Of a stretch of 64,000 nt of DNA, positions 1-64,000 are shown one piece after another; positions within the stretch are counted from its first letter, which is position 1, and each line of letters starts with the position of its first letter. The stretch comes from a virus: positions 264,604-328,603 of the IMG/VR virus record IMGVR_UViG_3300044972_002389, one strand, 5' to 3'. The notes under the pieces were generated by a model. That model was not told the DNA's origin. It saw only the letters and a program-made list of their open reading frames with translations, and did no database searches. The position numbers were made by a program, and so were the translations under genes.

Positions 1-669
1 ACATTTAACAAATACATTTTGACCTTCCACAGACTCACACAATAAATTTGCATCGGAAATTGCTTGTAACATCTTATCATGGCTCAACATTGATTTTTTC
101 AATGCAGACATGCGGCTGCTTGCACTGATCTTGTTTTTGGTTGTTTGTGAGTGTTTTTTGCCACGCATATGACTCCCAAAATCATAACCTTGCTCGTGCA
201 ATGTTTGTTTGGCTTTTGCTGCTCGTTGTTGCATCAATTCTGGATTCTGATGTGCGTAATCTTGCACTCCTTGGCGGATCTGATTCCTAGTAGCAGGGCT
301 CAATATGGCCCCTTTTCTGGGATGAGTATCATTCTGCTGCCATTTGACAGTTCGCGCTGCAACAGCTTTGCGTAGATTTTCAAGATGGTCGGGATCTGTA
401 ACTTTCTTGCCTTTGTTTGACGGAATTTGACCTTCCCGCTTTTCACTCATTTTTTGTAAGCTGGCTTGCGCATGTTTCTTACCAAACATGCCGTTTTTTT
501 CGCCGCTGCGCGCTAAACTACGTTCTTTTTTGTAGTCTGCACAAGCTAAGCTATCACGCCCAAATTTCTGTCGGTATTGTTCACTACTTATTTGATGAGA
601 GAATTTCAAATGAGTGCTGCTGATAATCTTGTCAAATATTTTTTCACATAACTGACACGTTATTGTCAT
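1..669 (-). CDS. Homing-endonuclease-like protein with NUMOD3-type repeats (partial)
   Basis: The minus strand is open from an ATG at 669 to the window edge (223 codons, C-terminus missing). A good ribosome site (AAGGAA) lies about 6 bases before the ATG. The N-terminus has a CxxC zinc-finger-like segment (CQLCEKIF, then H and SSEQYRQKFG). A NUMOD3-like DNA-binding motif follows (GEKNGMFGKKHAQASLQKM) and a related basic segment near residue 170 (GSHMRGKKHSQTTKNKI). These modules are typical of phage GIY-YIG and HNH homing endonucleases. The catalytic domain is not visible and may lie beyond the edge. The protein resembles the GIY-YIG gene at 21592-22308, which also pairs NUMOD3-like repeats with a CxxC finger. 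The class of nuclease is inferred. Confidence 0.7.
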   Translation of the reverse strand, partial: MTITCQLCEKIFDKIISSTHLKFSHQISSEQYRQKFGRDSLACADYKKERSLARSGEKNGMFGKKHAQASLQKMSEKREGQIPSNKGKKVTDPDHLENLRKAVAARTVKWQQNDTHPRKGAILSPATRNQIRQGVQDYAHQNPELMQQRAAKAKQTLHEQGYDFGSHMRGKKHSQTTKNKISASSRMSALKKSMLSHDKMLQAISDANLLCESVEGQNVFVKC

Positions 670-733
670 AGCTATTTCCTTCGTTTTAGTATATAGTTAT
701 TTAAGGCTTTATAACAATATCTATCCATAATAA

Positions 734-747
734 TCTGTCTAGACAGA
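734..747. repeat. 14-bp perfect palindrome in divergent intergenic region
   Basis: TCTGTCTAGACAGA lies between the minus-strand endonuclease gene (start 669) and the plus-strand gene at 796. It may be an operator. No partner protein is evident. Confidence 0.5.
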
Positions 748-765
748 CAACAATCCGAACTTAAG

Positions 766-774
766 CTTAAATAC
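766..774 (+). promoter_or_regulatory. T4-type late promoter-like motif CTTAAATAC
   Basis: TAAATA core 22 bases upstream of the ATG at 796. The same core recurs before many virion genes in this window. Confidence 0.45.
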
Positions 775-795
775 AAGAAAACAATTGCAGGTAAC

Positions 796-1119
796 ATGAC
801 AAGCTCAATTCTTGAATCTGAAGAAATTGACTCAGACCCTCAAACTGACCTTGATTATGAAAGGCAGAGAGTTACTGGTGAGTTGACTAAACTAAGTGTA
901 GCCTTGTTTGAGCACTACAGCTCTACTATGGGGAAAAATGATGCATTGGGTATGTTGATTGAAAGTTTGAGCGAAACCTTAGGCAATATGATCAGTCTTG
1001 TTGCTGATGATCATCAACAAGAAGTTATTGACGGTGCACATTTGGTTATTCTGCAAGGCCTAATCAGTCAACAAGAGAGCATTGCTCTATTGGCTTATGG
1101 TCAAGTGGGGCATGCCTAA
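796..1119 (+). CDS. Hypothetical acidic protein upstream of tail tube
   Basis: The protein has 107 residues, is acidic at its N-terminus and looks mostly helical. I do not recognise a family. It lies between the left-edge endonuclease gene and the tail tube gene and has its own late-promoter-like motif. That suggests a small virion or assembly protein. No membrane segment or metal motif is visible. Confidence 0.6.
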   Translation: MTSSILESEEIDSDPQTDLDYERQRVTGELTKLSVALFEHYSSTMGKNDALGMLIESLSETLGNMISLVADDHQQEVIDGAHLVILQGLISQQESIALLAYGQVGHA

Positions 1120-1149
1120 AAACTGCCCCTGATTTTTCCACCCTCTCTC

Positions 1150-1158
1150 CATAAATAA
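1150..1158 (+). promoter_or_regulatory. Late promoter-like motif CATAAATAA
   Basis: Close match to the T4 late promoter TATAAATA, 31 bases before the tail tube ATG at 1190. A leader with TGGAG follows. Confidence 0.6.
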
Positions 1159-1189
1159 GTTTGCAATAAACAAGTTTCTGGAGTAGAGC

Positions 1190-1771
1190 ATGGTAGAGAC
1201 TCTTTCAAAATTCGGCGTTCCCATCAACGGTGCAAGAAATGGCTTGCTCATGCCGAAGATCAAACATCGCTTCCGTGTGCGAGTAATCAATTTTGGGCCC
1301 ATTGCTGGTGGGTTGGAGTTGACTCAACAGGTAGTTAGTGCAGCCCGGCCCAATGTTTCAATGAACAGCGTTGAGGTACACAGCTACAATTCCATTATGC
1401 ATTACGCTGGTAAGGCAACTTGGCAACAGATGAACATCACTGTTCGTGACGATATTACTAACAGTGTCAGCAAACTCGTGGGTCACCAGCTACAAAAACA
1501 AATGAACTTTTTTGAACAAACAAGTGTTGCTGCGGGCATCAATTACAAGTTTACAACTATTCTTGAAATACTTGATGGCGGCAACGAAACAGTATTTGAA
1601 ACTTGGACTTTGGAAGGTTGTTTCCTTGAAACTGTTGATTATCAATCACTAGAATACAACAGCAGTGACCCCGTGGACATTCAGCTTACTGTGAGATTTG
1701 ACAATGCCACCCTTGCGGATGGGTTGTTTGAACTAAATCCGCAATTTAGACCTGGTGTCAGTATAGGATAA
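1190..1771 (+). CDS. Tail tube protein (gp19-like)
   Basis: At 193 residues it is close to T4 gp19 and other contractile-tail tube proteins. The pattern fits the family: N-terminal FGVPINGARNGLLMPKIKHRFRV, a central region on hydrophobic beta strands (WQQMNITVRDD), and a C-terminal strand with EYNSSDPVDIQLTVRFDNA. Hexamers would stack into the inner tube that delivers DNA. It has its own late promoter and is followed four bases later by a second tube-like gene. Identification is by recalled family pattern only. Confidence 0.75.
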   Translation: MVETLSKFGVPINGARNGLLMPKIKHRFRVRVINFGPIAGGLELTQQVVSAARPNVSMNSVEVHSYNSIMHYAGKATWQQMNITVRDDITNSVSKLVGHQLQKQMNFFEQTSVAAGINYKFTTILEILDGGNETVFETWTLEGCFLETVDYQSLEYNSSDPVDIQLTVRFDNATLADGLFELNPQFRPGVSIG

Positions 1772-1774
1772 CCT

Positions 1775-2800
1775 GTGCCTTTAGCAGCCGATCAAGCGCA
1801 ACAGCAAACCTCTAATGAACTAGGCGCATCAGCAGGAAGCCGTACTTACTATCGCGGCCTCCCTTTGATCTTGCGCAACAGTAGGTATGCTACAAAACAT
1901 ACAAAAACCAATCGTGTCATTAGTGCAATGCCACGTCAAAAGTTTTTGTTTTATGCAAGCTTCAATGCTGGGCCTGCCATCAGCTCCTTGAGAGAATTCA
2001 GCAGTTGGCAATCAGGATTTGCCTTCCAAATCAAAACTATTGATAGGCCTAAATTCTCTCCTGAGGCTAAAATCCTAAAACAATACAATCGTAAGCGTGT
2101 TGTCTACACTGGTATCGACTATTCAGATTTGAATATCATTTTGCACGACACTGTTGATGACCGAGTATTACGGGTGTGGAGAGATTACTACAACTGGTAT
2201 TTTGGGGATGGAAGACTGCGGCCTAATAGTAGAATAGGCAATGCAGTGGCTTGGCGAAGCAGCGTAATTGAAAAAGAGTTTAGTATCGGAAGTGGCTGGG
2301 GATTCAGTCCACAACCAGGCCCTGACACTAACTTTTTTGAAAGTCTTGACATTTACACCTTTTATGGTGGCAAGTACACCAAAATGCGAGTATACAATCC
2401 AAAAGTGTCCAGTCTTGAGTTTGACAGCTTGGAAACAGAAAGCAGTGCCCTTAACACAATCAACATGACTGTCAAGCATGAAGGTGTAGCTTTTGAGGAA
2501 GTAGCTTATAAATTAACTCCTGAATTGATCAGCAAATTTGATTTAGATGGCGGTGACTATTATGAGCCTGCAGACATGTTTGGCGGTGTGAACACCTTTT
2601 TGTTGGAATTGGATGACAGCATTCAAAACACATTGGATGGGCTGCTCAACAATGTTGCCAGCAACGTACCTTTTGTGGGACAGGTGTTGAGCAGTCTTGG
2701 ATCACGTGCCATAACTGCAAGTGGAATAACAGGCATTGGGGGCAGAGTCGCACAGCGACTGGGGTCAAGTGCATTGAGTAGATGGGGGAGATTCATCTAA
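1775..2800 (+). CDS. Tail tube-fold protein, probable baseplate/tube junction component
   Basis: 341 residues from a GTG start four bases after the tail tube stop. The middle part (FAFQIKTIDRPKF, YNRKRVVYTGIDYSDLNIIL, VWRDYYNWYFGD) resembles the tail-tube fold shared by T4 gp19, gp48 and gp54. The C-terminus (about residues 285-341) is Gly/Ser/Ala-rich and hydrophobic (ASNVPFVGQVLSSLGSRAI). A tube-initiator or baseplate-hub role is inferred from this and from adjacency to the tube gene. It could also be a second tube-like virion protein. Confidence 0.55.
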   Translation: MPLAADQAQQQTSNELGASAGSRTYYRGLPLILRNSRYATKHTKTNRVISAMPRQKFLFYASFNAGPAISSLREFSSWQSGFAFQIKTIDRPKFSPEAKILKQYNRKRVVYTGIDYSDLNIILHDTVDDRVLRVWRDYYNWYFGDGRLRPNSRIGNAVAWRSSVIEKEFSIGSGWGFSPQPGPDTNFFESLDIYTFYGGKYTKMRVYNPKVSSLEFDSLETESSALNTINMTVKHEGVAFEEVAYKLTPELISKFDLDGGDYYEPADMFGGVNTFLLELDDSIQNTLDGLLNNVASNVPFVGQVLSSLGSRAITASGITGIGGRVAQRLGSSALSRWGRFI

Positions 2801-3270
2801 TGGTTCAAGATCTCATAACCAGGAATTTGATTGATCAATCAAATAATTTTGGTCAAGAAAGTATCGTTGTAAATGTGCAAGGCACAAGACAGTTTCAAAA
2901 TCCCGCAACAGGTGAATTGCAAAACCGTCCCATCAATGCCAGTGCATATGATTTACAAAATAGCCCACTTGATAACAGTTTCCAAATCAATCCCGAAAAC
3001 TATGCGATCGCCAAAAGCATGTTCTCAGGGCAAGCAGTTCCTGAAAATCTCAGCAACACTTATGGCGCTATTGCTGCGGTAACTGCAAAAAGCATAAACA
3101 AAAATCCACAGAGCTTGTTCAAAAACGGTGTTATGACGCCAGACCTGTTGGAGAATTTGAATTTTTTTCGATCAGCAGCAAGTCAAATAGGTTACAACAA
3201 TGGGCCGCCTGATCCCCCGTATGTCAATAATTTGATGCTCAACGCAAAGATTTTGGCACAAACAACATAA
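2800..3270 (+). CDS. Hypothetical virion-cluster protein
   Basis: The start is ATG 2800, overlapping the previous stop as TAATG, with the strong ribosome site GGGGGAG nine bases upstream. An in-frame ATG at 2782 would destroy that arrangement. The 156 residues are rich in Asn and Gln. I do not recognise a family. Position between the tube-like protein and the gp4-like nuclease suggests a baseplate or head-tail joining role. Confidence 0.6.
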   Translation: MVQDLITRNLIDQSNNFGQESIVVNVQGTRQFQNPATGELQNRPINASAYDLQNSPLDNSFQINPENYAIAKSMFSGQAVPENLSNTYGAIAAVTAKSINKNPQSLFKNGVMTPDLLENLNFFRSAASQIGYNNGPPDPPYVNNLMLNAKILAQTT

Positions 3271-3275
3271 GATTC

Positions 3276-3281
3276 TAAATA
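3276..3281 (+). promoter_or_regulatory. Late promoter core TAAATA five bases before the ATG
   Basis: If used, transcription would start at about the ATG at 3287, giving a near-leaderless mRNA. Similar spacing is seen at 43523 (+) and 21325 (-). Confidence 0.35.
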
Positions 3282-3286
3282 GATGC

Positions 3287-3721
3287 ATGGCAATAAAATA
3301 CAGTCAAGGCACCTTCACACCGAAAAATCCTGGAAAAGTGGTTGGTAATCCCTCACCTACCTTCCGTAGTTCTTGGGAATTAGCATGCATGCATTTTTTT
3401 GATACTCATCCCAGCATAATTCAATGGGCTAGTGAATTTATCAAAATACCCTACAAAAACCCCTTAACAGGCAAACAAAGTCTCTATGTGCCTGATTTCC
3501 TAATTGTATATCAGGACAAAGCTGGTAACAACATAGGTGAGCTGATTGAAATCAAGCCCAAAAAAGAAACCTTGATGGAAAATGCCAAAAGCAAAAGAGA
3601 TAAAGCGTTTGTAATTGTGAATACAGCAAAATGGGCTGCTGCATTTGCTTGGGCAAATAAACAGGGTTTGAAATTTAGAGTTGTGAATGAAGACAGCATA
3701 TTCAAGCAAAAAGGCAAATAA
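3287..3721 (+). CDS. Head completion nuclease-like protein (gp4-like)
   Basis: 144 residues. The motif SPTFRSSWELACMHFFDTHP, followed by WASEFIKIPYKNP, VPDFLIVY and GELIEIKPKKE, is the PD-(D/E)xK nuclease layout of the T4 gp4 head-completion family. It also resembles TnsA-like nucleases. The acidic and Lys residues of the core (PDF, then EIK) are present. In T4-like phages this family acts on packaged DNA ends or head-tail joining. Its stop overlaps the next ATG (TAATG), which indicates coupling. Confidence 0.7.
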   Translation: MAIKYSQGTFTPKNPGKVVGNPSPTFRSSWELACMHFFDTHPSIIQWASEFIKIPYKNPLTGKQSLYVPDFLIVYQDKAGNNIGELIEIKPKKETLMENAKSKRDKAFVIVNTAKWAAAFAWANKQGLKFRVVNEDSIFKQKGK

Positions 3722-4182
3722 TGGGACGTTTTGATCAACTGGAACAAACTTTTGACTTGCCTAGACTGGAAGACAGCATATCTCCTCAAGAGTTGTTGGA
3801 AACCAGTCTTGAGAAAGCAAAAGATTTGGTTAAGGAATTCAAGGATCAAGATGCTGGTGAAGTTCATGACGATGAAATGAACGAAATTGCCAGTTTGGCG
3901 ATAGAGTGGGGCAAGAATTTAAATGATCTCGGCATGACAGTTGAAATGCGACACGCAGGGGAAATTTTCACAGCCAGCGCAACAATGCTGAAAGTTGCCT
4001 TGGATGCCCGGAACAGCAAAATGGACCGACGTTTGAAACAATTGAAATTGGATTTAGACCGATTGAAATTGGAAAAAGCTTTCCCAGATAAAAATGAGGA
4101 AGTTGATACAGGGAATATCAAAGTTTTGGACCGTAACGCATTGCTGGAACAATTGCGAGAGTTCAGCAGAGAAACTAAATAG
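3721..4182 (+). CDS. Probable small terminase subunit (gp16-like)
   Basis: 153 residues, helical, with an acidic N-terminal half and a charged C-terminal coiled coil (NSKMDRRLKQLKLDLDRLKL). T4 gp16-like small terminases have this layout. The gene lies upstream of the large terminase at 6020. Small terminase recognises DNA and regulates the gp17 motor. The assignment rests on shape and position, since this family diverges quickly. Confidence 0.5.
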   Translation: MGRFDQLEQTFDLPRLEDSISPQELLETSLEKAKDLVKEFKDQDAGEVHDDEMNEIASLAIEWGKNLNDLGMTVEMRHAGEIFTASATMLKVALDARNSKMDRRLKQLKLDLDRLKLEKAFPDKNEEVDTGNIKVLDRNALLEQLREFSRETK

Positions 4183-4204
4183 AGGAAGAATTGAAAGTAG
4201 TGCT

Positions 4205-5023
4205 ATGAAAAGTTTCAAAACATATTTGGAAGAAGCTCAAAAACAATACGACTTCCGCATCAAAATGGTGGTTCCGCCCACAGATGAGCATATGGATGAC
4301 ATGGAGCGGCTGTTAAGTAGATACAACCTCATCAGCATTGGCACTCCAGTGAAGATCTCTCCCAAGCAAGATGCTATGGAGTTCCGGGACATTGAAAATG
4401 CTGATGTTTGGTATATTGATGCTGTAATTGGCATCCCTTTCAGCGCATACATTCTTCAACAAGAACTTCGTGCTGCATTGAATATTCCTGAAAAGTTTTT
4501 GGTTGTGCGTAATGACAACGAGCCTATTGAAGTTGAAAGTCAAAAGATGCAAATCCTAAGCCTATTGGACAAAATGGCTGATGAAAAAGGTTTAACACAA
4601 AAAGCCAGCTTGTTGAGCACAGATAATGAATATCTAGATGCTGAACAGCCAGTTGTCAAAGACGCATTTGGGGACAAATACAACAAAAAATTTCTCAGTT
4701 ATCTGGCAGACGTTGCAGCTTCTCGGAAACCCCAAGAGTTTGAAACCCTCAGCAGTCACATTTCAGTTAAGGAATTGAAAGCTGCTCGGCAAGAACCCAC
4801 TCAAGACTTGGCAGATTTTAACGACAAGCATGATACACCAAAGCCTGTAACAAAATCCAAAAAATCCAACAAAATGCCAGTTGACAGCAAATTTTTGACT
4901 AGCAGTGGAAATTTTGATGACGACAGCAAGACCTACTTCACAGCACGCAAAAATCGCAGTGGGAAAACAGTAACCATGAGCATGCAAGCTGACGAAATCA
5001 GGCATCCTAGAAAAGGCAAGTAA
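4205..5023 (+). CDS. Putative capsid-targeted internal virion protein
   Basis: The start is ATG 4205. The protein begins MKSFKTYLEEA, which closely mimics the T4 capsid-targeting propeptide MKTYQEFIAEA of internal proteins, with a possible L-E-E/A cleavage site for a gp21-type prohead protease. The remaining part of the 272-residue protein is a compact N-terminal domain (to about residue 110) followed by a charged Lys/Ser-rich tail. I do not recognise the mature domain. Location among packaging genes supports a virion role; injection with DNA is speculative. Confidence 0.6.
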   Translation: MKSFKTYLEEAQKQYDFRIKMVVPPTDEHMDDMERLLSRYNLISIGTPVKISPKQDAMEFRDIENADVWYIDAVIGIPFSAYILQQELRAALNIPEKFLVVRNDNEPIEVESQKMQILSLLDKMADEKGLTQKASLLSTDNEYLDAEQPVVKDAFGDKYNKKFLSYLADVAASRKPQEFETLSSHISVKELKAARQEPTQDLADFNDKHDTPKPVTKSKKSNKMPVDSKFLTSSGNFDDDSKTYFTARKNRSGKTVTMSMQADEIRHPRKGK

Positions 5024-5025
5024 TT

Positions 5026-5766
5026 ATGGAATCAAATCGATATAATTTAACTATTTCAACCAAAGACATTCCCAGCAAGAGTGCTAGTGTTAGCACTGAC
5101 GATGCAGGTGATGTGATGAGGTTGATGCAGCTGGCTGGGCAAGGTAGTGACAAAAGATATAATGCATCAATAACATCTGCCAGTCAAAATCCCAATGATG
5201 CTGCTTCCATGACCGTAAACACTTGTGAGCCTGACGATGTTATGCGCTTGTTGCAGTTGGCTGGGGTTCCTCATATGACACAATCTAAAGCTTGTGGCTG
5301 TGATGGCCCTTGCGACTGTGATGTAGGAAAAGCTTGCGGCTGCCAAGGACCTTGCGATTGTGGAGACAGCGGCGTAGATGCCACGTCTCCAGAGGTAGTT
5401 GTTATGGAACAACAGGCTGAGTATGATTATGGCCACAAAGACCCTACTGAAGAAACTAAAGAATTTGACATAAAAGACTATAACTTCAAGGGACGTGGCG
5501 ATCTGCCTGAACGTTTGACAAATGCGCGATTTGGCAGCAATGCTTTGAAATCAGAAATGCGTGAAAGTATTCATGCCCGTTTAGTAGCAGCCTACAACGA
5601 CTTCATAAATGAAAGTGAACAGCGTGTAAATGCAGATGGTCGGGCCAGCCCTCTAACAGCTACAAAACGTGATGAGTTTTTGAAAGATCCCTACACTGAA
5701 GAACCTGACACTGACGGCAGTGAAAGCCCTTTGACTGATATCAAACGGCAACACATAAATCGATAA
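5026..5766 (+). CDS. Hypothetical protein with Cys-rich CGCxGPCDC repeats
   Basis: 246 residues. Two copies of a DVMRLxQLAG helix motif occur near residues 30 and 75. A Cys cluster near residues 85-112 contains two repeats of ACGCxGPCDC, eight or more cysteines in about 27 residues. The spacing suggests a small metal-binding knuckle. The C-terminal half is charged and has duplicated SPLT segments. I do not recognise a family. Short repeated modules in a virion cluster suggest an assembly or internal protein. Cys-rich proteins are rare among its neighbours. Confidence 0.6.
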   Translation: MESNRYNLTISTKDIPSKSASVSTDDAGDVMRLMQLAGQGSDKRYNASITSASQNPNDAASMTVNTCEPDDVMRLLQLAGVPHMTQSKACGCDGPCDCDVGKACGCQGPCDCGDSGVDATSPEVVVMEQQAEYDYGHKDPTEETKEFDIKDYNFKGRGDLPERLTNARFGSNALKSEMRESIHARLVAAYNDFINESEQRVNADGRASPLTATKRDEFLKDPYTEEPDTDGSESPLTDIKRQHINR

Positions 5767-5771
5767 TTTGC

Positions 5772-6017
5772 ATGCTGATACGTCGCACGACAATAGTAAC
5801 ACTGGACATTTTTTATTATCGACCTGATTATCAACACCTGATTCAGGAATTTGTGTGGACGTTGGATGACTACGTTCCAGAATTGCAGCGAACACAAGCG
5901 TTCTTGCAATTCTGGAAACAAAATATTGATGCAGTGATAAAAGAAATATTATTGGGTGTCAGCGGAGAAACACCTCGTAAACTGGAAGCAGTTGACCATT
6001 TGTTCCGCTTGTATTAG
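5772..6017 (+). CDS. Usg-like protein
   Basis: 81 residues. The core reads IFYYRPDYQHLIQEFVW, then VPELQRTQAFLQFW. This matches the pattern of the alphaproteobacterial Usg family, whose members carry a YxxPDHpxLLQxFVWQ segment followed by a FLxFW segment. Usg proteins are small and of unknown function, often near trp genes in Rhizobiales and Caulobacter. A phage copy directly before the terminase gene (3 bases apart) is unexpected and points to an alphaproteobacterial host. Assignment is from memory of the family pattern. Confidence 0.6.
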   Translation: MLIRRTTIVTLDIFYYRPDYQHLIQEFVWTLDDYVPELQRTQAFLQFWKQNIDAVIKEILLGVSGETPRKLEAVDHLFRLY

Positions 6018-6019
6018 AG

Positions 6020-7615
6020 ATGCTACAAAATAACACTGATCCAGTCCTAATAAAAAAGCCGCACCAACAGTTGCGACTGACTGCACACCAAGAGGCTGAG
6101 TTCCTCAAGTGTGCTATCAATCCCTTGTATTTTATAGACAACTACATATACATTCGACATAGCACCAAAGGCAGAGTGCCCTTCAAACTGTTTGACTATC
6201 AAAAAGACTTGGTTTTGACCTACTGGCAAAACCGCCAAGTTATAGCTATGTGCTCAAGACAGTTGGGGAAGACAGAAACAGCAGCCAGCTTCATGTTATG
6301 GTTCGCAACGTTCCAAAAAGATGTGAATATTTTGATCGCTGCCAATAATTTTCGCGCAGCTACCGAGATTATGGATCGCATCAAATTCAGTTATGAAGAA
6401 CTTCCTGACTGGTTAAAAGCTGGTGTTGTGACCTACAACGTGCAAAAGATTGTTTTTGACAACGGCAGCAAGATTGAAAGTGCTACTACCACTCCTTCAA
6501 CAGGACGTGGTAAATCCATCAGCTTGTTATATTTGGACGAGATGGCATTCGTTAAGCCTCGAATTGCTGAAGAGTTTTGGAGTGCCATCAGCCCAACTCT
6601 AGCCACTGGAGGAAAATGCATTATCACTAGCACTCCCAACAGTGATGAGGACCCATTTGCACAAATTTGGTATAGCAGTAATCGTACAATTGACGAATTT
6701 GGGAACGAACTGCCTGATGGACTGGGAGCAAATGGATTCAAAGCATTTGTTGCCAAATGGAATCAACATCCTGATCGAGACGAAGACTGGGCCAAAAAAG
6801 AGCGTGCCAAAATTGGTTATGAAAAGTTTGAGCGTGAATATGAACTGCGGTTCCTAACAGCAGACAGCACCTTGATTGACAGTCAGTGTCTAGCAGGACT
6901 GGTTTCAACTGAACCCTTGTTCAAAACCAACCATATACGATGGTGGGAAAAGCCTCAAGCCAACAACATTTATCTCATTAGCCTTGATCCATCAGCTGGC
7001 GTGGGCTTGGACTCAGCAGCTATACAAGTATGGCGATTGCCAGAAATGGCTCAGGTTGCTGAATGGATGCATAACCGCAGTGATGTTGCTACACAATTGA
7101 AAATGATTGTACAAATTACCAGCTTCATCGAACGAGAAATGCGAGCACAACCCCAGCAAATAAGCGAACCAGAAATATTCTGGACATTTGAAAACAACAG
7201 TTATGGGCAGGCTGTTATTGAACTTTTAAATGAAGCAGGATGGGACGTAGTACCAGCGCAATTGATGAGTGAACCCAATCAAAGTGGATCAAAGTTCAGG
7301 AAAGGATTGAATACAAATGGGCGCACAAAGAATCAAGCTGTAACCAAACTCAAAAGTTTGATAGAAGGCAATCGCCTCCAAATCAAGAGCAAGCCTTTGA
7401 TCTCAGAACTGAAAAACTATGTTACCAAAGGCGGAAGCTTTGCAGCCAAAAGTGGAGAACACGATGACTTGGTCAGTGCACTATTGATGATAGTAAGAAT
7501 GAGTCAGCTTATAGCAAGATGGGACGACAGCACAGCATCACAAATCAGGAATAATGATTTAGTGGAGGTTGATGATTTGATGGAGCCTTTGCCAATAGCT
7601 GTTAGCATCTGGTAA
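6020..7615 (+). CDS. Terminase large subunit (gp17-like)
   Basis: 531 residues, somewhat shorter than T4 gp17 (610). The ATPase domain has Walker A CSRQLGKTETA at residues 78-88 and Walker B LLYLDEMAF. The C-terminal RNase H-fold nuclease has LISLDPSAGVGLDSAAIQVW, WTFENNSYGQAVIEL and GEHDDLVSALLM, supplying the acidic metal ligands. It packages DNA into proheads and cuts concatemers. The gene follows the Usg-like gene by two bases. I saw no frameshift or missing catalytic residue. Confidence 0.95.
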   Translation: MLQNNTDPVLIKKPHQQLRLTAHQEAEFLKCAINPLYFIDNYIYIRHSTKGRVPFKLFDYQKDLVLTYWQNRQVIAMCSRQLGKTETAASFMLWFATFQKDVNILIAANNFRAATEIMDRIKFSYEELPDWLKAGVVTYNVQKIVFDNGSKIESATTTPSTGRGKSISLLYLDEMAFVKPRIAEEFWSAISPTLATGGKCIITSTPNSDEDPFAQIWYSSNRTIDEFGNELPDGLGANGFKAFVAKWNQHPDRDEDWAKKERAKIGYEKFEREYELRFLTADSTLIDSQCLAGLVSTEPLFKTNHIRWWEKPQANNIYLISLDPSAGVGLDSAAIQVWRLPEMAQVAEWMHNRSDVATQLKMIVQITSFIEREMRAQPQQISEPEIFWTFENNSYGQAVIELLNEAGWDVVPAQLMSEPNQSGSKFRKGLNTNGRTKNQAVTKLKSLIEGNRLQIKSKPLISELKNYVTKGGSFAAKSGEHDDLVSALLMIVRMSQLIARWDDSTASQIRNNDLVEVDDLMEPLPIAVSIW

Positions 7616-7618
7616 TCT

Positions 7619-7627
7619 CTTAAATAT
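7619..7627 (+). promoter_or_regulatory. Late promoter-like motif CTTAAATAT
   Basis: 23 bases before the ATG at 7650, with a GAAGGG ribosome site between them. Confidence 0.45.
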
Positions 7628-7649
7628 TGGAATAGAGAAGGGATAGAGT

Positions 7650-8717
7650 ATGGCAACACCTCATGAAGAGATGGCCCAATTGATTTTTGATGTTTTGAGT
7701 GGCAAGGGTCATGAAATTTATATGTACGATGAAAAAGGCAATCAAGTTTTTGATCCCAAGAAAAGCGATCGCCTTTGGAGTAACAATGAAAAGTTGATGG
7801 TTTCTCTAGGATATACCAAAGGCAAGCCACCTAAACCCTTGGTTACATTTTATACGAGTGATGTAACAGACAAAAAAAGGTTCAAGGATATCAAATTTGC
7901 CTTGAAGAGACACAATCCATGGGACTTCAGTTTTGACACCGAGCATTTTGCTCGTACGCTTGAGCCACGTCATTTCAAACACATGAACGTAACAGAAACT
8001 CATTCTTGGAGTGGAAGCACACGCACTAGCTATTTTCCCATCAATGGCGTATTGGTTGTAATCAAGCACTCAAGGCCTTGGCACAAAGACAATCTTGATC
8101 AAGCCCAACGCTGGCGCAGAATCAAACAGGTTATGCTCCATACTCCAACAGGAGAAAGATTTAAATTTCCGTTGAACCATGTGCTGGGAGCCAAAGCTAT
8201 GGCACAGCATCTAAGCCAACAAAAATCCATGCACGACGCTGAAGGAACTTTGATTCAAGATTTGACCAAATCCCTACAAAACATGAGTGCACTTCAACGT
8301 CGGGCACGTAGACTGGGGTCCACAAGCTTGCTGAATGAAATCAGCACAACTCGTGGACAAATCAAAAAGCTCTTGGGACAAATGGCAGAAACACGCTCCT
8401 ACAATGAGGGTGTTAGTAAGGCCAGAAAAATGTTGACTGATTGGAAACACCCTACAACATCATTGCCATTGACTTTCCGTGAAGCCAAAGACATGATGGG
8501 TTGGTTGGAAAGTTTTGATCTCCAGATAAGTGAAAATGAATCAAAAACAGACCAAGTGAAAGCTGCTTGGGTAGCAAGTGATGGCAACAAATATGAAACC
8601 CTAGACTACTTGAAAAGAAATGTTCCAGGGTGGGAAAGCCGCTTTGAAGCCGATCCATCTGCTGTGACAGCAGAGTTGGATGAAATAATTGAACAATTGA
8701 AAAAATCAGAAAAATAA
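7650..8717 (+). CDS. Hypothetical virion-cluster protein
   Basis: 355 residues. The N-terminal 190 residues contain VLSGKGHEIYMYDEKGNQVFDP and a compact mixed domain with many aromatic residues. The C-terminal half is helical and probably coiled coil (SLQNMSALQRRARRLG, ISTTRGQIKKLLGQM). I do not recognise a family. It has its own late-promoter-like motif and sits between terminase and SSB. A structural role is inferred. Confidence 0.6.
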   Translation: MATPHEEMAQLIFDVLSGKGHEIYMYDEKGNQVFDPKKSDRLWSNNEKLMVSLGYTKGKPPKPLVTFYTSDVTDKKRFKDIKFALKRHNPWDFSFDTEHFARTLEPRHFKHMNVTETHSWSGSTRTSYFPINGVLVVIKHSRPWHKDNLDQAQRWRRIKQVMLHTPTGERFKFPLNHVLGAKAMAQHLSQQKSMHDAEGTLIQDLTKSLQNMSALQRRARRLGSTSLLNEISTTRGQIKKLLGQMAETRSYNEGVSKARKMLTDWKHPTTSLPLTFREAKDMMGWLESFDLQISENESKTDQVKAAWVASDGNKYETLDYLKRNVPGWESRFEADPSAVTAELDEIIEQLKKSEK

Positions 8718-8735
8718 CTTGTAAGAACTATCAAT

Positions 8736-8745
8736 ACTAAATAAG
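8736..8745 (+). promoter_or_regulatory. Late promoter-like motif ACTAAATAAG
   Basis: About 90 bases before the SSB ATG, and immediately before the hairpin at 8755-8779. Confidence 0.4.
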
Positions 8746-8754
8746 CTTGTTAGT

Positions 8755-8779
8755 GACAACAAAACAGTGTTTTGTTGTC
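8755..8779 (+). promoter_or_regulatory. Perfect hairpin in the leader of the gp32-like gene
   Basis: GACAACAAAAC and GTTTTGTTGTC form an 11-bp stem with a 3-base loop. No T-run follows, so it is a poor terminator. T4 gene 32 mRNA carries a leader structure bound by gp32 for autoregulation; a similar role is possible here. Confidence 0.5.
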
Positions 8780-8832
8780 TCTATCCTGAAAACATATAGA
8801 CACTTTAATAGGCACATAGAAAGAAAAATACA

Positions 8833-9906
8833 ATGGCACTATCATTAGCTCAAATTCGTGAAAAACTACTTGAACAACAAAATTCAAAAGACCGCGCTCG
8901 TACAGGTGGCGGTGGTGGGGATAAAGCAAATTATCCCTTCTGGAGCAATCCAGACGGCAGCACAGCAACACTACGATTTCTTCCAGACGGCGATACCAGT
9001 AATGATTTCTTTTGGGTTGAACGGCTGATCACGCGTCTTCCCTTCCCAAGTATCAAAGGTCAAGCTTCAACTGGTCGTCCAATTGAAGTGCAAGTGCCTT
9101 GCGTTGACATGTGGAAGCCTGGCAGTTGCCCAATCAATGCAGAGATTCGTCCCTGGTGGAAGGGCGGCAAAGAAATGGAGGACATGGCACGCAAGTATTG
9201 GCGCAAAAAGTCATTTTTGTTCCAGGGCTTTGTGACACAGAATCCCAATCCTGAGGATCTAGCCAATCTTCCAGAAAATCCCATTCGGCGCTTTGTGATC
9301 AATCCCAGTGTGTTTGATCGCATCAAGACAGTGTTTCTTGACCAAGAGATTGAAAACAACCCCATTGACTATGACAACGGGCTGGATTTCCGTTTGGTAA
9401 AGGGGAGCAAGGGTGCGTATGCTGACTATGGTACCAGCTCTTGGGCGCGTCGTGAGCGAGCACTGAGTGACGATGAACGCTCAGCTATTGATCAATATGG
9501 GCTGTTTGCTCTCAGCAACTATCTGCCCAAGCGTCCAGATGAGGCACACATGCAGGTTATTATGGACATGTTCCATGATTCAGTTGATGAGAAGCCATAC
9601 GATCCAGACAAGTATGCACAGTTTTACAAGCCTTTTGGCCTACAAACTGATAACGACTCTGGCTCATCTATGGCACGTGATGTTGCAGGAGCAGAGAAAC
9701 GGTTTTCCAAACCATCAACTACTCCCCGTAACATTAGTGTGACAGCGCCATCAGCATCTGCTGATGTTGCTGATGCACCATTCGACGGTGCAAAAGCTGT
9801 ATCCTCAACCACTGCACCAGTTGCAGAAAGTGGAGAAGCCAAGAAGATGACGAGCCCAGAAGACATTCTGGCTGCACTACGTCGTAGGCAACAAGCCAAG
9901 GCATAA
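8833..9906 (+). CDS. Single-stranded DNA-binding protein (gp32-like)
   Basis: 357 residues. The core has YPFWSNPDGSTATLRFLPDG, then VPCVDMWKPGSCPINAEI and YWRKKSFLFQGFV, matching the OB-fold core of marine T4-like gp32. Two Cys residues of the zinc region are visible (VPC, GSC). The C-terminal tail from about residue 285 is Ala/Ser-rich with acidic residues, as expected for the partner-binding tail. It coats ssDNA for UvsX, UvsY and helicase. It lies directly upstream of uvsX, with a strong terminator between them. Confidence 0.85.
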   Translation: MALSLAQIREKLLEQQNSKDRARTGGGGGDKANYPFWSNPDGSTATLRFLPDGDTSNDFFWVERLITRLPFPSIKGQASTGRPIEVQVPCVDMWKPGSCPINAEIRPWWKGGKEMEDMARKYWRKKSFLFQGFVTQNPNPEDLANLPENPIRRFVINPSVFDRIKTVFLDQEIENNPIDYDNGLDFRLVKGSKGAYADYGTSSWARRERALSDDERSAIDQYGLFALSNYLPKRPDEAHMQVIMDMFHDSVDEKPYDPDKYAQFYKPFGLQTDNDSGSSMARDVAGAEKRFSKPSTTPRNISVTAPSASADVADAPFDGAKAVSSTTAPVAESGEAKKMTSPEDILAALRRRQQAKA

Positions 9907-9916
9907 TTGGCCTTAA

Positions 9917-9948
9917 GAAGGTGGAAACTAAGTTTCCACCTTCATTTT
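9917..9948 (+). terminator. Rho-independent terminator after SSB gene
   Basis: GAAGGTGGAAAC, loop TAA, GTTTCCACCTTC, then ATTTTCT. A perfect 12-bp stem. Confidence 0.85.
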
Positions 9949-9973
9949 CTCTCAAGCATAAAAAGGAACAAAT

Positions 9974-11068
9974 ATGAAACCTTTAGATTTATCCCGATTT
10001 AGAAAAGATATTGCCAAGAGCATTCCAGGACTATCAGTTGGCTTTCGCGATCCCAAGGTATGGATCTCAACAGGCAACTATGCACTCAATTATGCTATCT
10101 CTGGTAGATTCCGTGACGGTGGCATCCCGCTAGGCAAAGTAACAATGCTGGCTGGACAAAGTGGCAGTGGCAAGAGCTTTCTGGCAGCAGGAAACTTAAC
10201 CTCTAATGCACAGAAAAAAGATGTGTTTGTGGTGTTGATCGACAGTGAGAATGCACTAGATGAAAAATGGCTAAAGGCGCTAGATGTAGATACATCTGAG
10301 GACAAGCTTTTGAAGGCAAACTTGGCAATGATTGATGATGTTGCCAAGTTGATCTCAGATTTCATGAAGGACTACAAAGCTCGTTACAACAGCGTGAGTG
10401 AGGAAGAACGCCCTCGCGTGCTCTTTGTGATTGACAGTTTAGGCATGCTCCTAACTCCAACTGATGTCAATCAATTTGAGGCTGGTGAGCTCAAGGGTGA
10501 TATGGGGCGCAAGCCGCGTGCACTTGCTGCGCTTGTGCGAAATTGTGTTAACATGTTTGGTGAATATGATATCGGCATGATTTGCACAAACCACAGTTAT
10601 GCAAGCCAAGACATGTTCAATCCAGATGATGTCATTAGTGGTGGGCAAGGCCCCATCTACGCCAGCAGCATTGTGTTGGCTATGCGCAAACTCAAGCTCA
10701 AGGAAGATGAGATGGGCAACAAGACAACAGACGTCAAAGGTATCCGTGCTCAATGTCGTGTAATGAAGACGCGATATAACAAACCCTTTGAGACTGTTGA
10801 GGTTAAAATCCCATACGACCGAGGCATGGACCCCTACAGTGGCTTGTATGACCTGTTTGTTCAGAAAGGGTTGTTAGTCAAAGAAGGAAACAAGTGGTGT
10901 TACACTCGTTTGGATGGCACACAGATCAAGCAGTTTGAAAAAGCTTGGGATCGCAATGAAGATGGATGTCTTGATCAAATAATGAATGAGTTCCATCAGA
11001 AGCTAAGCAAAATTGCCCCTGTGTTAGAAGATATTGAAGTTCAAGAGCCTGAAGAAGATCTATCATAA
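9974..11068 (+). CDS. uvsX: UvsX RecA-like recombinase
   Basis: 364 residues. Walker A is AGQSGSGKSF near residues 59-68 and the Walker B strand is VLFVIDSLGML. The N-terminus (DLSRFRKDIAKSIPG) and the KLKLKEDEMGNKTTDVKG segment fit T4-like UvsX. It forms filaments on ssDNA for strand exchange and recombination-dependent replication, helped by UvsY (12492-12944) and gp32. The ribosome site AAAAGGAAC precedes the ATG. Terminators flank it on both sides, so it is probably its own transcription unit. Confidence 0.93.
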   Translation: MKPLDLSRFRKDIAKSIPGLSVGFRDPKVWISTGNYALNYAISGRFRDGGIPLGKVTMLAGQSGSGKSFLAAGNLTSNAQKKDVFVVLIDSENALDEKWLKALDVDTSEDKLLKANLAMIDDVAKLISDFMKDYKARYNSVSEEERPRVLFVIDSLGMLLTPTDVNQFEAGELKGDMGRKPRALAALVRNCVNMFGEYDIGMICTNHSYASQDMFNPDDVISGGQGPIYASSIVLAMRKLKLKEDEMGNKTTDVKGIRAQCRVMKTRYNKPFETVEVKIPYDRGMDPYSGLYDLFVQKGLLVKEGNKWCYTRLDGTQIKQFEKAWDRNEDGCLDQIMNEFHQKLSKIAPVLEDIEVQEPEEDLS

Positions 11069-11091
11069 CTTCCAATACATAGCAGTGCAAA

Positions 11092-11122
11092 GAGCGGGAC
11101 AAAATGTCCCGCTCTCATTGTT
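11092..11122 (+). terminator. Terminator after uvsX
   Basis: GAGCGGGAC, loop AAAAT, GTCCCGCTC, then TCATTGTTTT. GC-rich 9-bp stem followed by a T-rich tail. Confidence 0.8.
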
Positions 11123-11145
11123 TTGAGCTGATTGCCATATATAAT
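11118..11145 (+). promoter_or_regulatory. Sigma70-like promoter for the bL33 gene
   Basis: Perfect -10 TATAAT at 11140-11145 with a weaker -35 TTGTTT 16 bases upstream. It lies just after the uvsX terminator and about 22 bases before the ATG at 11168. Confidence 0.6.
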
Positions 11146-11167
11146 CACGCATAGCAGGAGACACAGG

Positions 11168-11359
11168 ATGGCAAAAGCAGCAACCGTAATTGTAATGTTG
11201 GTAAATCAAGACCATGATACACCAACCAAATACATGACGCATGTTACTACAAAAGGTGCAAAGTCTAGTGAAAAGTTGCGTCTGAAGAAGTATGACCCAG
11301 TGGTACAAAAACATTGTAACTTTGGTCAAAAAAAACTACCTTCGCCCAAATCCCGTTAA
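11168..11359 (+). CDS. rpmG: Ribosomal protein bL33-like
   Basis: 63 residues from ATG 11168, with ribosome site CAGGAG upstream. It begins MAKAATVIVMLVN. The segment EKLRLKKYDPVVQKHCNF is the hallmark C-terminal motif of bL33 (KLELKKYDPVVRKHV in bacteria). Host bL33 has about 50-55 residues; the extra length is an insertion after residue 13 and a short basic tail. bL33 sits on the large subunit near the E site. The gene has a private promoter after a terminator and is followed 17 bases later by the RlmN-like gene, suggesting a shared role in altering host ribosomes. The role is inferred. Confidence 0.8.
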   Translation: MAKAATVIVMLVNQDHDTPTKYMTHVTTKGAKSSEKLRLKKYDPVVQKHCNFGQKKLPSPKSR

Positions 11360-11376
11360 CCAGAAAGTTTCAACGT

Positions 11377-12222
11377 ATGTTACAACAGATCAACTCGCAA
11401 CTGGATGCGAGTGTAAATTTTGTTGAGCAACAGCTGACAGGATTTATTGAGTCGCGTTATGTAAGACGTCAAGCTGACTATTTCATCGCGTATCTCAGTT
11501 CACAAACTGGCTGTAACCGTGGATGCCAAATGTGTCATCTCACTGCAACCAAACAAACACAATTTTCGAATCTGGACCAAAGTGATTTTGTCAGTCAGTT
11601 TGAAACTGTATTGTCTCATTATGAAAAAGACACTCCTGCGCAAACAGTGCACTTGAATTTCATGGCCCGGGGAGAGCCGCTAGCCAATACCACGATAACC
11701 AAAACTGGAACAGAACTTTTTTGGCGACTGGGTAACATGGCACGAGACCGAGGACTGCGAGTAAAATTCAACGTGTCTACCATTATGCCAGTAACGCTCA
11801 AAAAAAGCCTGTGTGAAGTGTTCCCTCTTATCCCGGCGAATGTGTATTACTCCATATATTCAATAAATTCTTCATTTAGAAACAAATGGTTACCAGCTGC
11901 GATGCCAGTAGAGCGTGCGCTAGCTAATCTCAAGGAATATCAACAAGTTTCAAAAAAGATCATCAAGTTTCACGGTGCATTTATCAAGGGCGAAAATGAC
12001 AGTGAACAAGATGTTGAAGAGCTGATGAACACCATTGCTGAATACAGTTTTCACAGTGAGTTCAACATTGTGAGATACAATCCCTATAGCAGTCAACAGG
12101 GTGAAGAAAGTCTACGGGTGGATGACATAGCTGCACAAATCCAGCAATATATGCCCTGTAAGATTATTCCGAAAGTTGGTCAAGACGTATATGCAAGTTG
12201 CGGCCAATTTGTACCCAAGTAA
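11377..12222 (+). CDS. RlmN-like radical SAM enzyme
   Basis: 281 residues. The [4Fe-4S]/SAM motif is SSQTGCNRGCQMC, with Cys at 46, 50 and 53. Other RlmN/Cfr family marks are NFMARGEPLAN (cofactor glycines), FNIVRYNPYSSQQGEES, and GQDVYASCGQF, where Cys275 matches the methyl-carrying Cys355 of E. coli RlmN. The residue matching RlmN Cys118, just before SSQxGC, is Tyr. The N-terminal accessory domain of RlmN (over 380 residues) is also missing. RlmN methylates C2 of adenine in 23S rRNA and tRNA. Methyl transfer by the same route is doubtful without the second Cys. It follows the bL33 gene by 17 bases. Confidence 0.75.
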   Translation: MLQQINSQLDASVNFVEQQLTGFIESRYVRRQADYFIAYLSSQTGCNRGCQMCHLTATKQTQFSNLDQSDFVSQFETVLSHYEKDTPAQTVHLNFMARGEPLANTTITKTGTELFWRLGNMARDRGLRVKFNVSTIMPVTLKKSLCEVFPLIPANVYYSIYSINSSFRNKWLPAAMPVERALANLKEYQQVSKKIIKFHGAFIKGENDSEQDVEELMNTIAEYSFHSEFNIVRYNPYSSQQGEESLRVDDIAAQIQQYMPCKIIPKVGQDVYASCGQFVPK

Positions 12223-12224
12223 CC

Positions 12225-12233
12225 TTTAAATAA
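12225..12233 (+). promoter_or_regulatory. Late promoter-like motif TTTAAATAA
   Basis: 28 bases before the ATG at 12262, with GTGGAG as ribosome site between them. Confidence 0.5.
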
Positions 12234-12261
12234 CCCCAGATTTTTTGTGGAGATCAAACTA

Positions 12262-12480
12262 ATGGAAATTGATGCAAAACTAATTGCAGAGCTTTGGGAA
12301 ACAGTCAAGGACTTGATTCCCTCTGGCAAGCGAGACGATGTGGCACTGGAATTCATCAGTGTTTTTGAAGAAAATGATGTAGAGATTCATGATCTTGACT
12401 CACTGCGTGGTGCAGATGACAGCCTTGATTCTGCCCTTGATGAACTCTATGGAGATGTTGACGTAGACGACGACTGCTAG
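12262..12480 (+). CDS. Small acidic protein, conserved type in T4-like phages
   Basis: 72 residues from ATG 12262, chosen because GTGGAG at 12247-12252 is an ideal ribosome site for it. The N-terminal half is helical (LWETVKDLIPSGKRDDVALEF). The C-terminus is almost all Asp/Glu (DELYGDVDVDDDC). I recall similar small proteins next to uvsY in marine T4-like phages, but no function is known. It may be a partner or anti-DNA mimic; this is a guess. Confidence 0.6.
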   Translation: MEIDAKLIAELWETVKDLIPSGKRDDVALEFISVFEENDVEIHDLDSLRGADDSLDSALDELYGDVDVDDDC

Positions 12481-12491
12481 TATCAATTGTC

Positions 12492-12944
12492 ATGTGGTTT
12501 AACAGAGTAAAAAACGACCTATCGCAAATTCCTGATATGGTCGACTACTACAACAATGAGCTTGAGGTTGCTCAAAAAGAATGCAAGGTTTTTGGCAGCC
12601 TTGAAAAAAACAGTCAAGAGCTGCCAGGTCAGGTAAGTTGGCGTTTCAGTCAACTGCAAGAGATTGAGGCTGTGTTGAAACATCTCAACAACCAAGTGGA
12701 CAAAATGAGAAGCGACTTTTATCGTCGCTATCTCGAACGCTACAACAGAGAATTGAGTGACCGCGCCATTGAAAAATACATTGATGGCGAGGCTGATGTT
12801 CAAACAATGATGAGTCTAGTGAATGAGGTGGCATTGATTCGCAACAAGTATCTTGGTGTAATCAAGTCAATGGAGATCAAGGGTTTTCAACTTAACAATA
12901 TCATACGCCTTAGGTCTGTGGGTATGAATGATATTGCGCTCTAA
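12492..12944 (+). CDS. uvsY: UvsY-like recombination mediator
   Basis: 150 residues. A helical protein with DFYRRYLERYNRELSDRAI, EKYIDGEADVQTM and a C-terminal SMEIKGFQLNNIIRLRSVGM, matching the T4-like UvsY pattern. UvsY loads UvsX onto gp32-coated ssDNA. Context fits: SSB and UvsX lie just upstream. It starts 12 bases after the acidic protein. Identification is by remembered family pattern. Confidence 0.7.
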   Translation: MWFNRVKNDLSQIPDMVDYYNNELEVAQKECKVFGSLEKNSQELPGQVSWRFSQLQEIEAVLKHLNNQVDKMRSDFYRRYLERYNRELSDRAIEKYIDGEADVQTMMSLVNEVALIRNKYLGVIKSMEIKGFQLNNIIRLRSVGMNDIAL

Positions 12945-13252
12945 CTCCCACAGACTTCATCCCGCAAGATCTGTTCCATCTCATCTGGAGTTACTTGGCC
13001 ACATTCCAACACAGTGTAGAGCTGGGCTAGCTTATGGCCCCAGCTTTCATCATGCCTGTTGAGACAGTCAACAGTTTCTGCCATTTTGGTGACCAATATA
13101 TTTTGACTTGTCCAAAGCTGCTCTAAAGCACTCACACTGCCTTTTAGTAAGCTGATCAATTCAGTCTGGGACAGTGTGTTTTCCTTCTCTAATGAGTTCT
13201 TCAAATGGGTCAAAAAATCATTTGGGTTATCAAACATCAAAACTTTGTTCAT
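12941..13252 (-). CDS. Hypothetical helical protein
   Basis: 103 residues on the minus strand, overlapping the end of uvsY by four bases. It is mostly alpha-helical with a possible coiled coil (LTHLKNSLEKENTLSQTELISLL). No plus-strand gene occupies this space. I do not recognise it. Confidence 0.55.
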   Translation of the reverse strand: MNKVLMFDNPNDFLTHLKNSLEKENTLSQTELISLLKGSVSALEQLWTSQNILVTKMAETVDCLNRHDESWGHKLAQLYTVLECGQVTPDEMEQILRDEVCGS

Positions 13253-13310
13253 ATGAAAATTATGAAAGATCTATTTTGGGTTTGTCTATTGAAACCATTA
13301 CACTCCCTGC

Positions 13311-14123
13311 ATGATCAAATTATTTTTTGCTATCTCAGCTCTTATATTCTCACTTAGTGATGCCTATGCTCAACAAACGCCGCCAAGGCCTATGGAGGCA
13401 TGTCAATCAGAAGCGCCGTGGGGGTTTCCCACTGCCAATTTACCCACTGGCCAACCCATCTGTCGCATGGCTTATGCGTTATTGCACGACAATAGGGCAA
13501 AGATACCATTATGGACTGTCTATACGATTACGCCTGAAAAGGCCATGGGGTGTGGAAAGAGAAGTGATGCATTCTCTCCAGACCAAAGCTTGCCTCGTGG
13601 TGAGCGAGCTGAATTGGGCGACTATCGACAATCAGGATATGACACTGGTCACATGGTGAATTCAGCCGATATGTTGTGGAGTGTTACTGCTGAGCGTGAG
13701 AGTTTCATCCTCAGCAATATGAGCCCGCAATTGGCTAATGTAAACCGCGGTGCGTGGAAAACTCTAGAGACTGGTATCAGAGGATGGACCCAACAGACTA
13801 ATGATACCTATACCGTTTACAGCGGAAACATTTATGATGTGATGACTGCCAAAACCATTGGCCGCAATGCAGTAGTAGTGCCCAACAGCCTCTGGAAGGT
13901 TGTTGTAAGCCATCGCACTGGCGAGGCGTGGGCTTTTCTTTTTCCCAATCAACCCAACATCTCTACAGAACTCAAAAGCTTCCAGGTCACAGTAGTTGAA
14001 CTGGAATCTCTTGTGGGATATGAAATTCCCATGCCAGGCGATAAAACTGCTAAACCCTTCTTACTTCCTGTTCGATCTGTAAGTGAGGCTCGGCAAGCAG
14101 CTTGTACTTTGCCTCAGAGGTAA
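13311..14123 (+). CDS. Secreted DNA/RNA non-specific endonuclease (NUC1/NucA-like)
   Basis: 270 residues. A signal peptide is clear: MIKLFFAISALIFSLSDAYA, with cleavage likely after AYA. The betabetaalpha-metal nuclease motif is YDTGHMVNSAD, in which the catalytic His is present but the usual Arg of DRGH is Thr. The metal-binding Asn helix is NMSPQLANVNRGAWKTLE. YTVYSGNIYD and FLFPNQPN complete the family pattern. Export implies action in the periplasm or outside the cell, for example on competing DNA or released nucleic acid. The role is inferred. A weak ribosome site precedes the ATG. Confidence 0.8.
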   Translation: MIKLFFAISALIFSLSDAYAQQTPPRPMEACQSEAPWGFPTANLPTGQPICRMAYALLHDNRAKIPLWTVYTITPEKAMGCGKRSDAFSPDQSLPRGERAELGDYRQSGYDTGHMVNSADMLWSVTAERESFILSNMSPQLANVNRGAWKTLETGIRGWTQQTNDTYTVYSGNIYDVMTAKTIGRNAVVVPNSLWKVVVSHRTGEAWAFLFPNQPNISTELKSFQVTVVELESLVGYEIPMPGDKTAKPFLLPVRSVSEARQAACTLPQR

Positions 14124-14843
14124 TTACACCTTATCCCAAAAGGTCAAAACTGCTGACCGGGCAGAACTCAGTCGCATACCAGCAGCAACAGCCTTTTGAA
14201 TAATGTCAGATTGAGACGCACCTTGGGGCTTATGTGTGCGGATCCATTCCCGGATCCTAGCCGCATAAGATCCATCCTTCTGAGAAGGGATCTTGGTGGT
14301 TGTATTTCCAGAGACATCAATCCCTGGAATAATTTGTTTACGCCAATTGCAACTCCGATCAATCCACCCCTTGGCCTTGAATCGGTACTTATGGCCCTTC
14401 TGCACCTTTGTGTGTCTATGAGCCGAGATCACCACTTCTTGCCCAGTGGAGGTAGTGTAGTGGTAGTTTCCGCCAGAGTATGTGGTTTTGTAGCTGTGGT
14501 AGATGCTGCCATTACCTCCCAGTGCTACACAAACCCTCTTCCAACCCTGGTCATGATCCCGGCCCAAACTGGGGTTCATGAAACACACGATGTGCGCCAC
14601 CTCATGTGCTGTGGCATTTTGTAGCACATCATCAAACTCAGACCCTTGGATAACCTGTTGGTTGAAATGCACAGAATACTTACGAGTGAACGTGCGCTGG
14701 CAAATCCGGCAGCAGGCCTTTCCAGCCTTCATCCCTCGAAGGTCAAAGCGAATCGCAGTCTGCCGCAAATTCAAGCCATACAGCTGATCAGCAAGCTCAA
14801 AAAGGCTGTGCACCTTTTGAGTCATCTGTGCCAAGCGATCCAT
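14124..14843 (-). CDS. SprT-like zinc metalloprotease-family protein
   Basis: 239 residues from ATG 14843; the promoter at 14869-14896 and ribosome site AACAAGGGA exclude a longer start. The HExxH motif is ATAHEVAHIVCF, followed by DHDQGWKRVCVALGG with a third ligand. A CRICQRTF pair of Cys occurs near residue 50. SprT/Spartan-type proteases cut DNA-protein crosslinks. The C-terminal third (about 200-239) has a helix-turn-helix-like segment (GASQSDIIQKAVAAGM) that may bind DNA. It is the last gene of a minus-strand cluster. Confidence 0.75.
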   Translation of the reverse strand: MDRLAQMTQKVHSLFELADQLYGLNLRQTAIRFDLRGMKAGKACCRICQRTFTRKYSVHFNQQVIQGSEFDDVLQNATAHEVAHIVCFMNPSLGRDHDQGWKRVCVALGGNGSIYHSYKTTYSGGNYHYTTSTGQEVVISAHRHTKVQKGHKYRFKAKGWIDRSCNWRKQIIPGIDVSGNTTTKIPSQKDGSYAARIREWIRTHKPQGASQSDIIQKAVAAGMRLSSARSAVLTFWDKV

Positions 14844-14851
14844 ACTCACAG

Positions 14852-14864
14852 TCCCTTGTTTGCC
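14852..14864 (-). promoter_or_regulatory. Recurring leader GGCAAACAAGGGA
   Basis: Leader and ribosome site of the SprT-like gene. Near-identical copies occur at 15676-15688, 15996-16008 and 18016-18027 (+). Confidence 0.6.
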
Positions 14865-14868
14865 CAGC

Positions 14869-14896
14869 AATGTAGCTGAATTTGCGACGCTGTCAA
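14869..14896 (-). promoter_or_regulatory. Sigma70 promoter for SprT-like gene
   Basis: On the minus strand TTGACA (14896-14891), 16-base spacer, TACATT (14874-14869). Confidence 0.75.
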
Positions 14897-14902
14897 TCCA
14901 GT

Positions 14903-15037
14903 TTAGGTCCGTGCCAGCTGAGCTTCCTGGGCAGCCTCCCGTTCAACCTGCCGAAGCAGAGAGTCGGAAACAGCTCCGCCCCCAGAGAGGATCACCAGGA
15001 GCCGGTGCAGACGCTGAGCAGAAGATTCGTGAGCCAT
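14903..15037 (-). CDS. Small hypothetical protein (44 residues)
   Basis: ATG 15037 to TAA 14903, with ribosome site AAAGGA ten bases before the ATG. The sequence includes LHRLLVILSGGGAVSD followed by a charged helix (RQVEREAAQEAQL). No family is recognised. It lies in line with its minus-strand neighbours. Confidence 0.55.
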   Translation of the reverse strand: MAHESSAQRLHRLLVILSGGGAVSDSLLRQVEREAAQEAQLART

Positions 15038-15063
15038 TTTGTAGGTCCTTTCAGTTTAGTGTG

Positions 15064-15333
15064 TCAAGTGTTGAGCACGTGAACAGTAACGCCAGCCAGC
15101 TGAGGCATATGCTGGAGGGTGTTAGGGCTGGGTGCCATCACCCAAGCAGTCACCTCTCCATAGTGCATAACTCGGCGCTGGATTGTGAACTCTGCCTCAC
15201 TCCCAGTGCGATGGCTCACCAAACGCAAGCCATCATACCAGAAGCTGTGGCCCCCGCGATCCACCTGACTGGCCTCCACCACAAACCTACGCAGTTGGCG
15301 GCAGTAAGTCATGTCCTTGGTGTTTACAAGCAT
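15064..15333 (-). CDS. Hypothetical beta-rich protein
   Basis: 89 residues from ATG 15333 with CGGAG as ribosome site. The sequence alternates charged and hydrophobic residues (RRFVVEASQVD, EAEFTIQRRVMHYGEVTAW), suggesting a small beta domain. Promoter at 15358-15385. Function unknown. Confidence 0.6.
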   Translation of the reverse strand: MLVNTKDMTYCRQLRRFVVEASQVDRGGHSFWYDGLRLVSHRTGSEAEFTIQRRVMHYGEVTAWVMAPSPNTLQHMPQLAGVTVHVLNT

Positions 15334-15357
15334 CACTGTTCTCCGTGCAACAACTGC

Positions 15358-15385
15358 AATTTAGCAGATTTTTTGACGAGGTCAA
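15358..15385 (-). promoter_or_regulatory. Sigma70-like promoter
   Basis: TTGACC (15385-15380), 16-base spacer, TAAATT (15363-15358), for the gene starting at 15333. Confidence 0.65.
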
Positions 15386-15549
15386 GCCTTTGGTGGAAAA
15401 ACCTTATCAAAAACCAAACCAGCAACCATACCACAGGATGCTCCCACCACAAAGCTCCAGAAAAAACTCAACTCAAACATTACCGACACAGCCACCGCTC
15501 CAACTGCTGCCAGGACTGCTGCCACTAGGTATGCAACTGCGTAAAACAT
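15382..15549 (-). CDS. Small membrane protein with two TM segments
   Basis: 55 residues, ATG 15549 to TGA 15382, ribosome site AGAGAGG. Two hydrophobic stretches are separated by FELSFFW: residues 3-24 (AVAYLVAAVLAAVGAVAV) and 29-47 (FFWSFVVGASCGMVAGLVF). It would sit in the inner membrane. Function unknown. A superinfection-exclusion or lysis-related role cannot be judged from sequence. Confidence 0.65.
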   Translation of the reverse strand: MFYAVAYLVAAVLAAVGAVAVSVMFELSFFWSFVVGASCGMVAGLVFDKVFPPKA

Positions 15550-15579
15550 CTGTTACCCTCTCTTGCACATTTATGCCCC

Positions 15580-15607
15580 AGCATAAGACTCCAATGACAT
15601 CTGTCAA
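15580..15607 (-). promoter_or_regulatory. Sigma70-like promoter for small membrane protein
   Basis: TTGACA (15607-15602), 16-base spacer, TATGCT (15585-15580), divergent from the promoter at 15642. Confidence 0.65.
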
Positions 15608-15641
15608 GCCCAAAATTCTCCAAATAAGACGGTTTTTTCCA

Positions 15642-15670
15642 TAGACAAGCCAGCATCACACAGCTATATT
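15642..15670 (+). promoter_or_regulatory. Sigma70 promoter with recurring leader
   Basis: TAGACA (15642-15647), 17-base spacer, TATATT (15665-15670), then leader GGCAAACAAGGAG (15676-15688) before the ATG at 15698. Confidence 0.75.
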
Positions 15671-15697
15671 GCGTGGGCAAACAAGGAGCATACGCAA

Positions 15698-15934
15698 ATG
15701 GACAAGCTTACTACAGCACTGCGGAACAATGTAGTTGTTGTGACCTTCAAGAAGGTTGATGGAACGGTGCGTAAGATGCGTGCCACAACGGACGCGAGCC
15801 GCTTCATCTACGAAAGCAAAGCCACTGGTGAGCGCAAGCGCAATGACGGTGTTACTGTGCTGTGGGATATGGACAAGGGCCAGTGGCGTAGCATGCGGAA
15901 CGACAGCTTGATTGAGTGGCAAGTGGAAGCTTAA
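15698..15934 (+). CDS. SH3-like beta-barrel protein (WYL_2/Sm-like family)
   Basis: 78 residues. The pattern TALRNNVVVVTFKKVDGTVRKMRAT ... VTVLWDMDKGQWRSMRNDSLIEW (shown here in parts) is that of the small phage SH3-barrel family often annotated as Sm-like or WYL_2. Such proteins are common early phage products; their molecular role is unclear. It has its own promoter and is followed by a perfect terminator. Confidence 0.65.
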   Translation: MDKLTTALRNNVVVVTFKKVDGTVRKMRATTDASRFIYESKATGERKRNDGVTVLWDMDKGQWRSMRNDSLIEWQVEA

Positions 15935-15942
15935 CTTTTTGA

Positions 15943-15976
15943 GGCAATGCAAGGAAAACCTCTTGCATTGCCTTTT
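15943..15976 (+). terminator. Terminator with perfect 11-bp stem
   Basis: GGCAATGCAAG, 8-base loop, CTTGCATTGCC, TTTT. Its right arm overlaps the -35 of the next promoter. Confidence 0.85.
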
Positions 15977-15990
15977 CTCCCTGCTATACT
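15963..15990 (+). promoter_or_regulatory. Sigma70-like promoter with recurring leader
   Basis: TTGCAT (15963-15968), 16-base spacer, TATACT (15985-15990), then GGCAAACAAGGAG at 15996-16008 and ATG 16016. Confidence 0.65.
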
Positions 15991-16015
15991 GCTGAGGCAA
16001 ACAAGGAGCCTACCA

Positions 16016-17059
16016 ATGGAACTGGAAAACGCTTTTGTGCGTGTGATCAAAGGAAACACACGGCAGGGAGTGAGCGTTGACGGAACTGTGTTCCGTCTGC
16101 TGGGCCATCTCAATACTGATCAGTGGGGCACCTATATCACTGTAGATGGTCGTGGGCATGAAGGTACCCGGAATGGTAAAGCCCGGATTTATGTCAGCGC
16201 AACCGGCTATCAGATGATTGATGCCCAAGGTGCAGTGCAAGCTGACCCTGATATTATGAGCTTTGAGGAAACTGACTCCCGAACCGATGCAGAGATTGGT
16301 GCGGATCTCAAAGAGACTTTTGAGATTGTGGCTGAGATGACAGAGGCCACCACAACGGGTGTGATCAAGGGTTTGATCATCTCGGGGCCTGCTGGTATTG
16401 GCAAAAGCCACACTGTTGAGACGGTGCTGGACGAAACTGTTGGGATGCAATGCAAGCTTCAGGGCTTGGAGCCCAAGTATGAAATCATAAAAGGCAATCT
16501 CAGTGCCATTATTCTGTATTGCACCTTGTATCGCTACAGCAGCAAGGGCTCGGTGCTGGTGCTGGATGACTGCGATGGGCTGCTGTATGATGAAGATGGC
16601 TTGAACGTGCTGAAAGCAGTTTTGGACACCAAGAAGACCCGGCGGGTGCATTGGGGCACCAGCAGTACTGTCCTTGAAAAGGAAGGAGTGCCCACCAGCT
16701 TTGAGTTTGAAGGTTCAGTTGTGTTCCTCACCAACATCAAGTGGGACAATCCCAAGAGCCCTCGCATTGCCAACCATCTCAATGCAATAATGAGTCGAGT
16801 TCACTATTTGGACCTCAAGGTCGACACACTGCGTGAGCGTGTTATTCACATGCGTAATGTAGTTGACACAACGGACATGCTGTGGGAATACAATTTCAAC
16901 AAGAGGGATGTGGATGATCTCATGGGGTGGGTGATGGAAAACATCAACCGGATTCAGTTTGTAGACCTCAGGACCGTGCTGAAGGCAGCAGACCTAAAGC
17001 GTGCGATGCCCACGACGTGGCGCAAGCGTGCTGATCGAACACTGTGCAAGAGGGGTTGA
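16016..17059 (+). CDS. AAA-family ATPase
   Basis: 347 residues from ATG 16016; the promoter and ribosome site rule out an upstream in-frame start. Walker A is SGPAGIGKSHT near residues 122-132 and Walker B is VLVLDDCDGLLYDE. A sensor-1-like segment is SVVFLTNIKWDN. The N-terminal 110 residues are a separate beta-rich domain. The family is frequent in phages and plasmids but the substrate is unknown. It heads an operon of small genes running to 19093. Confidence 0.75.
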   Translation: MELENAFVRVIKGNTRQGVSVDGTVFRLLGHLNTDQWGTYITVDGRGHEGTRNGKARIYVSATGYQMIDAQGAVQADPDIMSFEETDSRTDAEIGADLKETFEIVAEMTEATTTGVIKGLIISGPAGIGKSHTVETVLDETVGMQCKLQGLEPKYEIIKGNLSAIILYCTLYRYSSKGSVLVLDDCDGLLYDEDGLNVLKAVLDTKKTRRVHWGTSSTVLEKEGVPTSFEFEGSVVFLTNIKWDNPKSPRIANHLNAIMSRVHYLDLKVDTLRERVIHMRNVVDTTDMLWEYNFNKRDVDDLMGWVMENINRIQFVDLRTVLKAADLKRAMPTTWRKRADRTLCKRG

Positions 17060-17061
17060 AT

Positions 17062-17337
17062 ATGCGAGTCACATGTTTTGTGCCTGTCCAGGAAGATTGG
17101 TATGGTAACTTCCAGATTGCGGATGACAGGCGGCACGATCTTACGCTACTCGTGCAGGTGAGTGCCATGAGTCTCAGCAATGGGCAATACCGGGTGTGCG
17201 TTTGGGGCAATGATGATTTTGGCTTTGAACGGGACTTTGAGCAGCCAGGCGAGGCCATGGTGCTGTATCAGCTGATTGTGAGCCAGCCCTATCCCACCCA
17301 AACTTGGCTCAAGAACCTTGATATGGTTCGGGCTTGA
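17062..17337 (+). CDS. Hypothetical protein
   Basis: 91 residues from ATG 17062 (ribosome site AGAGGGG), three bases after the AAA ATPase stop. It has a beta-rich pattern (YRVCVWGNDDFGFERDF) and a C-terminal helix. I do not recognise it. Operon context only. Confidence 0.6.
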   Translation: MRVTCFVPVQEDWYGNFQIADDRRHDLTLLVQVSAMSLSNGQYRVCVWGNDDFGFERDFEQPGEAMVLYQLIVSQPYPTQTWLKNLDMVRA

Positions 17338-17360
17338 TAGATACAGAAAGGAAAAATGGC

Positions 17361-17534
17361 ATGAAGCGAGTGCTGGTGACTGTGGAGTTCACACTCCGCG
17401 ATGACGACAGGCTGCATGAGATGAGCGAGGAGGCCCTGGCCACCGAAGTGCGCCATCTCTTTGAGCAAGAACAAGGGGGCGTTGCCATGTATGGCTTCAC
17501 GGGCGTGATGGCACTGATGGCCAAGGAGATTTAG
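17361..17534 (+). CDS. Hypothetical small protein
   Basis: 57 residues from ATG 17361, ribosome site AAAGGA. Contains VLVTVEFTLRDDD, then an acidic helix. Part of the same operon; no family recognised. Confidence 0.55.
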   Translation: MKRVLVTVEFTLRDDDRLHEMSEEALATEVRHLFEQEQGGVAMYGFTGVMALMAKEI

Positions 17535-17535
17535 C

Positions 17536-17730
17536 ATGACTACGGGCGAGAAATCAACAAAAACACTCCAACCCCACAACAAGGTAGTGAAGTCTCTTTT
17601 AAACCTTCGAGACGAACTGTATCTGAGATCGAATGATGCATCGTCTGACGAGATCTTTTTCAAGATCAACTCCTGCCTGTATAAAGAGTATCCCCATATC
17701 GGGGACACAGATGTAGCACAGGAGGAATAG
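17536..17730 (+). CDS. Hypothetical small protein
   Basis: 64 residues, starting one base after the previous stop, with AAGGAG in the end of the upstream gene. Charged and helical (VVKSLLNLRDELYLRSND). No family recognised. Confidence 0.55.
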   Translation: MTTGEKSTKTLQPHNKVVKSLLNLRDELYLRSNDASSDEIFFKINSCLYKEYPHIGDTDVAQEE

Positions 17731-17731
17731 C

Positions 17732-18010
17732 ATGACACTGGACCAAGTTATCCGCAACCTTGAGAACACCATCCTGGGCAAGCGCGGCTTGCTATTTGAC
17801 AGCATCAACTTTTACACAGGCGGAGATGGGGTGGCTGAGCGAGTCACGTCAGAGTTCCTCCGAGTGAACATCAGCGAGCTGGAGCGCATCCTAGCTGACC
17901 TCAAAAAAGTGCAAGAGGCAGCTACAGCAGCCAGCTGGGAACGCAACCCAGACCGTATGGGAGGTTGCTACACCCAAGAAGAGATTGACGCAAGCCAACG
18001 TTACCGCTAA
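17732..18010 (+). CDS. Hypothetical helical protein
   Basis: 92 residues with strong ribosome site AGGAGG overlapping the upstream gene's end. Two helices (LDQVIRNLENTILGKRGLLF and VNISELERILADLKKV) suggest a small helical bundle. No family recognised. Confidence 0.6.
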   Translation: MTLDQVIRNLENTILGKRGLLFDSINFYTGGDGVAERVTSEFLRVNISELERILADLKKVQEAATAASWERNPDRMGGCYTQEEIDASQRYR

Positions 18011-18015
18011 AGTGC

Positions 18016-18027
18016 GCAAACAAGGAG
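18016..18027 (+). promoter_or_regulatory. Recurring leader GCAAACAAGGAG without a clear promoter
   Basis: Acts as the ribosome site for the gene at 18035. No good -35/-10 was seen upstream, unlike the copies at 15676 and 15996. Confidence 0.55.
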
Positions 18028-18034
18028 AATATTC

Positions 18035-18427
18035 ATGACACCTACCGATCAAGCTGCGCTGACTTATCTCGCAGAGTTCCTCAAGCGCAATCCGCAAATC
18101 CTGAAAACAGCTTACGGTAAGCATGCTGAGGGCAATGAAATGCAGGAGTTTCAAAGCTATTGTGAAAATTCCAGCAACTGGCAAATGTTGGGGCCGCGCC
18201 CGCCTAACGAGGATGACTATTTCAAGGGCACCAGTATTGGAGTGTATCTTGAGGGTTCCACCCCAAATGAATACGTTGAACCAACCAACACTGTGCCAGC
18301 CGTCAAGGTCTCACAGATGCGCTATTTTGCGGTGCTGGATGAGATGAGTGACTGTGGCTTCAACCTACTGGAAATGAAAGACGGCAGTTTCCGAGTGGGC
18401 CAGCTTGCTGACAATTGGCCGGAATAA
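18035..18427 (+). CDS. Hypothetical protein
   Basis: 130 residues. An N-terminal helical part (DQAALTYLAEFLKRNPQIL) precedes a region that alternates turns and strands, ending LLEMKDGSFRVGQLADNW. No family recognised. Operon with neighbours. Confidence 0.6.
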   Translation: MTPTDQAALTYLAEFLKRNPQILKTAYGKHAEGNEMQEFQSYCENSSNWQMLGPRPPNEDDYFKGTSIGVYLEGSTPNEYVEPTNTVPAVKVSQMRYFAVLDEMSDCGFNLLEMKDGSFRVGQLADNWPE

Positions 18428-18441
18428 GAAAGGAAATCAAG

Positions 18442-18624
18442 ATGGGTAACATTCTCGTCGTAACTCTCATGCTCACAGGAGATCCTTCTTTTGAGCCCAG
18501 GCGCCTGGACACTGTGAGCAAAGGCTGCGAGTTCGAACGGGCCACTGTGGCTGGCATGAACCGTGCCGAAGCTGAGGCTGGAACCAACCGCCGCTATATG
18601 CCCTACTGCGTGGGGAAGATGTAA
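18442..18624 (+). CDS. Hypothetical small protein
   Basis: 60 residues from ATG 18442 with AAAGGAAA as ribosome site. It begins with a strand (MGNILVVTLMLTGDP). It ends one base before the P-loop kinase start. Function unknown. Confidence 0.55.
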   Translation: MGNILVVTLMLTGDPSFEPRRLDTVSKGCEFERATVAGMNRAEAEAGTNRRYMPYCVGKM

Positions 18625-18625
18625 G

Positions 18626-19093
18626 ATGCCTACTCTATGGATGTTGGTGGGTGTGCCTGGCAGCGGGAAGTCCACATGGCTTGATCAGCAGGGCTTTGGT
18701 CGAGACACTGCTATCATCAGCACCGATCAGCACATTGATGCTGAGGCAGCTCGTCAAGGCCGAACATACAGCGAGGTGTTCAAGGGCTTTGTGAAGCGTG
18801 CTACCTCCATCATGAACGCTGATTTGGCCATTGCCATCAAGGATGGAGACGACATTTGTTGGGATCAAACCAATGTCACCAGCAAAAGCCGTGCAGCTAA
18901 GCTGGCCTCTGTGCCCAACACCTACCGGAAGGTGGCAGTGTTCTTTCCCACTCCTGAGCCCAAGGAGCTGGAACGCAGGCTCGCCAGCCGGCCAGGCAAG
19001 CATATTCCCTGGAACATCCTCCAGGGCATGGCCAGTCACTTGGAGATACCCACTGAGGACGAAGGCTTTGATGAGGTTGTGGTTGTGTCATAG
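18626..19093 (+). CDS. P-loop kinase (AAA_33 / polynucleotide-kinase-like)
   Basis: 155 residues from ATG 18626. It begins with a strand and Walker A, MLVGVPGSGKSTW (residues 6-18). ISTDQHIDAEA carries a catalytic-type Asp, and WDQTNVTSKSRAAKL is the lid-proximal motif typical of phage 5'-kinase domains of the T4 Pnk type. No phosphatase domain is attached. It may phosphorylate nucleic-acid 5' ends or a small molecule. Confidence 0.75.
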   Translation: MPTLWMLVGVPGSGKSTWLDQQGFGRDTAIISTDQHIDAEAARQGRTYSEVFKGFVKRATSIMNADLAIAIKDGDDICWDQTNVTSKSRAAKLASVPNTYRKVAVFFPTPEPKELERRLASRPGKHIPWNILQGMASHLEIPTEDEGFDEVVVVS

Positions 19094-19216
19094 CGCACTG
19101 AGCCGGGGAAAATTGCCCTGATAACTCCCAGGGCGGGCTCCGTATTGGGACCTTGGAAACAGGGTTAAGGAGGGGTTAATTTGCCCGTTTAGCAGGAACC
19201 TCCGGCCATAAAACTA

Positions 19217-19245
19217 TTGACACAACCACACACTACAAATACACT
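19217..19245 (+). promoter_or_regulatory. Sigma70 promoter for coiled-coil protein
   Basis: TTGACA (19217-19222), 17-base spacer, TACACT (19240-19245), 35 bases before the ATG at 19280. The rest of the 19094-19279 gap holds a GC-rich imperfect hairpin without a T-run. Confidence 0.75.
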
Positions 19246-19279
19246 ACTGATGATATCAATCCACTGAAAGGATATAAAC

Positions 19280-20005
19280 ATGGCTTTCTTCACTTCATTC
19301 TTCAAAAGCAAGATGGACTCACTGCACGATGGGGCAATCAAGCTGATGGCCCAATGGGACCCTGAGGCAGTTTCTTCAGCCCAGCTACGGGAGTGGGACA
19401 CTCAGGCCCAGGAGATGGCTACGGCTGCTGCACGAGCTGAAACTGACAGCAAGCAGGCTGCTGAGCGACTAGCCAACATCCAAAGTAACTTAGCTCGCTA
19501 CACGGCTGCTGCTGAAAAGCTGCTGACCGCTGGTAACGAAACTGCTGCCAACAAGGCTGCTGATGAAGCACTCTCGTATCAAGCTCAGCTGAAGGATGCT
19601 GAGGAAGAGGCTGCTGATGCCTCTGAGTGGGCTACTGAAACTCGCCAAGCTGCACAAAATGCCCAGCGACTGGTCCTCGAAGGCCGGCAGAAGCTGGACC
19701 GTGCTCGCCGAGACCAAGAGCGTGCGGAACAGGAGGCCAAGGTCTCTGAGGCACGCCGAGCAGAACGGGAACGTATGGCTGGCATCAGCAAAGGGCTGTC
19801 GGGTACAGACGCAGCACTGGATGCTATGGCAGCAAATGCTCGTGAGTCTCGCGAGCGCGCTGCTGCTAACCGTATTCGGAGTGATGCACTGGGCAAGGCC
19901 TCAGACAACGACTCTGCTGTAGCTGCTGCTCTTGCAGAAGTTGACGGCAAAGGCAAAAGCAACAGCCTGCACGAAAAGCTGGCTGCACTTCGCAGTAAGG
20001 TGTGA
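19280..20005 (+). CDS. Long coiled-coil protein, PspA/IM30-like in layout
   Basis: 241 residues, almost entirely Ala/Glu/Arg-rich coiled coil from about residue 30 to 170, then a flexible Ala-rich tail and a short final helix (SLHEKLAALRSKV). The N-terminus (MAFFTSFFKSKMDSLHDGAIKLM) is amphipathic, as in PspA-type membrane-stress proteins. The match is by architecture, not by clear signature residues. A strong promoter and a terminator make it a single-gene unit, so high expression is likely. Confidence 0.5.
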   Translation: MAFFTSFFKSKMDSLHDGAIKLMAQWDPEAVSSAQLREWDTQAQEMATAAARAETDSKQAAERLANIQSNLARYTAAAEKLLTAGNETAANKAADEALSYQAQLKDAEEEAADASEWATETRQAAQNAQRLVLEGRQKLDRARRDQERAEQEAKVSEARRAERERMAGISKGLSGTDAALDAMAANARESRERAAANRIRSDALGKASDNDSAVAAALAEVDGKGKSNSLHEKLAALRSKV

Positions 20006-20006
20006 C

Positions 20007-20040
20007 AAAAAATGGGGAGGATTGCTCCTCCCCATTTTTT
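20007..20040. terminator. Bidirectional terminator between convergent genes
   Basis: A-run, GGGGAGGA, TTGC loop, TCCTCCCC, T-run. It can serve both 19280-20005 (+) and 20039-20671 (-). Confidence 0.85.
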
Positions 20041-20671
20041 AAAAGAATGGGTCAGTTATTACTAGATTGCCGTCTCGGGTCATAAAATTTGCATTGTGTA
20101 AATCCCAGGATGTTAATCCATAGTGAGTGGCATACGAAATCAAATTTTGGGATACTTGTTTCCAACTGGGATCTGGGGGACCAATCGTTTGCCAAATGTC
20201 CCAAAGATCTCCCATTATGTCAGATATTGACTCTATATCAATTCCCTCTGCATAGATAAAATCTGCAACTGCATCAAAAACATGGTCCACTAGGGCACGA
20301 ACATTATATTTTTTGGCCAAGAGGTGCAAATATAGCAGCTCAGGCATATAATTTTGTGTTAATCTATTCAAACTAACAGGTAATAGTTTTTCCATTCGCA
20401 CATACACATAAGGTGTCCCAGGAATAGGGCGTATATATCTACTGAATTTGGGAACATGAGTATTGTGTTGGTTGTGCCTACAAAACTCAACAAAGTGCTC
20501 ATACCGGCTGCCTTTGACCCAGATGCGCAGTACATAAGACTCTTTGGGGTGTTCAGCAACAAACGCTTCTTTGCCTGTGCCCAATAATTGCCATCCATTT
20601 TTGCGCAATATTTCGCTAAGGCTTTTGGTTTTTAAGTCTTTTGTAATCTCTAGCTCGTGTAAGTTATGCAT
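20039..20671 (-). CDS. Protein-kinase-like protein, paralogue 1
   Basis: 210 residues. A glycine-loop-like segment (LLGTGKEAFVAEHPKESYVLRI) is present in parts, with Arg where kinases usually have the VAIK Lys. The catalytic loop is SWDLHNANFM and the Mg-binding motif is ITDPF in place of DFG. Asp, Asn and Asp of the core are retained. The paralogue at 20664-21314 shares RPIPGT and YVRME motifs. A phage protein kinase or small-molecule kinase is inferred; pseudokinase is possible. Confidence 0.6.
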   Translation of the reverse strand: MHNLHELEITKDLKTKSLSEILRKNGWQLLGTGKEAFVAEHPKESYVLRIWVKGSRYEHFVEFCRHNQHNTHVPKFSRYIRPIPGTPYVYVRMEKLLPVSLNRLTQNYMPELLYLHLLAKKYNVRALVDHVFDAVADFIYAEGIDIESISDIMGDLWDIWQTIGPPDPSWKQVSQNLISYATHYGLTSWDLHNANFMTRDGNLVITDPFF

Positions 20672-21314
20672 GGTGACTAGGTAACTTCAGGGGGTCAGAG
20701 ATTACAAGAATATTGCCTCGTAGCATGAAGTTGCCATAATGCATATCCAGCTCACTAGGCCACTTTTTACTTTTTTGGTGTAAGGTCAACAATAAGTCTA
20801 TTGCCTGTTTCCAAGAGCTGTCTGGTTTTCCAATTTTTTCCCATAGTTCGTTTTGAATTTGTTTGTCAAAAATACTGCCTCTTGAAAGTTCTCGGAGGTA
20901 AACCCCTACTGTTAGGGCAAAGTCTAATTCAAACTGATATCCCAGCAGTGTTGTTTGAATATACAAATATGCTAATTCTGGTAGATAATCTTTCATCAAT
21001 TGATTTTGCGTAATGGATTTTAATATTTCCATTCTCACATAATTCATTTCAGTTCCTGGAATAGGTCTTACGTAGCGGCTGAATTTGGGAAAATGTGGAT
21101 TTTCTTGATGTGACTTAACTAAATTGACCCAATCCACATAGGGCGTGTCCTTACTGAAAATTCTAAGCACATAGGGTTTTTCAGGATGACCTACCACTAC
21201 AGCCTCATTACCCCACCCAACAAGCGCCCAGCCATGTTTGTTCACAACTTCTTGCCAGTGAACAGGTCCGCGCTTTTTCAATTGTTTGGTTATTTCCAAT
21301 TCACTAAGTTGCAT
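20664..21314 (-). CDS. Protein-kinase-like protein, paralogue 2
   Basis: 216 residues. It has the same layout as the downstream paralogue: VGWGNEAVVVGHPEKPYVLRI, FSRYVRPIPGT, YVRMEIL, then ELDMHYGNFM and VISDPLKL. Catalytic Asp and Asn and the DP Asp remain. The two genes overlap by eight bases and are clearly a duplication. A late-promoter-like core lies 5 bases before its ATG. Confidence 0.6.
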   Translation of the reverse strand: MQLSELEITKQLKKRGPVHWQEVVNKHGWALVGWGNEAVVVGHPEKPYVLRIFSKDTPYVDWVNLVKSHQENPHFPKFSRYVRPIPGTEMNYVRMEILKSITQNQLMKDYLPELAYLYIQTTLLGYQFELDFALTVGVYLRELSRGSIFDKQIQNELWEKIGKPDSSWKQAIDLLLTLHQKSKKWPSELDMHYGNFMLRGNILVISDPLKLPSHHA

Positions 21315-21319
21315 AAGAG

Positions 21320-21325
21320 TATTTA
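21320..21325 (-). promoter_or_regulatory. Late promoter core TAAATA close to ATG
   Basis: On the minus strand GTGTAAATACT ends just before the ATG at 21314, with 5 bases between core and ATG. Confidence 0.35.
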
Positions 21326-21391
21326 CACTACCACAACTTGGCTGAAGTCAGATGCTAAATTACAATCAATACTTGAAACTGAGATGGAAAC

Positions 21392-21640
21392 ATGAGCAAA
21401 GTTGCAAAGATAATTATTCAAGACGAGGTAAACATTCAAATCACAGGGATCGACCTACCTGTCAAGAGAGCATTGGTTAATTCTGTCAAATACTTCTTGC
21501 CATCAGCTCGGTATAGTCCCGCTTTCAAAATGGGACGATGGGTGTTGCATTCTTACAACACCCTAATTACCAGTAATCCCTTAAATTATCCTTATTGTGA
21601 TATTGCATCACATCCTAATTTCAAATGTACTTTGAACTGA
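21392..21640 (+). pseudogene. Duplicated 5' fragment of uvsW
   Basis: The first 50 codons (21392-21541) encode a protein matching the first 50 residues of intact UvsW at 22440, with 39 identical by my count (for example KIIIxDEVNI, DLPVKRA, ARYSPAFxMGRW). Homology stops exactly after MGRW. The remaining 32 codons are unrelated and run into the 3' end of the minus-strand GIY-YIG gene. Many synonymous sites differ, so it is not a recent copy of the downstream gene. It is best read as the old uvsW 5' end left after an endonuclease cassette entered. Whether the peptide is made is unknown. Confidence 0.85.
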
Positions 21641-22308
21641 CTTATGCCATAATCCTTATGGCACTGGATACAGCATAGTCTAGGACTGATTGTTCCTTTG
21701 TTGTAAGGCGTCTTGTCCCGAGTTATCCATGCTCTTCGCAATGATTCTTTGTGTTCTTCGGAGCGATTGCGCCCCTTATGTTTTTGACTTATCTTTTGTC
21801 GGGTTTGTTCCGATTGTTTGCCCCTACCTTTTTCCAAATTGACAAGCATTTTTGCCCTAGCCTCAGGAGTTAACACCCGTTCTCTATTACGTAAACTTAT
21901 GAGTGCCTTAGTAGATTCTGAATGCTTGCGGCCAGGACGAGCTTTCAAAGTCTGGCGTATTTTTTCCCGTGTGTCTGGAGATCGAACTGTTCCGCTTGCT
22001 CCATCACCACCATTTGTTTTGTTGTGTAATATGCCTGTTCCTAGATCTTTACGTCCCCATAGTTTTATATGCAATGATTCTATTTGGAAAGCCTGGTGTT
22101 CGGTCAGTCCCTCTGTAATTATTACAATATTAGTTGTATCCTTCGGTATTCGTATATTTTTTGTGTGAAACCTCCAGGCGCGCGCACCACATCCCTTGCC
22201 TACATAATACGGGGTGCCACATAATCCTTGATTAGTGGTTTCGCTGTCTTGATTTCTCAAATAATAATAAACATAGTATCCAAGGGGATACTTTCTGTAA
22301 ATAGCCAT
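21592..22308 (-). CDS. GIY-YIG homing endonuclease
   Basis: 238 residues. The GIY-YIG domain starts near residue 11 (YYVYYYLRN ... PYYVGKGCGARAWRFH) with ESLHIKLWG and TNGGDG as the conserved C-terminal part. NUMOD3-like DNA-binding repeats follow (SPDTREKIRQTLKARPG, SEQTRQKISQKHKG, SEEHKESLRRAW). A C-terminal finger CIQCHKDYGISQFKVHLKLGC is also visible in parts. It lies between the uvsW fragment and intact uvsW, opposite in direction, and uvsW is its probable target. Confidence 0.85.
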   Translation of the reverse strand: MAIYRKYPLGYYVYYYLRNQDSETTNQGLCGTPYYVGKGCGARAWRFHTKNIRIPKDTTNIVIITEGLTEHQAFQIESLHIKLWGRKDLGTGILHNKTNGGDGASGTVRSPDTREKIRQTLKARPGRKHSESTKALISLRNRERVLTPEARAKMLVNLEKGRGKQSEQTRQKISQKHKGRNRSEEHKESLRRAWITRDKTPYNKGTISPRLCCIQCHKDYGISQFKVHLKLGCDAISQ

Positions 22309-22381
22309 ATGCTGTTGCTCCTTCTAAGCGATAGAGTGGTTGGGAGCGCCAACTCCGTGAACCACAAGTCTATTTATGTCA

Positions 22382-22410
22382 TTGCATTATTATATTGGCT
22401 GTGATACACT
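22382..22410 (+). promoter_or_regulatory. Sigma70-like promoter for uvsW
   Basis: TTGCAT (22382-22387), 17-base spacer, TACACT (22405-22410), 30 bases before the ATG at 22440. Confidence 0.5.
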
Positions 22411-22439
22411 ATGATATCATTTATTAATTATGGATTTAT

Positions 22440-23897
22440 ATGACAAAGATAGCTAAAATTATCATAGAAGATGAAGTGAATATATCTATCAAAAATATAG
22501 ATTTGCCCGTAAAACGTGCAATGGTTAAGTCTGTTGAATATTTCTTACCACAAGCCCGATATTCCCCAGCTTTTCGTATGGGTAGATGGAACGGGTGCAT
22601 GTCTTATATGACACTCGGAGGCAAAACCTATCTCAACATTCTGGATCGACTATTACCTGTTTTACAAGAACATGGTTATGAGTTTGAGATTGACGATCAA
22701 CGTGCATTTCACAACATCAGCTTTCCATCAATTGATGAGAATTTTCTAAGTCCTTTGACTTGGCCTGCAGGGCATCGATTTGCTGGTCAACCAATTCAAT
22801 TGCGAGACTATCAAGTAGACGCCATCAATCTCTGTCTCCAAAACCCACAAGGGGTCAATGTACTACCCACTTCAGCTGGCAAAACTATTGTAACAGCCAC
22901 ACTTTCAAAAATTGTTGAAGAGCGTGGACGAACTATCGTTATTGTTCCTAACAAGAATCTTGTGCAACAGACAGAAGAAGATTATCGAAATATTGGTCTT
23001 GATGTAGGGGTATTGTTTGGTGATCGAAAAGAGTACACCTGCAAACACACTATCTGCACATGGCAGAGCTTGAATGTTCTAGACAAAAAGAACAAAGACT
23101 CTCTTGATGGAGATCAGTTAGAGACATTTTTGAAAGATTTGGTGTGTGTGATTTGTGATGAGTGCCATGGAGTAAAAGATTTAAATGTGTTACATCAATT
23201 ACTCACAAGCGTGTTCAAAAACATTCCCATTCGTTGGGGACTGACTGGCACCGTTCCTGAGGAAGAATACAAACAAGTGGGTTTGTTTACTGCTATTGGG
23301 CCGCAAATTGGAAGCCTTACTGCCAAAGAACTGCAAGACAAAGGAGTGCTGGCACAGTGTGATGTAACATGCTTACAAACACAAGAAACATTCCAATATG
23401 GAAACTACCAGGAAGAGTTGAAGTTTTTGGTCACAAATGATCAGAGGCTGCAATGGATGGCACAAACTATCGAGACAATAGCTGAGTCAGGAAACACACT
23501 TGTTCTTGTTGACCGTATTGAAACTGGACAAAAACTCTATAATCAACTAAGTGGAGCAGTATTCATCTCAGGAGAAATGAGTGCCAAAGATCGTAGAGAG
23601 CATTACAAAGAGATCAATTTCAGCGATAATAAAATAATGGTAGCCACATATGGCACCACGTCAACAGGTATTTCAATCAACAGAATCTTCAATCTAGTAT
23701 TGGTTGAAGCAGGCAAAAGTTTTGTAAGAACTATTCAAAGCATTGGGCGTGGATTACGAATGGCAGATGACAAGAGCAGTGTTCAAATTTATGACATCAG
23801 CAGCAAGATGAAGTTCAGTAACAGCCATCTTAACAAACGCAAACAGTTTTACAAAACAAGTGAATACCCTTTTGAGGTGAAAAAAATCCGTTACTAG
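22440..23897 (+). CDS. uvsW: UvsW-like SF2 DNA/RNA helicase
   Basis: 485 residues, similar in length to T4 UvsW. Q-like segment LRDYQVDAI, motif I LPTSAGKTIV, motif II VICDECHG (DECH), motif III-like GLTGTVP, and C-terminal motifs TYGTTSTGISI and QSIGRGLRM are present. UvsW unwinds R-loops and branched DNA and helps switch from origin to recombination-dependent replication. The first 50 residues are duplicated in the fragment at 21392. Confidence 0.92.
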   Translation: MTKIAKIIIEDEVNISIKNIDLPVKRAMVKSVEYFLPQARYSPAFRMGRWNGCMSYMTLGGKTYLNILDRLLPVLQEHGYEFEIDDQRAFHNISFPSIDENFLSPLTWPAGHRFAGQPIQLRDYQVDAINLCLQNPQGVNVLPTSAGKTIVTATLSKIVEERGRTIVIVPNKNLVQQTEEDYRNIGLDVGVLFGDRKEYTCKHTICTWQSLNVLDKKNKDSLDGDQLETFLKDLVCVICDECHGVKDLNVLHQLLTSVFKNIPIRWGLTGTVPEEEYKQVGLFTAIGPQIGSLTAKELQDKGVLAQCDVTCLQTQETFQYGNYQEELKFLVTNDQRLQWMAQTIETIAESGNTLVLVDRIETGQKLYNQLSGAVFISGEMSAKDRREHYKEINFSDNKIMVATYGTTSTGISINRIFNLVLVEAGKSFVRTIQSIGRGLRMADDKSSVQIYDISSKMKFSNSHLNKRKQFYKTSEYPFEVKKIRY

Positions 23898-23908
23898 TGT
23901 GATTTCAA

Positions 23909-23917
23909 TTTAAATAA
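23909..23917 (+). promoter_or_regulatory. Late promoter-like motif TTTAAATAA
   Basis: 26 bases before the TTG start at 23943; AGGAAA lies between as ribosome site. Confidence 0.45.
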
Positions 23918-23942
23918 GTGATCATCACATTAGGAAACTCCT

Positions 23943-24443
23943 TTGCGCATTTTGACCACAGAAAATACAGCGTATGACTTGAATCAACTTCCTGAAAAAG
24001 TGGATGATTTGCGCTATTGCGTTCTTGACTACAGTGATAGCCACAACATTGACTACTATTGGTACCCATTGATCTTCTTAGATATTTTCCATAGCCCTTG
24101 TGCAGATATCAAAATTGGACCTTACAACATACAAATGCCCTTGGATTGGAGCATTGTTGTGGGAGACAAACACGCTGGTGATTTGGAAATCATGAAGCTA
24201 GTGGACCTAAACGACAAGGATTTTGATGCATTTTGTATCAATCCCATAAAAGGCTACATGCCTGATTTCTGTAACATTGAAATTCTCAATGTGTTCAGTG
24301 ATGTCAAGTGGTATTTTCCCAGATTGAAGAATGGACACATACTGGCCTTTCCATTGACCCAAGGCAGTAATCCCTTATGTGTGTTTTTTGTGAAAGAGCT
24401 GGGCAAGCTGCCCGATCAACTGGATATTCGCCAATTGGTCTAG
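23943..24443 (+). CDS. Conserved T4-like hypothetical protein
   Basis: 166 residues from a TTG start with ribosome site AGGAAA. Aromatic-rich with DYYWYPLIFLDIFHSP and MPLDWSIVVGDKHAGDL. I recall similar proteins in marine T4-like phages without a known role. It follows uvsW. No catalytic motif is visible. Confidence 0.6.
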   Translation: MRILTTENTAYDLNQLPEKVDDLRYCVLDYSDSHNIDYYWYPLIFLDIFHSPCADIKIGPYNIQMPLDWSIVVGDKHAGDLEIMKLVDLNDKDFDAFCINPIKGYMPDFCNIEILNVFSDVKWYFPRLKNGHILAFPLTQGSNPLCVFFVKELGKLPDQLDIRQLV

Positions 24444-24444
24444 C

Positions 24445-24472
24445 TTGACGTATTTTCTCTCGTGTGTATAAT
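24445..24472 (+). promoter_or_regulatory. Strong sigma70 promoter
   Basis: TTGACG (24445-24450), 16-base spacer, perfect TATAAT (24467-24472). Confidence 0.85.
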
Positions 24473-24489
24473 GGTTGAACACACGAGAG
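24457..24489. promoter_or_regulatory. Perfect 11-bp inverted repeat over the -10, putative operator
   Basis: CTCTCGTGTGT (24457-24467) and ACACACGAGAG (24479-24489) flank an 11-base centre that holds most of the -10 box. Only the right arm would be transcribed, so a DNA operator is more likely than an RNA hairpin. Confidence 0.75.
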
Positions 24490-24497
24490 AGGTTGCT

Positions 24498-25940
24498 GTG
24501 AAGATTTTCAACGTTCGGGCTGGCTTTGCTACCAACAGCAGTAGTAGTCACAGCATTGTGATGATTCCAGCCGGAATGCGGGTTGGCACAGATGAGCACA
24601 ACCGCTTTGAATATGGTTGGGAACAGTTCACCCTGGCTGATCAAGAAAGCAAGTCGGCGTATTTTGCCACCCAGCTATACCATGCTCTGGATAGGGAAAA
24701 TGTGTCAGGGGAAACCGCTGTTCAGTTGATGAACAGCTGGCTTGGCACAAACTACACAGCAGACACTTTTTGCAGCTATGGTGTGGACCATCAAAGCATT
24801 TGGGGAATTTTCTCAAGCTCAGATCCTGTTGATGGTGGATTTGTCAAGAGCCTCTACCAGTATGTGATGCGCGATGATGTTGTTATCCTCGGCGGGAACG
24901 ACAACAGCGATGGGCAAACACCCCCAGACGGCAGCTTTGAGAACGACATCACTGCGGCTATCCAACACTCGGGCGAAAAGCGCATTCGCCAGGATGGGGA
25001 TTATTGGACCTTGTTCAGCCCCAGCAGTGGGCACAAGGTGCGGCTCAGCATGCAAGATGACGCTCTTCCTTACGTCAAGAGCACTTATCCTGAGCTCGTC
25101 GACGTTAAGCTGACCGACCACTGCCTTTACAAATGTAATTGGTGTTATCAGGGCAGCACCCCAGAAGGCAAGCATGCACAACTGAGTGAAGTTCTCAATT
25201 TGGTTGATACGTTTAGTCGGATGGGAGTGTTTGAAATTGCTTATGGTGGCGGGGAGACAACTGACCACCCCAATTTCGCAGAGATCATTCAGTACACCGC
25301 AAGTAAGAACATTGTACCAAACTTCACTACTTTTGGTGTTAAGTGGAGTTTGGATCGGGAGAAGGCATTGGCTGTAGTGAACCATGCTGGTGCTATTGGT
25401 GTGAGTATTCACAATGCCAAAGACTTGAACAAAATCTCCAAGATTAGGAGTAACCTAGACAATCACATGAAGAGTCAGGGCGAGAAGTGGTGGAAACTGC
25501 CCTCCATTATGGCTCAGCATGTGGTAGGCAGCGTGGACCTTGCTGAAACAGCAGAACTCCTGGAACGTTGCTGGCAGGAAGGTGTGAACGTTCTTCTACT
25601 CGGCTACAAAAATGTGGGATTTGGTGAAAACTTCGCCCCCCACGATCTCACTGGGTTGGACTTGGTTCTGCGACTTCGGCAGGAAAAAGGCCAGGCCCAC
25701 TACAACGCCAGATTCAGTATGCTGGGAGTGGATACGGCTTTTGTGCAACAGTTTGACCCAATCCTGCAGGAACTGGAGATTCCCAGCGTGTTGAAAACTG
25801 CCGAAGAGGGTAAATTTTCAATGTATGTGGATGCAGTCACTATGCGGCAGGGGCCCAGCAGCTATATGCCAGATCAGATGGTTGATGTGGACACAAGTCA
25901 ACTGCGTGACAGCATCTCCCAAGCCTATATTACCTGGTAG
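24498..25940 (+). CDS. Radical SAM protein with N-terminal NSSSSHS motif
   Basis: 480 residues from GTG 24498, chosen because the promoter start point (about 24479) lies after an in-frame ATG at 24471 and because GAGAGAGG precedes the GTG. The N-terminus reads KIFNVRAGFATNSSSSHSIV, a motif I have seen on uncharacterised proteins. The radical SAM motif DHCLYKCNWC has Cys at about 209, 213 and 216; EIAYGGGETTDHPNF supplies the glycine-rich cofactor loop. The substrate is unknown. It is preceded by a palindromic operator, so it is probably tightly regulated. Confidence 0.75.
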   Translation: MKIFNVRAGFATNSSSSHSIVMIPAGMRVGTDEHNRFEYGWEQFTLADQESKSAYFATQLYHALDRENVSGETAVQLMNSWLGTNYTADTFCSYGVDHQSIWGIFSSSDPVDGGFVKSLYQYVMRDDVVILGGNDNSDGQTPPDGSFENDITAAIQHSGEKRIRQDGDYWTLFSPSSGHKVRLSMQDDALPYVKSTYPELVDVKLTDHCLYKCNWCYQGSTPEGKHAQLSEVLNLVDTFSRMGVFEIAYGGGETTDHPNFAEIIQYTASKNIVPNFTTFGVKWSLDREKALAVVNHAGAIGVSIHNAKDLNKISKIRSNLDNHMKSQGEKWWKLPSIMAQHVVGSVDLAETAELLERCWQEGVNVLLLGYKNVGFGENFAPHDLTGLDLVLRLRQEKGQAHYNARFSMLGVDTAFVQQFDPILQELEIPSVLKTAEEGKFSMYVDAVTMRQGPSSYMPDQMVDVDTSQLRDSISQAYITW

Positions 25941-25947
25941 TCAAAAA

Positions 25948-25989
25948 GAAACCCTCTCAAGTTCGCTCGGGCTTGCTTGAGAGGGTTTC
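25948..25989 (-). terminator. Terminator, oriented for the minus-strand gene
   Basis: 14-bp stem GAAACCCTCTCAAG / CTTGAGAGGGTTTC. The T-run follows on the minus strand, downstream of 26026-26958; it may also stop plus-strand transcripts. Confidence 0.8.
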
Positions 25990-26025
25990 CAGAGTCCACT
26001 GCTTTACCAAGGCAGCGAAACTGTC

Positions 26026-26958
26026 TTAGGTATTGTTGATTTGCACAACAAGGTTGTCAGCAGCCTCAAGGCCCCAAGGAGCTAGCTCACCGGTTTGCCA
26101 AACATAGCTGCCAACCATAGCTTTTTGGGTCAACACAGCAAGATGGGCTGTAAGCTTTGTCACATAGTATGTGCTGCCATTTGCGTCAGTTGCCAGAAGG
26201 TATGCGCCGCCAAACACAGGTGTATCAGTAGTACCCAACGTGCAGAGAGTTTGCCCTTCTGTAGTTTCCATGATGTAGTTGTTGTCACCAGTTTGTTTGA
26301 TGATATCGGCTGGCAAAACTGTGCCACCGTCAATGGTAACAGCATAAGGAGTGATAGCTGGCTCAGTTGTGCTGGTGAGCACTGCTGCGCCAGTTGCTGT
26401 AGCAGTACCGGCGCTGAAAGTAGGTAGAGCATCAGCTACACTAATGTAACCTGAACCAGCTGTTGTCACAGTAACAGAAAGAACCCGCCATGTTACATCC
26501 ACACGAGCGTTGTTGCCTGAGCCGCCATCTAGGCTGAGGTTTGTGATATTGCTGCCTCCAGCAACCTTTGCAGGCAGTGCTGTATATGATCCGCGAACGG
26601 CCAAAACTTCAAAAGCTGTGATAGCTCCTGTGATACCGTCAACTGTGTCAACAACTATCTCGGCCTGCACAGTGTATGTGCCAGCAGTGGTATCACCTAC
26701 CACAGCGCCGCCGCCGATCACTAGCACGTCACCTGCTGTGTAAGATCCACCAGCATTGTTGATGGCAACAGTGCGCAGTTCCATCACCACACTACCCACA
26801 GCTGAAATGCCGCCTGGTAATAATGGCGGGCTAAAGCCCACTGTTGGCAAACTAGTATAATTACCTTGTCCGGTTATGGTTACAGAGGCAACACCTTCGC
26901 CTCCAATTCCCGAGGCAGCCAAGCTGCCAAAATATTTTTTGTTAAGTGGTCGTCCCAT
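26026..26958 (-). CDS. Beta-repeat virion structural protein
   Basis: 310 residues from ATG 26958, with AGGAG ten bases upstream. It begins MGRPLNKKYFG, a start I associate with structural proteins of marine T4-like phages. The body holds repeats such as GQGNYTSLPTVGFS and TAGSGYISVADALPTFS, the same type found in the 823-residue protein at 43867. The C-terminal part (TYYVTKLTAHLAVLTQ) is beta-rich. It has an exact TATAAATA late promoter and a strong terminator, so it is a single late gene, perhaps decoration or fibre. Confidence 0.65.
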   Translation of the reverse strand: MGRPLNKKYFGSLAASGIGGEGVASVTITGQGNYTSLPTVGFSPPLLPGGISAVGSVVMELRTVAINNAGGSYTAGDVLVIGGGAVVGDTTAGTYTVQAEIVVDTVDGITGAITAFEVLAVRGSYTALPAKVAGGSNITNLSLDGGSGNNARVDVTWRVLSVTVTTAGSGYISVADALPTFSAGTATATGAAVLTSTTEPAITPYAVTIDGGTVLPADIIKQTGDNNYIMETTEGQTLCTLGTTDTPVFGGAYLLATDANGSTYYVTKLTAHLAVLTQKAMVGSYVWQTGELAPWGLEAADNLVVQINNT

Positions 26959-27037
26959 TGCTTTTGGTCTCCTACGTGGCGTTCTAGGCCATACGGGGCG
27001 GGTAACCCCATAAAACTGCACCAATTGCAGTTACTGA

Positions 27038-27045
27038 TATTTATA
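27038..27045 (-). promoter_or_regulatory. Exact T4 late promoter TATAAATA
   Basis: On the minus strand 80 bases before the ATG at 26958. It is the only exact T4 consensus I found. Confidence 0.7.
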
Positions 27046-27103
27046 TGGATGCCTTGAATGAACCAAGATTACAGCCTACAATTACACTAGATAAGGAAAT
27101 ATT

Positions 27104-27619
27104 ATGGCAAAAGCAGCAACAGCAAAAAGAAGCTTCAAACTGGACCTTATGGTACTGCTGGAGGCTATTGACAAAAAGGATCGCGGATTTTATGCAAATT
27201 TAACTGAAGAAGAGCGCAAGGGCTTTGTACCGAAAGTGGTAGTTCGCTGGCTTTCTGCCGTCCCAGACTCAAATCCCTACAAAGAATATTTTGTACTGGC
27301 AGCTAATGATCTTGTGAACAATGGCTTATGGAATTTAGGCAAACATCCAGAACTGCAATACTTGCTGATGTGTGTTGCTGGTGTGGGGAAAAAACAGTAC
27401 CATCAGTGGATCAGCACCAAGTCTACAGCTTCCAAGACACCCAAGACAGAGGCTTTGCTGACTCAATTGTATGGTGATGTAAATGAAGCAGAGATGATGA
27501 TTTTGAAAACCAATCACAGTGATGAAGAGTTGATGGAAATTGCCAAATACAGTGGAATGGATGACCGTGGTATCAAAGAGCTCAAAGACGAACTCAAAAA
27601 AGCTGCCAAAGGCGATTGA
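27104..27619 (+). CDS. Clamp loader small subunit (gp62-like)
   Basis: 171 residues. FKLDLMVLLEAIDKKDRGFY, VVRWLSAV, LNxG-type WNLGKHPELQYLL and a helical C-terminus (IAKYSGMDDRGIKELKDEL) match the T4-like gp62 pattern. With gp44 it loads the sliding clamp gp45; those genes are outside the window. The gene is followed by a zinc-finger protein, primase and helicase, as expected for a replication cluster. Confidence 0.7.
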   Translation: MAKAATAKRSFKLDLMVLLEAIDKKDRGFYANLTEEERKGFVPKVVVRWLSAVPDSNPYKEYFVLAANDLVNNGLWNLGKHPELQYLLMCVAGVGKKQYHQWISTKSTASKTPKTEALLTQLYGDVNEAEMMILKTNHSDEELMEIAKYSGMDDRGIKELKDELKKAAKGD

Positions 27620-28310
27620 TTTAAATCGGCCCCACTTCTGCACTTGGTGTCAACAAGCATTTGCCAAAGAAGCAACCTTGGTTTCCCACAGTTGCGAACC
27701 AAGGCGCAGGAGTGAAGCCCAATACAATCCAGATGTCAAGCTGGGGTATGCATCATATCTATTGTTTAATGAAGGCACAGCACCGAAAAATACAACACTC
27801 AAGAGCAAAAGTTATCAAGAGTTTTGTGTTAGTAGGCATTACACTGAGTTTGTGCGCTTTGGCAATTGGTTGATTGAGCAGCAAGTTCAGGAGATTGAAA
27901 CATATGTGCGGTGGTTATTGAAACAAAAAGCTGATTTCAAAAAATGGAGTGATGTGCTGTTATACAACAGCTTTTTGAGTGAGCTGTTGCATGATGAAAC
28001 CCCTGAAATGGGATTGCAGAGAAGCTTGCGCACAGTTCAAAAATGGACTGAAGAGCAAGACTTGCCCATGCAAGACTTTTGGATAAAGGTAAATCCAAAC
28101 TTAGCTACTCGATGGATATCACAAGGCAAAATCAGCCCTTGGATGCTATATAATTGTAACAGCGCAGTGGAATTTTTTGAAAGATGTAATCCTGAGCAAC
28201 TGTATTTGATACAAACGGTTGCGCCAGTGAAAAAATGGAAGGTAAGACTGCTCCGTTATAAACAACAGGCTGATTTAATCAAAAGTGTGTTGACAGAAGC
28301 TGGAATGTAG
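27540..28310 (+). CDS. Zinc-finger protein conserved in T4-like phages
   Basis: The open frame starts at ATG 27540 inside gp62, but homologous proteins as I recall begin close to the finger, so the true start is uncertain (ATG 27561 or a non-ATG codon near 27603-27615). The finger is HFCTWCQQAFAKEATLVSHSC (C-x2-C ... H-x-C). The rest is helical with KVNPNLATRWISQGKISPW and YNCNSAVEFF, seen in marine T4-like relatives. Function unknown; location suggests replication or late transcription. Confidence 0.6.
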   Translation: MPNTVEWMTVVSKSSKTNSKKLPKAIDLNRPHFCTWCQQAFAKEATLVSHSCEPRRRSEAQYNPDVKLGYASYLLFNEGTAPKNTTLKSKSYQEFCVSRHYTEFVRFGNWLIEQQVQEIETYVRWLLKQKADFKKWSDVLLYNSFLSELLHDETPEMGLQRSLRTVQKWTEEQDLPMQDFWIKVNPNLATRWISQGKISPWMLYNCNSAVEFFERCNPEQLYLIQTVAPVKKWKVRLLRYKQQADLIKSVLTEAGM

Positions 28311-28319
28311 GAAAAATGC

Positions 28320-28634
28320 ATGAGTGATCGTTTGAATCTAGATATGTATGGAAACGAGGAAATGGAACCTGCTGCGCAGCCCACCTTGATCAGCAAGAGC
28401 AAGGTAAGCTTAACAAGCCTTGGCAAATTACAAAGTTTGGAAGTTGATGGCAAAAAGGTTGTGATGGTTGATCCTCAATGGATTGAAGATCTTGAACGAA
28501 AAATTATTCAAACATCACAAACCTGTATTGATTTACATAATCGTCTTATCAGAGCTAACAATAGTCTAACAAAGCTGACACAAAAAGTAGACACGTTGTC
28601 AAAACAAATGGATAGGATAACAGGTGGAACCTAA
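28320..28634 (+). CDS. Hypothetical coiled-coil protein
   Basis: 104 residues, nine bases after the previous stop. The C-terminal half is a probable coiled coil (HNRLIRANNSLTKLTQKVD). No family recognised. It overlaps the next gene by 11 bases. Confidence 0.55.
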   Translation: MSDRLNLDMYGNEEMEPAAQPTLISKSKVSLTSLGKLQSLEVDGKKVVMVDPQWIEDLERKIIQTSQTCIDLHNRLIRANNSLTKLTQKVDTLSKQMDRITGGT

Positions 28635-29250
28635 AGTATTGGCATTCCTTGGCGATATTGACATTGACACTGGAGATAGGAAAAAACTGCTCAATGTAGT
28701 TCCACATATTCCCGCCAGTATTGTCAAGAACAACAAGTATTCCTTGCACAACAGCGGTGTATATTTCCACAACGTCCCCCAACATCCATTTTTGGAATGT
28801 TGCAGCATATCTTATGATGTTGCTGAAGAAAAAAACTGTTACAAAATTGATATACTTAACAACAGCATCTATGCTGGGGTACAAAGTGAGGCACATCTAT
28901 CACAGTTGATGAGCACTGCTCCAATGTGGGAACTTCTAGAACATGAAGAAGTTGTTAAGCAGCTTGCCCATATCAATAACCATTTTGATTTAGTACGCCG
29001 CTTGAAGCCCAAGAGCACTGTGCAATTGGCTATGATTTTGGCTTTGATCCGGCCTGGCAAAAGGCATTTGGTTGGGAAATGTCAAAATCAAGGTTGGCAC
29101 AGCCTTGATCCTGAAATTTGGACTCCTGACCCTAACCAAAACTACAGCTTCAAAAAATCACATGCAATCAGTCTCGCTGTGGCTATCCAAGTGCAGCTCA
29201 ACCTTCTGGTTGAATTAATTGCAAATGGCAGTTATAGTGTACAGGTATAA
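28624..29250 (+). CDS. DnaE-like fragment protein (putative)
   Basis: 208 residues from GTG 28624. Segments LAMILALIRPGKRHLVG and YSFKKSHAISLAVAIQVQ resemble the fingers region of bacterial DNA polymerase III alpha (ALYRPGP and FNKSHAxAYA). The catalytic Asp residues and PHP domain of Pol III are not present. It may be a stand-alone derivative that binds DNA or interferes with host DnaE. The homology is inferred by eye and could be coincidental. Confidence 0.4.
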   Translation: MEPKVLAFLGDIDIDTGDRKKLLNVVPHIPASIVKNNKYSLHNSGVYFHNVPQHPFLECCSISYDVAEEKNCYKIDILNNSIYAGVQSEAHLSQLMSTAPMWELLEHEEVVKQLAHINNHFDLVRRLKPKSTVQLAMILALIRPGKRHLVGKCQNQGWHSLDPEIWTPDPNQNYSFKKSHAISLAVAIQVQLNLLVELIANGSYSVQV

Positions 29251-29262
29251 GGAGCAACATGT

Positions 29263-29706
29263 ATGAGCAAATCACTAGACTGGCAACACTCTGCCAATAT
29301 GTTTGGACACACTTACCATCTTACAGTGGGTGAGACCAAGGTATTGGTGCGCGAAAACCTGGAAAATGATTGGCTGTCTCGTCAAAAGAACATCAAAAAA
29401 CACTTTTGGTTCCGGGCACCCAAGATTTCCCTAGCTGATCTTGGAACCACACTAAGCTTTCTCAGTGAACTGGAAAACAACTACCTCCTGGAAGTTTTTG
29501 GCGAAAGTGAAGACAAACTCAGCGCCAGCCTAAAACTCAGTGACGAAACTGATGCTGCTACAGTGGCCTGGACTCTCACTGGCACTTGGATGAAGTGGAG
29601 CAAAGGTGACGAAAAGGATCTCAAGTCTCGTCGTCCTGCACAAGTGAAGGTAGGCAAAGATGGCAGTGTGAAGGTGAAGGTGCAGGTGACCTCACTTGGG
29701 GACTAA
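29263..29706 (+). CDS. Hypothetical protein
   Basis: 147 residues. Mixed, with ASLKLSDETDAATVAW and a basic C-terminus. Ribosome site AGGAG precedes the ATG. No family recognised. Confidence 0.55.
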   Translation: MSKSLDWQHSANMFGHTYHLTVGETKVLVRENLENDWLSRQKNIKKHFWFRAPKISLADLGTTLSFLSELENNYLLEVFGESEDKLSASLKLSDETDAATVAWTLTGTWMKWSKGDEKDLKSRRPAQVKVGKDGSVKVKVQVTSLGD

Positions 29707-29911
29707 GTCCACTCTAGATGCTATTGAAAGAGCATTGACCTATATGACCTTGTTTGAGGTTTGGGACAGCCAAACACAGGAAACTGTGAAAACCTGGCTC
29801 AACCTCCAGGGCATAGACTGCTTGTTGCCTGAATTTACTGCCCCTGATCAGAGTGTCACAATAGCCATCAAACTAGATGGCTGTGTGCACTTTTTGATGA
29901 TCGGTGGCTAG
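29696..29911 (+). CDS. Small hypothetical protein
   Basis: 71 residues from a TTG overlapping the previous gene's end by 11 bases. The start is uncertain; ATG 29741 is an alternative. The sequence (WLNLQGIDCLLPEF, VTIAIKLDGCVHFLMIGG) suggests a small alpha/beta domain. It converges with the minus-strand gene at 29908. Confidence 0.45.
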   Translation: MGTKSTLDAIERALTYMTLFEVWDSQTQETVKTWLNLQGIDCLLPEFTAPDQSVTIAIKLDGCVHFLMIGG

Positions 29912-30273
29912 CTTGTGCTCTTAACAAGCTGAACTGTGCGCTTTTTGCCACGCTTGTTAATAAGTGTGTCCAAGCTGGGTAAAGGGCCGCTTAACACAGT
30001 TACTTCTTTTCTCACAAAGGTCTTCAAACACCCTTTGAAGGGTCGGAACCGTTCCCGCAAGAACACATTGATGGGAATTTGGCGATTGCTACCCCACCAA
30101 TAGAGCTCTCCACATTGGATAATCTCTTTTTTCTGTTGGATGCTCATGGTCTGGTCAATCACATACATGTGCAGCATTGTGTTGTCAGCATTTTGAACAA
30201 TGCCAGTGTAATCTTTGTTGAGATAGCGGATTTCTGTTAAAAATGGCCATCTCTGTTGCGGTGTGTTTTCCAT
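29908..30273 (-). CDS. Hypothetical conserved phage protein
   Basis: 121 residues from ATG 30273. Contains GELYWWGSNRQIPINVFLRERFRPFKGCLKTF. I recall a similar pattern in marine T4-like phages without function. It is driven by the minus-facing half of the palindromic promoter at 30279-30303. Confidence 0.55.
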   Translation of the reverse strand: MENTPQQRWPFLTEIRYLNKDYTGIVQNADNTMLHMYVIDQTMSIQQKKEIIQCGELYWWGSNRQIPINVFLRERFRPFKGCLKTFVRKEVTVLSGPLPSLDTLINKRGKKRTVQLVKSTS

Positions 30274-30278
30274 CAAGC

Positions 30279-30303
30279 CCTATTTAAGACACTCTTAAAT
30301 AGG
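30279..30303. promoter_or_regulatory. Palindromic bidirectional late promoter
   Basis: CCTATTTAAGA, centre CAC, TCTTAAATAGG: a perfect 11-bp inverted repeat holding TTAAATAGG in each direction, between divergent genes at 30273 (-) and 30334 (+). Confidence 0.65.
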
Positions 30304-30333
30304 TGTAAATCTTTTGTTGATGATGTTATCCCA

Positions 30334-31155
30334 ATGAGCTTGATATATCTCTACAGTTACAGACTGCCAGTTCAATTGAGCATGACTGATCATCGCGCCC
30401 CAAATTACAATAGGCCCATGATAAATTACAACACAAAAATATACAAAAACAACTACAACATTATTGATTTTGTTGTACGTAACAATGACCGCAGGCCTGT
30501 CAAATTAGTGGATTGCCAACTCAGTATCGTAATTGAGCATGCAGCTACACAGACAATAGTCCTGGAAAAATCTTGTACTGTAACAGATGAACTCAAAGGT
30601 AGAGCACAAGTTGTGCTAAGCAGCAACGATACATCCAATTGGAGTTTAGGCGGATATCGCTACCAAGTGAAAATCACCCGCCCTTATCAAAATCAAGAGA
30701 TGCTTTACACAGATATCAACAATTCCACAATTGGTGATTTTGATTTGTATGACAGTGTGGGCGGCACATTTATTCCCAGTGTTACACTCAAGGGTTCTGA
30801 ACTCACGCCCATAACAGTAGACTGGGATGAAATGAAAGAATGGTTGGTTAGTGGGGCTATTAGGGCAGAAAACAGTGTAGGTAACAACACTGGGCTATTT
30901 TCAGTTGCCTTCTATCAAACCAATTGGCAAGGGTACTTTAAAATACAAGCCAGTTTGGAAAACCTAGCACCAGTTGAGCGGAGTTGGTTTTATGTGGATC
31001 TCAGTCCAGGAGTAACTGAAGACTATTATGACAGCACAACTACCTCATTGCGGAGTTATACTTTTGCTATCAATTGTCGTTGGATCAGATTTGTGTGTAT
31101 TCCAGATCCAATCAATCGAGGAACAATAGATAAAATACTCTACAAAATAAGCTGA
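30334..31155 (+). CDS. Hypothetical beta-rich virion protein
   Basis: 273 residues from ATG 30334; the divergent promoter excludes the longer frame from 30256. A beta-sandwich-like pattern is visible (NIIDFVVRNNDRRPVKLVDC, VTDELKGRAQVVLSSND, GGYRYQVKITRPYQNQEML) followed by a second beta domain (FKIQASLENLAPVERSWFYV). The shape is that of a phage fibre or decoration protein. The late promoter supports a virion role. No family recognised with confidence. Confidence 0.55.
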   Translation: MSLIYLYSYRLPVQLSMTDHRAPNYNRPMINYNTKIYKNNYNIIDFVVRNNDRRPVKLVDCQLSIVIEHAATQTIVLEKSCTVTDELKGRAQVVLSSNDTSNWSLGGYRYQVKITRPYQNQEMLYTDINNSTIGDFDLYDSVGGTFIPSVTLKGSELTPITVDWDEMKEWLVSGAIRAENSVGNNTGLFSVAFYQTNWQGYFKIQASLENLAPVERSWFYVDLSPGVTEDYYDSTTTSLRSYTFAINCRWIRFVCIPDPINRGTIDKILYKIS

Positions 31156-31174
31156 AAGCTGACTATAATAGTGT

Positions 31175-32194
31175 ATGAGTTTGATACACGAACTAATTAT
31201 GCAGCATCTTCCAGTTCAGCGGAGAGTTACACCCAAAGGATGGGTAATACACAATGCAGTCTGTTGCAGCCATCGAGGCCACAAAGCTGATACTCGCATG
31301 CGCGGAAATCTTCGACTTTCAGAAGATGGTCAACTGGGCATCCATTGTTTCAATTGTGGGTTCAAAACAAGATTTGATGGCACTAGGTTAAGCAGCAGTT
31401 TTGAACAGTATCTTGACTGGTTGGGCGTGCCGCGAAGCAGCATTCAATCTTTGAAGATGGAAATATTACAAAAAGAACTGGATGGACGGATCTCGTCACC
31501 AGAATCTGTTAAGATCAGTTTCCAAAAATTCCCCACTGTTGAAATGCCTGAGGGCGCAAGGCCCATAGAGAGCCTTCTTTCCGAGTCTGAGTTTGACCCT
31601 GATTTTTTGAAGGTTGTTGAGTATATTGAAAGTCGTGGGGAAGACATAGCAGCTGGTTACGATTATTATTGGAGTCCCAACAAAAAACATCAATTGAACA
31701 ATCGTGTGTTAATACCCTTTTACTCACATAACCAAATTGTGGGGTGGACTGCAAGATATGCAGGCTCGCCACCGCCTGGAACTTCTCGCTACTTCAACAG
31801 CAGCATACCAGATGGATATTTGTTCAATAATGATGTGCTGGATATTCCTGGACGCAAGTTTGCCATATTGGTTGAGGGTGGATTTGATGCTATTGCCACA
31901 CAGGGCGTTGCAGCATTGGGCAGCGCTCTTAGTGAACAGCAAATATACCAATTGGTAGCCAGGGATCAAGAGATCATAGTGTTGCCTGACCGGCAGCGTA
32001 AGAATCAAGAATTGATTGACACAGCATTGATGTTTGGCTGGAGTGTGAGTTTCCCAGAGTGGGAAGATGATGTAAAAGATGCTGCTGAGGCTTGCAGGAG
32101 GTATGGTCAACTCTATACCATTACAAGTGTGATTCAAAGTCGCACAAAAAACGATGTTGAGATCGGCATCAAACGACAAATGTTTAGGGGATAA
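31175..32194 (+). CDS. DNA primase (gp61-like)
   Basis: 339 residues. The N-terminal zinc domain has NAVCCSHRGHKADTR and HCFNCGFKTRF. A TOPRIM-type core follows: ILVEGGFDAIATQGVAALG and EIIVLPDRQRKN, with the acidic residues of the catalytic centre. It makes RNA primers with the DnaB-type helicase gene that begins two bases after its stop. This is the usual gp61-gp41 pairing. A TATAAT-like box at 31164 lies almost on the ATG. Confidence 0.85.
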   Translation: MSLIHELIMQHLPVQRRVTPKGWVIHNAVCCSHRGHKADTRMRGNLRLSEDGQLGIHCFNCGFKTRFDGTRLSSSFEQYLDWLGVPRSSIQSLKMEILQKELDGRISSPESVKISFQKFPTVEMPEGARPIESLLSESEFDPDFLKVVEYIESRGEDIAAGYDYYWSPNKKHQLNNRVLIPFYSHNQIVGWTARYAGSPPPGTSRYFNSSIPDGYLFNNDVLDIPGRKFAILVEGGFDAIATQGVAALGSALSEQQIYQLVARDQEIIVLPDRQRKNQELIDTALMFGWSVSFPEWEDDVKDAAEACRRYGQLYTITSVIQSRTKNDVEIGIKRQMFRG

Positions 32195-32196
32195 CC

Positions 32197-33603
32197 TTGG
32201 CTGAAGCAAAAGATTACAACGAAGACGTGCAAAAAATGCTGGTAAGCGTTCTGTTGAGTGATGAAGAGATTTATGCACGCTGCCAAAACATATTGCAGCC
32301 CAAATACTTTGTGAACAAGCTGAGACCTGTGATGCGTTTTGTTATTGATTTCGCAAATCAATACAGGGCATTGCCTAAGCCAGCACAATTGAGTGCGCAA
32401 TTTGGTATTGATTTTGAAAAAATTGACAACATCAATCCCCAACTGCAACAAGCTTTTCTGGATCAAATTGAAGAGTTTTGTAAAAACCGAGCCATTGCAG
32501 ATGCTGTGCTGAGTGCACCAGAGTTGATTCAAAAAGGCAACTATGCTGAGGTGGAAAAGCGAGTCAAAGAAGCTATCTTAGTTGGGCTTACTAGTGACAT
32601 TGGCACCAACTACTTTCTCAATCCCCGAGAGCGGTTGATGCGAATCAAAAACTCAAATGGTCAGGTCAGCACTGGTTGGAAAACTGTGGACCAAAAGCTG
32701 TATGGCGGTGTGAACAGAAAAGAAATCACCATTTGGACCGCTGGTTCAGGAGGGGGCAAATCCGTCACTTTGCAAAACATGGCAGTCAACTTAGTGAAGA
32801 TGGGATTGAATGTCATCTACATCAGTCTTGAGCTTTCGGAAGAGATGATCTCCATGAGGTTGGACTCAATGGTGGCACATATCCCTACTACAGAGATTTT
32901 CAAGAGAATGGATGAGGTTGAGATCAAAGTGGTGCAAGCGGGTAAACGTGCAGGCACATTGTATGTGAAACAGATGCCTCAAGGCACAACTACTAACGAC
33001 CTGAGAGCGTTTTTGAAAAACTATGAGATTGAGACAGGGCAAAAATGCGACGCACTTATGGTGGATTATCTTGATCTCATGTTTCCTAACAACAAGAGAA
33101 TTGACGTTAGTAACCTTTTCATCAAGGACAAGTTTGTAACTGAGGAACTACGCGGGTTGGCAGTAGAGCGTAATATGGTGCTCCAGACCGCTTCGCAACT
33201 TGGGAGATCTGCGGTTAATGAAATGGAGCATGATCACAGTCATATTGCAGGCGGTATCTCGAAGATTCAAACCGCAGATAATGTGATCAGCATTTTATCA
33301 ACGCCAGCCATGAGAGAGCGCGGGCAGTATCAATTCCAGTTTTTGAAAACAAGAAGCAGCAGTGGTGTAGGCAGCAAGGTTATTATGGGGTATGATGTTG
33401 AAACACTGCGCATCTATGACTTGGAAGAGAATGAAAGCGAAGTGCCAGTAAAAACCGCAGCAGATATGATGGCAGACTTGCGTAGGAAAAACACTGGGGC
33501 AACAGGTGCTGCACCTATTCCCCCTGCAAATACTGATACCATGTCTGCTCCAGCAAACAATCTTGCTAAGCTCAAAGAGCTTACATCCTTGATCAGGCGA
33601 TAG
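32197..33603 (+). CDS. Replicative DnaB-family helicase (gp41-like)
   Basis: 468 residues from TTG 32197, two bases after the primase stop. The N-terminal helical domain (NEDVQKMLVSVLLSDEEIY in parts) is followed by the RecA-like core: Walker A TAGSGGGKSV near residues 181-190, Walker B CDALMVDYLDLM and the arginine-finger region FQFLKTRSSSGVG. The hexamer unwinds DNA at the fork. The last 40 residues are a Pro/Ala linker and helix. Confidence 0.9.
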   Translation: MAEAKDYNEDVQKMLVSVLLSDEEIYARCQNILQPKYFVNKLRPVMRFVIDFANQYRALPKPAQLSAQFGIDFEKIDNINPQLQQAFLDQIEEFCKNRAIADAVLSAPELIQKGNYAEVEKRVKEAILVGLTSDIGTNYFLNPRERLMRIKNSNGQVSTGWKTVDQKLYGGVNRKEITIWTAGSGGGKSVTLQNMAVNLVKMGLNVIYISLELSEEMISMRLDSMVAHIPTTEIFKRMDEVEIKVVQAGKRAGTLYVKQMPQGTTTNDLRAFLKNYEIETGQKCDALMVDYLDLMFPNNKRIDVSNLFIKDKFVTEELRGLAVERNMVLQTASQLGRSAVNEMEHDHSHIAGGISKIQTADNVISILSTPAMRERGQYQFQFLKTRSSSGVGSKVIMGYDVETLRIYDLEENESEVPVKTAADMMADLRRKNTGATGAAPIPPANTDTMSAPANNLAKLKELTSLIRR

Positions 33604-33951
33604 TTACTCTGGATTTTTGGCGCTGATCCGGCGCAACAAGCTCATGGCTTTGGTTGTATCATTGGGATCAGCCAGCACCAATTTCATGAATGCAATGCTA
33701 AGTTCTGCCATCTCTTGACGTGTGAGCTGATGTTCTCTGCCCTGACGTAATTTATTCCAGGCACGGGTGAATAAGTTTATGTCCTGCATACCAAGAATGT
33801 CAGCCAATTGCTTGGGCATAACACTCCCTTGCGTTGGCTCTATAGGCACCGTTTCCTTACTACCAGGAACCATTGCAGCGCCCGGTGAACTATCCAGTTC
33901 ATGTAATCTTTTAGCCAAGCTTCTCATTTGTTCTGTTAAAATTTGTGTCAT
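33604..33951 (-). CDS. Hypothetical helical protein
   Basis: 115 residues, convergent with the helicase gene and starting one base after its stop. The C-terminal half is helical (LFTRAWNKLRQGREHQLTRQEMAELSI in parts). It is transcribed from the minus half of the palindromic promoter at 33978. No family recognised. Confidence 0.55.
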   Translation of the reverse strand: MTQILTEQMRSLAKRLHELDSSPGAAMVPGSKETVPIEPTQGSVMPKQLADILGMQDINLFTRAWNKLRQGREHQLTRQEMAELSIAFMKLVLADPNDTTKAMSLLRRISAKNPE

Positions 33952-33977
33952 AATGTGAGCCCAAAAACAGTGTCAAA

Positions 33978-34004
33978 AATATTTATGGAGTGAGCATAAA
34001 TATT
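33978..34004. promoter_or_regulatory. Palindromic bidirectional late promoter
   Basis: AATATTTATG, 7-base centre, CATAAATATT: a perfect 10-bp inverted repeat giving CATAAATA in both directions, between genes at 33951 (-) and 34026 (+). Confidence 0.7.
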
Positions 34005-34025
34005 CAAAAATTGGGTTGACAGGCT

Positions 34026-34280
34026 TTGAACAAACAGAAATCTATTATTGAGGAATTGGATTCGCTCGTTCCAGTTAAAAACAAACACTCAGTTATTGAA
34101 AGTAGAGCTGCTCATGTAATCAGTAGTGCTATTCACCTTATTGAGCAACTCCATGCCAGCTATGACGCAGAAGTAGCTGAAGATTTAACCAAACGGTTAG
34201 TAAAGAGCATCTTATGTAAAGAATCAACCAAATTTATGCGTAAGCTTAACACTGTTAAAAAAGGAAAAGGTCATGAGTAA
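34026..34280 (+). CDS. Small conserved T4-like protein
   Basis: 84 residues from TTG 34026, supported by the late promoter 22 bases upstream. It reads SIIEELDSLVPVKNKHSVIESRAAHVIS in parts, a pattern I recall from marine T4-like phages. Helical. Function unknown. It overlaps the next gene by eight bases. Confidence 0.6.
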   Translation: MNKQKSIIEELDSLVPVKNKHSVIESRAAHVISSAIHLIEQLHASYDAEVAEDLTKRLVKSILCKESTKFMRKLNTVKKGKGHE

Positions 34281-35214
34281 TGCCGAGGATATGAGAAAGC
34301 TCATAAACAGTGTAGCAAAGCCACAGCTTGATGAGGCTTTTGGTGCCCCTATGGGACTTGGGCGTGAAATAGCATTATGGGCAAAGAGTTTTAGTAACCC
34401 AGCCGCAGCAGCCCAACTCACAGCCGGTAATTACGCCAACCAATTGAATTTAGCATGGCGACAAGCAGGGTTGGAAAATGTTTCAGCAGCAGATTTCATG
34501 AAATGGTATCAACAAGTTCGTTTTGGCGGGAAAGAAAGCACTACCAAAATTGGTGATCAGTATGTGAATCAAGTTGTTGCCCAAGTAACCAATAACGATT
34601 TGAGCAAAATCTTGAATGATGATGACCTCAAGAAGATCTTCTTGGGTTTGGGACAAATACAGCAAAAAGCTGCAAACAAGCTGCACACTAATTTGTTGGC
34701 CAAAGGCACACAGCAACAAGAAGCTGAGGCATTACAAATAATGCAAAGCTTGAGAATTACATTACCTAGACTAAGTCAGTTCTCCTTAGCAAAATTGGGC
34801 CAGACAATTGCCGCTGTGCCGCTTGGAGGCTCTAGCGCAGCAAAGCAAATACCTATCAAGACTGTCAACGCGGGTATGATTGCGTTTGCTCGAGATTATG
34901 CTAGGATCCGACCCGCACCAGTTCAGCCTCTACCACAACCGTTCCGAGTCACTAATACCCGGAATCTCACGGTTTTGGAAAAACAAGCCCTTATAGGGAA
35001 ACTGGCTGATTTGGTGTTGGAAATAGTGATTGCTAATGATACAAACCTAGCAAGAGGAGGTGGCCCACAGCCACCCACACCGCCTCCAACGCCGCCCGCT
35101 AATCCTGTAAAAGACCTTACTGACCTGATAACAGACTTGCGCACGCAAGGATTTTCAGATGATATGATACGATTTATTATAGCAAACTTACGTGGAGGGG
35201 CGCCAACACCATGA
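34273..35214 (+). CDS. Putative virion protein with L-x-E-A propeptide-like start
   Basis: 313 residues with ribosome site AAAAGG. The N-terminus NAEDMRKLINSVAKPQLDEA resembles that of the next gene and ends with L-D-E/A, a possible prohead-protease site. The middle is helical and Gln/Ala-rich. A Pro-rich linker (PQPPTPPPTPPANP) precedes a short helical C-terminus (DLITDLRTQGFSDDMIRFI). No enzyme motif. Probably an internal or structural virion protein. Confidence 0.6.
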   Translation: MSNAEDMRKLINSVAKPQLDEAFGAPMGLGREIALWAKSFSNPAAAAQLTAGNYANQLNLAWRQAGLENVSAADFMKWYQQVRFGGKESTTKIGDQYVNQVVAQVTNNDLSKILNDDDLKKIFLGLGQIQQKAANKLHTNLLAKGTQQQEAEALQIMQSLRITLPRLSQFSLAKLGQTIAAVPLGGSSAAKQIPIKTVNAGMIAFARDYARIRPAPVQPLPQPFRVTNTRNLTVLEKQALIGKLADLVLEIVIANDTNLARGGGPQPPTPPPTPPANPVKDLTDLITDLRTQGFSDDMIRFIIANLRGGAPTP

Positions 35215-36611
35215 AAAATCATGTTTCTGATGCAGAGCTAATGCGTCAACTTTTAAACAGCATCGCAAATCCCAAGGCAACACGCTTATATGAAAGTGTT
35301 GCATTGCAGGAAGAGCAAGTGATCTTGGAAACTGAGCGACAGGTTCAAGAGAAATTGATTCCTGCTTTTCATGCAGTATTTGAGAGCTACAAAGGGCGGG
35401 TGCAAGAAGCTGACGCACAAGGCTACACTGACGAAGAACTCTTGGCGTTGGCTAAGAAATATCCCAACATACAGGACTTAATTGCTGCACACGCAAACCT
35501 ACGCGATGAACCAGCAACACAAGACTTAGACAAAGATAGTGCCTTGCGGACACTCAAAGGTGCCGCTGCAACCATCTTGAAAAAAACTCAAAGCAGTGAT
35601 CCTTTAGTGCCTCGGCCTGTGGAGTGGGTAGACAATCGGGAAGATAAACTTCAGCAATCCTTGAGCAAAGCTGACCCCAAAGGCAAATACAAAAAACTGG
35701 GTGCAATATTCCAAAAATTGAGCAAAGTTGTTAAAAACCATCCAAAAACAGCTAATGCAGTTGTGGGGCTAATGGGTGTGTCAATTCCTATTTTGGCATC
35801 AGGATATTGGTGGGCGGCTCCAGCAGCTCTTATTTTAACAAAGACCGTTACAGATATGCTGAACGGCGCCAGCTTTAAATCAGCTGTTGCAAAAAACATT
35901 ACATTTACTGCTATAGGGGCAGCAATAGGCGGCGCAATCCGTTATTCAGACGCAATATCCAATACATTAGATTCATGGTTAAGCGGGCAAAGTGAACCAA
36001 TTGGTACAGGTATCCCCTCTGGTGAAGTAGGATATGATGAACCGGACAGAACAGGACAGCAACAGGCTGCAACGTCTACAACAAAACAACAAATCGACAA
36101 CAAACTGGACGAACCTGATGAGCCAGGGGAAGCAGGTAGTGATGACGCCAGAGGCGCAGGAGGACCCTATTTCCCAGGGGAAGCAGGTAGTGATGACGCC
36201 AGAGGCGCAGGAGGACCCTATTTCCCAGGGGAAGCAGGTAGTGATGACGCCAGAGGCGCAGGAGGACCCTATTTCCCAGGGGAAGCAGGTAGTGATGACG
36301 ATAGCCAAGTAGACAGTCAAACATCTAGTGAGGCAGGTGACTATGCTCCAACCATCTCTATACCATCCCAAGAATACACTGTGCAAAGAGGCGATAATCT
36401 AAGCACCCTCGCACAAAAGAATAATCTCAGTGTGCGCGAATTGCTTGCTGCTAATCCTCAAATAACAAATCCTGATCAACTCAGGACCGGAGAAACAATC
36501 AATATCCCTTCTGAAACCGGCAGTAACACTTACGATCAGGGTGTTGGCACTAGATCAGACACTCAAGCGGGACTACGCAGCGGTCGCTTTACAAACAGAC
36601 AAGGATTTTAA
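35211..36611 (+). CDS. LysM-domain virion protein with membrane-like segments and tandem repeats
   Basis: 466 residues. The N-terminus (SDAELMRQLLNSIANP then RLYES) mirrors the previous gene and ends in an L-Y-E/S site. Residues about 180-250 hold hydrophobic Gly/Ala segments (TANAVVGLMGVSIPILASG, FTAIGAAIGGAI). Residues about 305-365 carry 17-residue repeats EAGSDDARGAGGPYFPG. A LysM domain follows near 385-430 (YTVQRGDNLSTLAQKNN, AANPQI, LRTGETINIP). LysM binds peptidoglycan, so the protein may meet the cell wall during infection. Confidence 0.75.
   Translation: MKNHVSDAELMRQLLNSIANPKATRLYESVALQEEQVILETERQVQEKLIPAFHAVFESYKGRVQEADAQGYTDEELLALAKKYPNIQDLIAAHANLRDEPATQDLDKDSALRTLKGAAATILKKTQSSDPLVPRPVEWVDNREDKLQQSLSKADPKGKYKKLGAIFQKLSKVVKNHPKTANAVVGLMGVSIPILASGYWWAAPAALILTKTVTDMLNGASFKSAVAKNITFTAIGAAIGGAIRYSDAISNTLDSWLSGQSEPIGTGIPSGEVGYDEPDRTGQQQAATSTTKQQIDNKLDEPDEPGEAGSDDARGAGGPYFPGEAGSDDARGAGGPYFPGEAGSDDARGAGGPYFPGEAGSDDDSQVDSQTSSEAGDYAPTISIPSQEYTVQRGDNLSTLAQKNNLSVRELLAANPQITNPDQLRTGETINIPSETGSNTYDQGVGTRSDTQAGLRSGRFTNRQGF
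36123..36300 (+). repeat. 51-bp tandem repeat, about 3.5 identical copies
   Basis: Units begin near 36123, 36174, 36225 and 36276 (last partial). They keep the reading frame (17 codons) and appear identical, indicating recent expansion. Confidence 0.9.
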
Positions 36612-36613
36612 CA

Positions 36614-37462
36614 ATGGCGTCACCCCCTAACTTCCCAAAATTTGGGCCAACTCCTACAGAGCGCGGCCTACCGCCGAGGCCGCGCACCACACAATCTACT
36701 GCTGCTGCACCAAGCGGTTCAGGAACTGGTCAGCTGTCTGCCAGAGTACAATCTCAATTAGAACTATTGCGTCAAGAGTTAGCCAAAAATGGGATCACTC
36801 CAGAAATACAAGCCCGCTTTCGCAAAGACAACCCTAATGAGTTCACTGGATCCGTCGATCCTGTTGCACCTTCTGAGCCCCCGAAGCAGGGTGCGACAGC
36901 TCCTACGCTTGCTCCTACGCTTGCTCCTACACAGCCTGGTGAGCCACCAAAGCTGGATTTTGCTAAATTTGCAAATGATGAGCGAGCCCGTTTACAAGAC
37001 AAAATTGAACAATTGAAAAAAGATCCCAAATATGCGTGGTTGACCCGTGGAGCACTTGGGCCTGATATCTTGCAAAAAGCGTTTTCCCAAGCTGGCGGGC
37101 CTACTCCCCAATCCGTTACTAATGTGCCTGCAACTGGTGCATCAGCCAGCAAACCTTGGGCAGCAGCAGACTGGGTACAACAAAAACAACAAGGGTTCCA
37201 GCGGGATACAAAACTGGCACAAGCCCTTAGTCCAAAAAAAGAAAAACCTTATCGCTTGAATATCGCCGGGGATAAAGTTCAATCAATGCAACTTCCAGCC
37301 TATGGCCAAAGTATGCCAGCTACCTCCCAGCCATCTACAGTACAGCCTAGTCCAGCCGCTGCCCTGTCTGCAACATCTGCTCCAAGAGCTAAAAGACAAC
37401 CAAGACAGCCACCAAAGGGCGTTCAACAAGTGAAAACAACAAAAGTAACCAAATACAAATGA
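36614..37462 (+). CDS. Proline-rich hypothetical virion protein
   Basis: 282 residues, Pro/Ala/Gln-rich and mostly disordered, with helical islands (ARVQSQLELLRQELAKNG, DERARLQDKIEQLKKD) and a repeated APTLAPT. The basic C-terminus (RAKRQPRQPPKGVQQVKTTK) could bind DNA. It sits two bases after the LysM gene. Probably virion-associated; no family. Confidence 0.55.
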   Translation: MASPPNFPKFGPTPTERGLPPRPRTTQSTAAAPSGSGTGQLSARVQSQLELLRQELAKNGITPEIQARFRKDNPNEFTGSVDPVAPSEPPKQGATAPTLAPTLAPTQPGEPPKLDFAKFANDERARLQDKIEQLKKDPKYAWLTRGALGPDILQKAFSQAGGPTPQSVTNVPATGASASKPWAAADWVQQKQQGFQRDTKLAQALSPKKEKPYRLNIAGDKVQSMQLPAYGQSMPATSQPSTVQPSPAAALSATSAPRAKRQPRQPPKGVQQVKTTKVTKYK

Positions 37463-38205
37463 GATTAGCATCTCCTATTACTCGCTTCTCTGAACCAGAA
37501 AGCATTGTGGCTGAAAGCAGATTACTTCCATTTTTCAGTTCTTTGTCAACTTTGAATCAGGACAATGCAGAAAACCTTGTGTTTCTGTATCTTGTAAGCC
37601 TACAACTCCTGCGTGTAGAGTCAAGCACACAAAAGTTTGCACAGCAATATGCTAACAAAACATTACGCTATAGTAACTTTCGCACTTGGCATCCTGGTGC
37701 CCCTGATTTATATGACTTGTTGTATTTTGTATTGAACAAGGAACCACCTTCAATGGACGAACGTCTTGTCAAACGCTTCTTGAAGAATATACAAAACACA
37801 AATTTTGATCAAAAACAAGCATCTCAGATTCTGTATCAAATTGAAACTTCATTGCGCATCAAGACCCAAAACTATCGCAGTATTAGACGTATTGTTGCTG
37901 ACTGGAATTCCCTCCATATTGACTTGGATGGCAAAAAACTGTGCGTTACCCGATTGCTCCAAGCATTACGATCTAGAGCAGCTCGTGGGGACATAGTCCA
38001 TGAATTGGACAATCTAGCACACTCTCATAATTGGGAATTGAAAGATGTTTGTGATCCCGAAACTGGCGCAGGCTGCGTTGCTCCGCAAGTGGGTCAAGGC
38101 CCAGAAAAGAAAAAACTCAGCTTGTTGAAACAGCTTGCCATAACAGCAGGCATTGGTATAGGCGCATACTACCTTGGAAAGGCACTGGCAGGAGGGATCA
38201 AATGA
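37459..38205 (+). CDS. Hypothetical protein with C-terminal membrane segment
   Basis: 248 residues. Helical body (ENLVFLYLVSLQLLRVESS) and a C-terminal hydrophobic helix (LLKQLAITAGIGIGAYYLGK, about 225-245). It overlaps its neighbours by four bases on each side, so the cluster is translated together. Function unknown. Confidence 0.55.
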   Translation: MRLASPITRFSEPESIVAESRLLPFFSSLSTLNQDNAENLVFLYLVSLQLLRVESSTQKFAQQYANKTLRYSNFRTWHPGAPDLYDLLYFVLNKEPPSMDERLVKRFLKNIQNTNFDQKQASQILYQIETSLRIKTQNYRSIRRIVADWNSLHIDLDGKKLCVTRLLQALRSRAARGDIVHELDNLAHSHNWELKDVCDPETGAGCVAPQVGQGPEKKKLSLLKQLAITAGIGIGAYYLGKALAGGIK

Positions 38206-38378
38206 AAATAAGTGAATTATTGCTCAAACCATTAACTGAAATGGCCACAGGCGGGAGTAGCTCAGCTGGCTCTATCGCATCAGTAACCAATCCTTTTGGT
38301 ATTGTAATGAGACGCCCCAGTTTGTTTGGATATGTGCCAAACAAGCCAAAAAAGCGCAAAAAAAGTCGTAAACAATAA
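38202..38378 (+). CDS. Small basic virion-cluster protein (58 residues)
   Basis: ATG 38202 overlaps the upstream stop (ATGA) with GGAGGG just before it. It begins MKISELLLKPLTE, reads ATGGSSSAGSIASVTNP, and ends in a highly basic tail (KPKKRKKSRKQ). The helical start and basic end resemble small internal head proteins. Function is inferred from layout only. Confidence 0.65.
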   Translation: MKISELLLKPLTEMATGGSSSAGSIASVTNPFGIVMRRPSLFGYVPNKPKKRKKSRKQ

Positions 38379-38382
38379 ATAC
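38374..38382 (+). promoter_or_regulatory. Late promoter-like motif AATAAATAC
   Basis: 34 bases before the ATG at 38417, with AAGGAG as ribosome site. It overlaps the stop of the 58-residue gene. Confidence 0.55.
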
Positions 38383-38416
38383 CCTTGCAATAATGCACTC
38401 TTAAGGAGACAAAACT

Positions 38417-39040
38417 ATGGCCTATGGTCAAACCAACGTAAACGGCGGTTCTCGCGGTGGCGAGTTCCTAACCGGCAATCTAAATTTCTTCCAACTGGTA
38501 ACTGTGATCCCCTGCTTTCCCACCAATGTCACAGCTCCTTTGGCTCAAGCACTGAAGGCTCGTAACTGGACCTCTTTGAGCGCCAGCCGCACCATCACCA
38601 TTGTGGATGGCAATGGAGCAAGCCAAACCTACACCAGTGACGCTGCCTACAATGACGCTGGTGCAAAGCAAGCTAACCTCACAAAGCTGTTGAACACATT
38701 TGCCACTCGTGCTAACCCTGTGATCGTAGCTGTGAGCACTGCTGCTATTGCTGACGGTGCTGGTGCAACAGTGTTGACCAGTGGTGTAAATGCTGTGGAC
38801 TTTGGTAGCGATTTCAATGGCGCACAAACAGGTTACTACATCAACCTGGCCACTGAGCGTAACCCAGCTTGGTTGTTGGACACAAGCACTGTAGAAAGCA
38901 ACACAAATGGCTATCAGTTCCTGAATGCCATTGACGGTGTGATCACAACAGCTACTTCTGTTATCGCTGCAACAAGCTTTGTTGTTAGCGGCAGCAGCGT
39001 TGCCCGCAACATTATCGGCAAGGTTCGCGAAGAACTCTAA
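38417..39040 (+). CDS. Probable abundant virion structural protein
   Basis: 207 residues, Ala/Thr/Ser/Asn-rich and low in charge. MAYGQTNVNGGSRGGEFLTG and LNFFQLVTVIP open the protein. Private late promoter, ideal ribosome site (AAGGAG) and a perfect terminator make it a single-gene unit with high expected expression. It is too short for a T4 gp23-type capsid protein. A head decoration or tail-surface protein is likely. No family recognised. Confidence 0.6.
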   Translation: MAYGQTNVNGGSRGGEFLTGNLNFFQLVTVIPCFPTNVTAPLAQALKARNWTSLSASRTITIVDGNGASQTYTSDAAYNDAGAKQANLTKLLNTFATRANPVIVAVSTAAIADGAGATVLTSGVNAVDFGSDFNGAQTGYYINLATERNPAWLLDTSTVESNTNGYQFLNAIDGVITTATSVIAATSFVVSGSSVARNIIGKVREEL

Positions 39041-39062
39041 ACCTTATTGGTATAGACAGTGT

Positions 39063-39090
39063 ACAAAAGGCGCAGAAATGCGCCTTTTGT
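39063..39090 (+). terminator. Perfect terminator
   Basis: ACAAAAGGCGCA, GAAA tetraloop, TGCGCCTTTTGT: 12-bp stem with built-in T-run. Confidence 0.9.
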
Positions 39091-39108
39091 CGTCTGTAAT
39101 GTTCGCCG

Positions 39109-39117
39109 TCTAAATAT
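39109..39117 (+). promoter_or_regulatory. Late promoter-like motif TCTAAATAT
   Basis: 24 bases before the ATG at 39141, just after a terminator. Confidence 0.5.
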
Positions 39118-39140
39118 ACGATATTTGTGTGAGAAACAAG

Positions 39141-39311
39141 ATGAATACTCAACAACTTTTTGAAACCCACAAGGCCACAAAAACTGTTTTTCAAAGGAAA
39201 AATGGAGTATTGCGTGCTCTTAACATTCCTGTGGAAAAATTAGATGTTAACTCCAAACCTTTAAAACCCATGTTTCCTATAAGCAGTGACCGCAATGACC
39301 CCACTACATGA
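39141..39311 (+). CDS. Small hypothetical protein
   Basis: 56 residues from ATG 39141 (an in-frame GTG at 39129 is less likely). Basic, with QRKNGVLRALNIPVEKLDV. It overlaps the next gene by 17 bases. No family recognised. Confidence 0.5.
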   Translation: MNTQQLFETHKATKTVFQRKNGVLRALNIPVEKLDVNSKPLKPMFPISSDRNDPTT

Positions 39312-40293
39312 AAACAGCATTGCTGACGTTGTAAGAATATTAAGCAAGGCCAGTAGATTCAGCCCCAAACAGGTAAAACAAGCTGTTGATGACCTTCCAG
39401 CTGATCAACTGATAAATTTAGTCGCTAGTGTTGAAAAACAGAATATCAAACAAGCCTTACAACTATTGCAGTTCACAAACATGGGCAGCAAAAAAACGAC
39501 GTTAGAAGATGTACAAGACAAACTACATAGCTTGGAAAAAGATTCCAAACTAGGACAGCGTACAAGAATACGCCAAATTTTAAGTATTGTAGGATCGCTG
39601 AGCGATCAAGATTGGGAATTGACTTGGCCTACTCTTGATCCCAAAACCATGCAAGGACTGTATCATCATGTTTCCAATCAAAAAACAGAAAACGTTACAA
39701 AATCGCAAGCACAAACGATCCTCCATCACGCCAAGGAAGAATTCATGGAACAAGTAATTTACAAAGATCAAATTGTTGAGGTACGTGTTCCTCGTGGTCC
39801 CAATAACACTGTGGGTATTATTCTTGATCACAAGTTGACAATGGTGCCTCGAGCTGATTGTGGGCCAATAAATGAACAGGTTATGGGCATGACGCAAATG
39901 CCCAGTTTAGCCAGGATGCTGACTTTGGCAGGTGTAGACACATTGCCAGAAGCCTCAGATGGGATTCGTGAAGACAAGTTGCCTCTGGGCATGCGCGTGG
40001 TTGTGGAATTTGATCCTGAACAACCTATGGACAAAACGAGAGTTAAAATTTTGAATGTGGACGCAACAGTTACACTAGAAGGCCTCCGTTTGCGAATACA
40101 ACGACAATTCCGTGATTTGAGTGCTGACTTAACAAGCGGAAGCCCTGACTATAAATTTGCAGGTGCCAATGCCAAGAGCTTAGCCAACAGTTTGGATACT
40201 ATGCAAGCTGCCTTACAAGATCTTCAAATCATACGAACATCTCAAGGTGCTGGCAGCAATATTCCAGAGGTGCTAGAGAATGAAGATTATTGA
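39295..40293 (+). CDS. Hypothetical virion-cluster protein
   Basis: 332 residues from ATG 39295. The N-terminal half is helical (IADVVRILSKASRFSPKQV). A beta-rich part follows (YKDQIVEVRVPRGPNNTVGI), then MPSLARMLTLAGVDTLPEAS, which resembles the RLxQLAG helices in 5026-5766. The C-terminus is helical. No enzyme motif; a structural or assembly role is inferred from location. Confidence 0.55.
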   Translation: MTPLHENSIADVVRILSKASRFSPKQVKQAVDDLPADQLINLVASVEKQNIKQALQLLQFTNMGSKKTTLEDVQDKLHSLEKDSKLGQRTRIRQILSIVGSLSDQDWELTWPTLDPKTMQGLYHHVSNQKTENVTKSQAQTILHHAKEEFMEQVIYKDQIVEVRVPRGPNNTVGIILDHKLTMVPRADCGPINEQVMGMTQMPSLARMLTLAGVDTLPEASDGIREDKLPLGMRVVVEFDPEQPMDKTRVKILNVDATVTLEGLRLRIQRQFRDLSADLTSGSPDYKFAGANAKSLANSLDTMQAALQDLQIIRTSQGAGSNIPEVLENEDY

Positions 40294-40507
40294 ACTGGGT
40301 GCATGGCGAACGCCAGTCAGCAATGAAGAAAATCTTTTGATCAATAAAATAACTGGCAATCAAGGCTCAATAGCCAAAAGTTCTCTTTCGGATAGAGAAA
40401 AAGTGGTAGCAAAAAATCTTGTAGCCCGTGGAGTGTTGACACGAGTTAAACGGGATGATAAACTCTATTATAGCTTTGACGACCCAAGTGATCAATGGAG
40501 AATCTAG
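40280..40507 (+). CDS. Small winged-helix-like protein
   Basis: 75 residues. SSLSDREKVVAKNLVARGVLTRVKRDDKLYYSF (in parts) has the helix-helix-wing look of a winged helix: a recognition-type helix, then GVLTRVKRDDKLYYSF as hairpin. It overlaps the previous gene by 14 bases. DNA binding is inferred from shape only. Confidence 0.5.
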   Translation: MKIIELGAWRTPVSNEENLLINKITGNQGSIAKSSLSDREKVVAKNLVARGVLTRVKRDDKLYYSFDDPSDQWRI

Positions 40508-40508
40508 T

Positions 40509-41177
40509 ATGACAGTTAGTAATGAAGACAAAGACGCAATGAGCCGTCTCTTGCAGATTATGAACGGAGAAAAAACTCCACAGAGTCCTCGCTCAGCGCG
40601 CAGTCCAGCCAGTTCTGCTCCCCTAGAACTGGCTGGTGCTGGGCAAGTTACTAGGGCAGATGTTGATGCTATGGCGCAAGTGTTGACGCGCCTAAACAAT
40701 GTTGTAGGTCAAGTGTCAACAGATATCTTGTTGGAAAGTGACAACAATCCTGAGCTAGCACAAGCTCTTGTAACTGAAACAACCTATGCTGGTATCAAAA
40801 TAGGGCGCTATGAAATCAAAATCAATCTAGATGAAACTAGGCTGGTCAACAAACAACATTACAGTGTTGTTAACAAGATTTCTGGTGAAGTTTTGGCTCA
40901 CGAACTAGGCCTTTATGAAGCTGCACATGGCTTGGTAAAAATGCTAAACAGCGGCCTCTATATCAACAGCCAAAGCGTCAGAGATCTTTTGGAAGCGGAA
41001 GCCGCCTATACTAGCCACAAAATGGATGCTATTCGATTCAAGCGCCGTGCCAAAAAGAGTCTGATTGAAGGCAAGGGCCACGATACCAGTCTATTTGAAG
41101 CACGTCGAGTAGCAGCAATGGATAAAGCAATGACAGCTAAAAGTCGTATCAAAAAAATCTACAACAGCTTGCCATGA
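40509..41177 (+). CDS. Hypothetical virion-cluster protein
   Basis: 222 residues from ATG 40509, one base after the previous stop. Starts with DKDAMSRLLQIMNGE and later DVDAMAQVLTRLNN, helices like those in other virion proteins of this phage. The middle has IKIGRYEIKINLDE and SVVNKISGEVLAHELGLYEA; the C-terminus is basic and helical. No family recognised. Confidence 0.55.
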   Translation: MTVSNEDKDAMSRLLQIMNGEKTPQSPRSARSPASSAPLELAGAGQVTRADVDAMAQVLTRLNNVVGQVSTDILLESDNNPELAQALVTETTYAGIKIGRYEIKINLDETRLVNKQHYSVVNKISGEVLAHELGLYEAAHGLVKMLNSGLYINSQSVRDLLEAEAAYTSHKMDAIRFKRRAKKSLIEGKGHDTSLFEARRVAAMDKAMTAKSRIKKIYNSLP

Positions 41178-41473
41178 TACTTGTTACAGACCAAGCACAA
41201 ACACAACTGTCCAAAATTCTCCCTCTTGGGGGAAGATTTAGGATTCTCATTGAGAGCGGTGGATGCAGCGGCTTTGAAAAAAAGTTTGAAATCTGCAACG
41301 ATATTCGCCCTGACGATTTTAACTTTGGACATGTATTGATTGACCCACAAAGTCTGGAACTGTTGGGCAACGCCACCTTAGACTATAAGATCAGCTTGGG
41401 GGAACAAAAATTTGTCCTAGACATACCCCAAGCGTCAATTTCCTGCGGATGTGGTAAAAGCTTCAATTTTTGA
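41174..41473 (+). CDS. A-type iron-sulfur carrier (IscA/HesB-like)
   Basis: 99 residues. The three ligand Cys are present: ESGGCSGFEKKFE near residue 30 and SCGCGKSFNF at the C-terminus. VLIDPQSLELLGNATLDY matches the family core. A-type proteins carry Fe-S clusters or iron to target enzymes. Candidate clients in this window are the two radical SAM proteins. It overlaps the upstream stop (ATGA). HesB-like genes are known from cyanophages. Confidence 0.8.
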   Translation: MILVTDQAQTQLSKILPLGGRFRILIESGGCSGFEKKFEICNDIRPDDFNFGHVLIDPQSLELLGNATLDYKISLGEQKFVLDIPQASISCGCGKSFNF

Positions 41474-41483
41474 CAAGAGAACC

Positions 41484-41492
41484 CATAAATAG
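41484..41492 (+). promoter_or_regulatory. Late promoter-like motif CATAAATAG
   Basis: 25 bases before the ATG at 41517. Confidence 0.55.
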
Positions 41493-41516
41493 ATCTAAAC
41501 ATTGGAAGTTTGGATC

Positions 41517-43472
41517 ATGTTCGTCAATTCTCTAGATTTCGACAGAGACAGAAAACTCTCCCAAATATTGCACACTTTGAAGCATGTGCATCAGTGGGAA
41601 TTAGCCTCAGATGACGAAATCTCTCTATTAGAAACGCAAAGCGTCTATGAGGCTTTGAAGCAAAAAATTGTTGAACAAAGTGCATTCAACAGTTATTACA
41701 ACAACCCTGAATACACCAAAGCAGCATTGATTACTGAAGCTGTATATATGCTGCTGGAAATTGCCCCAAAACGACGCAAGAAATCTGTCAAAGAGGGTGA
41801 AGAACAATATCGCAACAAGGACCATTACATGCGCAAAGGCAACCTCAAAGAAAAAATGGCCACCAGAGACTGGGATGGCGACGGAAAGATTGAAAGCGAA
41901 AAGGATGAGGTTTGGGGCAGCAGAATGCGTGCTGCTGATAAAGCCAAACAAAAGAAGAAGAAGCTGAAGGAAGATCAAAACCTAGAGCAAGCTGAAACTC
42001 TCCTGGCTGCCAAAGACATCAGTGACCAACTTCAAGATATGGCGGAAGATGCTGCCAAAATGAGTGTAGATGCACTTATGCCATTGGTTGATACAATGAA
42101 AGCTCAATTTGGGCAGGAACAAGCTAATGCATTCAATGAAGTTTTGAAAACCAATCTGCAAAGTGTATTGGATGCGGTAATCAAAGCCAAAGACGAAACT
42201 GATAATGCTATTATGGCCTTACAGGGTGGCCAAACACCAGCAGCCTCTGCAGATATTTCTGCTCCAGTGCCAAGTGACCCCTCACAAGAGCAGGGTGCAG
42301 AGATTGACTTGGATCAAGAGTTTTCTGCTAGCCCTGCAACAAGCGGTCCTGTTGAAGAGCCTTTGGGTCGTGCCAGCAAAAGAGAGTTGGATGAGGCTCG
42401 CAAAAAGTGCATGGAATGCGGCACAGGTGTTTACGAAACTCACAAGCCCGGCCACATGGTATGCAACAACTGCGGCAGCAAAATGGTAGCTGAGGCTTGG
42501 GATACCAAGATGAAGACTGCCAAGAAAGACATTGGCAAGTGGGAAGGTTACTCCATCTCTGAACTCAAGGCCCGGAAGAAAAAGTTGATGGTCAAAGAAG
42601 AACGCAGTGCCAAAGAACAAAAAGAGGTCCACCAAATCAACTTTGCTTTGCGTGCCAAGCAGGAAAACAACTGGGGCAAAATCAAGGAAGCAGATGAAGG
42701 CAGTGTTGCTGAACTAGCTACTATGGCTATTACCGGCAAAAAGAAAAATGGACAAATGCTGACTCCTACTCAAAAGAAAGCTGCACAAGATGCTGCTGAA
42801 AAGCTATCTAATGCCAAAATTGACGAAAAAATCACAAAGAAAATGAGTCAAGGTGAAATCATAAGTGACTTTGTTCACAGTGATGATCCCAAGTTCAAAG
42901 GCAAGAACAAAGCTGAGCGCACAAAAATGGCGTTGGGCGCCTATTATGGTATGCACCCAGAAAACAGCAAGAAGGAAGAATCCCAACTAGCTCAAGTCAA
43001 TGCACTCTTGGAATCACTTATCAAAAAGTTCAATCAACTCAAGACACAATTGGCGGAACACAAGACTCAGTTTGCCAAAAAACTAAATGAAGGTCGCATT
43101 ACAGATCCATTGAATTTAGGTTATGGATTGGAGGGCGATGCCATTAGACTACAAATGCGCTCAATCAAAGAGAAAGTCCAAGAAGCACAAACAATACAAG
43201 GTAAAGTTCAAAAGCTTATTTCCAACAGAAAAACAGCAGTGGCAGAAGCACAAACAAAACTACAGAGCTTGGATAAAAATCTTGGTTCCACGCCCTATGG
43301 CGTAATTGGTATTCAAACCAACGGCCAAAAAGTGCATCGTTTGTTTGAAAGTGCTGAAAAACGCCTGATGTGGCTTGAGTTCCAACAAGACACATTGAAG
43401 GAATATCGTTTGATAGACCCCAGCAACATAGACAAAGCAAAACAGTATTTGAAAAAGCGTATTGAGCGCTAA
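41517..43472 (+). CDS. Large virion or prohead-core-like protein with EF-hand and zinc-ribbon motifs
   Basis: 651 residues from ATG 41517, supported by GGAAG eight bases upstream; an in-frame TTG at 41502 is less likely. Residues about 118-130 (RDWDGDGKIESEKDE) look like an EF-hand calcium loop. A zinc ribbon CMECGTGVYETHKPGHMVCNNC spans about 297-318 in parts. Large helical Gln/Lys-rich regions surround them. ALITEAVYMLLE near residue 70 holds an I-T-E/A site. Position and late promoter suggest a prohead or internal protein. Confidence 0.55.
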   Translation: MFVNSLDFDRDRKLSQILHTLKHVHQWELASDDEISLLETQSVYEALKQKIVEQSAFNSYYNNPEYTKAALITEAVYMLLEIAPKRRKKSVKEGEEQYRNKDHYMRKGNLKEKMATRDWDGDGKIESEKDEVWGSRMRAADKAKQKKKKLKEDQNLEQAETLLAAKDISDQLQDMAEDAAKMSVDALMPLVDTMKAQFGQEQANAFNEVLKTNLQSVLDAVIKAKDETDNAIMALQGGQTPAASADISAPVPSDPSQEQGAEIDLDQEFSASPATSGPVEEPLGRASKRELDEARKKCMECGTGVYETHKPGHMVCNNCGSKMVAEAWDTKMKTAKKDIGKWEGYSISELKARKKKLMVKEERSAKEQKEVHQINFALRAKQENNWGKIKEADEGSVAELATMAITGKKKNGQMLTPTQKKAAQDAAEKLSNAKIDEKITKKMSQGEIISDFVHSDDPKFKGKNKAERTKMALGAYYGMHPENSKKEESQLAQVNALLESLIKKFNQLKTQLAEHKTQFAKKLNEGRITDPLNLGYGLEGDAIRLQMRSIKEKVQEAQTIQGKVQKLISNRKTAVAEAQTKLQSLDKNLGSTPYGVIGIQTNGQKVHRLFESAEKRLMWLEFQQDTLKEYRLIDPSNIDKAKQYLKKRIER

Positions 43473-43474
43473 GC

Positions 43475-43503
43475 AAAAAGGGAGTTTAAAAACTCCCTTT
43501 TTT
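43475..43503 (+). terminator. Terminator
   Basis: AAAAAGGGAGTTT, short A-rich loop, AAACTCCCTTTTT. Confidence 0.85.
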
Positions 43504-43520
43504 CATCTCCGTCCCCCATT

Positions 43521-43529
43521 GTTAAATAC
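43521..43529 (+). promoter_or_regulatory. Late promoter-like motif GTTAAATAC near ATG
   Basis: Only six bases separate the TAAATA core from the ATG at 43535; near-leaderless if used. Confidence 0.4.
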
Positions 43530-43534
43530 TGATT

Positions 43535-43867
43535 ATGAGAGCACATGAATTTTTAAATGAAGCCAACAATGTTGATAACATCCGCGAGCAACTTGCGTTG
43601 TTGTTAACTACATTACATGCCAATCAAGTTCCTAGTGTGAGTTTGAAACAAATACGTCAAAGCCTTGAAGGTTCTGGATTTTGGGTTACCAAGAAATGGA
43701 TTCAAGACAATGCTAGGAACATAGGTATTGTCAAAGATGTTGACGAAAAAGAAATCTCCCTTGACGTGGAAACAGACGATCCAGAGCCTGAAGCCAAAGA
43801 TGATCAAGAGGATCAAAAAACTGTAGAGAAAATGGCCAAAAAAGCTTTGCAGAGGAGAAAAGACTAA
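43535..43867 (+). CDS. Putative internal head protein with L-N-E-A propeptide-like start
   Basis: 110 residues. It begins MRAHEFLNEANN, similar in layout to the T4 capsid-targeting peptide (FIAEA), with a possible L-N-E/A cleavage. The mature part is helical with a charged acidic stretch (DVETDDPEPEAKDDQEDQ) and a basic end. It overlaps the next gene (TAATG). Confidence 0.6.
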   Translation: MRAHEFLNEANNVDNIREQLALLLTTLHANQVPSVSLKQIRQSLEGSGFWVTKKWIQDNARNIGIVKDVDEKEISLDVETDDPEPEAKDDQEDQKTVEKMAKKALQRRKD

Positions 43868-46338
43868 TGGTTACAACTAGTTGGTTTATTACTGCTGTTG
43901 AAGCAAGAAACAATATTGTCAAAGACATTGCAGTTCATAGTGAAATAACAGGTATTGAACGTGAAATACTTTTTGCTGTGCAGCGAGGTGATTACGAAGT
44001 CGACGTTACTGACAATACTTTGATAACAGAAAGCAGTCCTGACCCTGTAATCCCCTTCACTGTTGATCCAGTAACAGATACTCTAACAATCACCTCGCAT
44101 CCATTTCGTACCGGTGATGTTGTGGTAGTGAGCAGCACTGGTGAGTTACCCCCGCCACTGTTGTCTACAAAATATTATTACGTGATTTACATAAACCCAG
44201 ACACTATAAAACTGGCAACTAGCAAAGCCAATGCAGCTAGTGGTCAGCCAATTTCCATAGATTTTGGTCAAGGGGTAACAACAGTTGCAGTCTCGGATCC
44301 TGGCAGTGGATACTTGAGTCCGCCCACAATTGGTTTTGTTGGGGGTCAACCCACTATTCCCGCTACTGCACAAGCCGTCTTACAATCTTCAGGTCCTGTA
44401 GCCATAGTGAGTTTGCTCACAAGTGGCTCTGGTTACACTGATATTCCAAATGCCAGTTTTTTCACTGTGGGCACCGGCGCTGTCCTAGGTCCTTGCACAT
44501 TTAAAGTTGTAAGTGTAACAGTCTTATTTGGGGGCAGTGGCTATAATTTAAATGATCTCATCTATGTAATAGGCGGGACAGGCACAGCATTTATTGCCAA
44601 AGCAACAGGTGTTAATGGTGGTGCAGTAACATCTATTTCCGTTACTAACGCTGGTAATTACAGTGTACTACCAACATTGAGTGGTGCTATTACAAGCTCA
44701 AGTGGCACAGGCTCTGGTTGCCAATTCACACTCAGCATGGGCATATCTAGCATCAGCATTTCCAACGGAGGCATACAGTATGTGAATCCTCCCTTGGTAT
44801 CAATAGGCGGAGGTGGTGGAACAAATGCCACAGCTACGACTCTAATTTCTGGCGGCGCTGTAGTAAATGTTGTAATAACAAATCCAGGAGCTGGGTTTAC
44901 TGGCCAACCCACTGTACAAGCCCTTGCTGGTAGCGGAGCCACTGCATCTGTAAGATTGTTACCAACAACTGTTGCTACAGTTGCCATAACCAACAATGGT
45001 GGTGCAACATATACGAGCGTTCCAAATGTGTCTATACAGGCTCTTGGTAGTGGTGCCACAGTGTTCAGCATAAGCATGCTGACTGTGGGTGCTTTCCTAA
45101 TAAATGCAGGTGTTGGCTATACGCAAGGAGATCAACTCCTAGCAAGTGGCGGGATTGGATTGGCAAGCACACAAATACAAGTGCTCACTACTGACAGCCA
45201 AGGAAGAATTTTAACGTGGAATATAGTCAACCCAGGCATATACACAGCCTTGCCACAATTACAAAGTAACAATTTTGTGGGTGGCAATGGTATAGGTGCA
45301 AGCTGGACATTGACTATGGGCGTGAAATCAGTAACGTTAGCTAGTGGTGGAAGTGGTTATATTACTAGCCCCTTAGTTGTGTTCACAAGCGGTGGTGGTG
45401 CCGGAGCAGCCGGATATGCCACAATCTCTGTGGGTGCAGTTTCCCAAATAATAATTACAGACAATGGTGCCAACTACACTAGTGTTCCTATAGCAACCAT
45501 AAGTGGCGGAAGTGGTGCAACAGCGCAGGCACAGTTGACACCAACTGGGGTAAACACCATTACTGTGGACGATCCAGGTTCAGGTTACGTGACAGCGCCG
45601 GAAGTCACTATAAGCGGTGGCGGTGGCACAGGGGCATTGGCAATTGCTGATCTTATTGGTGATGTTATTGACACCATTACAGTAATTGATCCTGGGTCTG
45701 GATATACAAGTGCACCTAGCGTAACAATTGAAGGTAATGCTGTGGGAACCGCTAATATTATACCCACTACATTACAGAGCATAAGTGTAATTGCCAATGG
45801 CACTGGATATACACATGTGCCTTCAGTAATAGTTGCAGGAGCCGCAACAGCAGTAGCACGCATGGCACCTACAGGTATTTTGAGTGTAGATATTATAAAT
45901 GGTGGCACCAATTATGTTAGTGACCCCTTATTACTTTTGGGTTTTGGTGCCGGCCAAATAGGCACTCCTGTGGCCCCCACCAGCAACACAAATAGAAGTT
46001 TTAGCATTGAGCTGATTCAAGTCTTGGAAAGTGGAGATGAGTATCAGACTATACCATCTGTAACCATAAGTGCACCGGATATCTCCACAGGTATCCTTGC
46101 TGTGGCTGTTGCCTCTCTAGGAAGCGGCACTGGCAATTTTAGTTTAATACAATATGAAGCCAGCCGAGACTATTACAAAGTATGGAAAAATCAAAGTCCC
46201 AGTAGTGAATTACTAGTGCGTCCTATGGCAGATCAAATGAACGCTGTCATCAAATACTTCACAGATTTGGGGTACACTATCAATAGATACACTAACACGT
46301 CAACAGGTGATACAATTAGCTGGAACGTTAAGTGGTAA
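43867..46338 (+). CDS. Large beta-repeat tail or fibre protein
   Basis: 823 residues. From about residue 140 to 740 it carries roughly fifteen or more imperfect repeats with consensus V-x-I-x-NGGSGYTSxPxVTISGG, suggesting a beta-solenoid or stacked beta fibre. The N-terminal region is distinct (TSWFITAVEARNNIVKDIAV). The C-terminus (DYYKVWKNQSPSSELLVRP, YFTDLGYTINRYTN) looks like an attachment domain of a tail protein. The minus-strand protein at 26026 shares the repeat. Host contact is inferred. Confidence 0.65.
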   Translation: MVTTSWFITAVEARNNIVKDIAVHSEITGIEREILFAVQRGDYEVDVTDNTLITESSPDPVIPFTVDPVTDTLTITSHPFRTGDVVVVSSTGELPPPLLSTKYYYVIYINPDTIKLATSKANAASGQPISIDFGQGVTTVAVSDPGSGYLSPPTIGFVGGQPTIPATAQAVLQSSGPVAIVSLLTSGSGYTDIPNASFFTVGTGAVLGPCTFKVVSVTVLFGGSGYNLNDLIYVIGGTGTAFIAKATGVNGGAVTSISVTNAGNYSVLPTLSGAITSSSGTGSGCQFTLSMGISSISISNGGIQYVNPPLVSIGGGGGTNATATTLISGGAVVNVVITNPGAGFTGQPTVQALAGSGATASVRLLPTTVATVAITNNGGATYTSVPNVSIQALGSGATVFSISMLTVGAFLINAGVGYTQGDQLLASGGIGLASTQIQVLTTDSQGRILTWNIVNPGIYTALPQLQSNNFVGGNGIGASWTLTMGVKSVTLASGGSGYITSPLVVFTSGGGAGAAGYATISVGAVSQIIITDNGANYTSVPIATISGGSGATAQAQLTPTGVNTITVDDPGSGYVTAPEVTISGGGGTGALAIADLIGDVIDTITVIDPGSGYTSAPSVTIEGNAVGTANIIPTTLQSISVIANGTGYTHVPSVIVAGAATAVARMAPTGILSVDIINGGTNYVSDPLLLLGFGAGQIGTPVAPTSNTNRSFSIELIQVLESGDEYQTIPSVTISAPDISTGILAVAVASLGSGTGNFSLIQYEASRDYYKVWKNQSPSSELLVRPMADQMNAVIKYFTDLGYTINRYTNTSTGDTISWNVKW

Positions 46339-46341
46339 CTG

Positions 46342-46839
46342 ATGAGAAGCGACCGTAATCCTTACTTTTTCTTGAAAAAGAGCAAGGACCCTCAGATTCA
46401 GCAACTGTTGAAAGATGCTGAAACCCTTTGTCCGCATGACATCCAAAAAATGAACGTCAAGCCAGATGTAAAAAAGGCCATGATGTTCATTGCTGAGTTT
46501 GGTCAGAAAGACAAAAGCCAACATACCGCAGAGCTTTTGGCTGACAAAATGTCCCAGTCATCTGTTCCAATATCCACTATCTCGAAAGAAATTTGGCAAT
46601 ATCAAGGCTCTACAATTTTTGTAGCTGTAACGCCTACTAGCAGTATTGAAGTACAGCCCAACAGTTATTTCTTAAAAGATCAAGAGAAAATATTCATAAA
46701 TCACAATTGGTTAAGATTACAAATAAGCAGAGAACAAATTTTAGCTAGCAGTGTGTTTCATAGTTTTGGTAGCTTTCAAGATCTTAACTTACTGAAGAAA
46801 GTTCAATTGGAACAGAAATACAGCAGGACATTGCAATAG
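46342..46839 (+). CDS. Hypothetical virion-cluster protein
   Basis: 165 residues, three bases after the beta-repeat gene. Mixed composition, with basic helices and EIWQYQGSTIFVAVTPTSS. No family recognised. It may act with the upstream tail protein. Confidence 0.5.
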   Translation: MRSDRNPYFFLKKSKDPQIQQLLKDAETLCPHDIQKMNVKPDVKKAMMFIAEFGQKDKSQHTAELLADKMSQSSVPISTISKEIWQYQGSTIFVAVTPTSSIEVQPNSYFLKDQEKIFINHNWLRLQISREQILASSVFHSFGSFQDLNLLKKVQLEQKYSRTLQ

Positions 46840-46866
46840 AGCATCGCATCGTATAAAGTCACAGTT

Positions 46867-47580
46867 ATGATCCCAGTTGCATCCCTTTTTGATTATGGTC
46901 TCAGTAAGAGAAGTGAAGATAATGGAACGAGACACTATCTAACCCCAGATGGCCACAAAGTGCCTTCAGTAACAACAATCTTAAGCAAAAGCAAGGATAT
47001 GACTCATTTGCTGGAGTGGCGGAAACGAATAGGCGATGCTGCGGCTGACCAAATCACAAAAGAGAGTACTGGGTTGGGCAGTATGATGCATAGTCATCTT
47101 GAGTGTTGGATCAAACAGGAAGAGCGTCCAGGTGGCACAAATGTTGGTCGAGTTATGGCCAAACAGATGGCAGATGTGATTATTGATCAAGGACTGTCAA
47201 ACGTATCAGAAGTTTGGGGTATTGAAGTACCTCTACGGTATGAACAGCTTTGGGCTGGGACTACAGATTTGGTAGGTGTCTACAAAGGGCAGGAAGCTAT
47301 AATGGATTTCAAAACCACCAACAAGCCCAAAAAACTTGACCATGTGCAAGACTACTTTCTGCAACTTACTGCCTACATTATGGCCCACAATCAAACCTTT
47401 GGTACCAATATCCAACAGGGCGTAATATTCATGGTCAGCCGAGATCTTTCGTATCAAGAATTCGTGTTGGAGCCACATCAACTGGAAGAGTATGAAAAAC
47501 TTTGGTTAGACCGGCTGATGATGTATTATGACAAACACCCTATGCCGTCTTTGATCAGCAATGAATCCATTTCTTCTTGA
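46867..47580 (+). CDS. RecB/Cas4-like exonuclease (PD-(D/E)xK)
   Basis: 237 residues. The opening (TPDGHKVPSVTTIL) and GSMMHSHLECW helix match phage RecB-like exonucleases. The nuclease core is WAGTTDLVGVYKGQEAIMDF followed by KTTNKPKK, giving the Asp, Asp and Lys of PD-(D/E)xK, with QLTAYIMA as the downstream helix. It may process DNA ends in recombination. No Cas4-type Cys cluster is visible. Confidence 0.75.
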   Translation: MIPVASLFDYGLSKRSEDNGTRHYLTPDGHKVPSVTTILSKSKDMTHLLEWRKRIGDAAADQITKESTGLGSMMHSHLECWIKQEERPGGTNVGRVMAKQMADVIIDQGLSNVSEVWGIEVPLRYEQLWAGTTDLVGVYKGQEAIMDFKTTNKPKKLDHVQDYFLQLTAYIMAHNQTFGTNIQQGVIFMVSRDLSYQEFVLEPHQLEEYEKLWLDRLMMYYDKHPMPSLISNESISS

Positions 47581-48028
47581 TCCCAATAGTAGGCGCTTAT
47601 CTTGGAAACTTCTCAGAGAAAACGTATCTCAGCAGTCTGATCCAATTTCCAAAATAAACTTAGCTCTGACTTTTTGGAAACAAGCTCCTATCGAAAATCC
47701 TTTAATAGACTGGGACAATGCCCAAAAATGGCCCTCACCATGGGAATTGCTACACAACAATCGATTTTGTGAAGGCGCTTTGACTCTTGGTGTAGCCTAC
47801 ACATTGATCTTGAGCAGTCCTGAACATTTTCAGGACTTGTCACTGTTATTGATAACTGATCGAGTGAACCATGTTCAAAAAATTGTTGCCAAAACACATG
47901 GACAGGTCTTGAATTATGGTTGGCTAGACCAGTTACCTGCCTCTGTAATCAGCAGTTGCCAAGTGCATTCTCGATGGTCATTTGATGGCCGCAATTGGCA
48001 AAGCCAATTTAGTCCTGAAAAAAAATAG
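47561..48028 (+). CDS. Conserved hypothetical protein
   Basis: 155 residues overlapping the exonuclease gene by 20 bases. WPSPWELLHNNRFCEGALTLG is a pattern I recall from T4-like phages. No catalytic motif. It may work with the exonuclease. Confidence 0.5.
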   Translation: MNPFLLDPNSRRLSWKLLRENVSQQSDPISKINLALTFWKQAPIENPLIDWDNAQKWPSPWELLHNNRFCEGALTLGVAYTLILSSPEHFQDLSLLLITDRVNHVQKIVAKTHGQVLNYGWLDQLPASVISSCQVHSRWSFDGRNWQSQFSPEKK

Positions 48029-48059
48029 TAATTTATAGGGTTTGGGCAGGGGTCATGGA

Positions 48060-48068
48060 TTTAAATAG
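48060..48068 (+). promoter_or_regulatory. Late-type motif TTTAAATAG upstream of nrdA
   Basis: About 70 bases before the ATG at 48138. nrdA is usually an early gene, so this may be chance. Confidence 0.3.
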
Positions 48069-48137
48069 CCCACGATGCCATTTACAATAGCATTTATAAT
48101 CTTGCAAACAATTTGAAATAGACTGGAAAGGTATGCC

Positions 48138-50441
48138 ATGAGCGTAAGGTCCGACAGCATTTTTGTCGTTAAAAGAGATGGTCACAAAGAGCCTCTTGAT
48201 ATTGATAAGATCCATCGACAAGTGATGTGGGCCACAGAGGGGCTCAGTGGAGTAAGTGCCAGCGAGGTGGAAATTCGGAGTCAATTGCAGTTTTATGCAG
48301 GAATGAAAACTGTAGATATTCAGGAAACGCTAATCAAAGCAGCAGCTGATCTCATTGAATTGGAGACCCCTAACTATCAATTTGTTGCTGCACGATTGGT
48401 AAATCATCATATCAGAAAAGAAGCATATGGGAAGTTTGAAACACCGCTATTACTGGAACATGTTCGAAAAGTAGTGAATCTGGGATTTTATACCGATGAA
48501 TTACTACAATGGTACACCCCAGATGAATTCCAAGTTTTGGATACTTACATTGACCATGAGCGTGATTTTGATCTCACATTTGCTGCAATGGAACAGTGGC
48601 GGGGAAAGTATTTGGTGAAGAACCGTGTCACCGGGCAAATCTTCGAAACTCCACAAATGTCTTTGATGCTGATTGCAGCTACGTTGTTTCACAGCTACCC
48701 AGCTAACGCAAGGATGAAGTATGTAAAAGAATACTACGATGCCATCAGTCAGCACGACATCAGCTTGCCCACGCCTATTATGGCTGGTGTGCGAACTCCT
48801 GACAAGCAATTCTCGTCTTGTGTTTTGATTGAAGCTGATGACACCATTGACAGCGTCTTAGGTGCCGTACCACATGCTATCACCCGTTACATAAGCCAAA
48901 AGGCTGGAATCGGTGTTAACATTGGTCGTGTGCGGGGTGTTGGTAGCCCGGTACGTGGCGGCCGTGCATTTCATACAGGAATAGTGCCATTTGTGAAACA
49001 TCTTGAGTCAGCTGTGCGCAGTTGTAGTCAAGGTGGTGTGAGAGGGGGGGCAGCTACAGTGTTTTTCCAGTTTTGGCACTTTGAGTTTGAGGACATGGTG
49101 GTGCTGAAAAACAACAAAGGTACAGATAAAAATCGCGCTCGTCATTTGGACTATTGTGTTCAGTTCAACAAGCTGGCCTACGAACGATTGATTCAAGGTG
49201 GCGATCTCACACTGTTCAGTCCCAGCGATGTACCTGGGCTGTATGAAGCGTTCTTTGCTGATCAAGATCAGTTCAAAATATTGTACGAGCAGTATGAGCA
49301 GGATCCCACAATCCGGAAGAAAACTATCAAGGCTATTGACCTCTTTACACAGTTCATGAATGAGCGGAAGAACACAGGCCGGATCTACTTCATGAACGTA
49401 GACCACGTGAACTCGCATGGTCCTTACAAACCAGAGGTTGCCCCAGTTAGACAATCCAATCTTTGCCTAGAAATACTTCAGACCACCACACCTCTCCAGG
49501 ATATTCACAGCGAAGATCCCAGCATCAGCCTCTGCACACTCAGTGCTATCAACTGGGGACGTATCCGCGAACCCAAGGATTTTGAACGCCCGTGCCGCTT
49601 GGCTGTGCGAGCTCTAGATGCGCTTCTTGACTACCAGCTGTATCCAGTGCGTGGTGCCGAAAACAACTGCCGCCAGTATCGCAACTTGGGCGTAGGCATC
49701 ATCAACTTGGCCTATTGGTTGGCCCGAATGGGATTGCGCTACAGCGATGACAGTGCTCTTTCTGCCATTGATGAATATTGCGAGGCATGGAGCTACTATA
49801 TGATTCGGGCCAGTGTTGACTTGGCCAAAGAAAGAGGAGCATGCCCTGGTTTTGCCGATCTCAAATACAGTGATGGCGTGTTCCCACACGAAACACGCAA
49901 AGCAGACGTAGACCAATTGGTGCCACATCAAGAGCGGTTTCCTTGGAGCAAGCTGCGTGAAGACCTGCAACAGTATGGCATCCGCAATGCCACACTGATG
50001 GCCTGCATGCCCAGCGAGGCCAGCAGCCTAATCAGCAACGCCACCAATGGTATTGAACCTCCTCGAGACTTGATCAGCATTAAACAAAACAAGGATTTTG
50101 TGGTGAAGCAAGTGGTCCCGGAGTCTCGGCGCCTCAAAAATCGCTACGAACTCTTGTGGGATCAGAAAAGTCCAGAAGGCTACATCAAAATTTGTGCTAT
50201 TATTAACAAGTGGATTGATCAAAGTGTCAGTCTAAACACCAGCTACAACCCCAACTTTTATCCTGAGCGTCAACTGCCTATGAGTGAACTGCTTCGTCAT
50301 CAGATTCTCATGTATAAATTGGGTATTCGAACTGGTTACTACTTTAACACACTAGATGGCCAACAAGAAGTAGACAGCGATCAAATGATAGCAGACAACG
50401 CAGATCAAGAAGAAGAAGCTTGTGAGGCGTGCACCATCTAA
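48138..50441 (+). CDS. nrdA: Ribonucleotide reductase large subunit (class Ia NrdA)
   Basis: 767 residues, full length. An N-terminal ATP-cone (VVKRDGHKEPLDIDKIHRQV) is present. SSCVLIEADD holds an active-site Cys. GGVRGGAATVFF, NLCLEILQTT, the catalytic Cys region LCTLSAINWG, and MPSEASSLISNATNGIEP are in order. The C-terminal redox pair is CEACTI. It reduces ribonucleoside diphosphates with NrdB and is re-reduced by the glutaredoxin encoded downstream. Ribosome site GAAAGG. Confidence 0.95.
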   Translation: MSVRSDSIFVVKRDGHKEPLDIDKIHRQVMWATEGLSGVSASEVEIRSQLQFYAGMKTVDIQETLIKAAADLIELETPNYQFVAARLVNHHIRKEAYGKFETPLLLEHVRKVVNLGFYTDELLQWYTPDEFQVLDTYIDHERDFDLTFAAMEQWRGKYLVKNRVTGQIFETPQMSLMLIAATLFHSYPANARMKYVKEYYDAISQHDISLPTPIMAGVRTPDKQFSSCVLIEADDTIDSVLGAVPHAITRYISQKAGIGVNIGRVRGVGSPVRGGRAFHTGIVPFVKHLESAVRSCSQGGVRGGAATVFFQFWHFEFEDMVVLKNNKGTDKNRARHLDYCVQFNKLAYERLIQGGDLTLFSPSDVPGLYEAFFADQDQFKILYEQYEQDPTIRKKTIKAIDLFTQFMNERKNTGRIYFMNVDHVNSHGPYKPEVAPVRQSNLCLEILQTTTPLQDIHSEDPSISLCTLSAINWGRIREPKDFERPCRLAVRALDALLDYQLYPVRGAENNCRQYRNLGVGIINLAYWLARMGLRYSDDSALSAIDEYCEAWSYYMIRASVDLAKERGACPGFADLKYSDGVFPHETRKADVDQLVPHQERFPWSKLREDLQQYGIRNATLMACMPSEASSLISNATNGIEPPRDLISIKQNKDFVVKQVVPESRRLKNRYELLWDQKSPEGYIKICAIINKWIDQSVSLNTSYNPNFYPERQLPMSELLRHQILMYKLGIRTGYYFNTLDGQQEVDSDQMIADNADQEEEACEACTI

Positions 50442-50505
50442 GGTGCATGCTCTTGCTATACGTATCCCCTAGCACATAATAGTCAAAAACTGAGAGAAGA
50501 ACACC

Positions 50506-51642
50506 GTGGCATACCATACACTAGACAGCAGCACTAACAACAAAGATCATGTGAAATCCCTTGCATTCTTGGATGACAGCGGTACTACTACAGTAGCGCG
50601 GTATGATCGCATGAAATACAGAGTATTTGATCGTTTGACTGAAGAACAACTCAGCTTTTTTTGGCGTCCCCAGGAGATCGAGCTTAACAAGGATGCTAAC
50701 GACTTTCGAAAGCTAACTGCACATGAGCAGCATATCTTCACAGCAAATTTAAAACGACAAATTGTGCTTGACAGCGTACAGGGACGAGCACCCAACACAG
50801 CATTCCTGCCCCTTTGCAGTCTGCCTGAACTGGAAATTTGGATCCAAACTTGGGCATTCAGTGAGACTATCCACAGTAAAAGCTACACGCACATCATCCG
50901 CAACATCTACAGTGATCCCAGCAAGGTTCTTGATGAGCTGATGAACATTCAGGAGATTGCAGATTGTGCACGAGATATTACTCAGCACTATGACAATCTC
51001 ATCAACTACACTATGCAATACCATGTGCTGGGTGAAGGAGTGCATAGTGTAAATGGGCAAACAATCACAATCAGCAAGCGAGAACTGAAAAAGCGCATTT
51101 GGATGGCACTGAACAGTGTGAATGCACTAGAAGGTGTGCGTTTTTATGTTTCATTTGCTTGCAGTTTTGCATTTGCCGAACTTAAAAAGATGGAAGGCAA
51201 TGCTAAAATCATCAAGCTGATTTGCCGTGATGAAAACCTACATCTAGGCAGCACACAAACTCTCATCAAACTGTTGCCAAAAGACGATCCAGAGTTTGCT
51301 GATATTCGTGATGAAATGGCCCTAGAGTGCCAACAGCTATTTGAGTCAGCAGTGGCACAGGAAATTGCATGGGCAGACTACTTGTTCAAAGACGGCAGCA
51401 TGATTGGTTTAAATGCACCACTTTTGAAGGACTATGTTGAATACATAGCAGGAACTCGTATGGAAAGCATTGGTATTCCCAGCACTTTTGGGCGGCGCCC
51501 CAATCCATTGCCGTGGACACAAAAGTGGATCAGCGGAAAAGAAGTTCAAGTGAGCCCACAAGAAGTTGAGCTGTCAAGCTATCGTATTGGAGATGCAAAG
51601 ATGGACGTAACAGACAAGACATTCTCCGGGATGACTCTATAA
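50506..51642 (+). CDS. nrdB: Ribonucleotide reductase small subunit (NrdB)
   Basis: 378 residues from GTG 50506, ribosome site GAGAGAAG. It has RLTEEQLSFFWRPQEIELNKD at the start, IVLDSVQGRAPN, then ETIHSKSYTHI and ICRDENLHLGSTQ, giving the Glu/His iron ligands of the ferritin-like fold. It makes the tyrosyl radical for NrdA. A 65-base gap with a weak hairpin separates it from nrdA. Confidence 0.95.
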   Translation: MAYHTLDSSTNNKDHVKSLAFLDDSGTTTVARYDRMKYRVFDRLTEEQLSFFWRPQEIELNKDANDFRKLTAHEQHIFTANLKRQIVLDSVQGRAPNTAFLPLCSLPELEIWIQTWAFSETIHSKSYTHIIRNIYSDPSKVLDELMNIQEIADCARDITQHYDNLINYTMQYHVLGEGVHSVNGQTITISKRELKKRIWMALNSVNALEGVRFYVSFACSFAFAELKKMEGNAKIIKLICRDENLHLGSTQTLIKLLPKDDPEFADIRDEMALECQQLFESAVAQEIAWADYLFKDGSMIGLNAPLLKDYVEYIAGTRMESIGIPSTFGRRPNPLPWTQKWISGKEVQVSPQEVELSSYRIGDAKMDVTDKTFSGMTL

Positions 51643-51647
51643 TCAGA

Positions 51648-51676
51648 CACCCAACGTTTTGACACGACGTTGGGTG
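51648..51676 (+). terminator. Hairpin after nrdB, weak terminator
   Basis: CACCCAACGT and ACGTTGGGTG form a 10-bp stem with a 9-base loop and no T-run. The next promoter overlaps it. Confidence 0.4.
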
Positions 51677-51688
51677 ATCAGGTATATT
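51659..51688 (+). promoter_or_regulatory. Sigma70-like promoter for glutaredoxin
   Basis: TTGACA (51659-51664), 18-base spacer, TATATT (51683-51688). Confidence 0.6.
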
Positions 51689-51711
51689 ACAAGAAATACC
51701 AAAGGAAACCT

Positions 51712-51993
51712 ATGATGCAAGCAGAGATTTGGAGCAAACATTTTTGCCCCTATTGTGACCGGGCCAAAGACCTACTCAAGAGTTTGAATATTCCTTACCA
51801 GGAATATATCATCAGCCCTGGATACGATGAAGCACCTGCTGCAACCAATCAACAATATGTTACCAAGGCTGAGCTGTTGCAGAAGTTGCCAAGTGCCAAA
51901 ACTGTGCCTCAAATCTGGATCGACAGCGTGCATATTGGCGGTTATACTGATCTAGAGACAAAAGTCAAAGCTGGCAGCATATCTCCACAATAA
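51712..51993 (+). CDS. Glutaredoxin
   Basis: 93 residues from ATG 51712 with AAAGGAAA as ribosome site. Active site FCPYCDRAKDLL; TVPQIWIDSVHIGGYTDL carries the cis-Pro and the glutathione-binding GGY(T)D motif. It can supply electrons to NrdA/B, whose genes are just upstream. An insertion of about ten residues (SPGYDEAPAATNQQYV) separates the first strand-helix unit from the rest. Confidence 0.9.
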   Translation: MMQAEIWSKHFCPYCDRAKDLLKSLNIPYQEYIISPGYDEAPAATNQQYVTKAELLQKLPSAKTVPQIWIDSVHIGGYTDLETKVKAGSISPQ

Positions 51994-52009
51994 CCTCCTG
52001 GATTTCTCC

Positions 52010-52018
52010 TTTAAATAA
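52010..52018 (+). promoter_or_regulatory. Late promoter-like motif TTTAAATAA
   Basis: 21 bases before the ATG at 52040, with AAAGGAG as ribosome site. Confidence 0.55.
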
Positions 52019-52039
52019 TCAAAAAGGAGAACATCAAAT

Positions 52040-52876
52040 ATGGCCGGTGAGCAAGACGGGTATGTGGACTTCAATGACAGAACAACCCCTAATGAAATAG
52101 CGAGTGTGCAAATTCGAACCGAACCTCCCCCACGGACTGAGCCTGCATTTGAAAGTTTTGTAAGGCGTATTGAAAGCTATGCAAGGGAGCCAGCAGTGGT
52201 AGCTATGAATGATGCTATCCAAGCTGCACAAGCCGCCGCAGCAAACAATCCGGATGCACAGCAGGCATTACAACAGAGCTTGGGTCCCGTACAAAATGTT
52301 GGCCTAATAGGCGGGTTCGGGGCTCTGTTGGCAAGTCATAGAGACAGAATTGTGGATGACGGTACTCGAATATTTCGGGCAATAAATGACTTTTTTCAAC
52401 CAGGTAGAGCACAAGATCCCAGTAGGTGTGCTACTGTTGGTGATTACATAGGAACCATACAAGGCCGATACAACGACACATTGGGATCTATTACTAGTGC
52501 TATAGGCCAATTTGTAGGAGCTCTTGTAAGTATCCCTGCACGCATAATTGGGGCTATAACCTCTGCCATTTCTGGCTTGATTGGGGCAATTGTGGGTGGC
52601 ATTTCTGCTGTTGTACAAGCTGCTGCTGGAGTTGTAAGTAGTGCTGTGGGAGTACTCACTGGCGCCATAAGTGGGGTCAGTAGCTTGCTAGGCACCATTG
52701 GCGCTGGTATAAGCCAAGTTACAGGAGCAGTAGCTCGCGAAACACAAAATATCACAACAGCATTAACATCTGGATTTGCATCTGGATTCAGTCGCAGTGT
52801 TTCAGGAGTGAATCCCTGTGTAGCCGCAGCACAACAGGGTTCACCTGTGGCACAATTTGGCACACCACCAACCTAA
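52040..52876 (+). CDS. Hydrophobic Gly/Ala-rich virion-type protein
   Basis: 278 residues. The first 130 are ordinary (AFESFVRRIESYAREP, NNPDAQQALQQSLG). Residues about 150-245 are a long Gly/Ala/Ile/Val-rich stretch (PARIIGAITSAISGLIG, VVQAAAGVVSSAVGVL) able to enter membranes. The C-terminus is flexible. Late promoter. A role in genome entry through the membrane is a guess. Confidence 0.5.
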   Translation: MAGEQDGYVDFNDRTTPNEIASVQIRTEPPPRTEPAFESFVRRIESYAREPAVVAMNDAIQAAQAAAANNPDAQQALQQSLGPVQNVGLIGGFGALLASHRDRIVDDGTRIFRAINDFFQPGRAQDPSRCATVGDYIGTIQGRYNDTLGSITSAIGQFVGALVSIPARIIGAITSAISGLIGAIVGGISAVVQAAAGVVSSAVGVLTGAISGVSSLLGTIGAGISQVTGAVARETQNITTALTSGFASGFSRSVSGVNPCVAAAQQGSPVAQFGTPPT

Positions 52877-52879
52877 TGG

Positions 52880-52907
52880 TTGACAACTGAAGAATCCCCG
52901 ATATACT
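52880..52907 (+). promoter_or_regulatory. Strong sigma70 promoter for tmRNA
   Basis: Perfect TTGACA (52880-52885), 16-base spacer, TATACT (52902-52907). Predicted start near 52914, just before the acceptor piece. Confidence 0.85.
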
Positions 52908-52913
52908 AGGAAG

Positions 52914-53158
52914 TGATGCTGTTGATAGCAGCCAAATAAGTTGTGCAAGACCTGGGGGCAGCACCCAGCATCTCCAGAATTTGGGGATGAAGCAGGATTC
53001 GATTGCAAACAGTAAGGGTTGAAGGAGGCATTCGGTGAGATATGGCCGCCCAGAGATGGGAACAGTTCTAAACGTAAAAATGCTAACGACAACAACGTTG
53101 CATTTGAGTCTACCGGTCTAATAGCCGCATAGTCTCAGCGGGAGGGCAACCCTCCTTG
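52914..53158 (+). ncRNA. ssrA: Circularly permuted (two-piece) tmRNA
   Basis: The region has no protein gene. Acceptor piece (to 52976): P2 3' strand with TGCAA (52944-52948), T-arm CTGGG/CCCAG with a 7-base loop (52952-52968), then CATCTCC plus discriminator A. After a six-base spacer, the coding piece starts with GGGGATG (52983), which pairs with CATCTCC (one G-U). GGATTCGA (52995-53002) is the hallmark tmRNA 5' motif, and TTGCAAAC pairs with GTT(G)TGCAA. The tag frame runs 53082-53132: ANDNNVAFESTGLIAA then TAG. A hairpin GGAGGG/CCCTCC closes the piece. CCA is not encoded. The T-loop lacks TTCRA. Piece ends are approximate. Confidence 0.87.
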
Positions 53159-53193
53159 GAACAGAAGCGGTTGCACTTTTAAAAGGAATTACA

Positions 53194-53880
53194 ATGAACA
53201 CACTTGCTGCCGACTCCAGTTATGACGCCGGACTTCGAACGTTCATGCTGGGCATCTACAATCGAATGACAGCCGCCTTGGTTGTAACAGGAGCTACAGC
53301 TTGGCTGGTATCTAAATTTTTTGCCACTCTCATGACAGGATGGACAGGCATTGGCCTTATGCTCTTGCCCTTGGCATTTGTGTTGGTATTGAGTTTTGGT
53401 ATTGAACGACTCAGATACAGCACAGCCAATCTCCTGTTTTGGCTATTTTCTGCCAGCATGGGCTTGAGCATGAGCACAATTTTCCTCACGTTCACTGGCA
53501 CTAGTATTGCCACTGTGTTTTTCATTACCAGTGCCACTTTTGGTGCTGCCAGTGTGTATGGTTATGCTACCTCACGTGACTTAACAAGCATGGGTTCTTT
53601 CTTGATGGTGGGCCTAATTGGCGTATTGATAGCCAGTGTTGTGAACATTTGGCTAGCCAGTTCAATCTTGACCTTTGTTGTGAGCATTATTGGTGTTATT
53701 GTGTTTGTGGGGCTCACGGCTTACGACACACAAAACTTGAAGAATGATTACTACAGCAATGGTGAAGTGTTTGGATTGGACAGTCCAGCCAAAAGCAGTT
53801 TGTATGGGGCACTAAGTCTCTACTTGAACTTCATCAACATCTTTCAGCTGCTCCTCAACTTGATTGGTGATCGAGAATAA
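53194..53880 (+). CDS. Bax inhibitor-1 family membrane protein (YccA-like)
   Basis: 228 residues with about seven hydrophobic segments. The start YDAGLRTFMLGIYNRMTAAL and the core ATFGAASVYGYATSRDL, SFLMVGLIGVLIASVVNIW, VIVFVGLTAYDTQNLK and LSLYLNFINIFQLLL are typical of alphaproteobacterial BI-1 proteins. E. coli YccA, a relative, is a substrate and modulator of the FtsH protease. Ribosome site AAAAGGAA. It lies about 35 bases after the tmRNA, possibly on the same transcript, and ends with a strong terminator. Confidence 0.9.
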   Translation: MNTLAADSSYDAGLRTFMLGIYNRMTAALVVTGATAWLVSKFFATLMTGWTGIGLMLLPLAFVLVLSFGIERLRYSTANLLFWLFSASMGLSMSTIFLTFTGTSIATVFFITSATFGAASVYGYATSRDLTSMGSFLMVGLIGVLIASVVNIWLASSILTFVVSIIGVIVFVGLTAYDTQNLKNDYYSNGEVFGLDSPAKSSLYGALSLYLNFINIFQLLLNLIGDRE

Positions 53881-53903
53881 CAGTATCAACAATTTGAGAT
53901 TTA

Positions 53904-53934
53904 AAAAGGGCAGGAATAATATTCCTGCCCTTTT
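53904..53934 (+). terminator. Terminator after BI-1 gene
   Basis: AAAAGGGCAGGAAT, loop AAT, ATTCCTGCCCTTTT. Confidence 0.9.
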
Positions 53935-53937
53935 GTT

Positions 53938-53965
53938 TTGACCCAACAAAAACACTACATATAAT
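53938..53965 (+). promoter_or_regulatory. Strong sigma70 promoter for topoisomerase genes
   Basis: TTGACC (53938-53943), 16-base spacer, perfect TATAAT (53960-53965). Confidence 0.8.
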
Positions 53966-53993
53966 CACACTACAATTTTTGAGTACAGAGAAC

Positions 53994-55871
53994 ATGAGCA
54001 ACAACGATATCAGGAAGCTAAGCGACGGAGACCATATCAGATTACGCACTGAAATGTATTTGGGCAGCAGAAGCCCGCATACACAAACTGTCATCAACTG
54101 GACTGGCAAAAAACTGGAAGCACAAGAAGTCACATGGACACCAGCCATGTATTGCGCTTTTCGCGAGATATTTGATAATGCTCTAGATGAGGTAATTGGT
54201 CACAGCTCTGGATCCCGTATTGACGTTTCTTACGATGAAACAGCAGGCAGCTTCAGTGTGAAAGATGATGGGCGTGGTATTCCCATTGACTGGGATGAAA
54301 GTGAAAACATGCACAAAGCCACTATGGTGCTGGTGTATCCACGTGCTGGACGTAATTTTGGCGAACGTGGGGAAGTCCGAGGCACAAATGGTATTGGCAG
54401 CTCGGCTACAATCCATTGCTGTGAAACCAGTACAGTAACCGTGTATCGGGACGGCAGCAAGTTTACACAAACATTTTCCGAACCCAATGCTGTGTTCAAA
54501 GACTTACAAGTAAGTGATCCCAAAATCATCAAAAGCGCAGCCAAGTCTGGCACAGAGTTGACTTTCACTCTCAGCAAGGGTGTGTTCAAACATCGCATCC
54601 TGCCCACAAGTTTTGTTCAATCTCGAGTGTATGAGGTGGCAGCCAATCATCCCACTGTTAAATTCACATTCAATGGTGAAAAAGTGGTTGTCAAAAACAC
54701 TGTGGAGAAAACATTTTTCTCAGATTCCAACTTCATCAAAATCACCTCGGAAGCAGACAATTTTCTCAGCACATTTTTCCTTGTGCCAAATTTTCAAACT
54801 GAGGGTGAGTTTGTTCACAGCACAGTAAATGATATTCCTGCGTTCAACGGTGGGCACCACATAGATGTGTTCAAACGTGTATTTTTCTCCAATCTTCTCA
54901 AAAGCTTAGAGAAAGAAAGTCGTAGGCGGGCACTCACACCCAACAGAAGCGACATTCAAGAAGGCATCCTGGTCTACAATATTACGCAGATGCACGCTCC
55001 TAACTTTGATAGCCAAAACAAAACAAGACTAATCAATGAGGACGTGGAGTCATACATTCGCACAGCCTTGGATGACGACAAGCTGTACAAGAGGATTCAA
55101 AAGGATCACAAAGAATGGATTGATCAAATCTATGCCCGTTGTGCAGCTCGTACTCAGAAAAAAGATGATGCTGAAACAGCCAAGCTGGCACGAAAAGTGC
55201 TGCGCACCAAAGTGCCCAAGCTAATGGATGCCACAGGAAAAGATCGAACCAAATGCATCTTGTTGATTACAGAAGGTGATTCAGCAGTTAGCAGTGTGGC
55301 AGCGGTGCGTGATCCAGATGTGCATGGTGGCCTGCCTTTGCGGGGCAAGATCCTAAATGTGAGAGGTGAGAGCAACAAAACAGTGTTGGACAACAGTGTG
55401 CTACAAGACATCATGAGCAGCATTGGGCTAACACTGGGACAAAAATGTGTTCGTGACAACTTGAGGTATGGGCAAGTGTGGATCACTTGTGACAGTGACA
55501 CAGATGGCGCCAACATTATGGCTCTTTTGGTTAACTTCTTTTATCTGCACTGGTCAGAATTGTTTGATCCTCAGCAACAACCATTTTTCCTTGTGTTCTC
55601 AACACCATTTATTATTCAAGAGGACAAGAAAAAGAACCGACACTACTGGTACAGTGACGACCACACCAATTACAATGGACGTGACTGGGAAGGTTGTCCC
55701 AAGCCCACTAGGGCAAAGGGCCTGGGCAGTTTGGAAGAAGTTGACTGGCGCAACAGTTTGTTGAAGCCCAGGCTTGTGCCTTTGACTGATGATGGCAAAC
55801 TTGATGGGACTCTTGACCTCTTGTTCAATCACACAAAAGCTGATCTCAGAAAACAATGGATGGAAATTTAA
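53994..55871 (+). CDS. Type II topoisomerase ATPase/TOPRIM subunit (GyrB/gp39-like)
   Basis: 625 residues from ATG 53994 (a TTG at 53979 is possible). GHKL ATPase motifs: FREIFDNALDEV, KDDGRGIPID, GTNGIGSSATI. The TOPRIM domain is CILLITEGDSAVSS and TCDSDTDGANIMALL. In T4 this function is split between gp39 and gp60; here it is one chain. With the GyrA-like partner it relaxes DNA ahead of forks. Confidence 0.9.
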   Translation: MSNNDIRKLSDGDHIRLRTEMYLGSRSPHTQTVINWTGKKLEAQEVTWTPAMYCAFREIFDNALDEVIGHSSGSRIDVSYDETAGSFSVKDDGRGIPIDWDESENMHKATMVLVYPRAGRNFGERGEVRGTNGIGSSATIHCCETSTVTVYRDGSKFTQTFSEPNAVFKDLQVSDPKIIKSAAKSGTELTFTLSKGVFKHRILPTSFVQSRVYEVAANHPTVKFTFNGEKVVVKNTVEKTFFSDSNFIKITSEADNFLSTFFLVPNFQTEGEFVHSTVNDIPAFNGGHHIDVFKRVFFSNLLKSLEKESRRRALTPNRSDIQEGILVYNITQMHAPNFDSQNKTRLINEDVESYIRTALDDDKLYKRIQKDHKEWIDQIYARCAARTQKKDDAETAKLARKVLRTKVPKLMDATGKDRTKCILLITEGDSAVSSVAAVRDPDVHGGLPLRGKILNVRGESNKTVLDNSVLQDIMSSIGLTLGQKCVRDNLRYGQVWITCDSDTDGANIMALLVNFFYLHWSELFDPQQQPFFLVFSTPFIIQEDKKKNRHYWYSDDHTNYNGRDWEGCPKPTRAKGLGSLEEVDWRNSLLKPRLVPLTDDGKLDGTLDLLFNHTKADLRKQWMEI

Positions 55872-55872
55872 C

Positions 55873-57288
55873 ATGAAGAAGTCTCGAGCAGGAACATCAA
55901 CTACCCCTGTGACACCAGACATTGTGGACATTGGCGGGCAAACAAGCGCCTTCATCAACACAAGCTCCAAAGAATATGCCATCTACACTGCCCAAAACCG
56001 GGCTATTCCCAGCATTTGTGATGGTTTGAAGGATGGACAACGTAAGATGCTGTGGTTGATGAGAAGCAAAAGTGAGAAGGTCAAGACCATCAGCCTTGCC
56101 GGTTCTGCGATTCAAGAAGGGCTGTTTCTTCACGGAGACGTTAGTGCTGCTGAAACCATCAGTAGACTGGCAGCACCGTATCTGAACAATGTTCCATTGT
56201 TTGATGGCATTGGTGCATTTGGCACCCGAGTTGGTCCAGACAGTTGGGGTGCACCTCGATACACTTATGTAAAACGTGGTCGGGCTGCTGACGCATTGCT
56301 CTACACTGACCTTGACATTGTGCCATTGAAGCCCAATTATGATGGCAGCACTCTGGAACCAGTGAACTTTCTGCCACTTGTGCCATTGGTGCTGCTAAAT
56401 GGTGTGAGCGGTATTGCTGTGGGCTGGAGTACAGAGATCTTGCCCCACAGCTTGGAAAACCTAGTGGCTGCAACTGTGGCTGCTATTGACAAAAAACCAT
56501 TGCCCGCACTACTGCCCAGCTTTGATTATCTCAATGTAGGTGTCAATTCTCTTGGCAATAACAGCTATGAGTTCACCGGAAAGGTCAAGATTGAAGGCAG
56601 CACAGTGGTACGGGTAACTGAGTTGCCGCCTGATCTCAGCCTTGAAAAGTTCAAAGCTCGACTAAATCAAATGGAAGATGACGGCAGCATCACCACCTAC
56701 ATTGACCGCAGTACCAAAACAATTGACGTAGAAATCAGATTCAAAAGAGGTTCGATTGAAGGCTGGGATGAAGACAAATTCATTGGATTTTTGAAACTCA
56801 AAAGCAAGACAACACAGCGATTGGTTGTTCTAGACTTCAACGGCGCCAGCATCCGCCAATATCCCAATCCTGAGTCGCTAGTGCAAGCATTTGTGGAGTG
56901 GAGACTAAGTTGGTATGCCAAGCGTTATGAAAAACAAATTGCTGATCTCACACGAGAACTGAACTTTGCCAAAGCTATCAAACTCTGTGTTGAGGGTGGC
57001 TTGCCCAAATTCTTGCCCTTGGCCCAAAATCGTGCTGAAGTGCAAGCTAGAGTTGAAAAACTGGTCAAAGGCGTTTGCCTAGACGAAGACCAACTGGATC
57101 GAATTGTAGGCCTTCCCAGCTATCGATGGTCCAAGGACAGTGTTGAGAAGATTATTGAAGACATTGCACGCTTGACCCTTGAAATTGATGCACTGCAACA
57201 GTTGCTCAAAGATCCCAAAAAGATTCGCGACAATTACAAAAAAGAGACTCAAGCTCTTTTGAAATCTTTGCCTCGCAACAAATCATAA
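55873..57288 (+). CDS. Type II topoisomerase cleavage subunit (GyrA/gp52-like)
   Basis: 471 residues from ATG 55873, one base after the upstream stop. YTAQNRAIPSICDGLKDGQR is the GyrA/ParC start, and APRYTYVKRG holds the catalytic Tyr. GVSGIAVGWSTEILPHS follows. The length matches T4 gp52, which lacks the GyrA C-terminal wrapping domain, so supercoiling is not expected. Confidence 0.9.
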   Translation: MKKSRAGTSTTPVTPDIVDIGGQTSAFINTSSKEYAIYTAQNRAIPSICDGLKDGQRKMLWLMRSKSEKVKTISLAGSAIQEGLFLHGDVSAAETISRLAAPYLNNVPLFDGIGAFGTRVGPDSWGAPRYTYVKRGRAADALLYTDLDIVPLKPNYDGSTLEPVNFLPLVPLVLLNGVSGIAVGWSTEILPHSLENLVAATVAAIDKKPLPALLPSFDYLNVGVNSLGNNSYEFTGKVKIEGSTVVRVTELPPDLSLEKFKARLNQMEDDGSITTYIDRSTKTIDVEIRFKRGSIEGWDEDKFIGFLKLKSKTTQRLVVLDFNGASIRQYPNPESLVQAFVEWRLSWYAKRYEKQIADLTRELNFAKAIKLCVEGGLPKFLPLAQNRAEVQARVEKLVKGVCLDEDQLDRIVGLPSYRWSKDSVEKIIEDIARLTLEIDALQQLLKDPKKIRDNYKKETQALLKSLPRNKS

Positions 57289-57300
57289 ACAGTGTACTAC

Positions 57301-57309
57301 AATAAATAC
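57301..57309 (+). promoter_or_regulatory. Late promoter-like motif AATAAATAC
   Basis: 25 bases before the ATG at 57335, with GAGGAA as ribosome site. Confidence 0.5.
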
Positions 57310-57334
57310 CTTTGAAATTCACGAGGAAATCCTT

Positions 57335-57595
57335 ATGCAAGCCAACGAATTTGCCAAAAAGCCACAAAAACCTCAAAAAAAGACCACGCAATCCGTTGTT
57401 GCCAGTCCACCATCATTGGTTGAGAAAAAGTTAAAATTCAAAATCCCTCACCAAATGCGAGAGGTAACACACAATACCTCTCAACCTATGACAGGCGTGT
57501 TGCCTCCTGGTCACTCAGTGAAGCCAGGTAGTGAATTGGAACTGATTAGAGACACTGATCCAGACTTGTGGGCTCGTATATTGAGATGGGATTGA
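57335..57595 (+). CDS. Small hypothetical protein
   Basis: 86 residues. A basic, Pro/Lys/Gln-rich start (FAKKPQKPQKKTTQ) precedes a compact part (MTGVLPPGHSVKPGSELELI). It begins the late unit that continues with the AAA+ and VWA genes. Function unknown; it may be an adaptor for the ATPase. Confidence 0.55.
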   Translation: MQANEFAKKPQKPQKKTTQSVVASPPSLVEKKLKFKIPHQMREVTHNTSQPMTGVLPPGHSVKPGSELELIRDTDPDLWARILRWD

Positions 57596-57597
57596 AA

Positions 57598-60351
57598 ATG
57601 AAAACAAAAATTAGTAAAATTTTACAAAAAGCACTAGTTGAAGCCATAGCCCCAAGGGGTGGGCCCAAGAGCGCTCCTCCCGCCAAGCTAACAGTTAGTA
57701 GTGCCACCTTGGATTCAAGACTGGAGATGATTAACAATGTATTGGACAACATGTATGACCACATTAGTGGTATCCTGCTTGTTGGTCCTACAGGCATTGG
57801 AAAAACATCATTTGTTTATCAATTTAGTGAACTTATGGGCATGAATGCAGTAGTTGTGGAGGCACCGCATGTTAGTGAAGAGCACTTGGTTAACATTCCA
57901 TTTATGGTATATAATCCCATTAACAAAACCAAAAAAGCAGGCACTGACCAACTGACCCCAGTAGAGCCAGCAAGAAAAGCTGCTAAAAGTCCGAACCAAC
58001 CTATAGATATCAAAAAATGGGACGTAGTTTACGGTAAAAGCCATCTTGTAGCTTCCATTGAAGCGTTGAGGCCCGTAAGTGATCAAGAGCTCTTGAACCA
58101 CATGAACTCAAAATCTAGCAATAATACCAAAGCTCTTTGGAAAGGCTTAGGTGGCACCGAAACAACTATACCACCTAGAGTGGCTGAATTGCGTAGACGC
58201 TACAGCAGCATCCTATTCATTGATGAATTTATGCGTCAAGTAACAGGTGGGGTTCGTAATATTCTTCGTGATTTGGTTGTGGACAAGAAGGTTGGTGATA
58301 ATGACTTACCTCCCAACGTGTACTCTATGTATGCCAGCAACTTGAAGGATACTGGATCCCAGGGCACTGTTGAACAAATGCCCAGCTTTTACCAATTCCA
58401 ACAGATTCACTTCCCTACTCCCAGCAAGCAAGATTTTTTCCATTATTTGATTGCTGAATTTGAAAAAGATGGAGTTCATCTCAAGCCAGAAGTGGCAACA
58501 GCATTCTACAAAGCACTAGATGACAAACATATAAGTTATGATGATGCAGCATCAGAAATTCGCACCAGTCCTCGCCGGTGGGAGCAAATTATCAGTTATG
58601 TGAATGCAAGTGTTCCTGTCACTACAAAAGAACAAGCATCCTCTCTATTAGCAAACATAAAAGCTAATTTTGAAGATATTGATAAAGTAAGCAGTCTCTA
58701 TAAACTAGTTGATCAAATTGTACGTAATATTATTTGGGACACAAGTGGCGAGGACTTTGCAGGTGTGAAGGCAAATAGCCCTACCTTATGGCGTGATACA
58801 CTTATGCATCAAGTTGAAACAGCTGAAAAAATGGGCGATCAGAGAGCTTATGTTCCCATTGTTGCAGGTCAGCCTGGTATTGGCAAAACTGCGGAAATGA
58901 CTTCAATAGCTGACAAATTGAACTTAAGGCTTATAAGAATTTCTTGCACAAGTTTACGTCCTGAAGACGTTACTGGTATTCCATTGCCTGATGAAAAAGA
59001 GGGTAAATTTGATGTTAAGTTTGCTGATCCTCCGTTGTATCGAAAGATTATTGATCAAATGGAACAAAAAAAGGAAGCTTTTCTCAATTCACCAAAAATT
59101 TCAGAGGAGAGAAAACAAGAGTGGCTCGGCAAGCCCAAGCAATATTTGTTGTTCTTTGATGAATTCAACCGTCCTGAAGAAGCCACTACTTACAACACAC
59201 TGCGCCGTGTTATTTTGGACAAAAGTTTTACGGATGATATCAAGTTGCCCAAAAATCTAATTGTCGTTGCAGCCATGAATCCAACAGACCTTAAAGTCCA
59301 GCCACTCACAGGTCATATGAAAGATGCGACTGACTATATAGCAACAGCCCCACGTTGGAGCTCACAGAAAGAATTTCATGATACCTCTTTGCTGCGACCA
59401 GACCTAAGTGAGGAAGCATCCACTATTGCCCGGATGTTGGTTCATAACTTTGCTGAAAAATTTAAGCTGGATGTTCCTGACCCTAGCAAAAACATAGATT
59501 CTGAAAGCAGGCAATTCTATATTCAAGTGGGAGATGATGATGTATATATGTCAGGTAGAGAGTATTCAGACATGTTACTGGCCATGCAGCGTGGATTGGA
59601 TCGGGTAGTTAACAAAAAAGATCAGTATGTGCTGCCCAATGGTGAATTTGATAGCGACGGCTATATTGATGCCTTACTGCGCATGGCTAGCACAAAAATC
59701 ATGATGACACTAGACAATGTTTTGCACAAAAATCAAATTGACAGAGAAATGTTTGTTGACCAACTGGATCTTTGGTTGCAAGAACAACGAGAACTATTGA
59801 CCAGCAGTCAAACAACCGGAACCAGTTTGGAAAGCTTGTTTGACAATGCAGTTCGCAATCCCAAGAAGCATCTCAAAGACAATGCAGCATTTATGAATTG
59901 GGTTGATACACAATTTAGCCCAGCTGACTTCACCAATGAGTTCCTAGCTTGGTTAACAAACGTTGCTGCACAAGAGGCCAACAAGTTTGATCTGTTGGTC
60001 AGCAAAACGCATAACAAAAAAGTCATACAAGATGGTGTAGTTCAAATAACTGATGATTTGATCGACAAAGTGAACTTCATTGTTGATGAAATTATCATGG
60101 CAATGAATGTTCACAAGCTCAGTAGCCAAATTGGACAAAGTATGGAAGCTGCATTGAGAAAGTTTTGGACCAGTGTGTTCATTGCTGATATTGAAAGAAT
60201 GGAAGAAGAGGCTAAAGATCTTGCCAAAACTGATAAGGCTGCATCAAAAGCTGCCTTGGCTGCTGTAGAGGGGTATCAAAACACGTTGATGGATTATCAA
60301 CGCAAGGTTGCAGCCAAAGTAAGAAGTTTCAGAAAACCCGCAGGAACATAA
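57598..60351 (+). CDS. Double AAA+ ATPase, MoxR-like
   Basis: 917 residues from ATG 57598. Two AAA+ modules: Walker A LLVGPTGIGKTSF (about 61-73) with Walker B SILFIDEFMR (about 204-213); and Walker A VAGQPGIGKTAEM (about 422-434) with Walker B LLFFDEFNRPEEA (about 517-529). The second has VVAAMNPTDLK as sensor 1. The C-terminal 300 residues are helical. MoxR-type ATPases work with VWA proteins as chaperones or metal inserters; the next gene has that domain, 18 bases away. Confidence 0.8.
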   Translation: MKTKISKILQKALVEAIAPRGGPKSAPPAKLTVSSATLDSRLEMINNVLDNMYDHISGILLVGPTGIGKTSFVYQFSELMGMNAVVVEAPHVSEEHLVNIPFMVYNPINKTKKAGTDQLTPVEPARKAAKSPNQPIDIKKWDVVYGKSHLVASIEALRPVSDQELLNHMNSKSSNNTKALWKGLGGTETTIPPRVAELRRRYSSILFIDEFMRQVTGGVRNILRDLVVDKKVGDNDLPPNVYSMYASNLKDTGSQGTVEQMPSFYQFQQIHFPTPSKQDFFHYLIAEFEKDGVHLKPEVATAFYKALDDKHISYDDAASEIRTSPRRWEQIISYVNASVPVTTKEQASSLLANIKANFEDIDKVSSLYKLVDQIVRNIIWDTSGEDFAGVKANSPTLWRDTLMHQVETAEKMGDQRAYVPIVAGQPGIGKTAEMTSIADKLNLRLIRISCTSLRPEDVTGIPLPDEKEGKFDVKFADPPLYRKIIDQMEQKKEAFLNSPKISEERKQEWLGKPKQYLLFFDEFNRPEEATTYNTLRRVILDKSFTDDIKLPKNLIVVAAMNPTDLKVQPLTGHMKDATDYIATAPRWSSQKEFHDTSLLRPDLSEEASTIARMLVHNFAEKFKLDVPDPSKNIDSESRQFYIQVGDDDVYMSGREYSDMLLAMQRGLDRVVNKKDQYVLPNGEFDSDGYIDALLRMASTKIMMTLDNVLHKNQIDREMFVDQLDLWLQEQRELLTSSQTTGTSLESLFDNAVRNPKKHLKDNAAFMNWVDTQFSPADFTNEFLAWLTNVAAQEANKFDLLVSKTHNKKVIQDGVVQITDDLIDKVNFIVDEIIMAMNVHKLSSQIGQSMEAALRKFWTSVFIADIERMEEEAKDLAKTDKAASKAALAAVEGYQNTLMDYQRKVAAKVRSFRKPAGT

Positions 60352-60369
60352 TCAAAGATAGGACGAACA

Positions 60370-62775
60370 ATGGCATTTTCTGTCAAGAGCAATTTAGCCA
60401 AAACACTTTTGGCGTTGGATACCAAGACCTCAGTAACCCCCAAAACAAGGGTTGCTGAGGCTTGGACTATGCGGGCACGCGAAATGGGCGAAACGCCCTT
60501 CAAAAAATCCACACTTCAAGATCGGCACATACAAGAAGTGTTGCAGCATGCCAGTATGGTTACTGGGGTCCCGCTCCCTGATATTGAGCGAGCCATGCAG
60601 AAAAAAATGGCTGAGATTGAAGAGATCAAAAAGTACAGCCCTATTCTCTATGAAACCATTGCTCATAATGCTGCTGAAAATGCTGTATTTGATTTGGTAA
60701 GCAGTGTGCGAAGTAATGTAATGGATCCGCATCCAAGTTTACTAAAATTTGATGAAATAACTTTCCTCAAACTGGCCCGAATGGTTCAGGCGGAGCACCC
60801 TATGTTTCGCCCATTGAAACAACCTGCTGATCCAATCCGTAGAGTGTGGAAAGTTACTCCAATCTTGGTACCTAGTAACCTGCGTGAATACAAAAAGTAC
60901 AATGGTGTGAACACTGCTTGTGCAACTGCTCAAGGTGACTTTGTATTCAACAAACCGTTCATGCAAAACTTGATGGATTGGGCAGTTATTGAAGGTGTTC
61001 ACCCCCAAGGCAAAAAATATCACAGCAATGGAGGTCCCATTCCTGATGCCTATGTGTATGTGGAATTTTTGATTATGCATGAGTACATGCATTTTGCCTA
61101 TGGCGATTTCAATTATAGCAAACAATTGCCGCAATTCAATCACAAAGTTCACAACTGGGCTTCAGATTTCAGGAGCAATTACGACCTCGTTAAAAACAAC
61201 TTTGCGCAATTGCCTATTGGGTTGTTCAGTGATCACATCAATAGTGATCGGCAAGGCAGCTACACTGACATGGCACAGCTGGTTCACGATGAACTCAAAA
61301 AACTGCCACCACATTTGCAGAAATTGTGGGAAAAAATAGCCAAAATTGATGAAGAACCCAACAAACCCAAAACGCCTAAAAAAACCAGCACTAAACCGCC
61401 ACCGCCTGTGATCAAGGTGCGGTATAGGGCAAGTGAGAGTGATGTTGTAAGGCTCCCAGATGGTACATATGGGCAGGTTACAAAAGTTGATCCGGATGGA
61501 AGTTTTGATACCCGTCCACTAACGCAGGACGAGGCAACACAACTGCTCAATTATCCCAAAGGCTATCGTGTGCGGGCTAATCCACAAATAACAGAAAGCA
61601 AGAGAAAAAGGATTTTGTTGGAAGGCCGTTGGAAGCCTGATGATGTGATTTGGATGAAACCCAAGCGGGACAAACCTACTCCTCCACCTCAACCTCCTGA
61701 GCCCCCATTACCACCTGAACCGGAAGATGATGAGGACGAACCAACACCGCCTCCTGTAATTGACATGGAGGGGGAAGATCCACCACCTGACGAAGATGAT
61801 GAAGGAGAAGGAAGCAGTGGTGGTGAAGAAGGTGAAGACGAGGAAGAGGACGGTAAGGAAGGCAAAGGCAAAGACGAAAAAGAGAAAGAAAAGAAAAAAG
61901 AAAAAGTCTTTGGCCCGTCTCCAGATGAAATAGCTGAAAAACTCAAGGACCAGATCAAGGATTCTAACATTACACCTCGGCCAGGGACTCCTAGTGGTAG
62001 AGACGATCCCCGGATGGGTCCTGGCCAAGCTGGCAGTCCTGGTGGCGCAGGGGCATTGCCTTTGGGTTCTGCCAAAAAGCGTGTTGAAGACATCAAGCCG
62101 CATATGAATTGGAAACAGTTGATCAAGTTGATGGTGTCCAGTAGTCAATTGGCAACAGACACATCGTACACCAAGCCCAGCAGGAGAAACATCACAGGTG
62201 CGCCCATAGCTGCCAAGTTAGGGGCTGCTGCAATCAAACCTGGTCAAGTCAAGCGACCTGTTCCCATCAACAAAGTGTTGCTTGCATTCGACACATCAGG
62301 TAGCATGTGGGGGTTTGTACCTACTGCCTTGAAAGAGGCTGAAATGCTCTTGAAGCAGTTGGGCAAAGTTGATTATCCTTTTGGTGTTATGTTCTGGGCT
62401 GGTAGTCACGAAAGCTTTGTGGTAAACCAAGGACAAGATTTTTATGCTCCTGTTGACAACTTGCGCCAACTTAATGAACCTGTAGACAAAAGCAAACAAA
62501 TCAAGGGCTGGAACAATGTTTTGAAACAGCATGGCACAGGTGGCACAATGTTTACACCTGCAATGGTAAGCGAGCTATCTGCTGCTGCCTCAGATGGTTT
62601 CAATATTTTGATATTCTCAGATACTGACCTATTGGACAATCAAAATTGGCTCAACTTCCTGAAATTGTGGAAAGCACACAAAGCCAATGTGTTTTGTGTG
62701 TTCAACGATGAACCAAGTTGGCGTAAGGCAGTGAAAAAAGTGGGACAAAATACACCACATTTTACTCATTTGTAA
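60370..62775 (+). CDS. Metallopeptidase-like plus VWA-like protein (DUF2201-type)
   Basis: 801 residues. An HExxH motif occurs at about 237-241 (LIMHEYMHFAYGDF), followed by VHNWASDFRSNYDL with a further ligand-like Asp, as in DUF2201 metallopeptidase-like domains. Residues about 430-560 are a Pro- and acid-rich linker. The VWA domain near 640-760 has MIDAS DTSGSMWG, GTGGTMFTP and FSDTDL. The domain pair and the AAA+ partner upstream suggest an ATP-driven remodelling or proteolysis complex. The target is unknown. Confidence 0.75.
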   Translation: MAFSVKSNLAKTLLALDTKTSVTPKTRVAEAWTMRAREMGETPFKKSTLQDRHIQEVLQHASMVTGVPLPDIERAMQKKMAEIEEIKKYSPILYETIAHNAAENAVFDLVSSVRSNVMDPHPSLLKFDEITFLKLARMVQAEHPMFRPLKQPADPIRRVWKVTPILVPSNLREYKKYNGVNTACATAQGDFVFNKPFMQNLMDWAVIEGVHPQGKKYHSNGGPIPDAYVYVEFLIMHEYMHFAYGDFNYSKQLPQFNHKVHNWASDFRSNYDLVKNNFAQLPIGLFSDHINSDRQGSYTDMAQLVHDELKKLPPHLQKLWEKIAKIDEEPNKPKTPKKTSTKPPPPVIKVRYRASESDVVRLPDGTYGQVTKVDPDGSFDTRPLTQDEATQLLNYPKGYRVRANPQITESKRKRILLEGRWKPDDVIWMKPKRDKPTPPPQPPEPPLPPEPEDDEDEPTPPPVIDMEGEDPPPDEDDEGEGSSGGEEGEDEEEDGKEGKGKDEKEKEKKKEKVFGPSPDEIAEKLKDQIKDSNITPRPGTPSGRDDPRMGPGQAGSPGGAGALPLGSAKKRVEDIKPHMNWKQLIKLMVSSSQLATDTSYTKPSRRNITGAPIAAKLGAAAIKPGQVKRPVPINKVLLAFDTSGSMWGFVPTALKEAEMLLKQLGKVDYPFGVMFWAGSHESFVVNQGQDFYAPVDNLRQLNEPVDKSKQIKGWNNVLKQHGTGGTMFTPAMVSELSAAASDGFNILIFSDTDLLDNQNWLNFLKLWKAHKANVFCVFNDEPSWRKAVKKVGQNTPHFTHL

Positions 62776-62777
62776 TC

Positions 62778-63413
62778 ATGCAGGCAGAGATTCATCCGCT
62801 AGACTGGGTTTACAAAAATTTTGATGTGCCTAGCACAACCAAAATCTCCTTGAGTCCCAGTAATGAGATAGTTGTTGACGGTGATATTGTAGCTTGGGGA
62901 GTAGGGCAATCCTTTCCCCAGCTACCTGTGCGTTTCAAAAAAGTCACAGGCGTCTGCGGCTTTGCCAGCATGGGGCTTGAATCTCTCTTAGGTGCGCCAC
63001 AAGAGTGCGGGTCCTTTTATTGCTCTGGTAACGAACTAGAGTCTCTTGAACATGGACCAACAACGATTGTAGGCGGCGAATACAATTGCTCTTATAATCG
63101 TTTGAGTGATTTAACAGGCCTGCCCACTGAAATTCCAGGCAGGCTCAGCTGCCATGGTAACTGGTTAACCTCCTTACAAGGGTTTCCTAACCACGTTGGA
63201 ACAAGTGTTGACTTAACATGGCACAATAGTTTGCCTTTGTTGAGAACTTTGGTTGCTAAGGAAGTTGGGTTCTCAAACACAGGTGACACTTTCGAGAAGG
63301 CTTACCAGGTAGCCAAGATATTGAACAAATACGCAGGACAAGGCAAACGTGCCATGTTTGATTGCCAAAAAGACTTGGAAGATGCAGGATTTGAAGGAAA
63401 TGCAAGATGGTAG
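62778..63413 (+). CDS. Leucine-rich-repeat-like protein, family member 1
   Basis: 211 residues starting two bases after the VWA gene. The middle has about five short repeats of the type F-x-C-S-x-N-x-L-x-S-L-x-G-x-P (GSFYCSGNELESLEHGP, YNCSYNRLSDLTGLP, LSCHGNWLTSLQGFP). The C-terminus KRAMFDCQKDLEDAGF is shared with the next gene. Such repeats bind proteins. The stop overlaps the next ATG as ATGGTAG. Confidence 0.7.
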   Translation: MQAEIHPLDWVYKNFDVPSTTKISLSPSNEIVVDGDIVAWGVGQSFPQLPVRFKKVTGVCGFASMGLESLLGAPQECGSFYCSGNELESLEHGPTTIVGGEYNCSYNRLSDLTGLPTEIPGRLSCHGNWLTSLQGFPNHVGTSVDLTWHNSLPLLRTLVAKEVGFSNTGDTFEKAYQVAKILNKYAGQGKRAMFDCQKDLEDAGFEGNARW

Positions 63414-63958
63414 ACAAAAATGAAATAATGGAGTTGTTTGAAAAATATTTTAAAACAGCTGATGAGATAACCATTGACGATAAGGGATTGGTCTCTTGTA
63501 CTGGAGATGTAGGTCTCCAACCAGAACTGAAGCACGAGAGGTTACCTGTGTCTTTTGATATGGTTGATGGTGATTTCTGGTGCCACAACAACCAGCTCAC
63601 AACACTTGAAGGTGCACCCACTTCAGTTGGTGGTGATTTCGGGTGCTACCACAACCAGCTCACAACACTTGAAGGTGCACCCACTTCAGTTGGTGGTGAT
63701 TTCAGGTGCTACCACAACCAGCTCACCTCACTTGAAGGCATGCCAGCCGTAGAAGGAACCTTGTGGCTCTCCTACAGCCCCACGTTGCCACTGCTTCGTT
63801 GTTTGCTCGCAAAAGAGATTCAACTGTATCCCAAAGATGGGAAGCACAAAACAGCTGAAAAAATTCTCAATCGATACGCAGGGCAAGGCAAACGAGCAAT
63901 GTTTGACTGCCAAAAAGACTTGGAAGATGCAGGCTTTGAAGGAAATGCCAGATGGTAG
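63407..63958 (+). CDS. Leucine-rich-repeat-like protein, family member 2
   Basis: 183 residues. Three near-identical 21-residue repeats (HNQLTTLEGAPTSVGGDF) are framed by a conserved N-terminal helix (NEIMELFEKYFKTADEITI) and the same C-terminal tail as member 1. The tail is nearly identical in DNA and protein. Joined to the next copy through ATGGTAG. Confidence 0.7.
   Translation: MVDKNEIMELFEKYFKTADEITIDDKGLVSCTGDVGLQPELKHERLPVSFDMVDGDFWCHNNQLTTLEGAPTSVGGDFGCYHNQLTTLEGAPTSVGGDFRCYHNQLTSLEGMPAVEGTLWLSYSPTLPLLRCLLAKEIQLYPKDGKHKTAEKILNRYAGQGKRAMFDCQKDLEDAGFEGNARW
63569..63757 (+). repeat. 63-bp tandem repeat, three copies
   Basis: Units begin at 63569, 63632 and 63695, in frame, with only a few base changes. 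They encode the LRR-like units of member 2. Confidence 0.9.
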
Positions 63959-64000
63959 ACAAAAAAGAAGTAATGGCTTTGTTGGAAAAATATTTCAAAA
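63952..64000 (+). CDS. Leucine-rich-repeat-like protein, family member 3 (partial)
   Basis: ATG 63952 overlaps the previous stop. The visible 16 codons read MVDKKEVMALLEKYFK, matching the start of member 2 (MVDKNEIMELFEKYFK). The gene continues beyond the window. Confidence 0.65.
   Translation, partial: MVDKKEVMALLEKYFK

Follow-up and report, generated by a model that had tools for sequence, protein, structure and literature searches.

A circularly permuted, two-piece-type tmRNA gene of a T4-type jumbo phage with a likely role in ribosome rescue

Introduction

Can a large phage carry its own circularly permuted tmRNA gene, and if so, what would the phage gain from it? The question is raised by a locus in the final 64 kb of a 328,603-bp IMG/VR virus record, the stretch that we analysed and that we refer to as the window. 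A reading made from the letters of the window, before any database search (the sequence-only reading), had proposed that positions 52914-53158 hold a phage-encoded, circularly permuted tmRNA of the alphaproteobacterial type, that a match to the alpha_tmRNA covariance model would support it, and that the lack of a conserved tag frame in related phages would speak against it.

Results

Covariance models identify a permuted tmRNA gene in the window

A scan of the window with Rfam returned two matches above cut-off, both at the tmRNA locus: the model tmRNA_permuted (RF04321; curated gathering cut-off 47 bits) aligned to 52915-53132 with 72.9 bits (E = 4e-12), and alpha_tmRNA (RF01849; cut-off 50 bits) aligned to 52876-53177 with 64.6 bits (E = 2e-15). 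These matches, together with the covariation described below, bear out the proposal of a phage-encoded tmRNA and identify 52915-53177 of the window (plus strand) as a circularly permuted, two-piece-type tmRNA gene; the alpha_tmRNA score is also the support that the sequence-only reading had looked for. Both scores are below those of most relatives. When folded as a single strand, the window tmRNA was more stable than 200 of 200 shuffled sequences (z-score -3.1). ARAGORN called no tmRNA over the window, and it was also silent on the tmRNAs of the related viral contigs L003, L004, L005, L007 and L136 and of Sinorhizobium phage Phosso, all of which were found by the covariance models.

All of the parts that had been named beforehand were found, on the plus strand and in permuted order. 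The acceptor (3') piece comes first (52915..52976; supported by the RF04321 and RF01849 alignments and by covariation) and consists of a P2 strand (GATGC), the T-arm CTGGG-GGCAGCA-CCCAG (52952-52968), the acceptor 3' strand CATCTCC (52969-52975) and the discriminator A73 (52976), after which CCA is not encoded. There follows a 6-nt internal spacer, GAATTT (52977-52982), which was read directly and whose excision from between the two pieces would be expected. The coding (5') piece (52983..53177, where the RF01849 match ends) carries the acceptor 5' strand GGGGATG, the D-loop analogue GGATTCGA (52995-53002), P2 strands, the tag and the 3' pseudoknot region. GGGGATG (G1 = 52983) pairs with CATCTCC to give a 7-bp acceptor stem that includes G3.U70, the alanine identity element in the charging of tRNA-Ala and tmRNA. 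The 3' pseudoknot (53146..53174) was also read directly: GCAACC (53146-53151) likely pairs, as judged by eye, with GGTTGC (53169-53174) around the motif AACAGAA (53160-53166). The locus proposed from the letters thus stands and its end does not, as the gene continues about 19 nt past 53158 to take in AACAGAA and the last pseudoknot strand.

A spacer of 6 nt is the shortest among the phage loci that we collected, and the same length was seen in L003 and L004 (CCAAAC in both) and in L005 (GAGATC). With such a spacer and no CCA, a 7-nt loop would cap the acceptor stem, a structure that may be difficult for RNase P and 3' processing to act on. Separately, we observed that a short ORF bearing a Shine-Dalgarno-like site lies within the tmRNA spacer of three other IMG/VR records (L231, L234 and L238; 357, 289 and 236 kb); the ORFs in this set are MFNDWHWIYLWGIAVVANYLFWIVKSLF..., MDHEAVLLGAFVLIGLVLVFF and MEQWTDSFPPLNLW..., and two of the three read into the tmRNA coding piece.

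The tag frame is kept in related phages

The tag reading frame (53082..53132, plus strand; GCT..TAG) comprises the codons GCT AAC GAC AAC AAC GTT GCA TTT GAG TCT ACC GGT CTA ATA GCC GCA TAG and translates as ANDNNVAFESTGLIAA. The tags of related phages differ from it in sequence and length; they stay in frame, and thus the lack of conservation that would have spoken against the gene was not what we found. The in-frame tags are ANDNNVALALAA in L004, ANDNVAFENVAQAA in L005, VNDNIAFEEVRLAA in L007, AANDNAAFENELLAA in L006 and ANDNVSTKVALAA in Phosso, with ANDNGNLALAA also among the differing tags of the relatives, and an Ala-Ala end is present in every relative listed. Usual tmRNA tags end in LAA or VAA. 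Canonical LAA ends occur in L004, L006, L007 and Phosso, and the window tag ends in LIAA, a variant of LAA, which makes degradation of the tagged product by host proteases less certain.

Paired changes maintain the structure across phages

Relatives were viral contigs fetched via homology to the Bax1-I family protein encoded next to the tmRNA. One of them, L002, matches the window exactly across the tmRNA and the flank upstream of it, and encodes a Bax1-I protein that is 100% identical. In L003, L004, L005 and L007 the Bax1-I gene is immediately preceded by a permuted tmRNA; in L006 and L010 the tmRNA lies within about 1.7 kb upstream of it. RF04321 scored above cut-off in 15 of the 35 whole records searched; when four records chosen by tmRNA pattern are left out, the count is 12 of 31 Bax1-I-bearing records, some of which are near-copies of one another. 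A nucleotide search with the window tmRNA against annotated phages returned chance-level pieces only, and the pelagiphage-like tmRNA of L086, used as a query against the phage collection, gave no match.

Covariation was counted in an alignment of 12 phage sequences from which the spacer had been removed, with the structure taken from the window. Cells paired in 87.2% of cases and two-sided changes were present in 27 of 30 pairs; deriving the structure from one of the aligned sequences favours the first of these figures, and the two-sided changes not to such a degree. The covariation score was 0.675, compared to 0.229 ± 0.026 for shuffled alignments (0 of 500 reached the observed value) and 0.17 or less when the structure was slid. 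The T-stem paired in 100% of cells and the P2 segments in 72-84%, with two-sided changes in every T-stem pair and in most P2 pairs. Acceptor 5' strands were GGGGATG, GGGCCGG, GTGGGTA, GGGGCTG, GGGCCCG and GGGGGTG, each with a matching partner; G3.U70 was invariant in 12 of 12 sequences, while the other acceptor pairs changed together. Pseudoknot pairs were left out of the counting, MAFFT having set two families one base out of register; by eye, the pseudoknot strands changed together and AACAGAA was invariant in L005, Phosso, L207 and L136. The T-stem of L003 and L004 (GACCGGGAGGGCAGTGCTTCCGCATCTCC) apparently has 6 pairs rather than 5, unlike that of the window.

The locus is also a mosaic. 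Apart from some dips, identity between the window and L003 is 97-100% over most of 47.5-57.5 kb, compared to only about 70-75% over 52960-53000, and L003 and L004 are nearly identical over the tRNA-like half and far less alike elsewhere. This pattern of identity to L003 indicates that the tRNA-like half was exchanged and the tag half kept, possibly through homing-type exchange. In L007 we observed a truncated second tmRNA (4830-5630), made up of an acceptor piece, a long spacer and the start of a coding piece, which runs into a GIY-YIG endonuclease-like ORF (identified by eye) ahead of the complete tmRNA at 5642-5847; this may reflect homing into tmRNA genes.

A predicted promoter precedes the gene and a Bax1-I gene follows it

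Upstream of the tmRNA, TTGACA (52880-52885) and TATACT (52902-52907), set 16 nt apart, form a predicted sigma-70-type promoter (52880..52907, plus strand). The sequence-only reading had called this promoter perfect; both boxes are present, and they match the consensus at 11 of 12 positions. The consensus match alone is weak, because 2.2 kb contained 4 promoter-like sites when 3.5 were expected by shuffling. L003, L004 and L005 have similar boxes at the corresponding position, with differing sequence between the boxes, and this sharing is the better evidence for a promoter.

Downstream lies a gene for a Bax1-I (TMBIM) family membrane protein (53194..53880, plus strand; Pfam PF01027, E = 9e-53), which starts 17 nt past the end of the RF01849 model match; a scan for terminator-like sites between the two genes found none. 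The Bax1-I gene is probably in the same transcript as the tmRNA and, given the 17-nt gap and the absence of a terminator-like site from that scan, the tmRNA may be the leader of the Bax1-I transcript. Relatives of the Bax1-I protein were seen at 75 loci in viral contigs.

The phage is of T4 type and would depend on host partners

The record encodes a T4-type TerL, a gp32-like SSB, UvsX, a gp41-like helicase and virion proteins, and the tmRNA is surrounded by genes for NrdA, NrdB, glutaredoxin and type II topoisomerase subunits. The terminase of the record comes closest to that of Sinorhizobium phage Phosso (49.7%; 469 kb), with the Pseudomonas PA5oct group and Agrobacterium phage Atu_ph07 also among the nearest. 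The earlier description of a T4-like phage is supported by TerL, the gp32-like SSB, UvsX and the gp41-like helicase, as a T4-type phage with a large genome. Elsewhere in the window we noticed, by eye, two paralogue-like pairs of ORFs: neighbours at 20039-21314 on the minus strand (MHNLHELEITKDL/MQLSELEITKQL), and a pair at 21392-21640 and 22440-23897 on the plus strand (MSKVAKIIIQDEVNIQI/MTKIAKIIIEDEVNISI) that flanks a minus-strand GIY-YIG-like ORF.

SmpB was not found in the record, which may be incomplete, nor in 10 related records, and a ClpP-family protease and SspB were likewise not found in this possibly incomplete record; the host would therefore have to supply these partners. Similarly, no tRNA gene was detected in the record as it stands, so the tmRNA here is not part of a tRNA array; 9 of the 10 relatives searched have tRNA genes, 3 to 59 each. 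Among bacterial genomes, the same 5' motif occurred in 17 contigs, with flanks that lacked permuted-tmRNA anatomy, and the search thus pointed to no donor host.

Outside the window, the phage encodes the head of a class II tRNA-nucleotidyltransferase (PF01743, E = 2e-25; L254, G000:C1:245968-246345, minus strand). The protein is 284 aa long, has the motifs GGAVRD, DID and RDLTINS, aligns over residues 65-279 with the head and neck part of human TRNT1, and ends where the body and tail domains of a CCA-adding enzyme would begin; a full-length CCA-adding enzyme was not recognised by NCBIfam (best score 86 bits, equivalog cut-off 290). Because the tmRNA has no encoded CCA, this nucleotidyltransferase-like protein could complete its 3' end. 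An enzyme specific to the tmRNA is countered by two phages: Atu_ph07 has a related tRNA nucleotidyltransferase gene but lacks a permuted tmRNA, and in Phosso the two occur together, with CCA encoded. In view of these gene contents the link between enzyme and tmRNA is only a lead. We offer as a tentative and rather doubtful proposal that the phage has a minimised, partly self-supplied rescue RNA. Such an RNA, with a 6-nt spacer and without CCA or a tRNA gene alongside it, would have its 3' end finished by the compact phage protein, and its tRNA-like half would be swapped as a cassette among related phages while the tag half stays.

Discussion

Proposed function and alternatives

We consider it likely that the locus is a real alphaproteobacterial-type permuted tmRNA (ssrA) of a T4-type jumbo phage, which acts in ribosome rescue together with host partners. 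The gene is very probably functional. From the observed gene, structure, tag frame and conservation we infer transcription, processing, charging, activity and benefit as follows. Its own sigma-70 promoter would probably give a precursor made up of acceptor piece, 6-nt spacer and coding piece, perhaps reading on into the Bax1-I gene; excision of the spacer would fall to RNase P and 3' trimming, A73 would be extended by CCA, and G3.U70 would mark the RNA for alanyl-tRNA synthetase. The two-piece RNA would then go with host SmpB and EF-Tu to ribosomes stalled on broken mRNA, the tag would be added and the ribosome released, and host proteases would degrade the tagged fragment. The most likely benefit would be extra rescue capacity while mRNAs are cleaved during infection, and a role in keeping ribosomes free, as had been suggested from the letters, is plausible.

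The same RNA could act as a decoy or modulator that occupies SmpB or stalled ribosomes, or that adds a tag able to escape host proteases, thereby blunting or redirecting trans-translation in the host. In keeping with this, the record and the 10 relatives yielded no SmpB, which would leave the RNA competing for that of the host; the LIAA tag end is atypical; and inhibition of endogenous E. coli tmRNA has been reported for the tag-less tmRNA of phage DS6A (PMC11915505). However, the tag frame is intact and kept in frame, with canonical LAA in four of the phages (L004, L006, L007 and Phosso), and G3.U70, on which alanine charging and thereby tagging depend, is invariant, and we regard a decoy as unlikely. 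Still less credible to us is a passenger, that is, a host gene that was captured not long ago or is decaying, and that does nothing for the phage. Such a gene would fit the patchy occurrence (12 of 31 Bax1-I-bearing phage records), the mosaic tRNA-like half (about 70-75% identity to L003 against 97-100% nearby) and the truncated second copy in L007, but paired helix changes and in-frame tags across divergent phages point to selection rather than decay, and the tmRNA stands alone in a record in which no tRNA gene was detected, so it has not hitch-hiked with a tRNA array. Finally, a chance resemblance, or a Bax1-I mRNA leader region that merely looks like tmRNA, would agree with the silence of ARAGORN and with scores under those of most relatives, but we reject it as next to impossible, given two independent covariance models above their curated cut-offs (E 1e-12 to 1e-15), the covariation, the conserved tag, and relatives that ARAGORN also misses and the models detect.

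Comparison with known systems

With the genes described by RF04321 and RF01849, the window gene shares the order of parts, the tRNA-like domain, G3.U70, the D-loop motif, the tag and the AACAGAA end with its likely pseudoknot; it differs in its 6-nt spacer, the absence of an encoded CCA and the T-loop GGCAGCA. Its GGATTCGA has an extra base compared to the GGATCGA of most near relatives.

The sequence-only reading had taken a permuted copy in a T4-like phage to be little or not described, which is not supported. A two-piece tmRNA was reported in the OM43 phage Melnitz (PMC9004378, 2022), in a study that found 133 tmRNA structures among 402 phages, including 53 two-piece ones (ARAGORN predictions), 50 of which came from marine or aquatic phages; in addition, PMC11242549 lists one tmRNA, which may or may not be permuted, for the Sinorhizobium jumbo phage AP-J-162, like ours a large phage with a tmRNA. 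Melnitz and related marine myophages share with the window a permuted tmRNA of alphaproteobacterial kinship, located within a phage operon with a protein gene right after it. Melnitz differs in being a relative of Pelagibacter myophages with its gene linked to a glutamine riboswitch, whereas the window belongs to a jumbo phage with its tmRNA beside a Bax1-I-family gene, and the Rfam scan found no riboswitch in the window. Huge phages with tmRNA and SmpB have been reported (PMC7162821, 2020); they resemble our phage as large phages bearing parts of trans-translation, and differ by the SmpB that we did not find in the window record and 10 relatives.

The merged model used here was described along with 79 unique bacteriophage tmRNA sequences (PMC11915505). 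Two further kinds of RNA came to our attention in viral contigs. L187, L191 and L198 have a one-piece tmRNA (RF00023, 85.6 bits in L187) with the possible tag ANRRLALAA. A pattern search in L197 revealed, at about 7000-7130 (plus strand), a non-permuted, tag-less tmRNA-like RNA of ~130 nt (GGGGATG...GGATCGAT and CATCTCCA), which is possibly akin to the tag-less form of DS6A; the only Rfam match at that locus was a tRNA (7381-7499).

A further comparison is with Phosso (PV764938.1; L251), a large phage that has the nearest terminase and a permuted tmRNA at 349596-350198 (minus strand; 113 bits). It differs from the window in a 413-nt spacer, an encoded CCA and dozens of tRNAs. Its GenBank record has no RNA gene annotated at the tmRNA, and one hypothetical protein reaches the queried flank. 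ARAGORN-only surveys thus undercount permuted phage tmRNAs, as the window and six relatives were missed by ARAGORN and detected by covariance models. The kind of gene is already known; as far as our searches show, what is new is the jumbo-phage lineage, the 6-nt spacer without CCA and the Phosso gene, and the range of two-piece phage tmRNAs is widened from pelagiphage-like myophages to a jumbo-phage lineage related to Phosso. Since Phosso is cultured and its host, Sinorhizobium meliloti, is tractable, the benefit to a phage of having its own ribosome-rescue RNA is directly testable.

Follow-up and report, generated by a model that had tools for sequence, protein, structure and literature searches.

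The locus at 57598–62775, in which a MoxR-like ATPase with two AAA+ modules in one chain is followed by a VWA protein that also carries an HExxH motif, raises the question of whether such a pair is a machine not yet described, as an earlier note on this DNA proposed, and what it would do for the virus. A virus record of 328,603 bp ends on the right with the 64-kb stretch of DNA that was analyzed (the window). Two open reading frames lie on its + strand, with the ATPase gene running from an ATG at 57598 to a stop at 60351 (917 aa) and the partner gene from an ATG at 60370 to a stop at 62775 (801 aa). The spacing of 18 nt, the strands and the coordinates are exactly those given in the earlier note. 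Judged from its genes the source is a tailed giant phage, since topoisomerase II, ribonucleotide reductase, a DnaB-type helicase and virion structural genes are present. Its nearest cultured relatives, as identified via the topoisomerase, are Sinorhizobium phage Phosso and Agrobacterium phage Atu_ph07 (53% identity), and a nearest-relative DNA search of the phage collection found no DNA-level relative of the window. The identity of the gene pair and its conservation, described below, are assigned with very high confidence.

Architecture of the two proteins

The features of the locus are as follows, where invariance refers to alignments of 25 ATPases and 20 partners.

57335..57595, + strand: 86-aa ORF immediately preceding the ATPase gene, perhaps transcribed with it as the first gene (97.7% aa identity in locus L004)
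57598..60351, + strand: tandem-AAA+ MoxR-like ATPase, 917 aa (ORF, Pfam/PHROGs matches, alignments)
57697..58689, + strand: AAA+ module 1, ~residues 34–364, edges approximate (alignments; phrog_1297 match)
57784–57807, + strand: module 1 Walker A, GPTGIGKT (alignment)
58210–58227, + strand: module 1 Walker B, ILFIDE (alignment)
58567–58581, + strand: module 1 SPRRW sensor-2 motif, with sensor-1 Asn 248 in the same module (alignment)
58777..59733, + strand: AAA+ module 2, ~residues 394–712, edges approximate (PHROGs, alignments)
58867–58890, + strand: module 2 Walker A, GQPGIGKT (alignment)
59146–59172, + strand: module 2 Walker B, LLFFDEFNR, MoxR-like DExNR (alignment)
Residues 561 and 654, + strand: module 2 sensor-1 Asn and sensor-2 Arg (alignment)
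59734..60348, + strand: ATPase C-terminal tail, poorly conserved, predominantly helical in a low-confidence model (alignment, model)
60370..62775, + strand: HExxH + VWA partner, 801 aa, DUF2201-related (Pfam, PHROGs, alignment, hhalign)
60916..61299, + strand: zincin-like domain, ~residues 183–310 (hhalign pairs its HExxH with the canonical DUF2201 HExxH)
61078..61092, + strand: HEYMH (HExxH), residues 237–241; H237, E238 and H241 invariant
61153..61179, + strand: NxxxDxxxN motif (N262, D266, N270), invariant, aligning with canonical NMANDYVIN
61360..62091, + strand: length-variable Pro/Asp/Glu-rich linker with a small segment, ~residues 339–422, bearing a weak resemblance to a small stand-alone gene of L095/L098
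62269..62772, + strand: VWA domain, ~residues 634–801 (invariant columns)
62290–62304, 62545–62547 and 62620–62622, + strand: MIDAS DTSGS (641–645), T726 and D751 (invariant columns)

Both AAA+ modules of the ATPase are intact, each with its own Walker A and Walker B set, in agreement with the earlier note. The Pfam AAA family is matched in two stretches (E=1e-12), and phrog_1297 is matched by both modules. Matches to the AAA_5/AAA_3 Pfam families and to McrB, midasin and 2r44, together with the DExNR form of Walker B, place the ATPase in the MoxR/helix-2-insert group, an assignment at the level of the clade rather than of a finer position within it.

The partner comprises an N-terminal region, the HExxH domain, the N-x3-D-x3-N motif, a long linker and a VWA domain whose MIDAS is complete, and the HExxH that had been noticed in the VWA protein is thus the HEYMH lying alongside a MIDAS-bearing VWA domain. 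The 18-nt gap and the invariance of Asp-641, Ser-643, Ser-645, Thr-726 and Asp-751 identify it as the VWA neighbor of the ATPase, and the conserved HExxH and a putative third ligand make it metalloprotease-like, with His-237, Glu-238, His-241 and Asp-266 all invariant. Asp-266 is the candidate for this third metal ligand. Pfam matches the protein to DUF2201_N, "putative metallopeptidase," with PF13203 above the cut-off, and PHROGs assigns it to 1314, labeled "HNH endonuclease." The latter label was rejected, since the protein is an HExxH + VWA protein and a putative metallopeptidase in Pfam. DUF2201 proteins with HExxH and VWA are often mislabeled "HNH endonuclease" in phage records, which conceals the family. 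Structure models built from two-sequence alignments were both poor (pLDDT 34 and 47).

Genomic surroundings of the pair

A late-type promoter had been placed at 57301 (AATAAATA), a reading that is not supported, as the motif is not enriched. ATAAATA occurs five and three times on the two strands of the window compared with 4.2 expected per strand, and the T4-type octamer TATAAATA occurs once in the 64 kb, on the other strand. Sigma-70-like sites are at chance level. Across the whole 328.6-kb record the longer motif ACAATAAATACCNTTG is matched exactly at two places only, both in the window. The string ACAATAAATACC(C/T)TTG is found exactly twice in the 328.6-kb record, at window positions 38374 and 57301, each time ~30–45 nt upstream of a start codon. 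The site at 57301 precedes the 86-aa ORF and not the ATPase gene directly; the counterpart of this ORF in L004 has an early in-frame stop, and a weak match is present in L048.

Gene context was considered as a clue to function and rejected, since no gene family recurs generally around the pair beyond the pair itself and a family of LRR-like repeats, the rest being confined to a handful of loci. Topoisomerase II, RNR and Bax1 neighbors recur in 4 of 30 loci only, and the other recurring clusters are opposite-strand ORFs overlapping the two genes. Adjacent genes with LRR-like "LTTLEGAPTSVGG" repeats lie directly downstream of the pair in the window (62778–63958), in L004 (9253–12048) and in L052, and the shared ends of neighboring repeat-gene copies suggest duplication. 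A gene for a Bax-inhibitor-1 family membrane protein (Pfam E=9e-53) is located at 53194–53880 of the window, just before topoisomerase II, and is also present in L004, L048 and L052.

The two-module family and its one-module relatives

Profile-guided scans identified 32 distinct full-length tandem ATPases, 31 of them in virus records (window included) and one on a MAG contig binned as Omnitrophota, which is perhaps viral itself. A tblastn search of 50,697 phage records returned no tandem ATPase, the matches there being N4-type ATPases aligned over module 2, and by these searches the two-module form is so far found in uncultured viruses only. The Walker A and Walker B sets of both modules are kept in 32/32 tandem ATPases, and the sensor-1 Asn and sensor-2 Arg of both modules show little or no variation. 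All 30 linked partners retain HExxH, and all 25 with a complete C terminus retain the MIDAS DxSGS. Identity of the ATPases to that of the window is 23–42% in all but one of the 25 aligned and falls to about 21–25% across the family. Invariance of the relevant residues in these 25 ATPases and in the 20 aligned partners excludes chance as the source of the pattern. A partner is linked to the tandem ATPase in 30 of the 32 loci; in 29 it follows the ATPase directly (−50 to +439 nt), and in L113 it lies upstream, whereas none was found near the tandem ATPase in L059 and L064. The pairing appears obligate on the basis of this linkage, and neither a lack of conservation of the pair nor a loss of HExxH among the 30 partners was observed, the two outcomes in relatives that the earlier note had named as speaking against its reading.

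The class to which the pair belongs is already known in one-module form. Phage N4 gp24/gp25 is a single-AAA MoxR-type pair (PMC2784036, PMC4193335), and both genes are among the 14 core genes of N4-like phages (PMC4193335). The pair of phage 0305phi8-36 was earlier annotated as a MoxR-type chaperonin pair (PMC2147016). Iyer et al. (2021) describe a MoxR-vWA-metallopeptidase pair of the same class in group 2.2 jumbo phages and propose, with the same chaperone-plus-peptidase logic, virion assembly and proteolytic processing as its role; their passages on the pair mention no two-module ATPase (PMC7824862). With these reports on N4, 0305phi8-36 and jumbo phages, both the class and the main idea of the earlier note are already published. 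Its MoxR-VWA logic is supported, and its claim of a machine not yet described is not, given the single-AAA pair; no description of a tandem-AAA MoxR phage protein was found in open-access papers. The two-module form is the new element.

The canonical pair was found in Atu_ph07 (gp264/gp263), Phosso (246/247), Asteriusvirus-type phages and phAPEC6 (gp265c/gp264c), and a DUF2201 relative is encoded in 825 of the 50,697 phage records. The canonical ATPase of Atu_ph07 is single-module; ASV44729/ASV44728, the examples of Iyer et al., are presumably the Atu_ph07 proteins. In 75 of 80 canonical loci in IMG/VR the ATPase gene is on the same strand, and in 74 of those it lies upstream; HExxH was matched in 78 of the 80, with no motif match in the other two. 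The partner in LIT1 has HEIEH and a VWA domain, and Atu_ph07 gp263 (L029:3254–4543) reads HQILH in place of HExxH, the catalytic Glu being lost.

For the partner, kinship with the canonical form is visible with profiles only. Direct BLASTP of the partner against LIT1 gp25 gave no significant match, whereas hhalign aligned the partner with canonical DUF2201 over both HExxH and VWA (99.6%, E=1e-23) and module 2 with the canonical ATPase (E=2e-18); within the tandem family PF13203 is matched by 17 of 20 partners and phrog_1314 by 18 of 20. The N4 gp24/gp25-type pair (PHROG 1297 + 1314; PF13203 + PF09967) shares with the tandem form the order of an ATPase gene followed on the same strand by an HExxH + VWA gene, homology of both proteins and the N-D-N motif after HExxH. 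In contrast to the N4-type pair, with one AAA+ module, an ATPase of about 355–440 aa and a partner of roughly 410–470 aa, the tandem form has two modules in an ATPase of about 830–975 aa without inteins, and a partner of 596–801 aa with an additional N-terminal region and a long linker. RavA-ViaA of Escherichia coli and other bacterial MoxR-VWA couples likewise have a MoxR-like AAA+ gene adjoining that of a VWA cofactor; these couples have one AAA+ module and, to our knowledge, no HExxH domain has been described in their VWA partner. Midasin/Rea1 resembles the window pair in that a MIDAS domain goes together with multiple AAA+ modules from the same broad clade, and the module 1 profile matches midasin 6or5 (E=3e-5). 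However, midasin/Rea1 carries six AAA+ modules and the MIDAS in one chain, whereas the window pair has two modules, its MIDAS on a separate protein and an added HExxH.

In a maximum-likelihood tree, module 1, module 2 and the canonical ATPases form three separate supported groups, indicating that the doubling or fusion is ancient. The tandem modules do not cluster with the canonical ATPases and two modules, not one, are present in 32 of 32, which makes the tandem proteins a sister family outside the canonical orthologue group. By hhalign the two modules are mutual best matches (E=1e-20, compared with 5e-16 and 5e-18 to the canonical ATPase), a profile closeness that suits an internal duplication as their origin, short of proof. 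A canonical ATPase gene (98.1–99.3 kb) and a canonical HExxH + VWA gene (112.9–114.2 kb), ~13.7 kb apart, are also encoded by the same virus (G000), and both forms are present on the 360-kb contig G003; the tandem form thus constitutes a second, paralogous machine. On the 342-kb contig G004 the tandem form alone was seen, and the G003 and G004 contigs may be incomplete. At ~100–113 kb of G000 (L043:6899–14968, L032:1–6900) a minus-strand block separates the canonical pair and encodes probable glycan-modifying enzymes and a repeat-rich tail-fiber-like protein.

Two further features of the family bear on its parts. In five lineages (L052, L065, L070, L095, L098) HExxH and VWA are on separate neighboring genes, each matching its own half of the profile, and the two need therefore not be one polypeptide; in L095 and L098 a 121-aa ORF between the split genes weakly resembles the linker segment of the window protein (pairwise E about 5e-4). 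LAGLIDADG-containing insertions lie exactly in the Walker A of module 1 (L073:6804–10514) and of module 2 (L097:4363–8007) and are read, from sequence, as inteins. Inteins favor essential active sites, and their presence in both Walker A motifs suggests that both P-loops matter.

Possible function of the pair

The two genes may encode one ATP-driven MoxR-VWA protein-remodeling machine, a divergent paralogue of the N4 gp24/gp25-type pair. By analogy with RavA-ViaA, CbbQ-CbbO and midasin, the tandem ATPase would assemble into a ring of two tiers (or of double modules). A VWA domain whose MIDAS holds a metal would select and dock clients and/or attach to the ring, and ATP hydrolysis in one or both tiers would remodel the client. 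The HExxH domain, carried on the flexible acidic linker, could then carry out limited cleavage of the client once this has been unfolded or repositioned. The likeliest clients are viral proteins undergoing assembly, either of the virion or of the replication complex. The gene pair, its domains and active sites, their conservation, the linkage and the coexistence with the canonical form are observed, including conserved residues at both AAA+ sites, the HExxH and the MIDAS, and the ring, the docking and the cutting are modeled on the related systems. Remodeling plus cleavage of viral clients is the best explanation, about as apt to prove right as wrong. Virion maturation is a plausible role, and virion assembly the likeliest, though weakly supported, setting. 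The virions of phAPEC6 contain gp265c, annotated as a MoxR ATPase (6 peptides, 19% coverage), and the partner gp264c is absent from the list (PMC7247149). Topoisomerase, RecA, SSB and thymidylate synthase are also among the listed proteins, which makes carry-over likely. In virions of Staphylococcus phage DC4 an AAA+ ATPase adjoining a metallopeptidase (UFVDC4_00011) was detected by one peptide; the authors urge caution, and their list includes likely carry-over proteins. More tentatively, at clearly less than even confidence, the tandem proteins may be a distinct, unrecognized two-engine MoxR family, kept beside the ordinary pair to process a client which that pair cannot handle.

The machine could be a pure chaperone in which the zincin fold binds metal without catalysis and the HExxH is structural or client-binding, as the HQILH of the Atu_ph07 homologue, by lacking the catalytic Glu, indicates that HExxH need not mean proteolysis, and as RavA-ViaA and the MoxR-vWA system of ATV work without a peptidase (PMC7824862, PMC10585395). 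A non-catalytic site would, however, be expected to lose the Glu more often than is seen: every one of the 30 partners in the tandem family has it despite low sequence identity, as do 78 of 80 canonical loci, and we regard this reading as doubtful. No biochemical test of the partner peptidase was found. The client, too, could be a different one, if the machine is directed at the host and remodels or degrades a host complex (polymerase, defense complex, protease) early in infection. N4 gp24/gp25 are middle and not late transcripts (PMC4193335), the canonical pair of Atu_ph07 and Phosso sits amid RNA ligase, glutaredoxin and DNA polymerase genes, and conflict systems repeatedly include MoxR-vWA couples (PMC7159879). 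An internal viral client is nevertheless better suited to a canonical pair that is core over very different hosts (825 phage records), and the small terminase gene and structural genes are the neighbors of the pair in Asteriusvirus-type phages. A host-directed role is the main alternative but seems the less likely one. With PADLOC the ATPase drew weak P-loop matches only and the partner drew none, and an anti-phage defense system was rejected. It is highly improbable that the two modules represent a recent artefact of assembly, or a degenerate duplication that left one of them without activity; their mutual best match is expected of an internal duplication, but both are retained in 32/32 ATPases with Walker A/B, sensor 1 and the sensor-2 Arg, and the three tree groups argue for an old event.

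The gp24/gp25-type pair is widespread in phages without a known job, being core in N4-like phages and present in many giants. The two-module paralogue offers an independent, deeply conserved comparison that shows which residues the class cannot lose, namely both ATPase sites, the HExxH and the MIDAS; it also shows that separate genes may encode the peptidase part and the VWA part. This comparison makes it directly testable whether the machine is a chaperone, a protease or both, and the two-module form may shed light on the origin of midasin and other multi-module motors of the MoxR-like kind.
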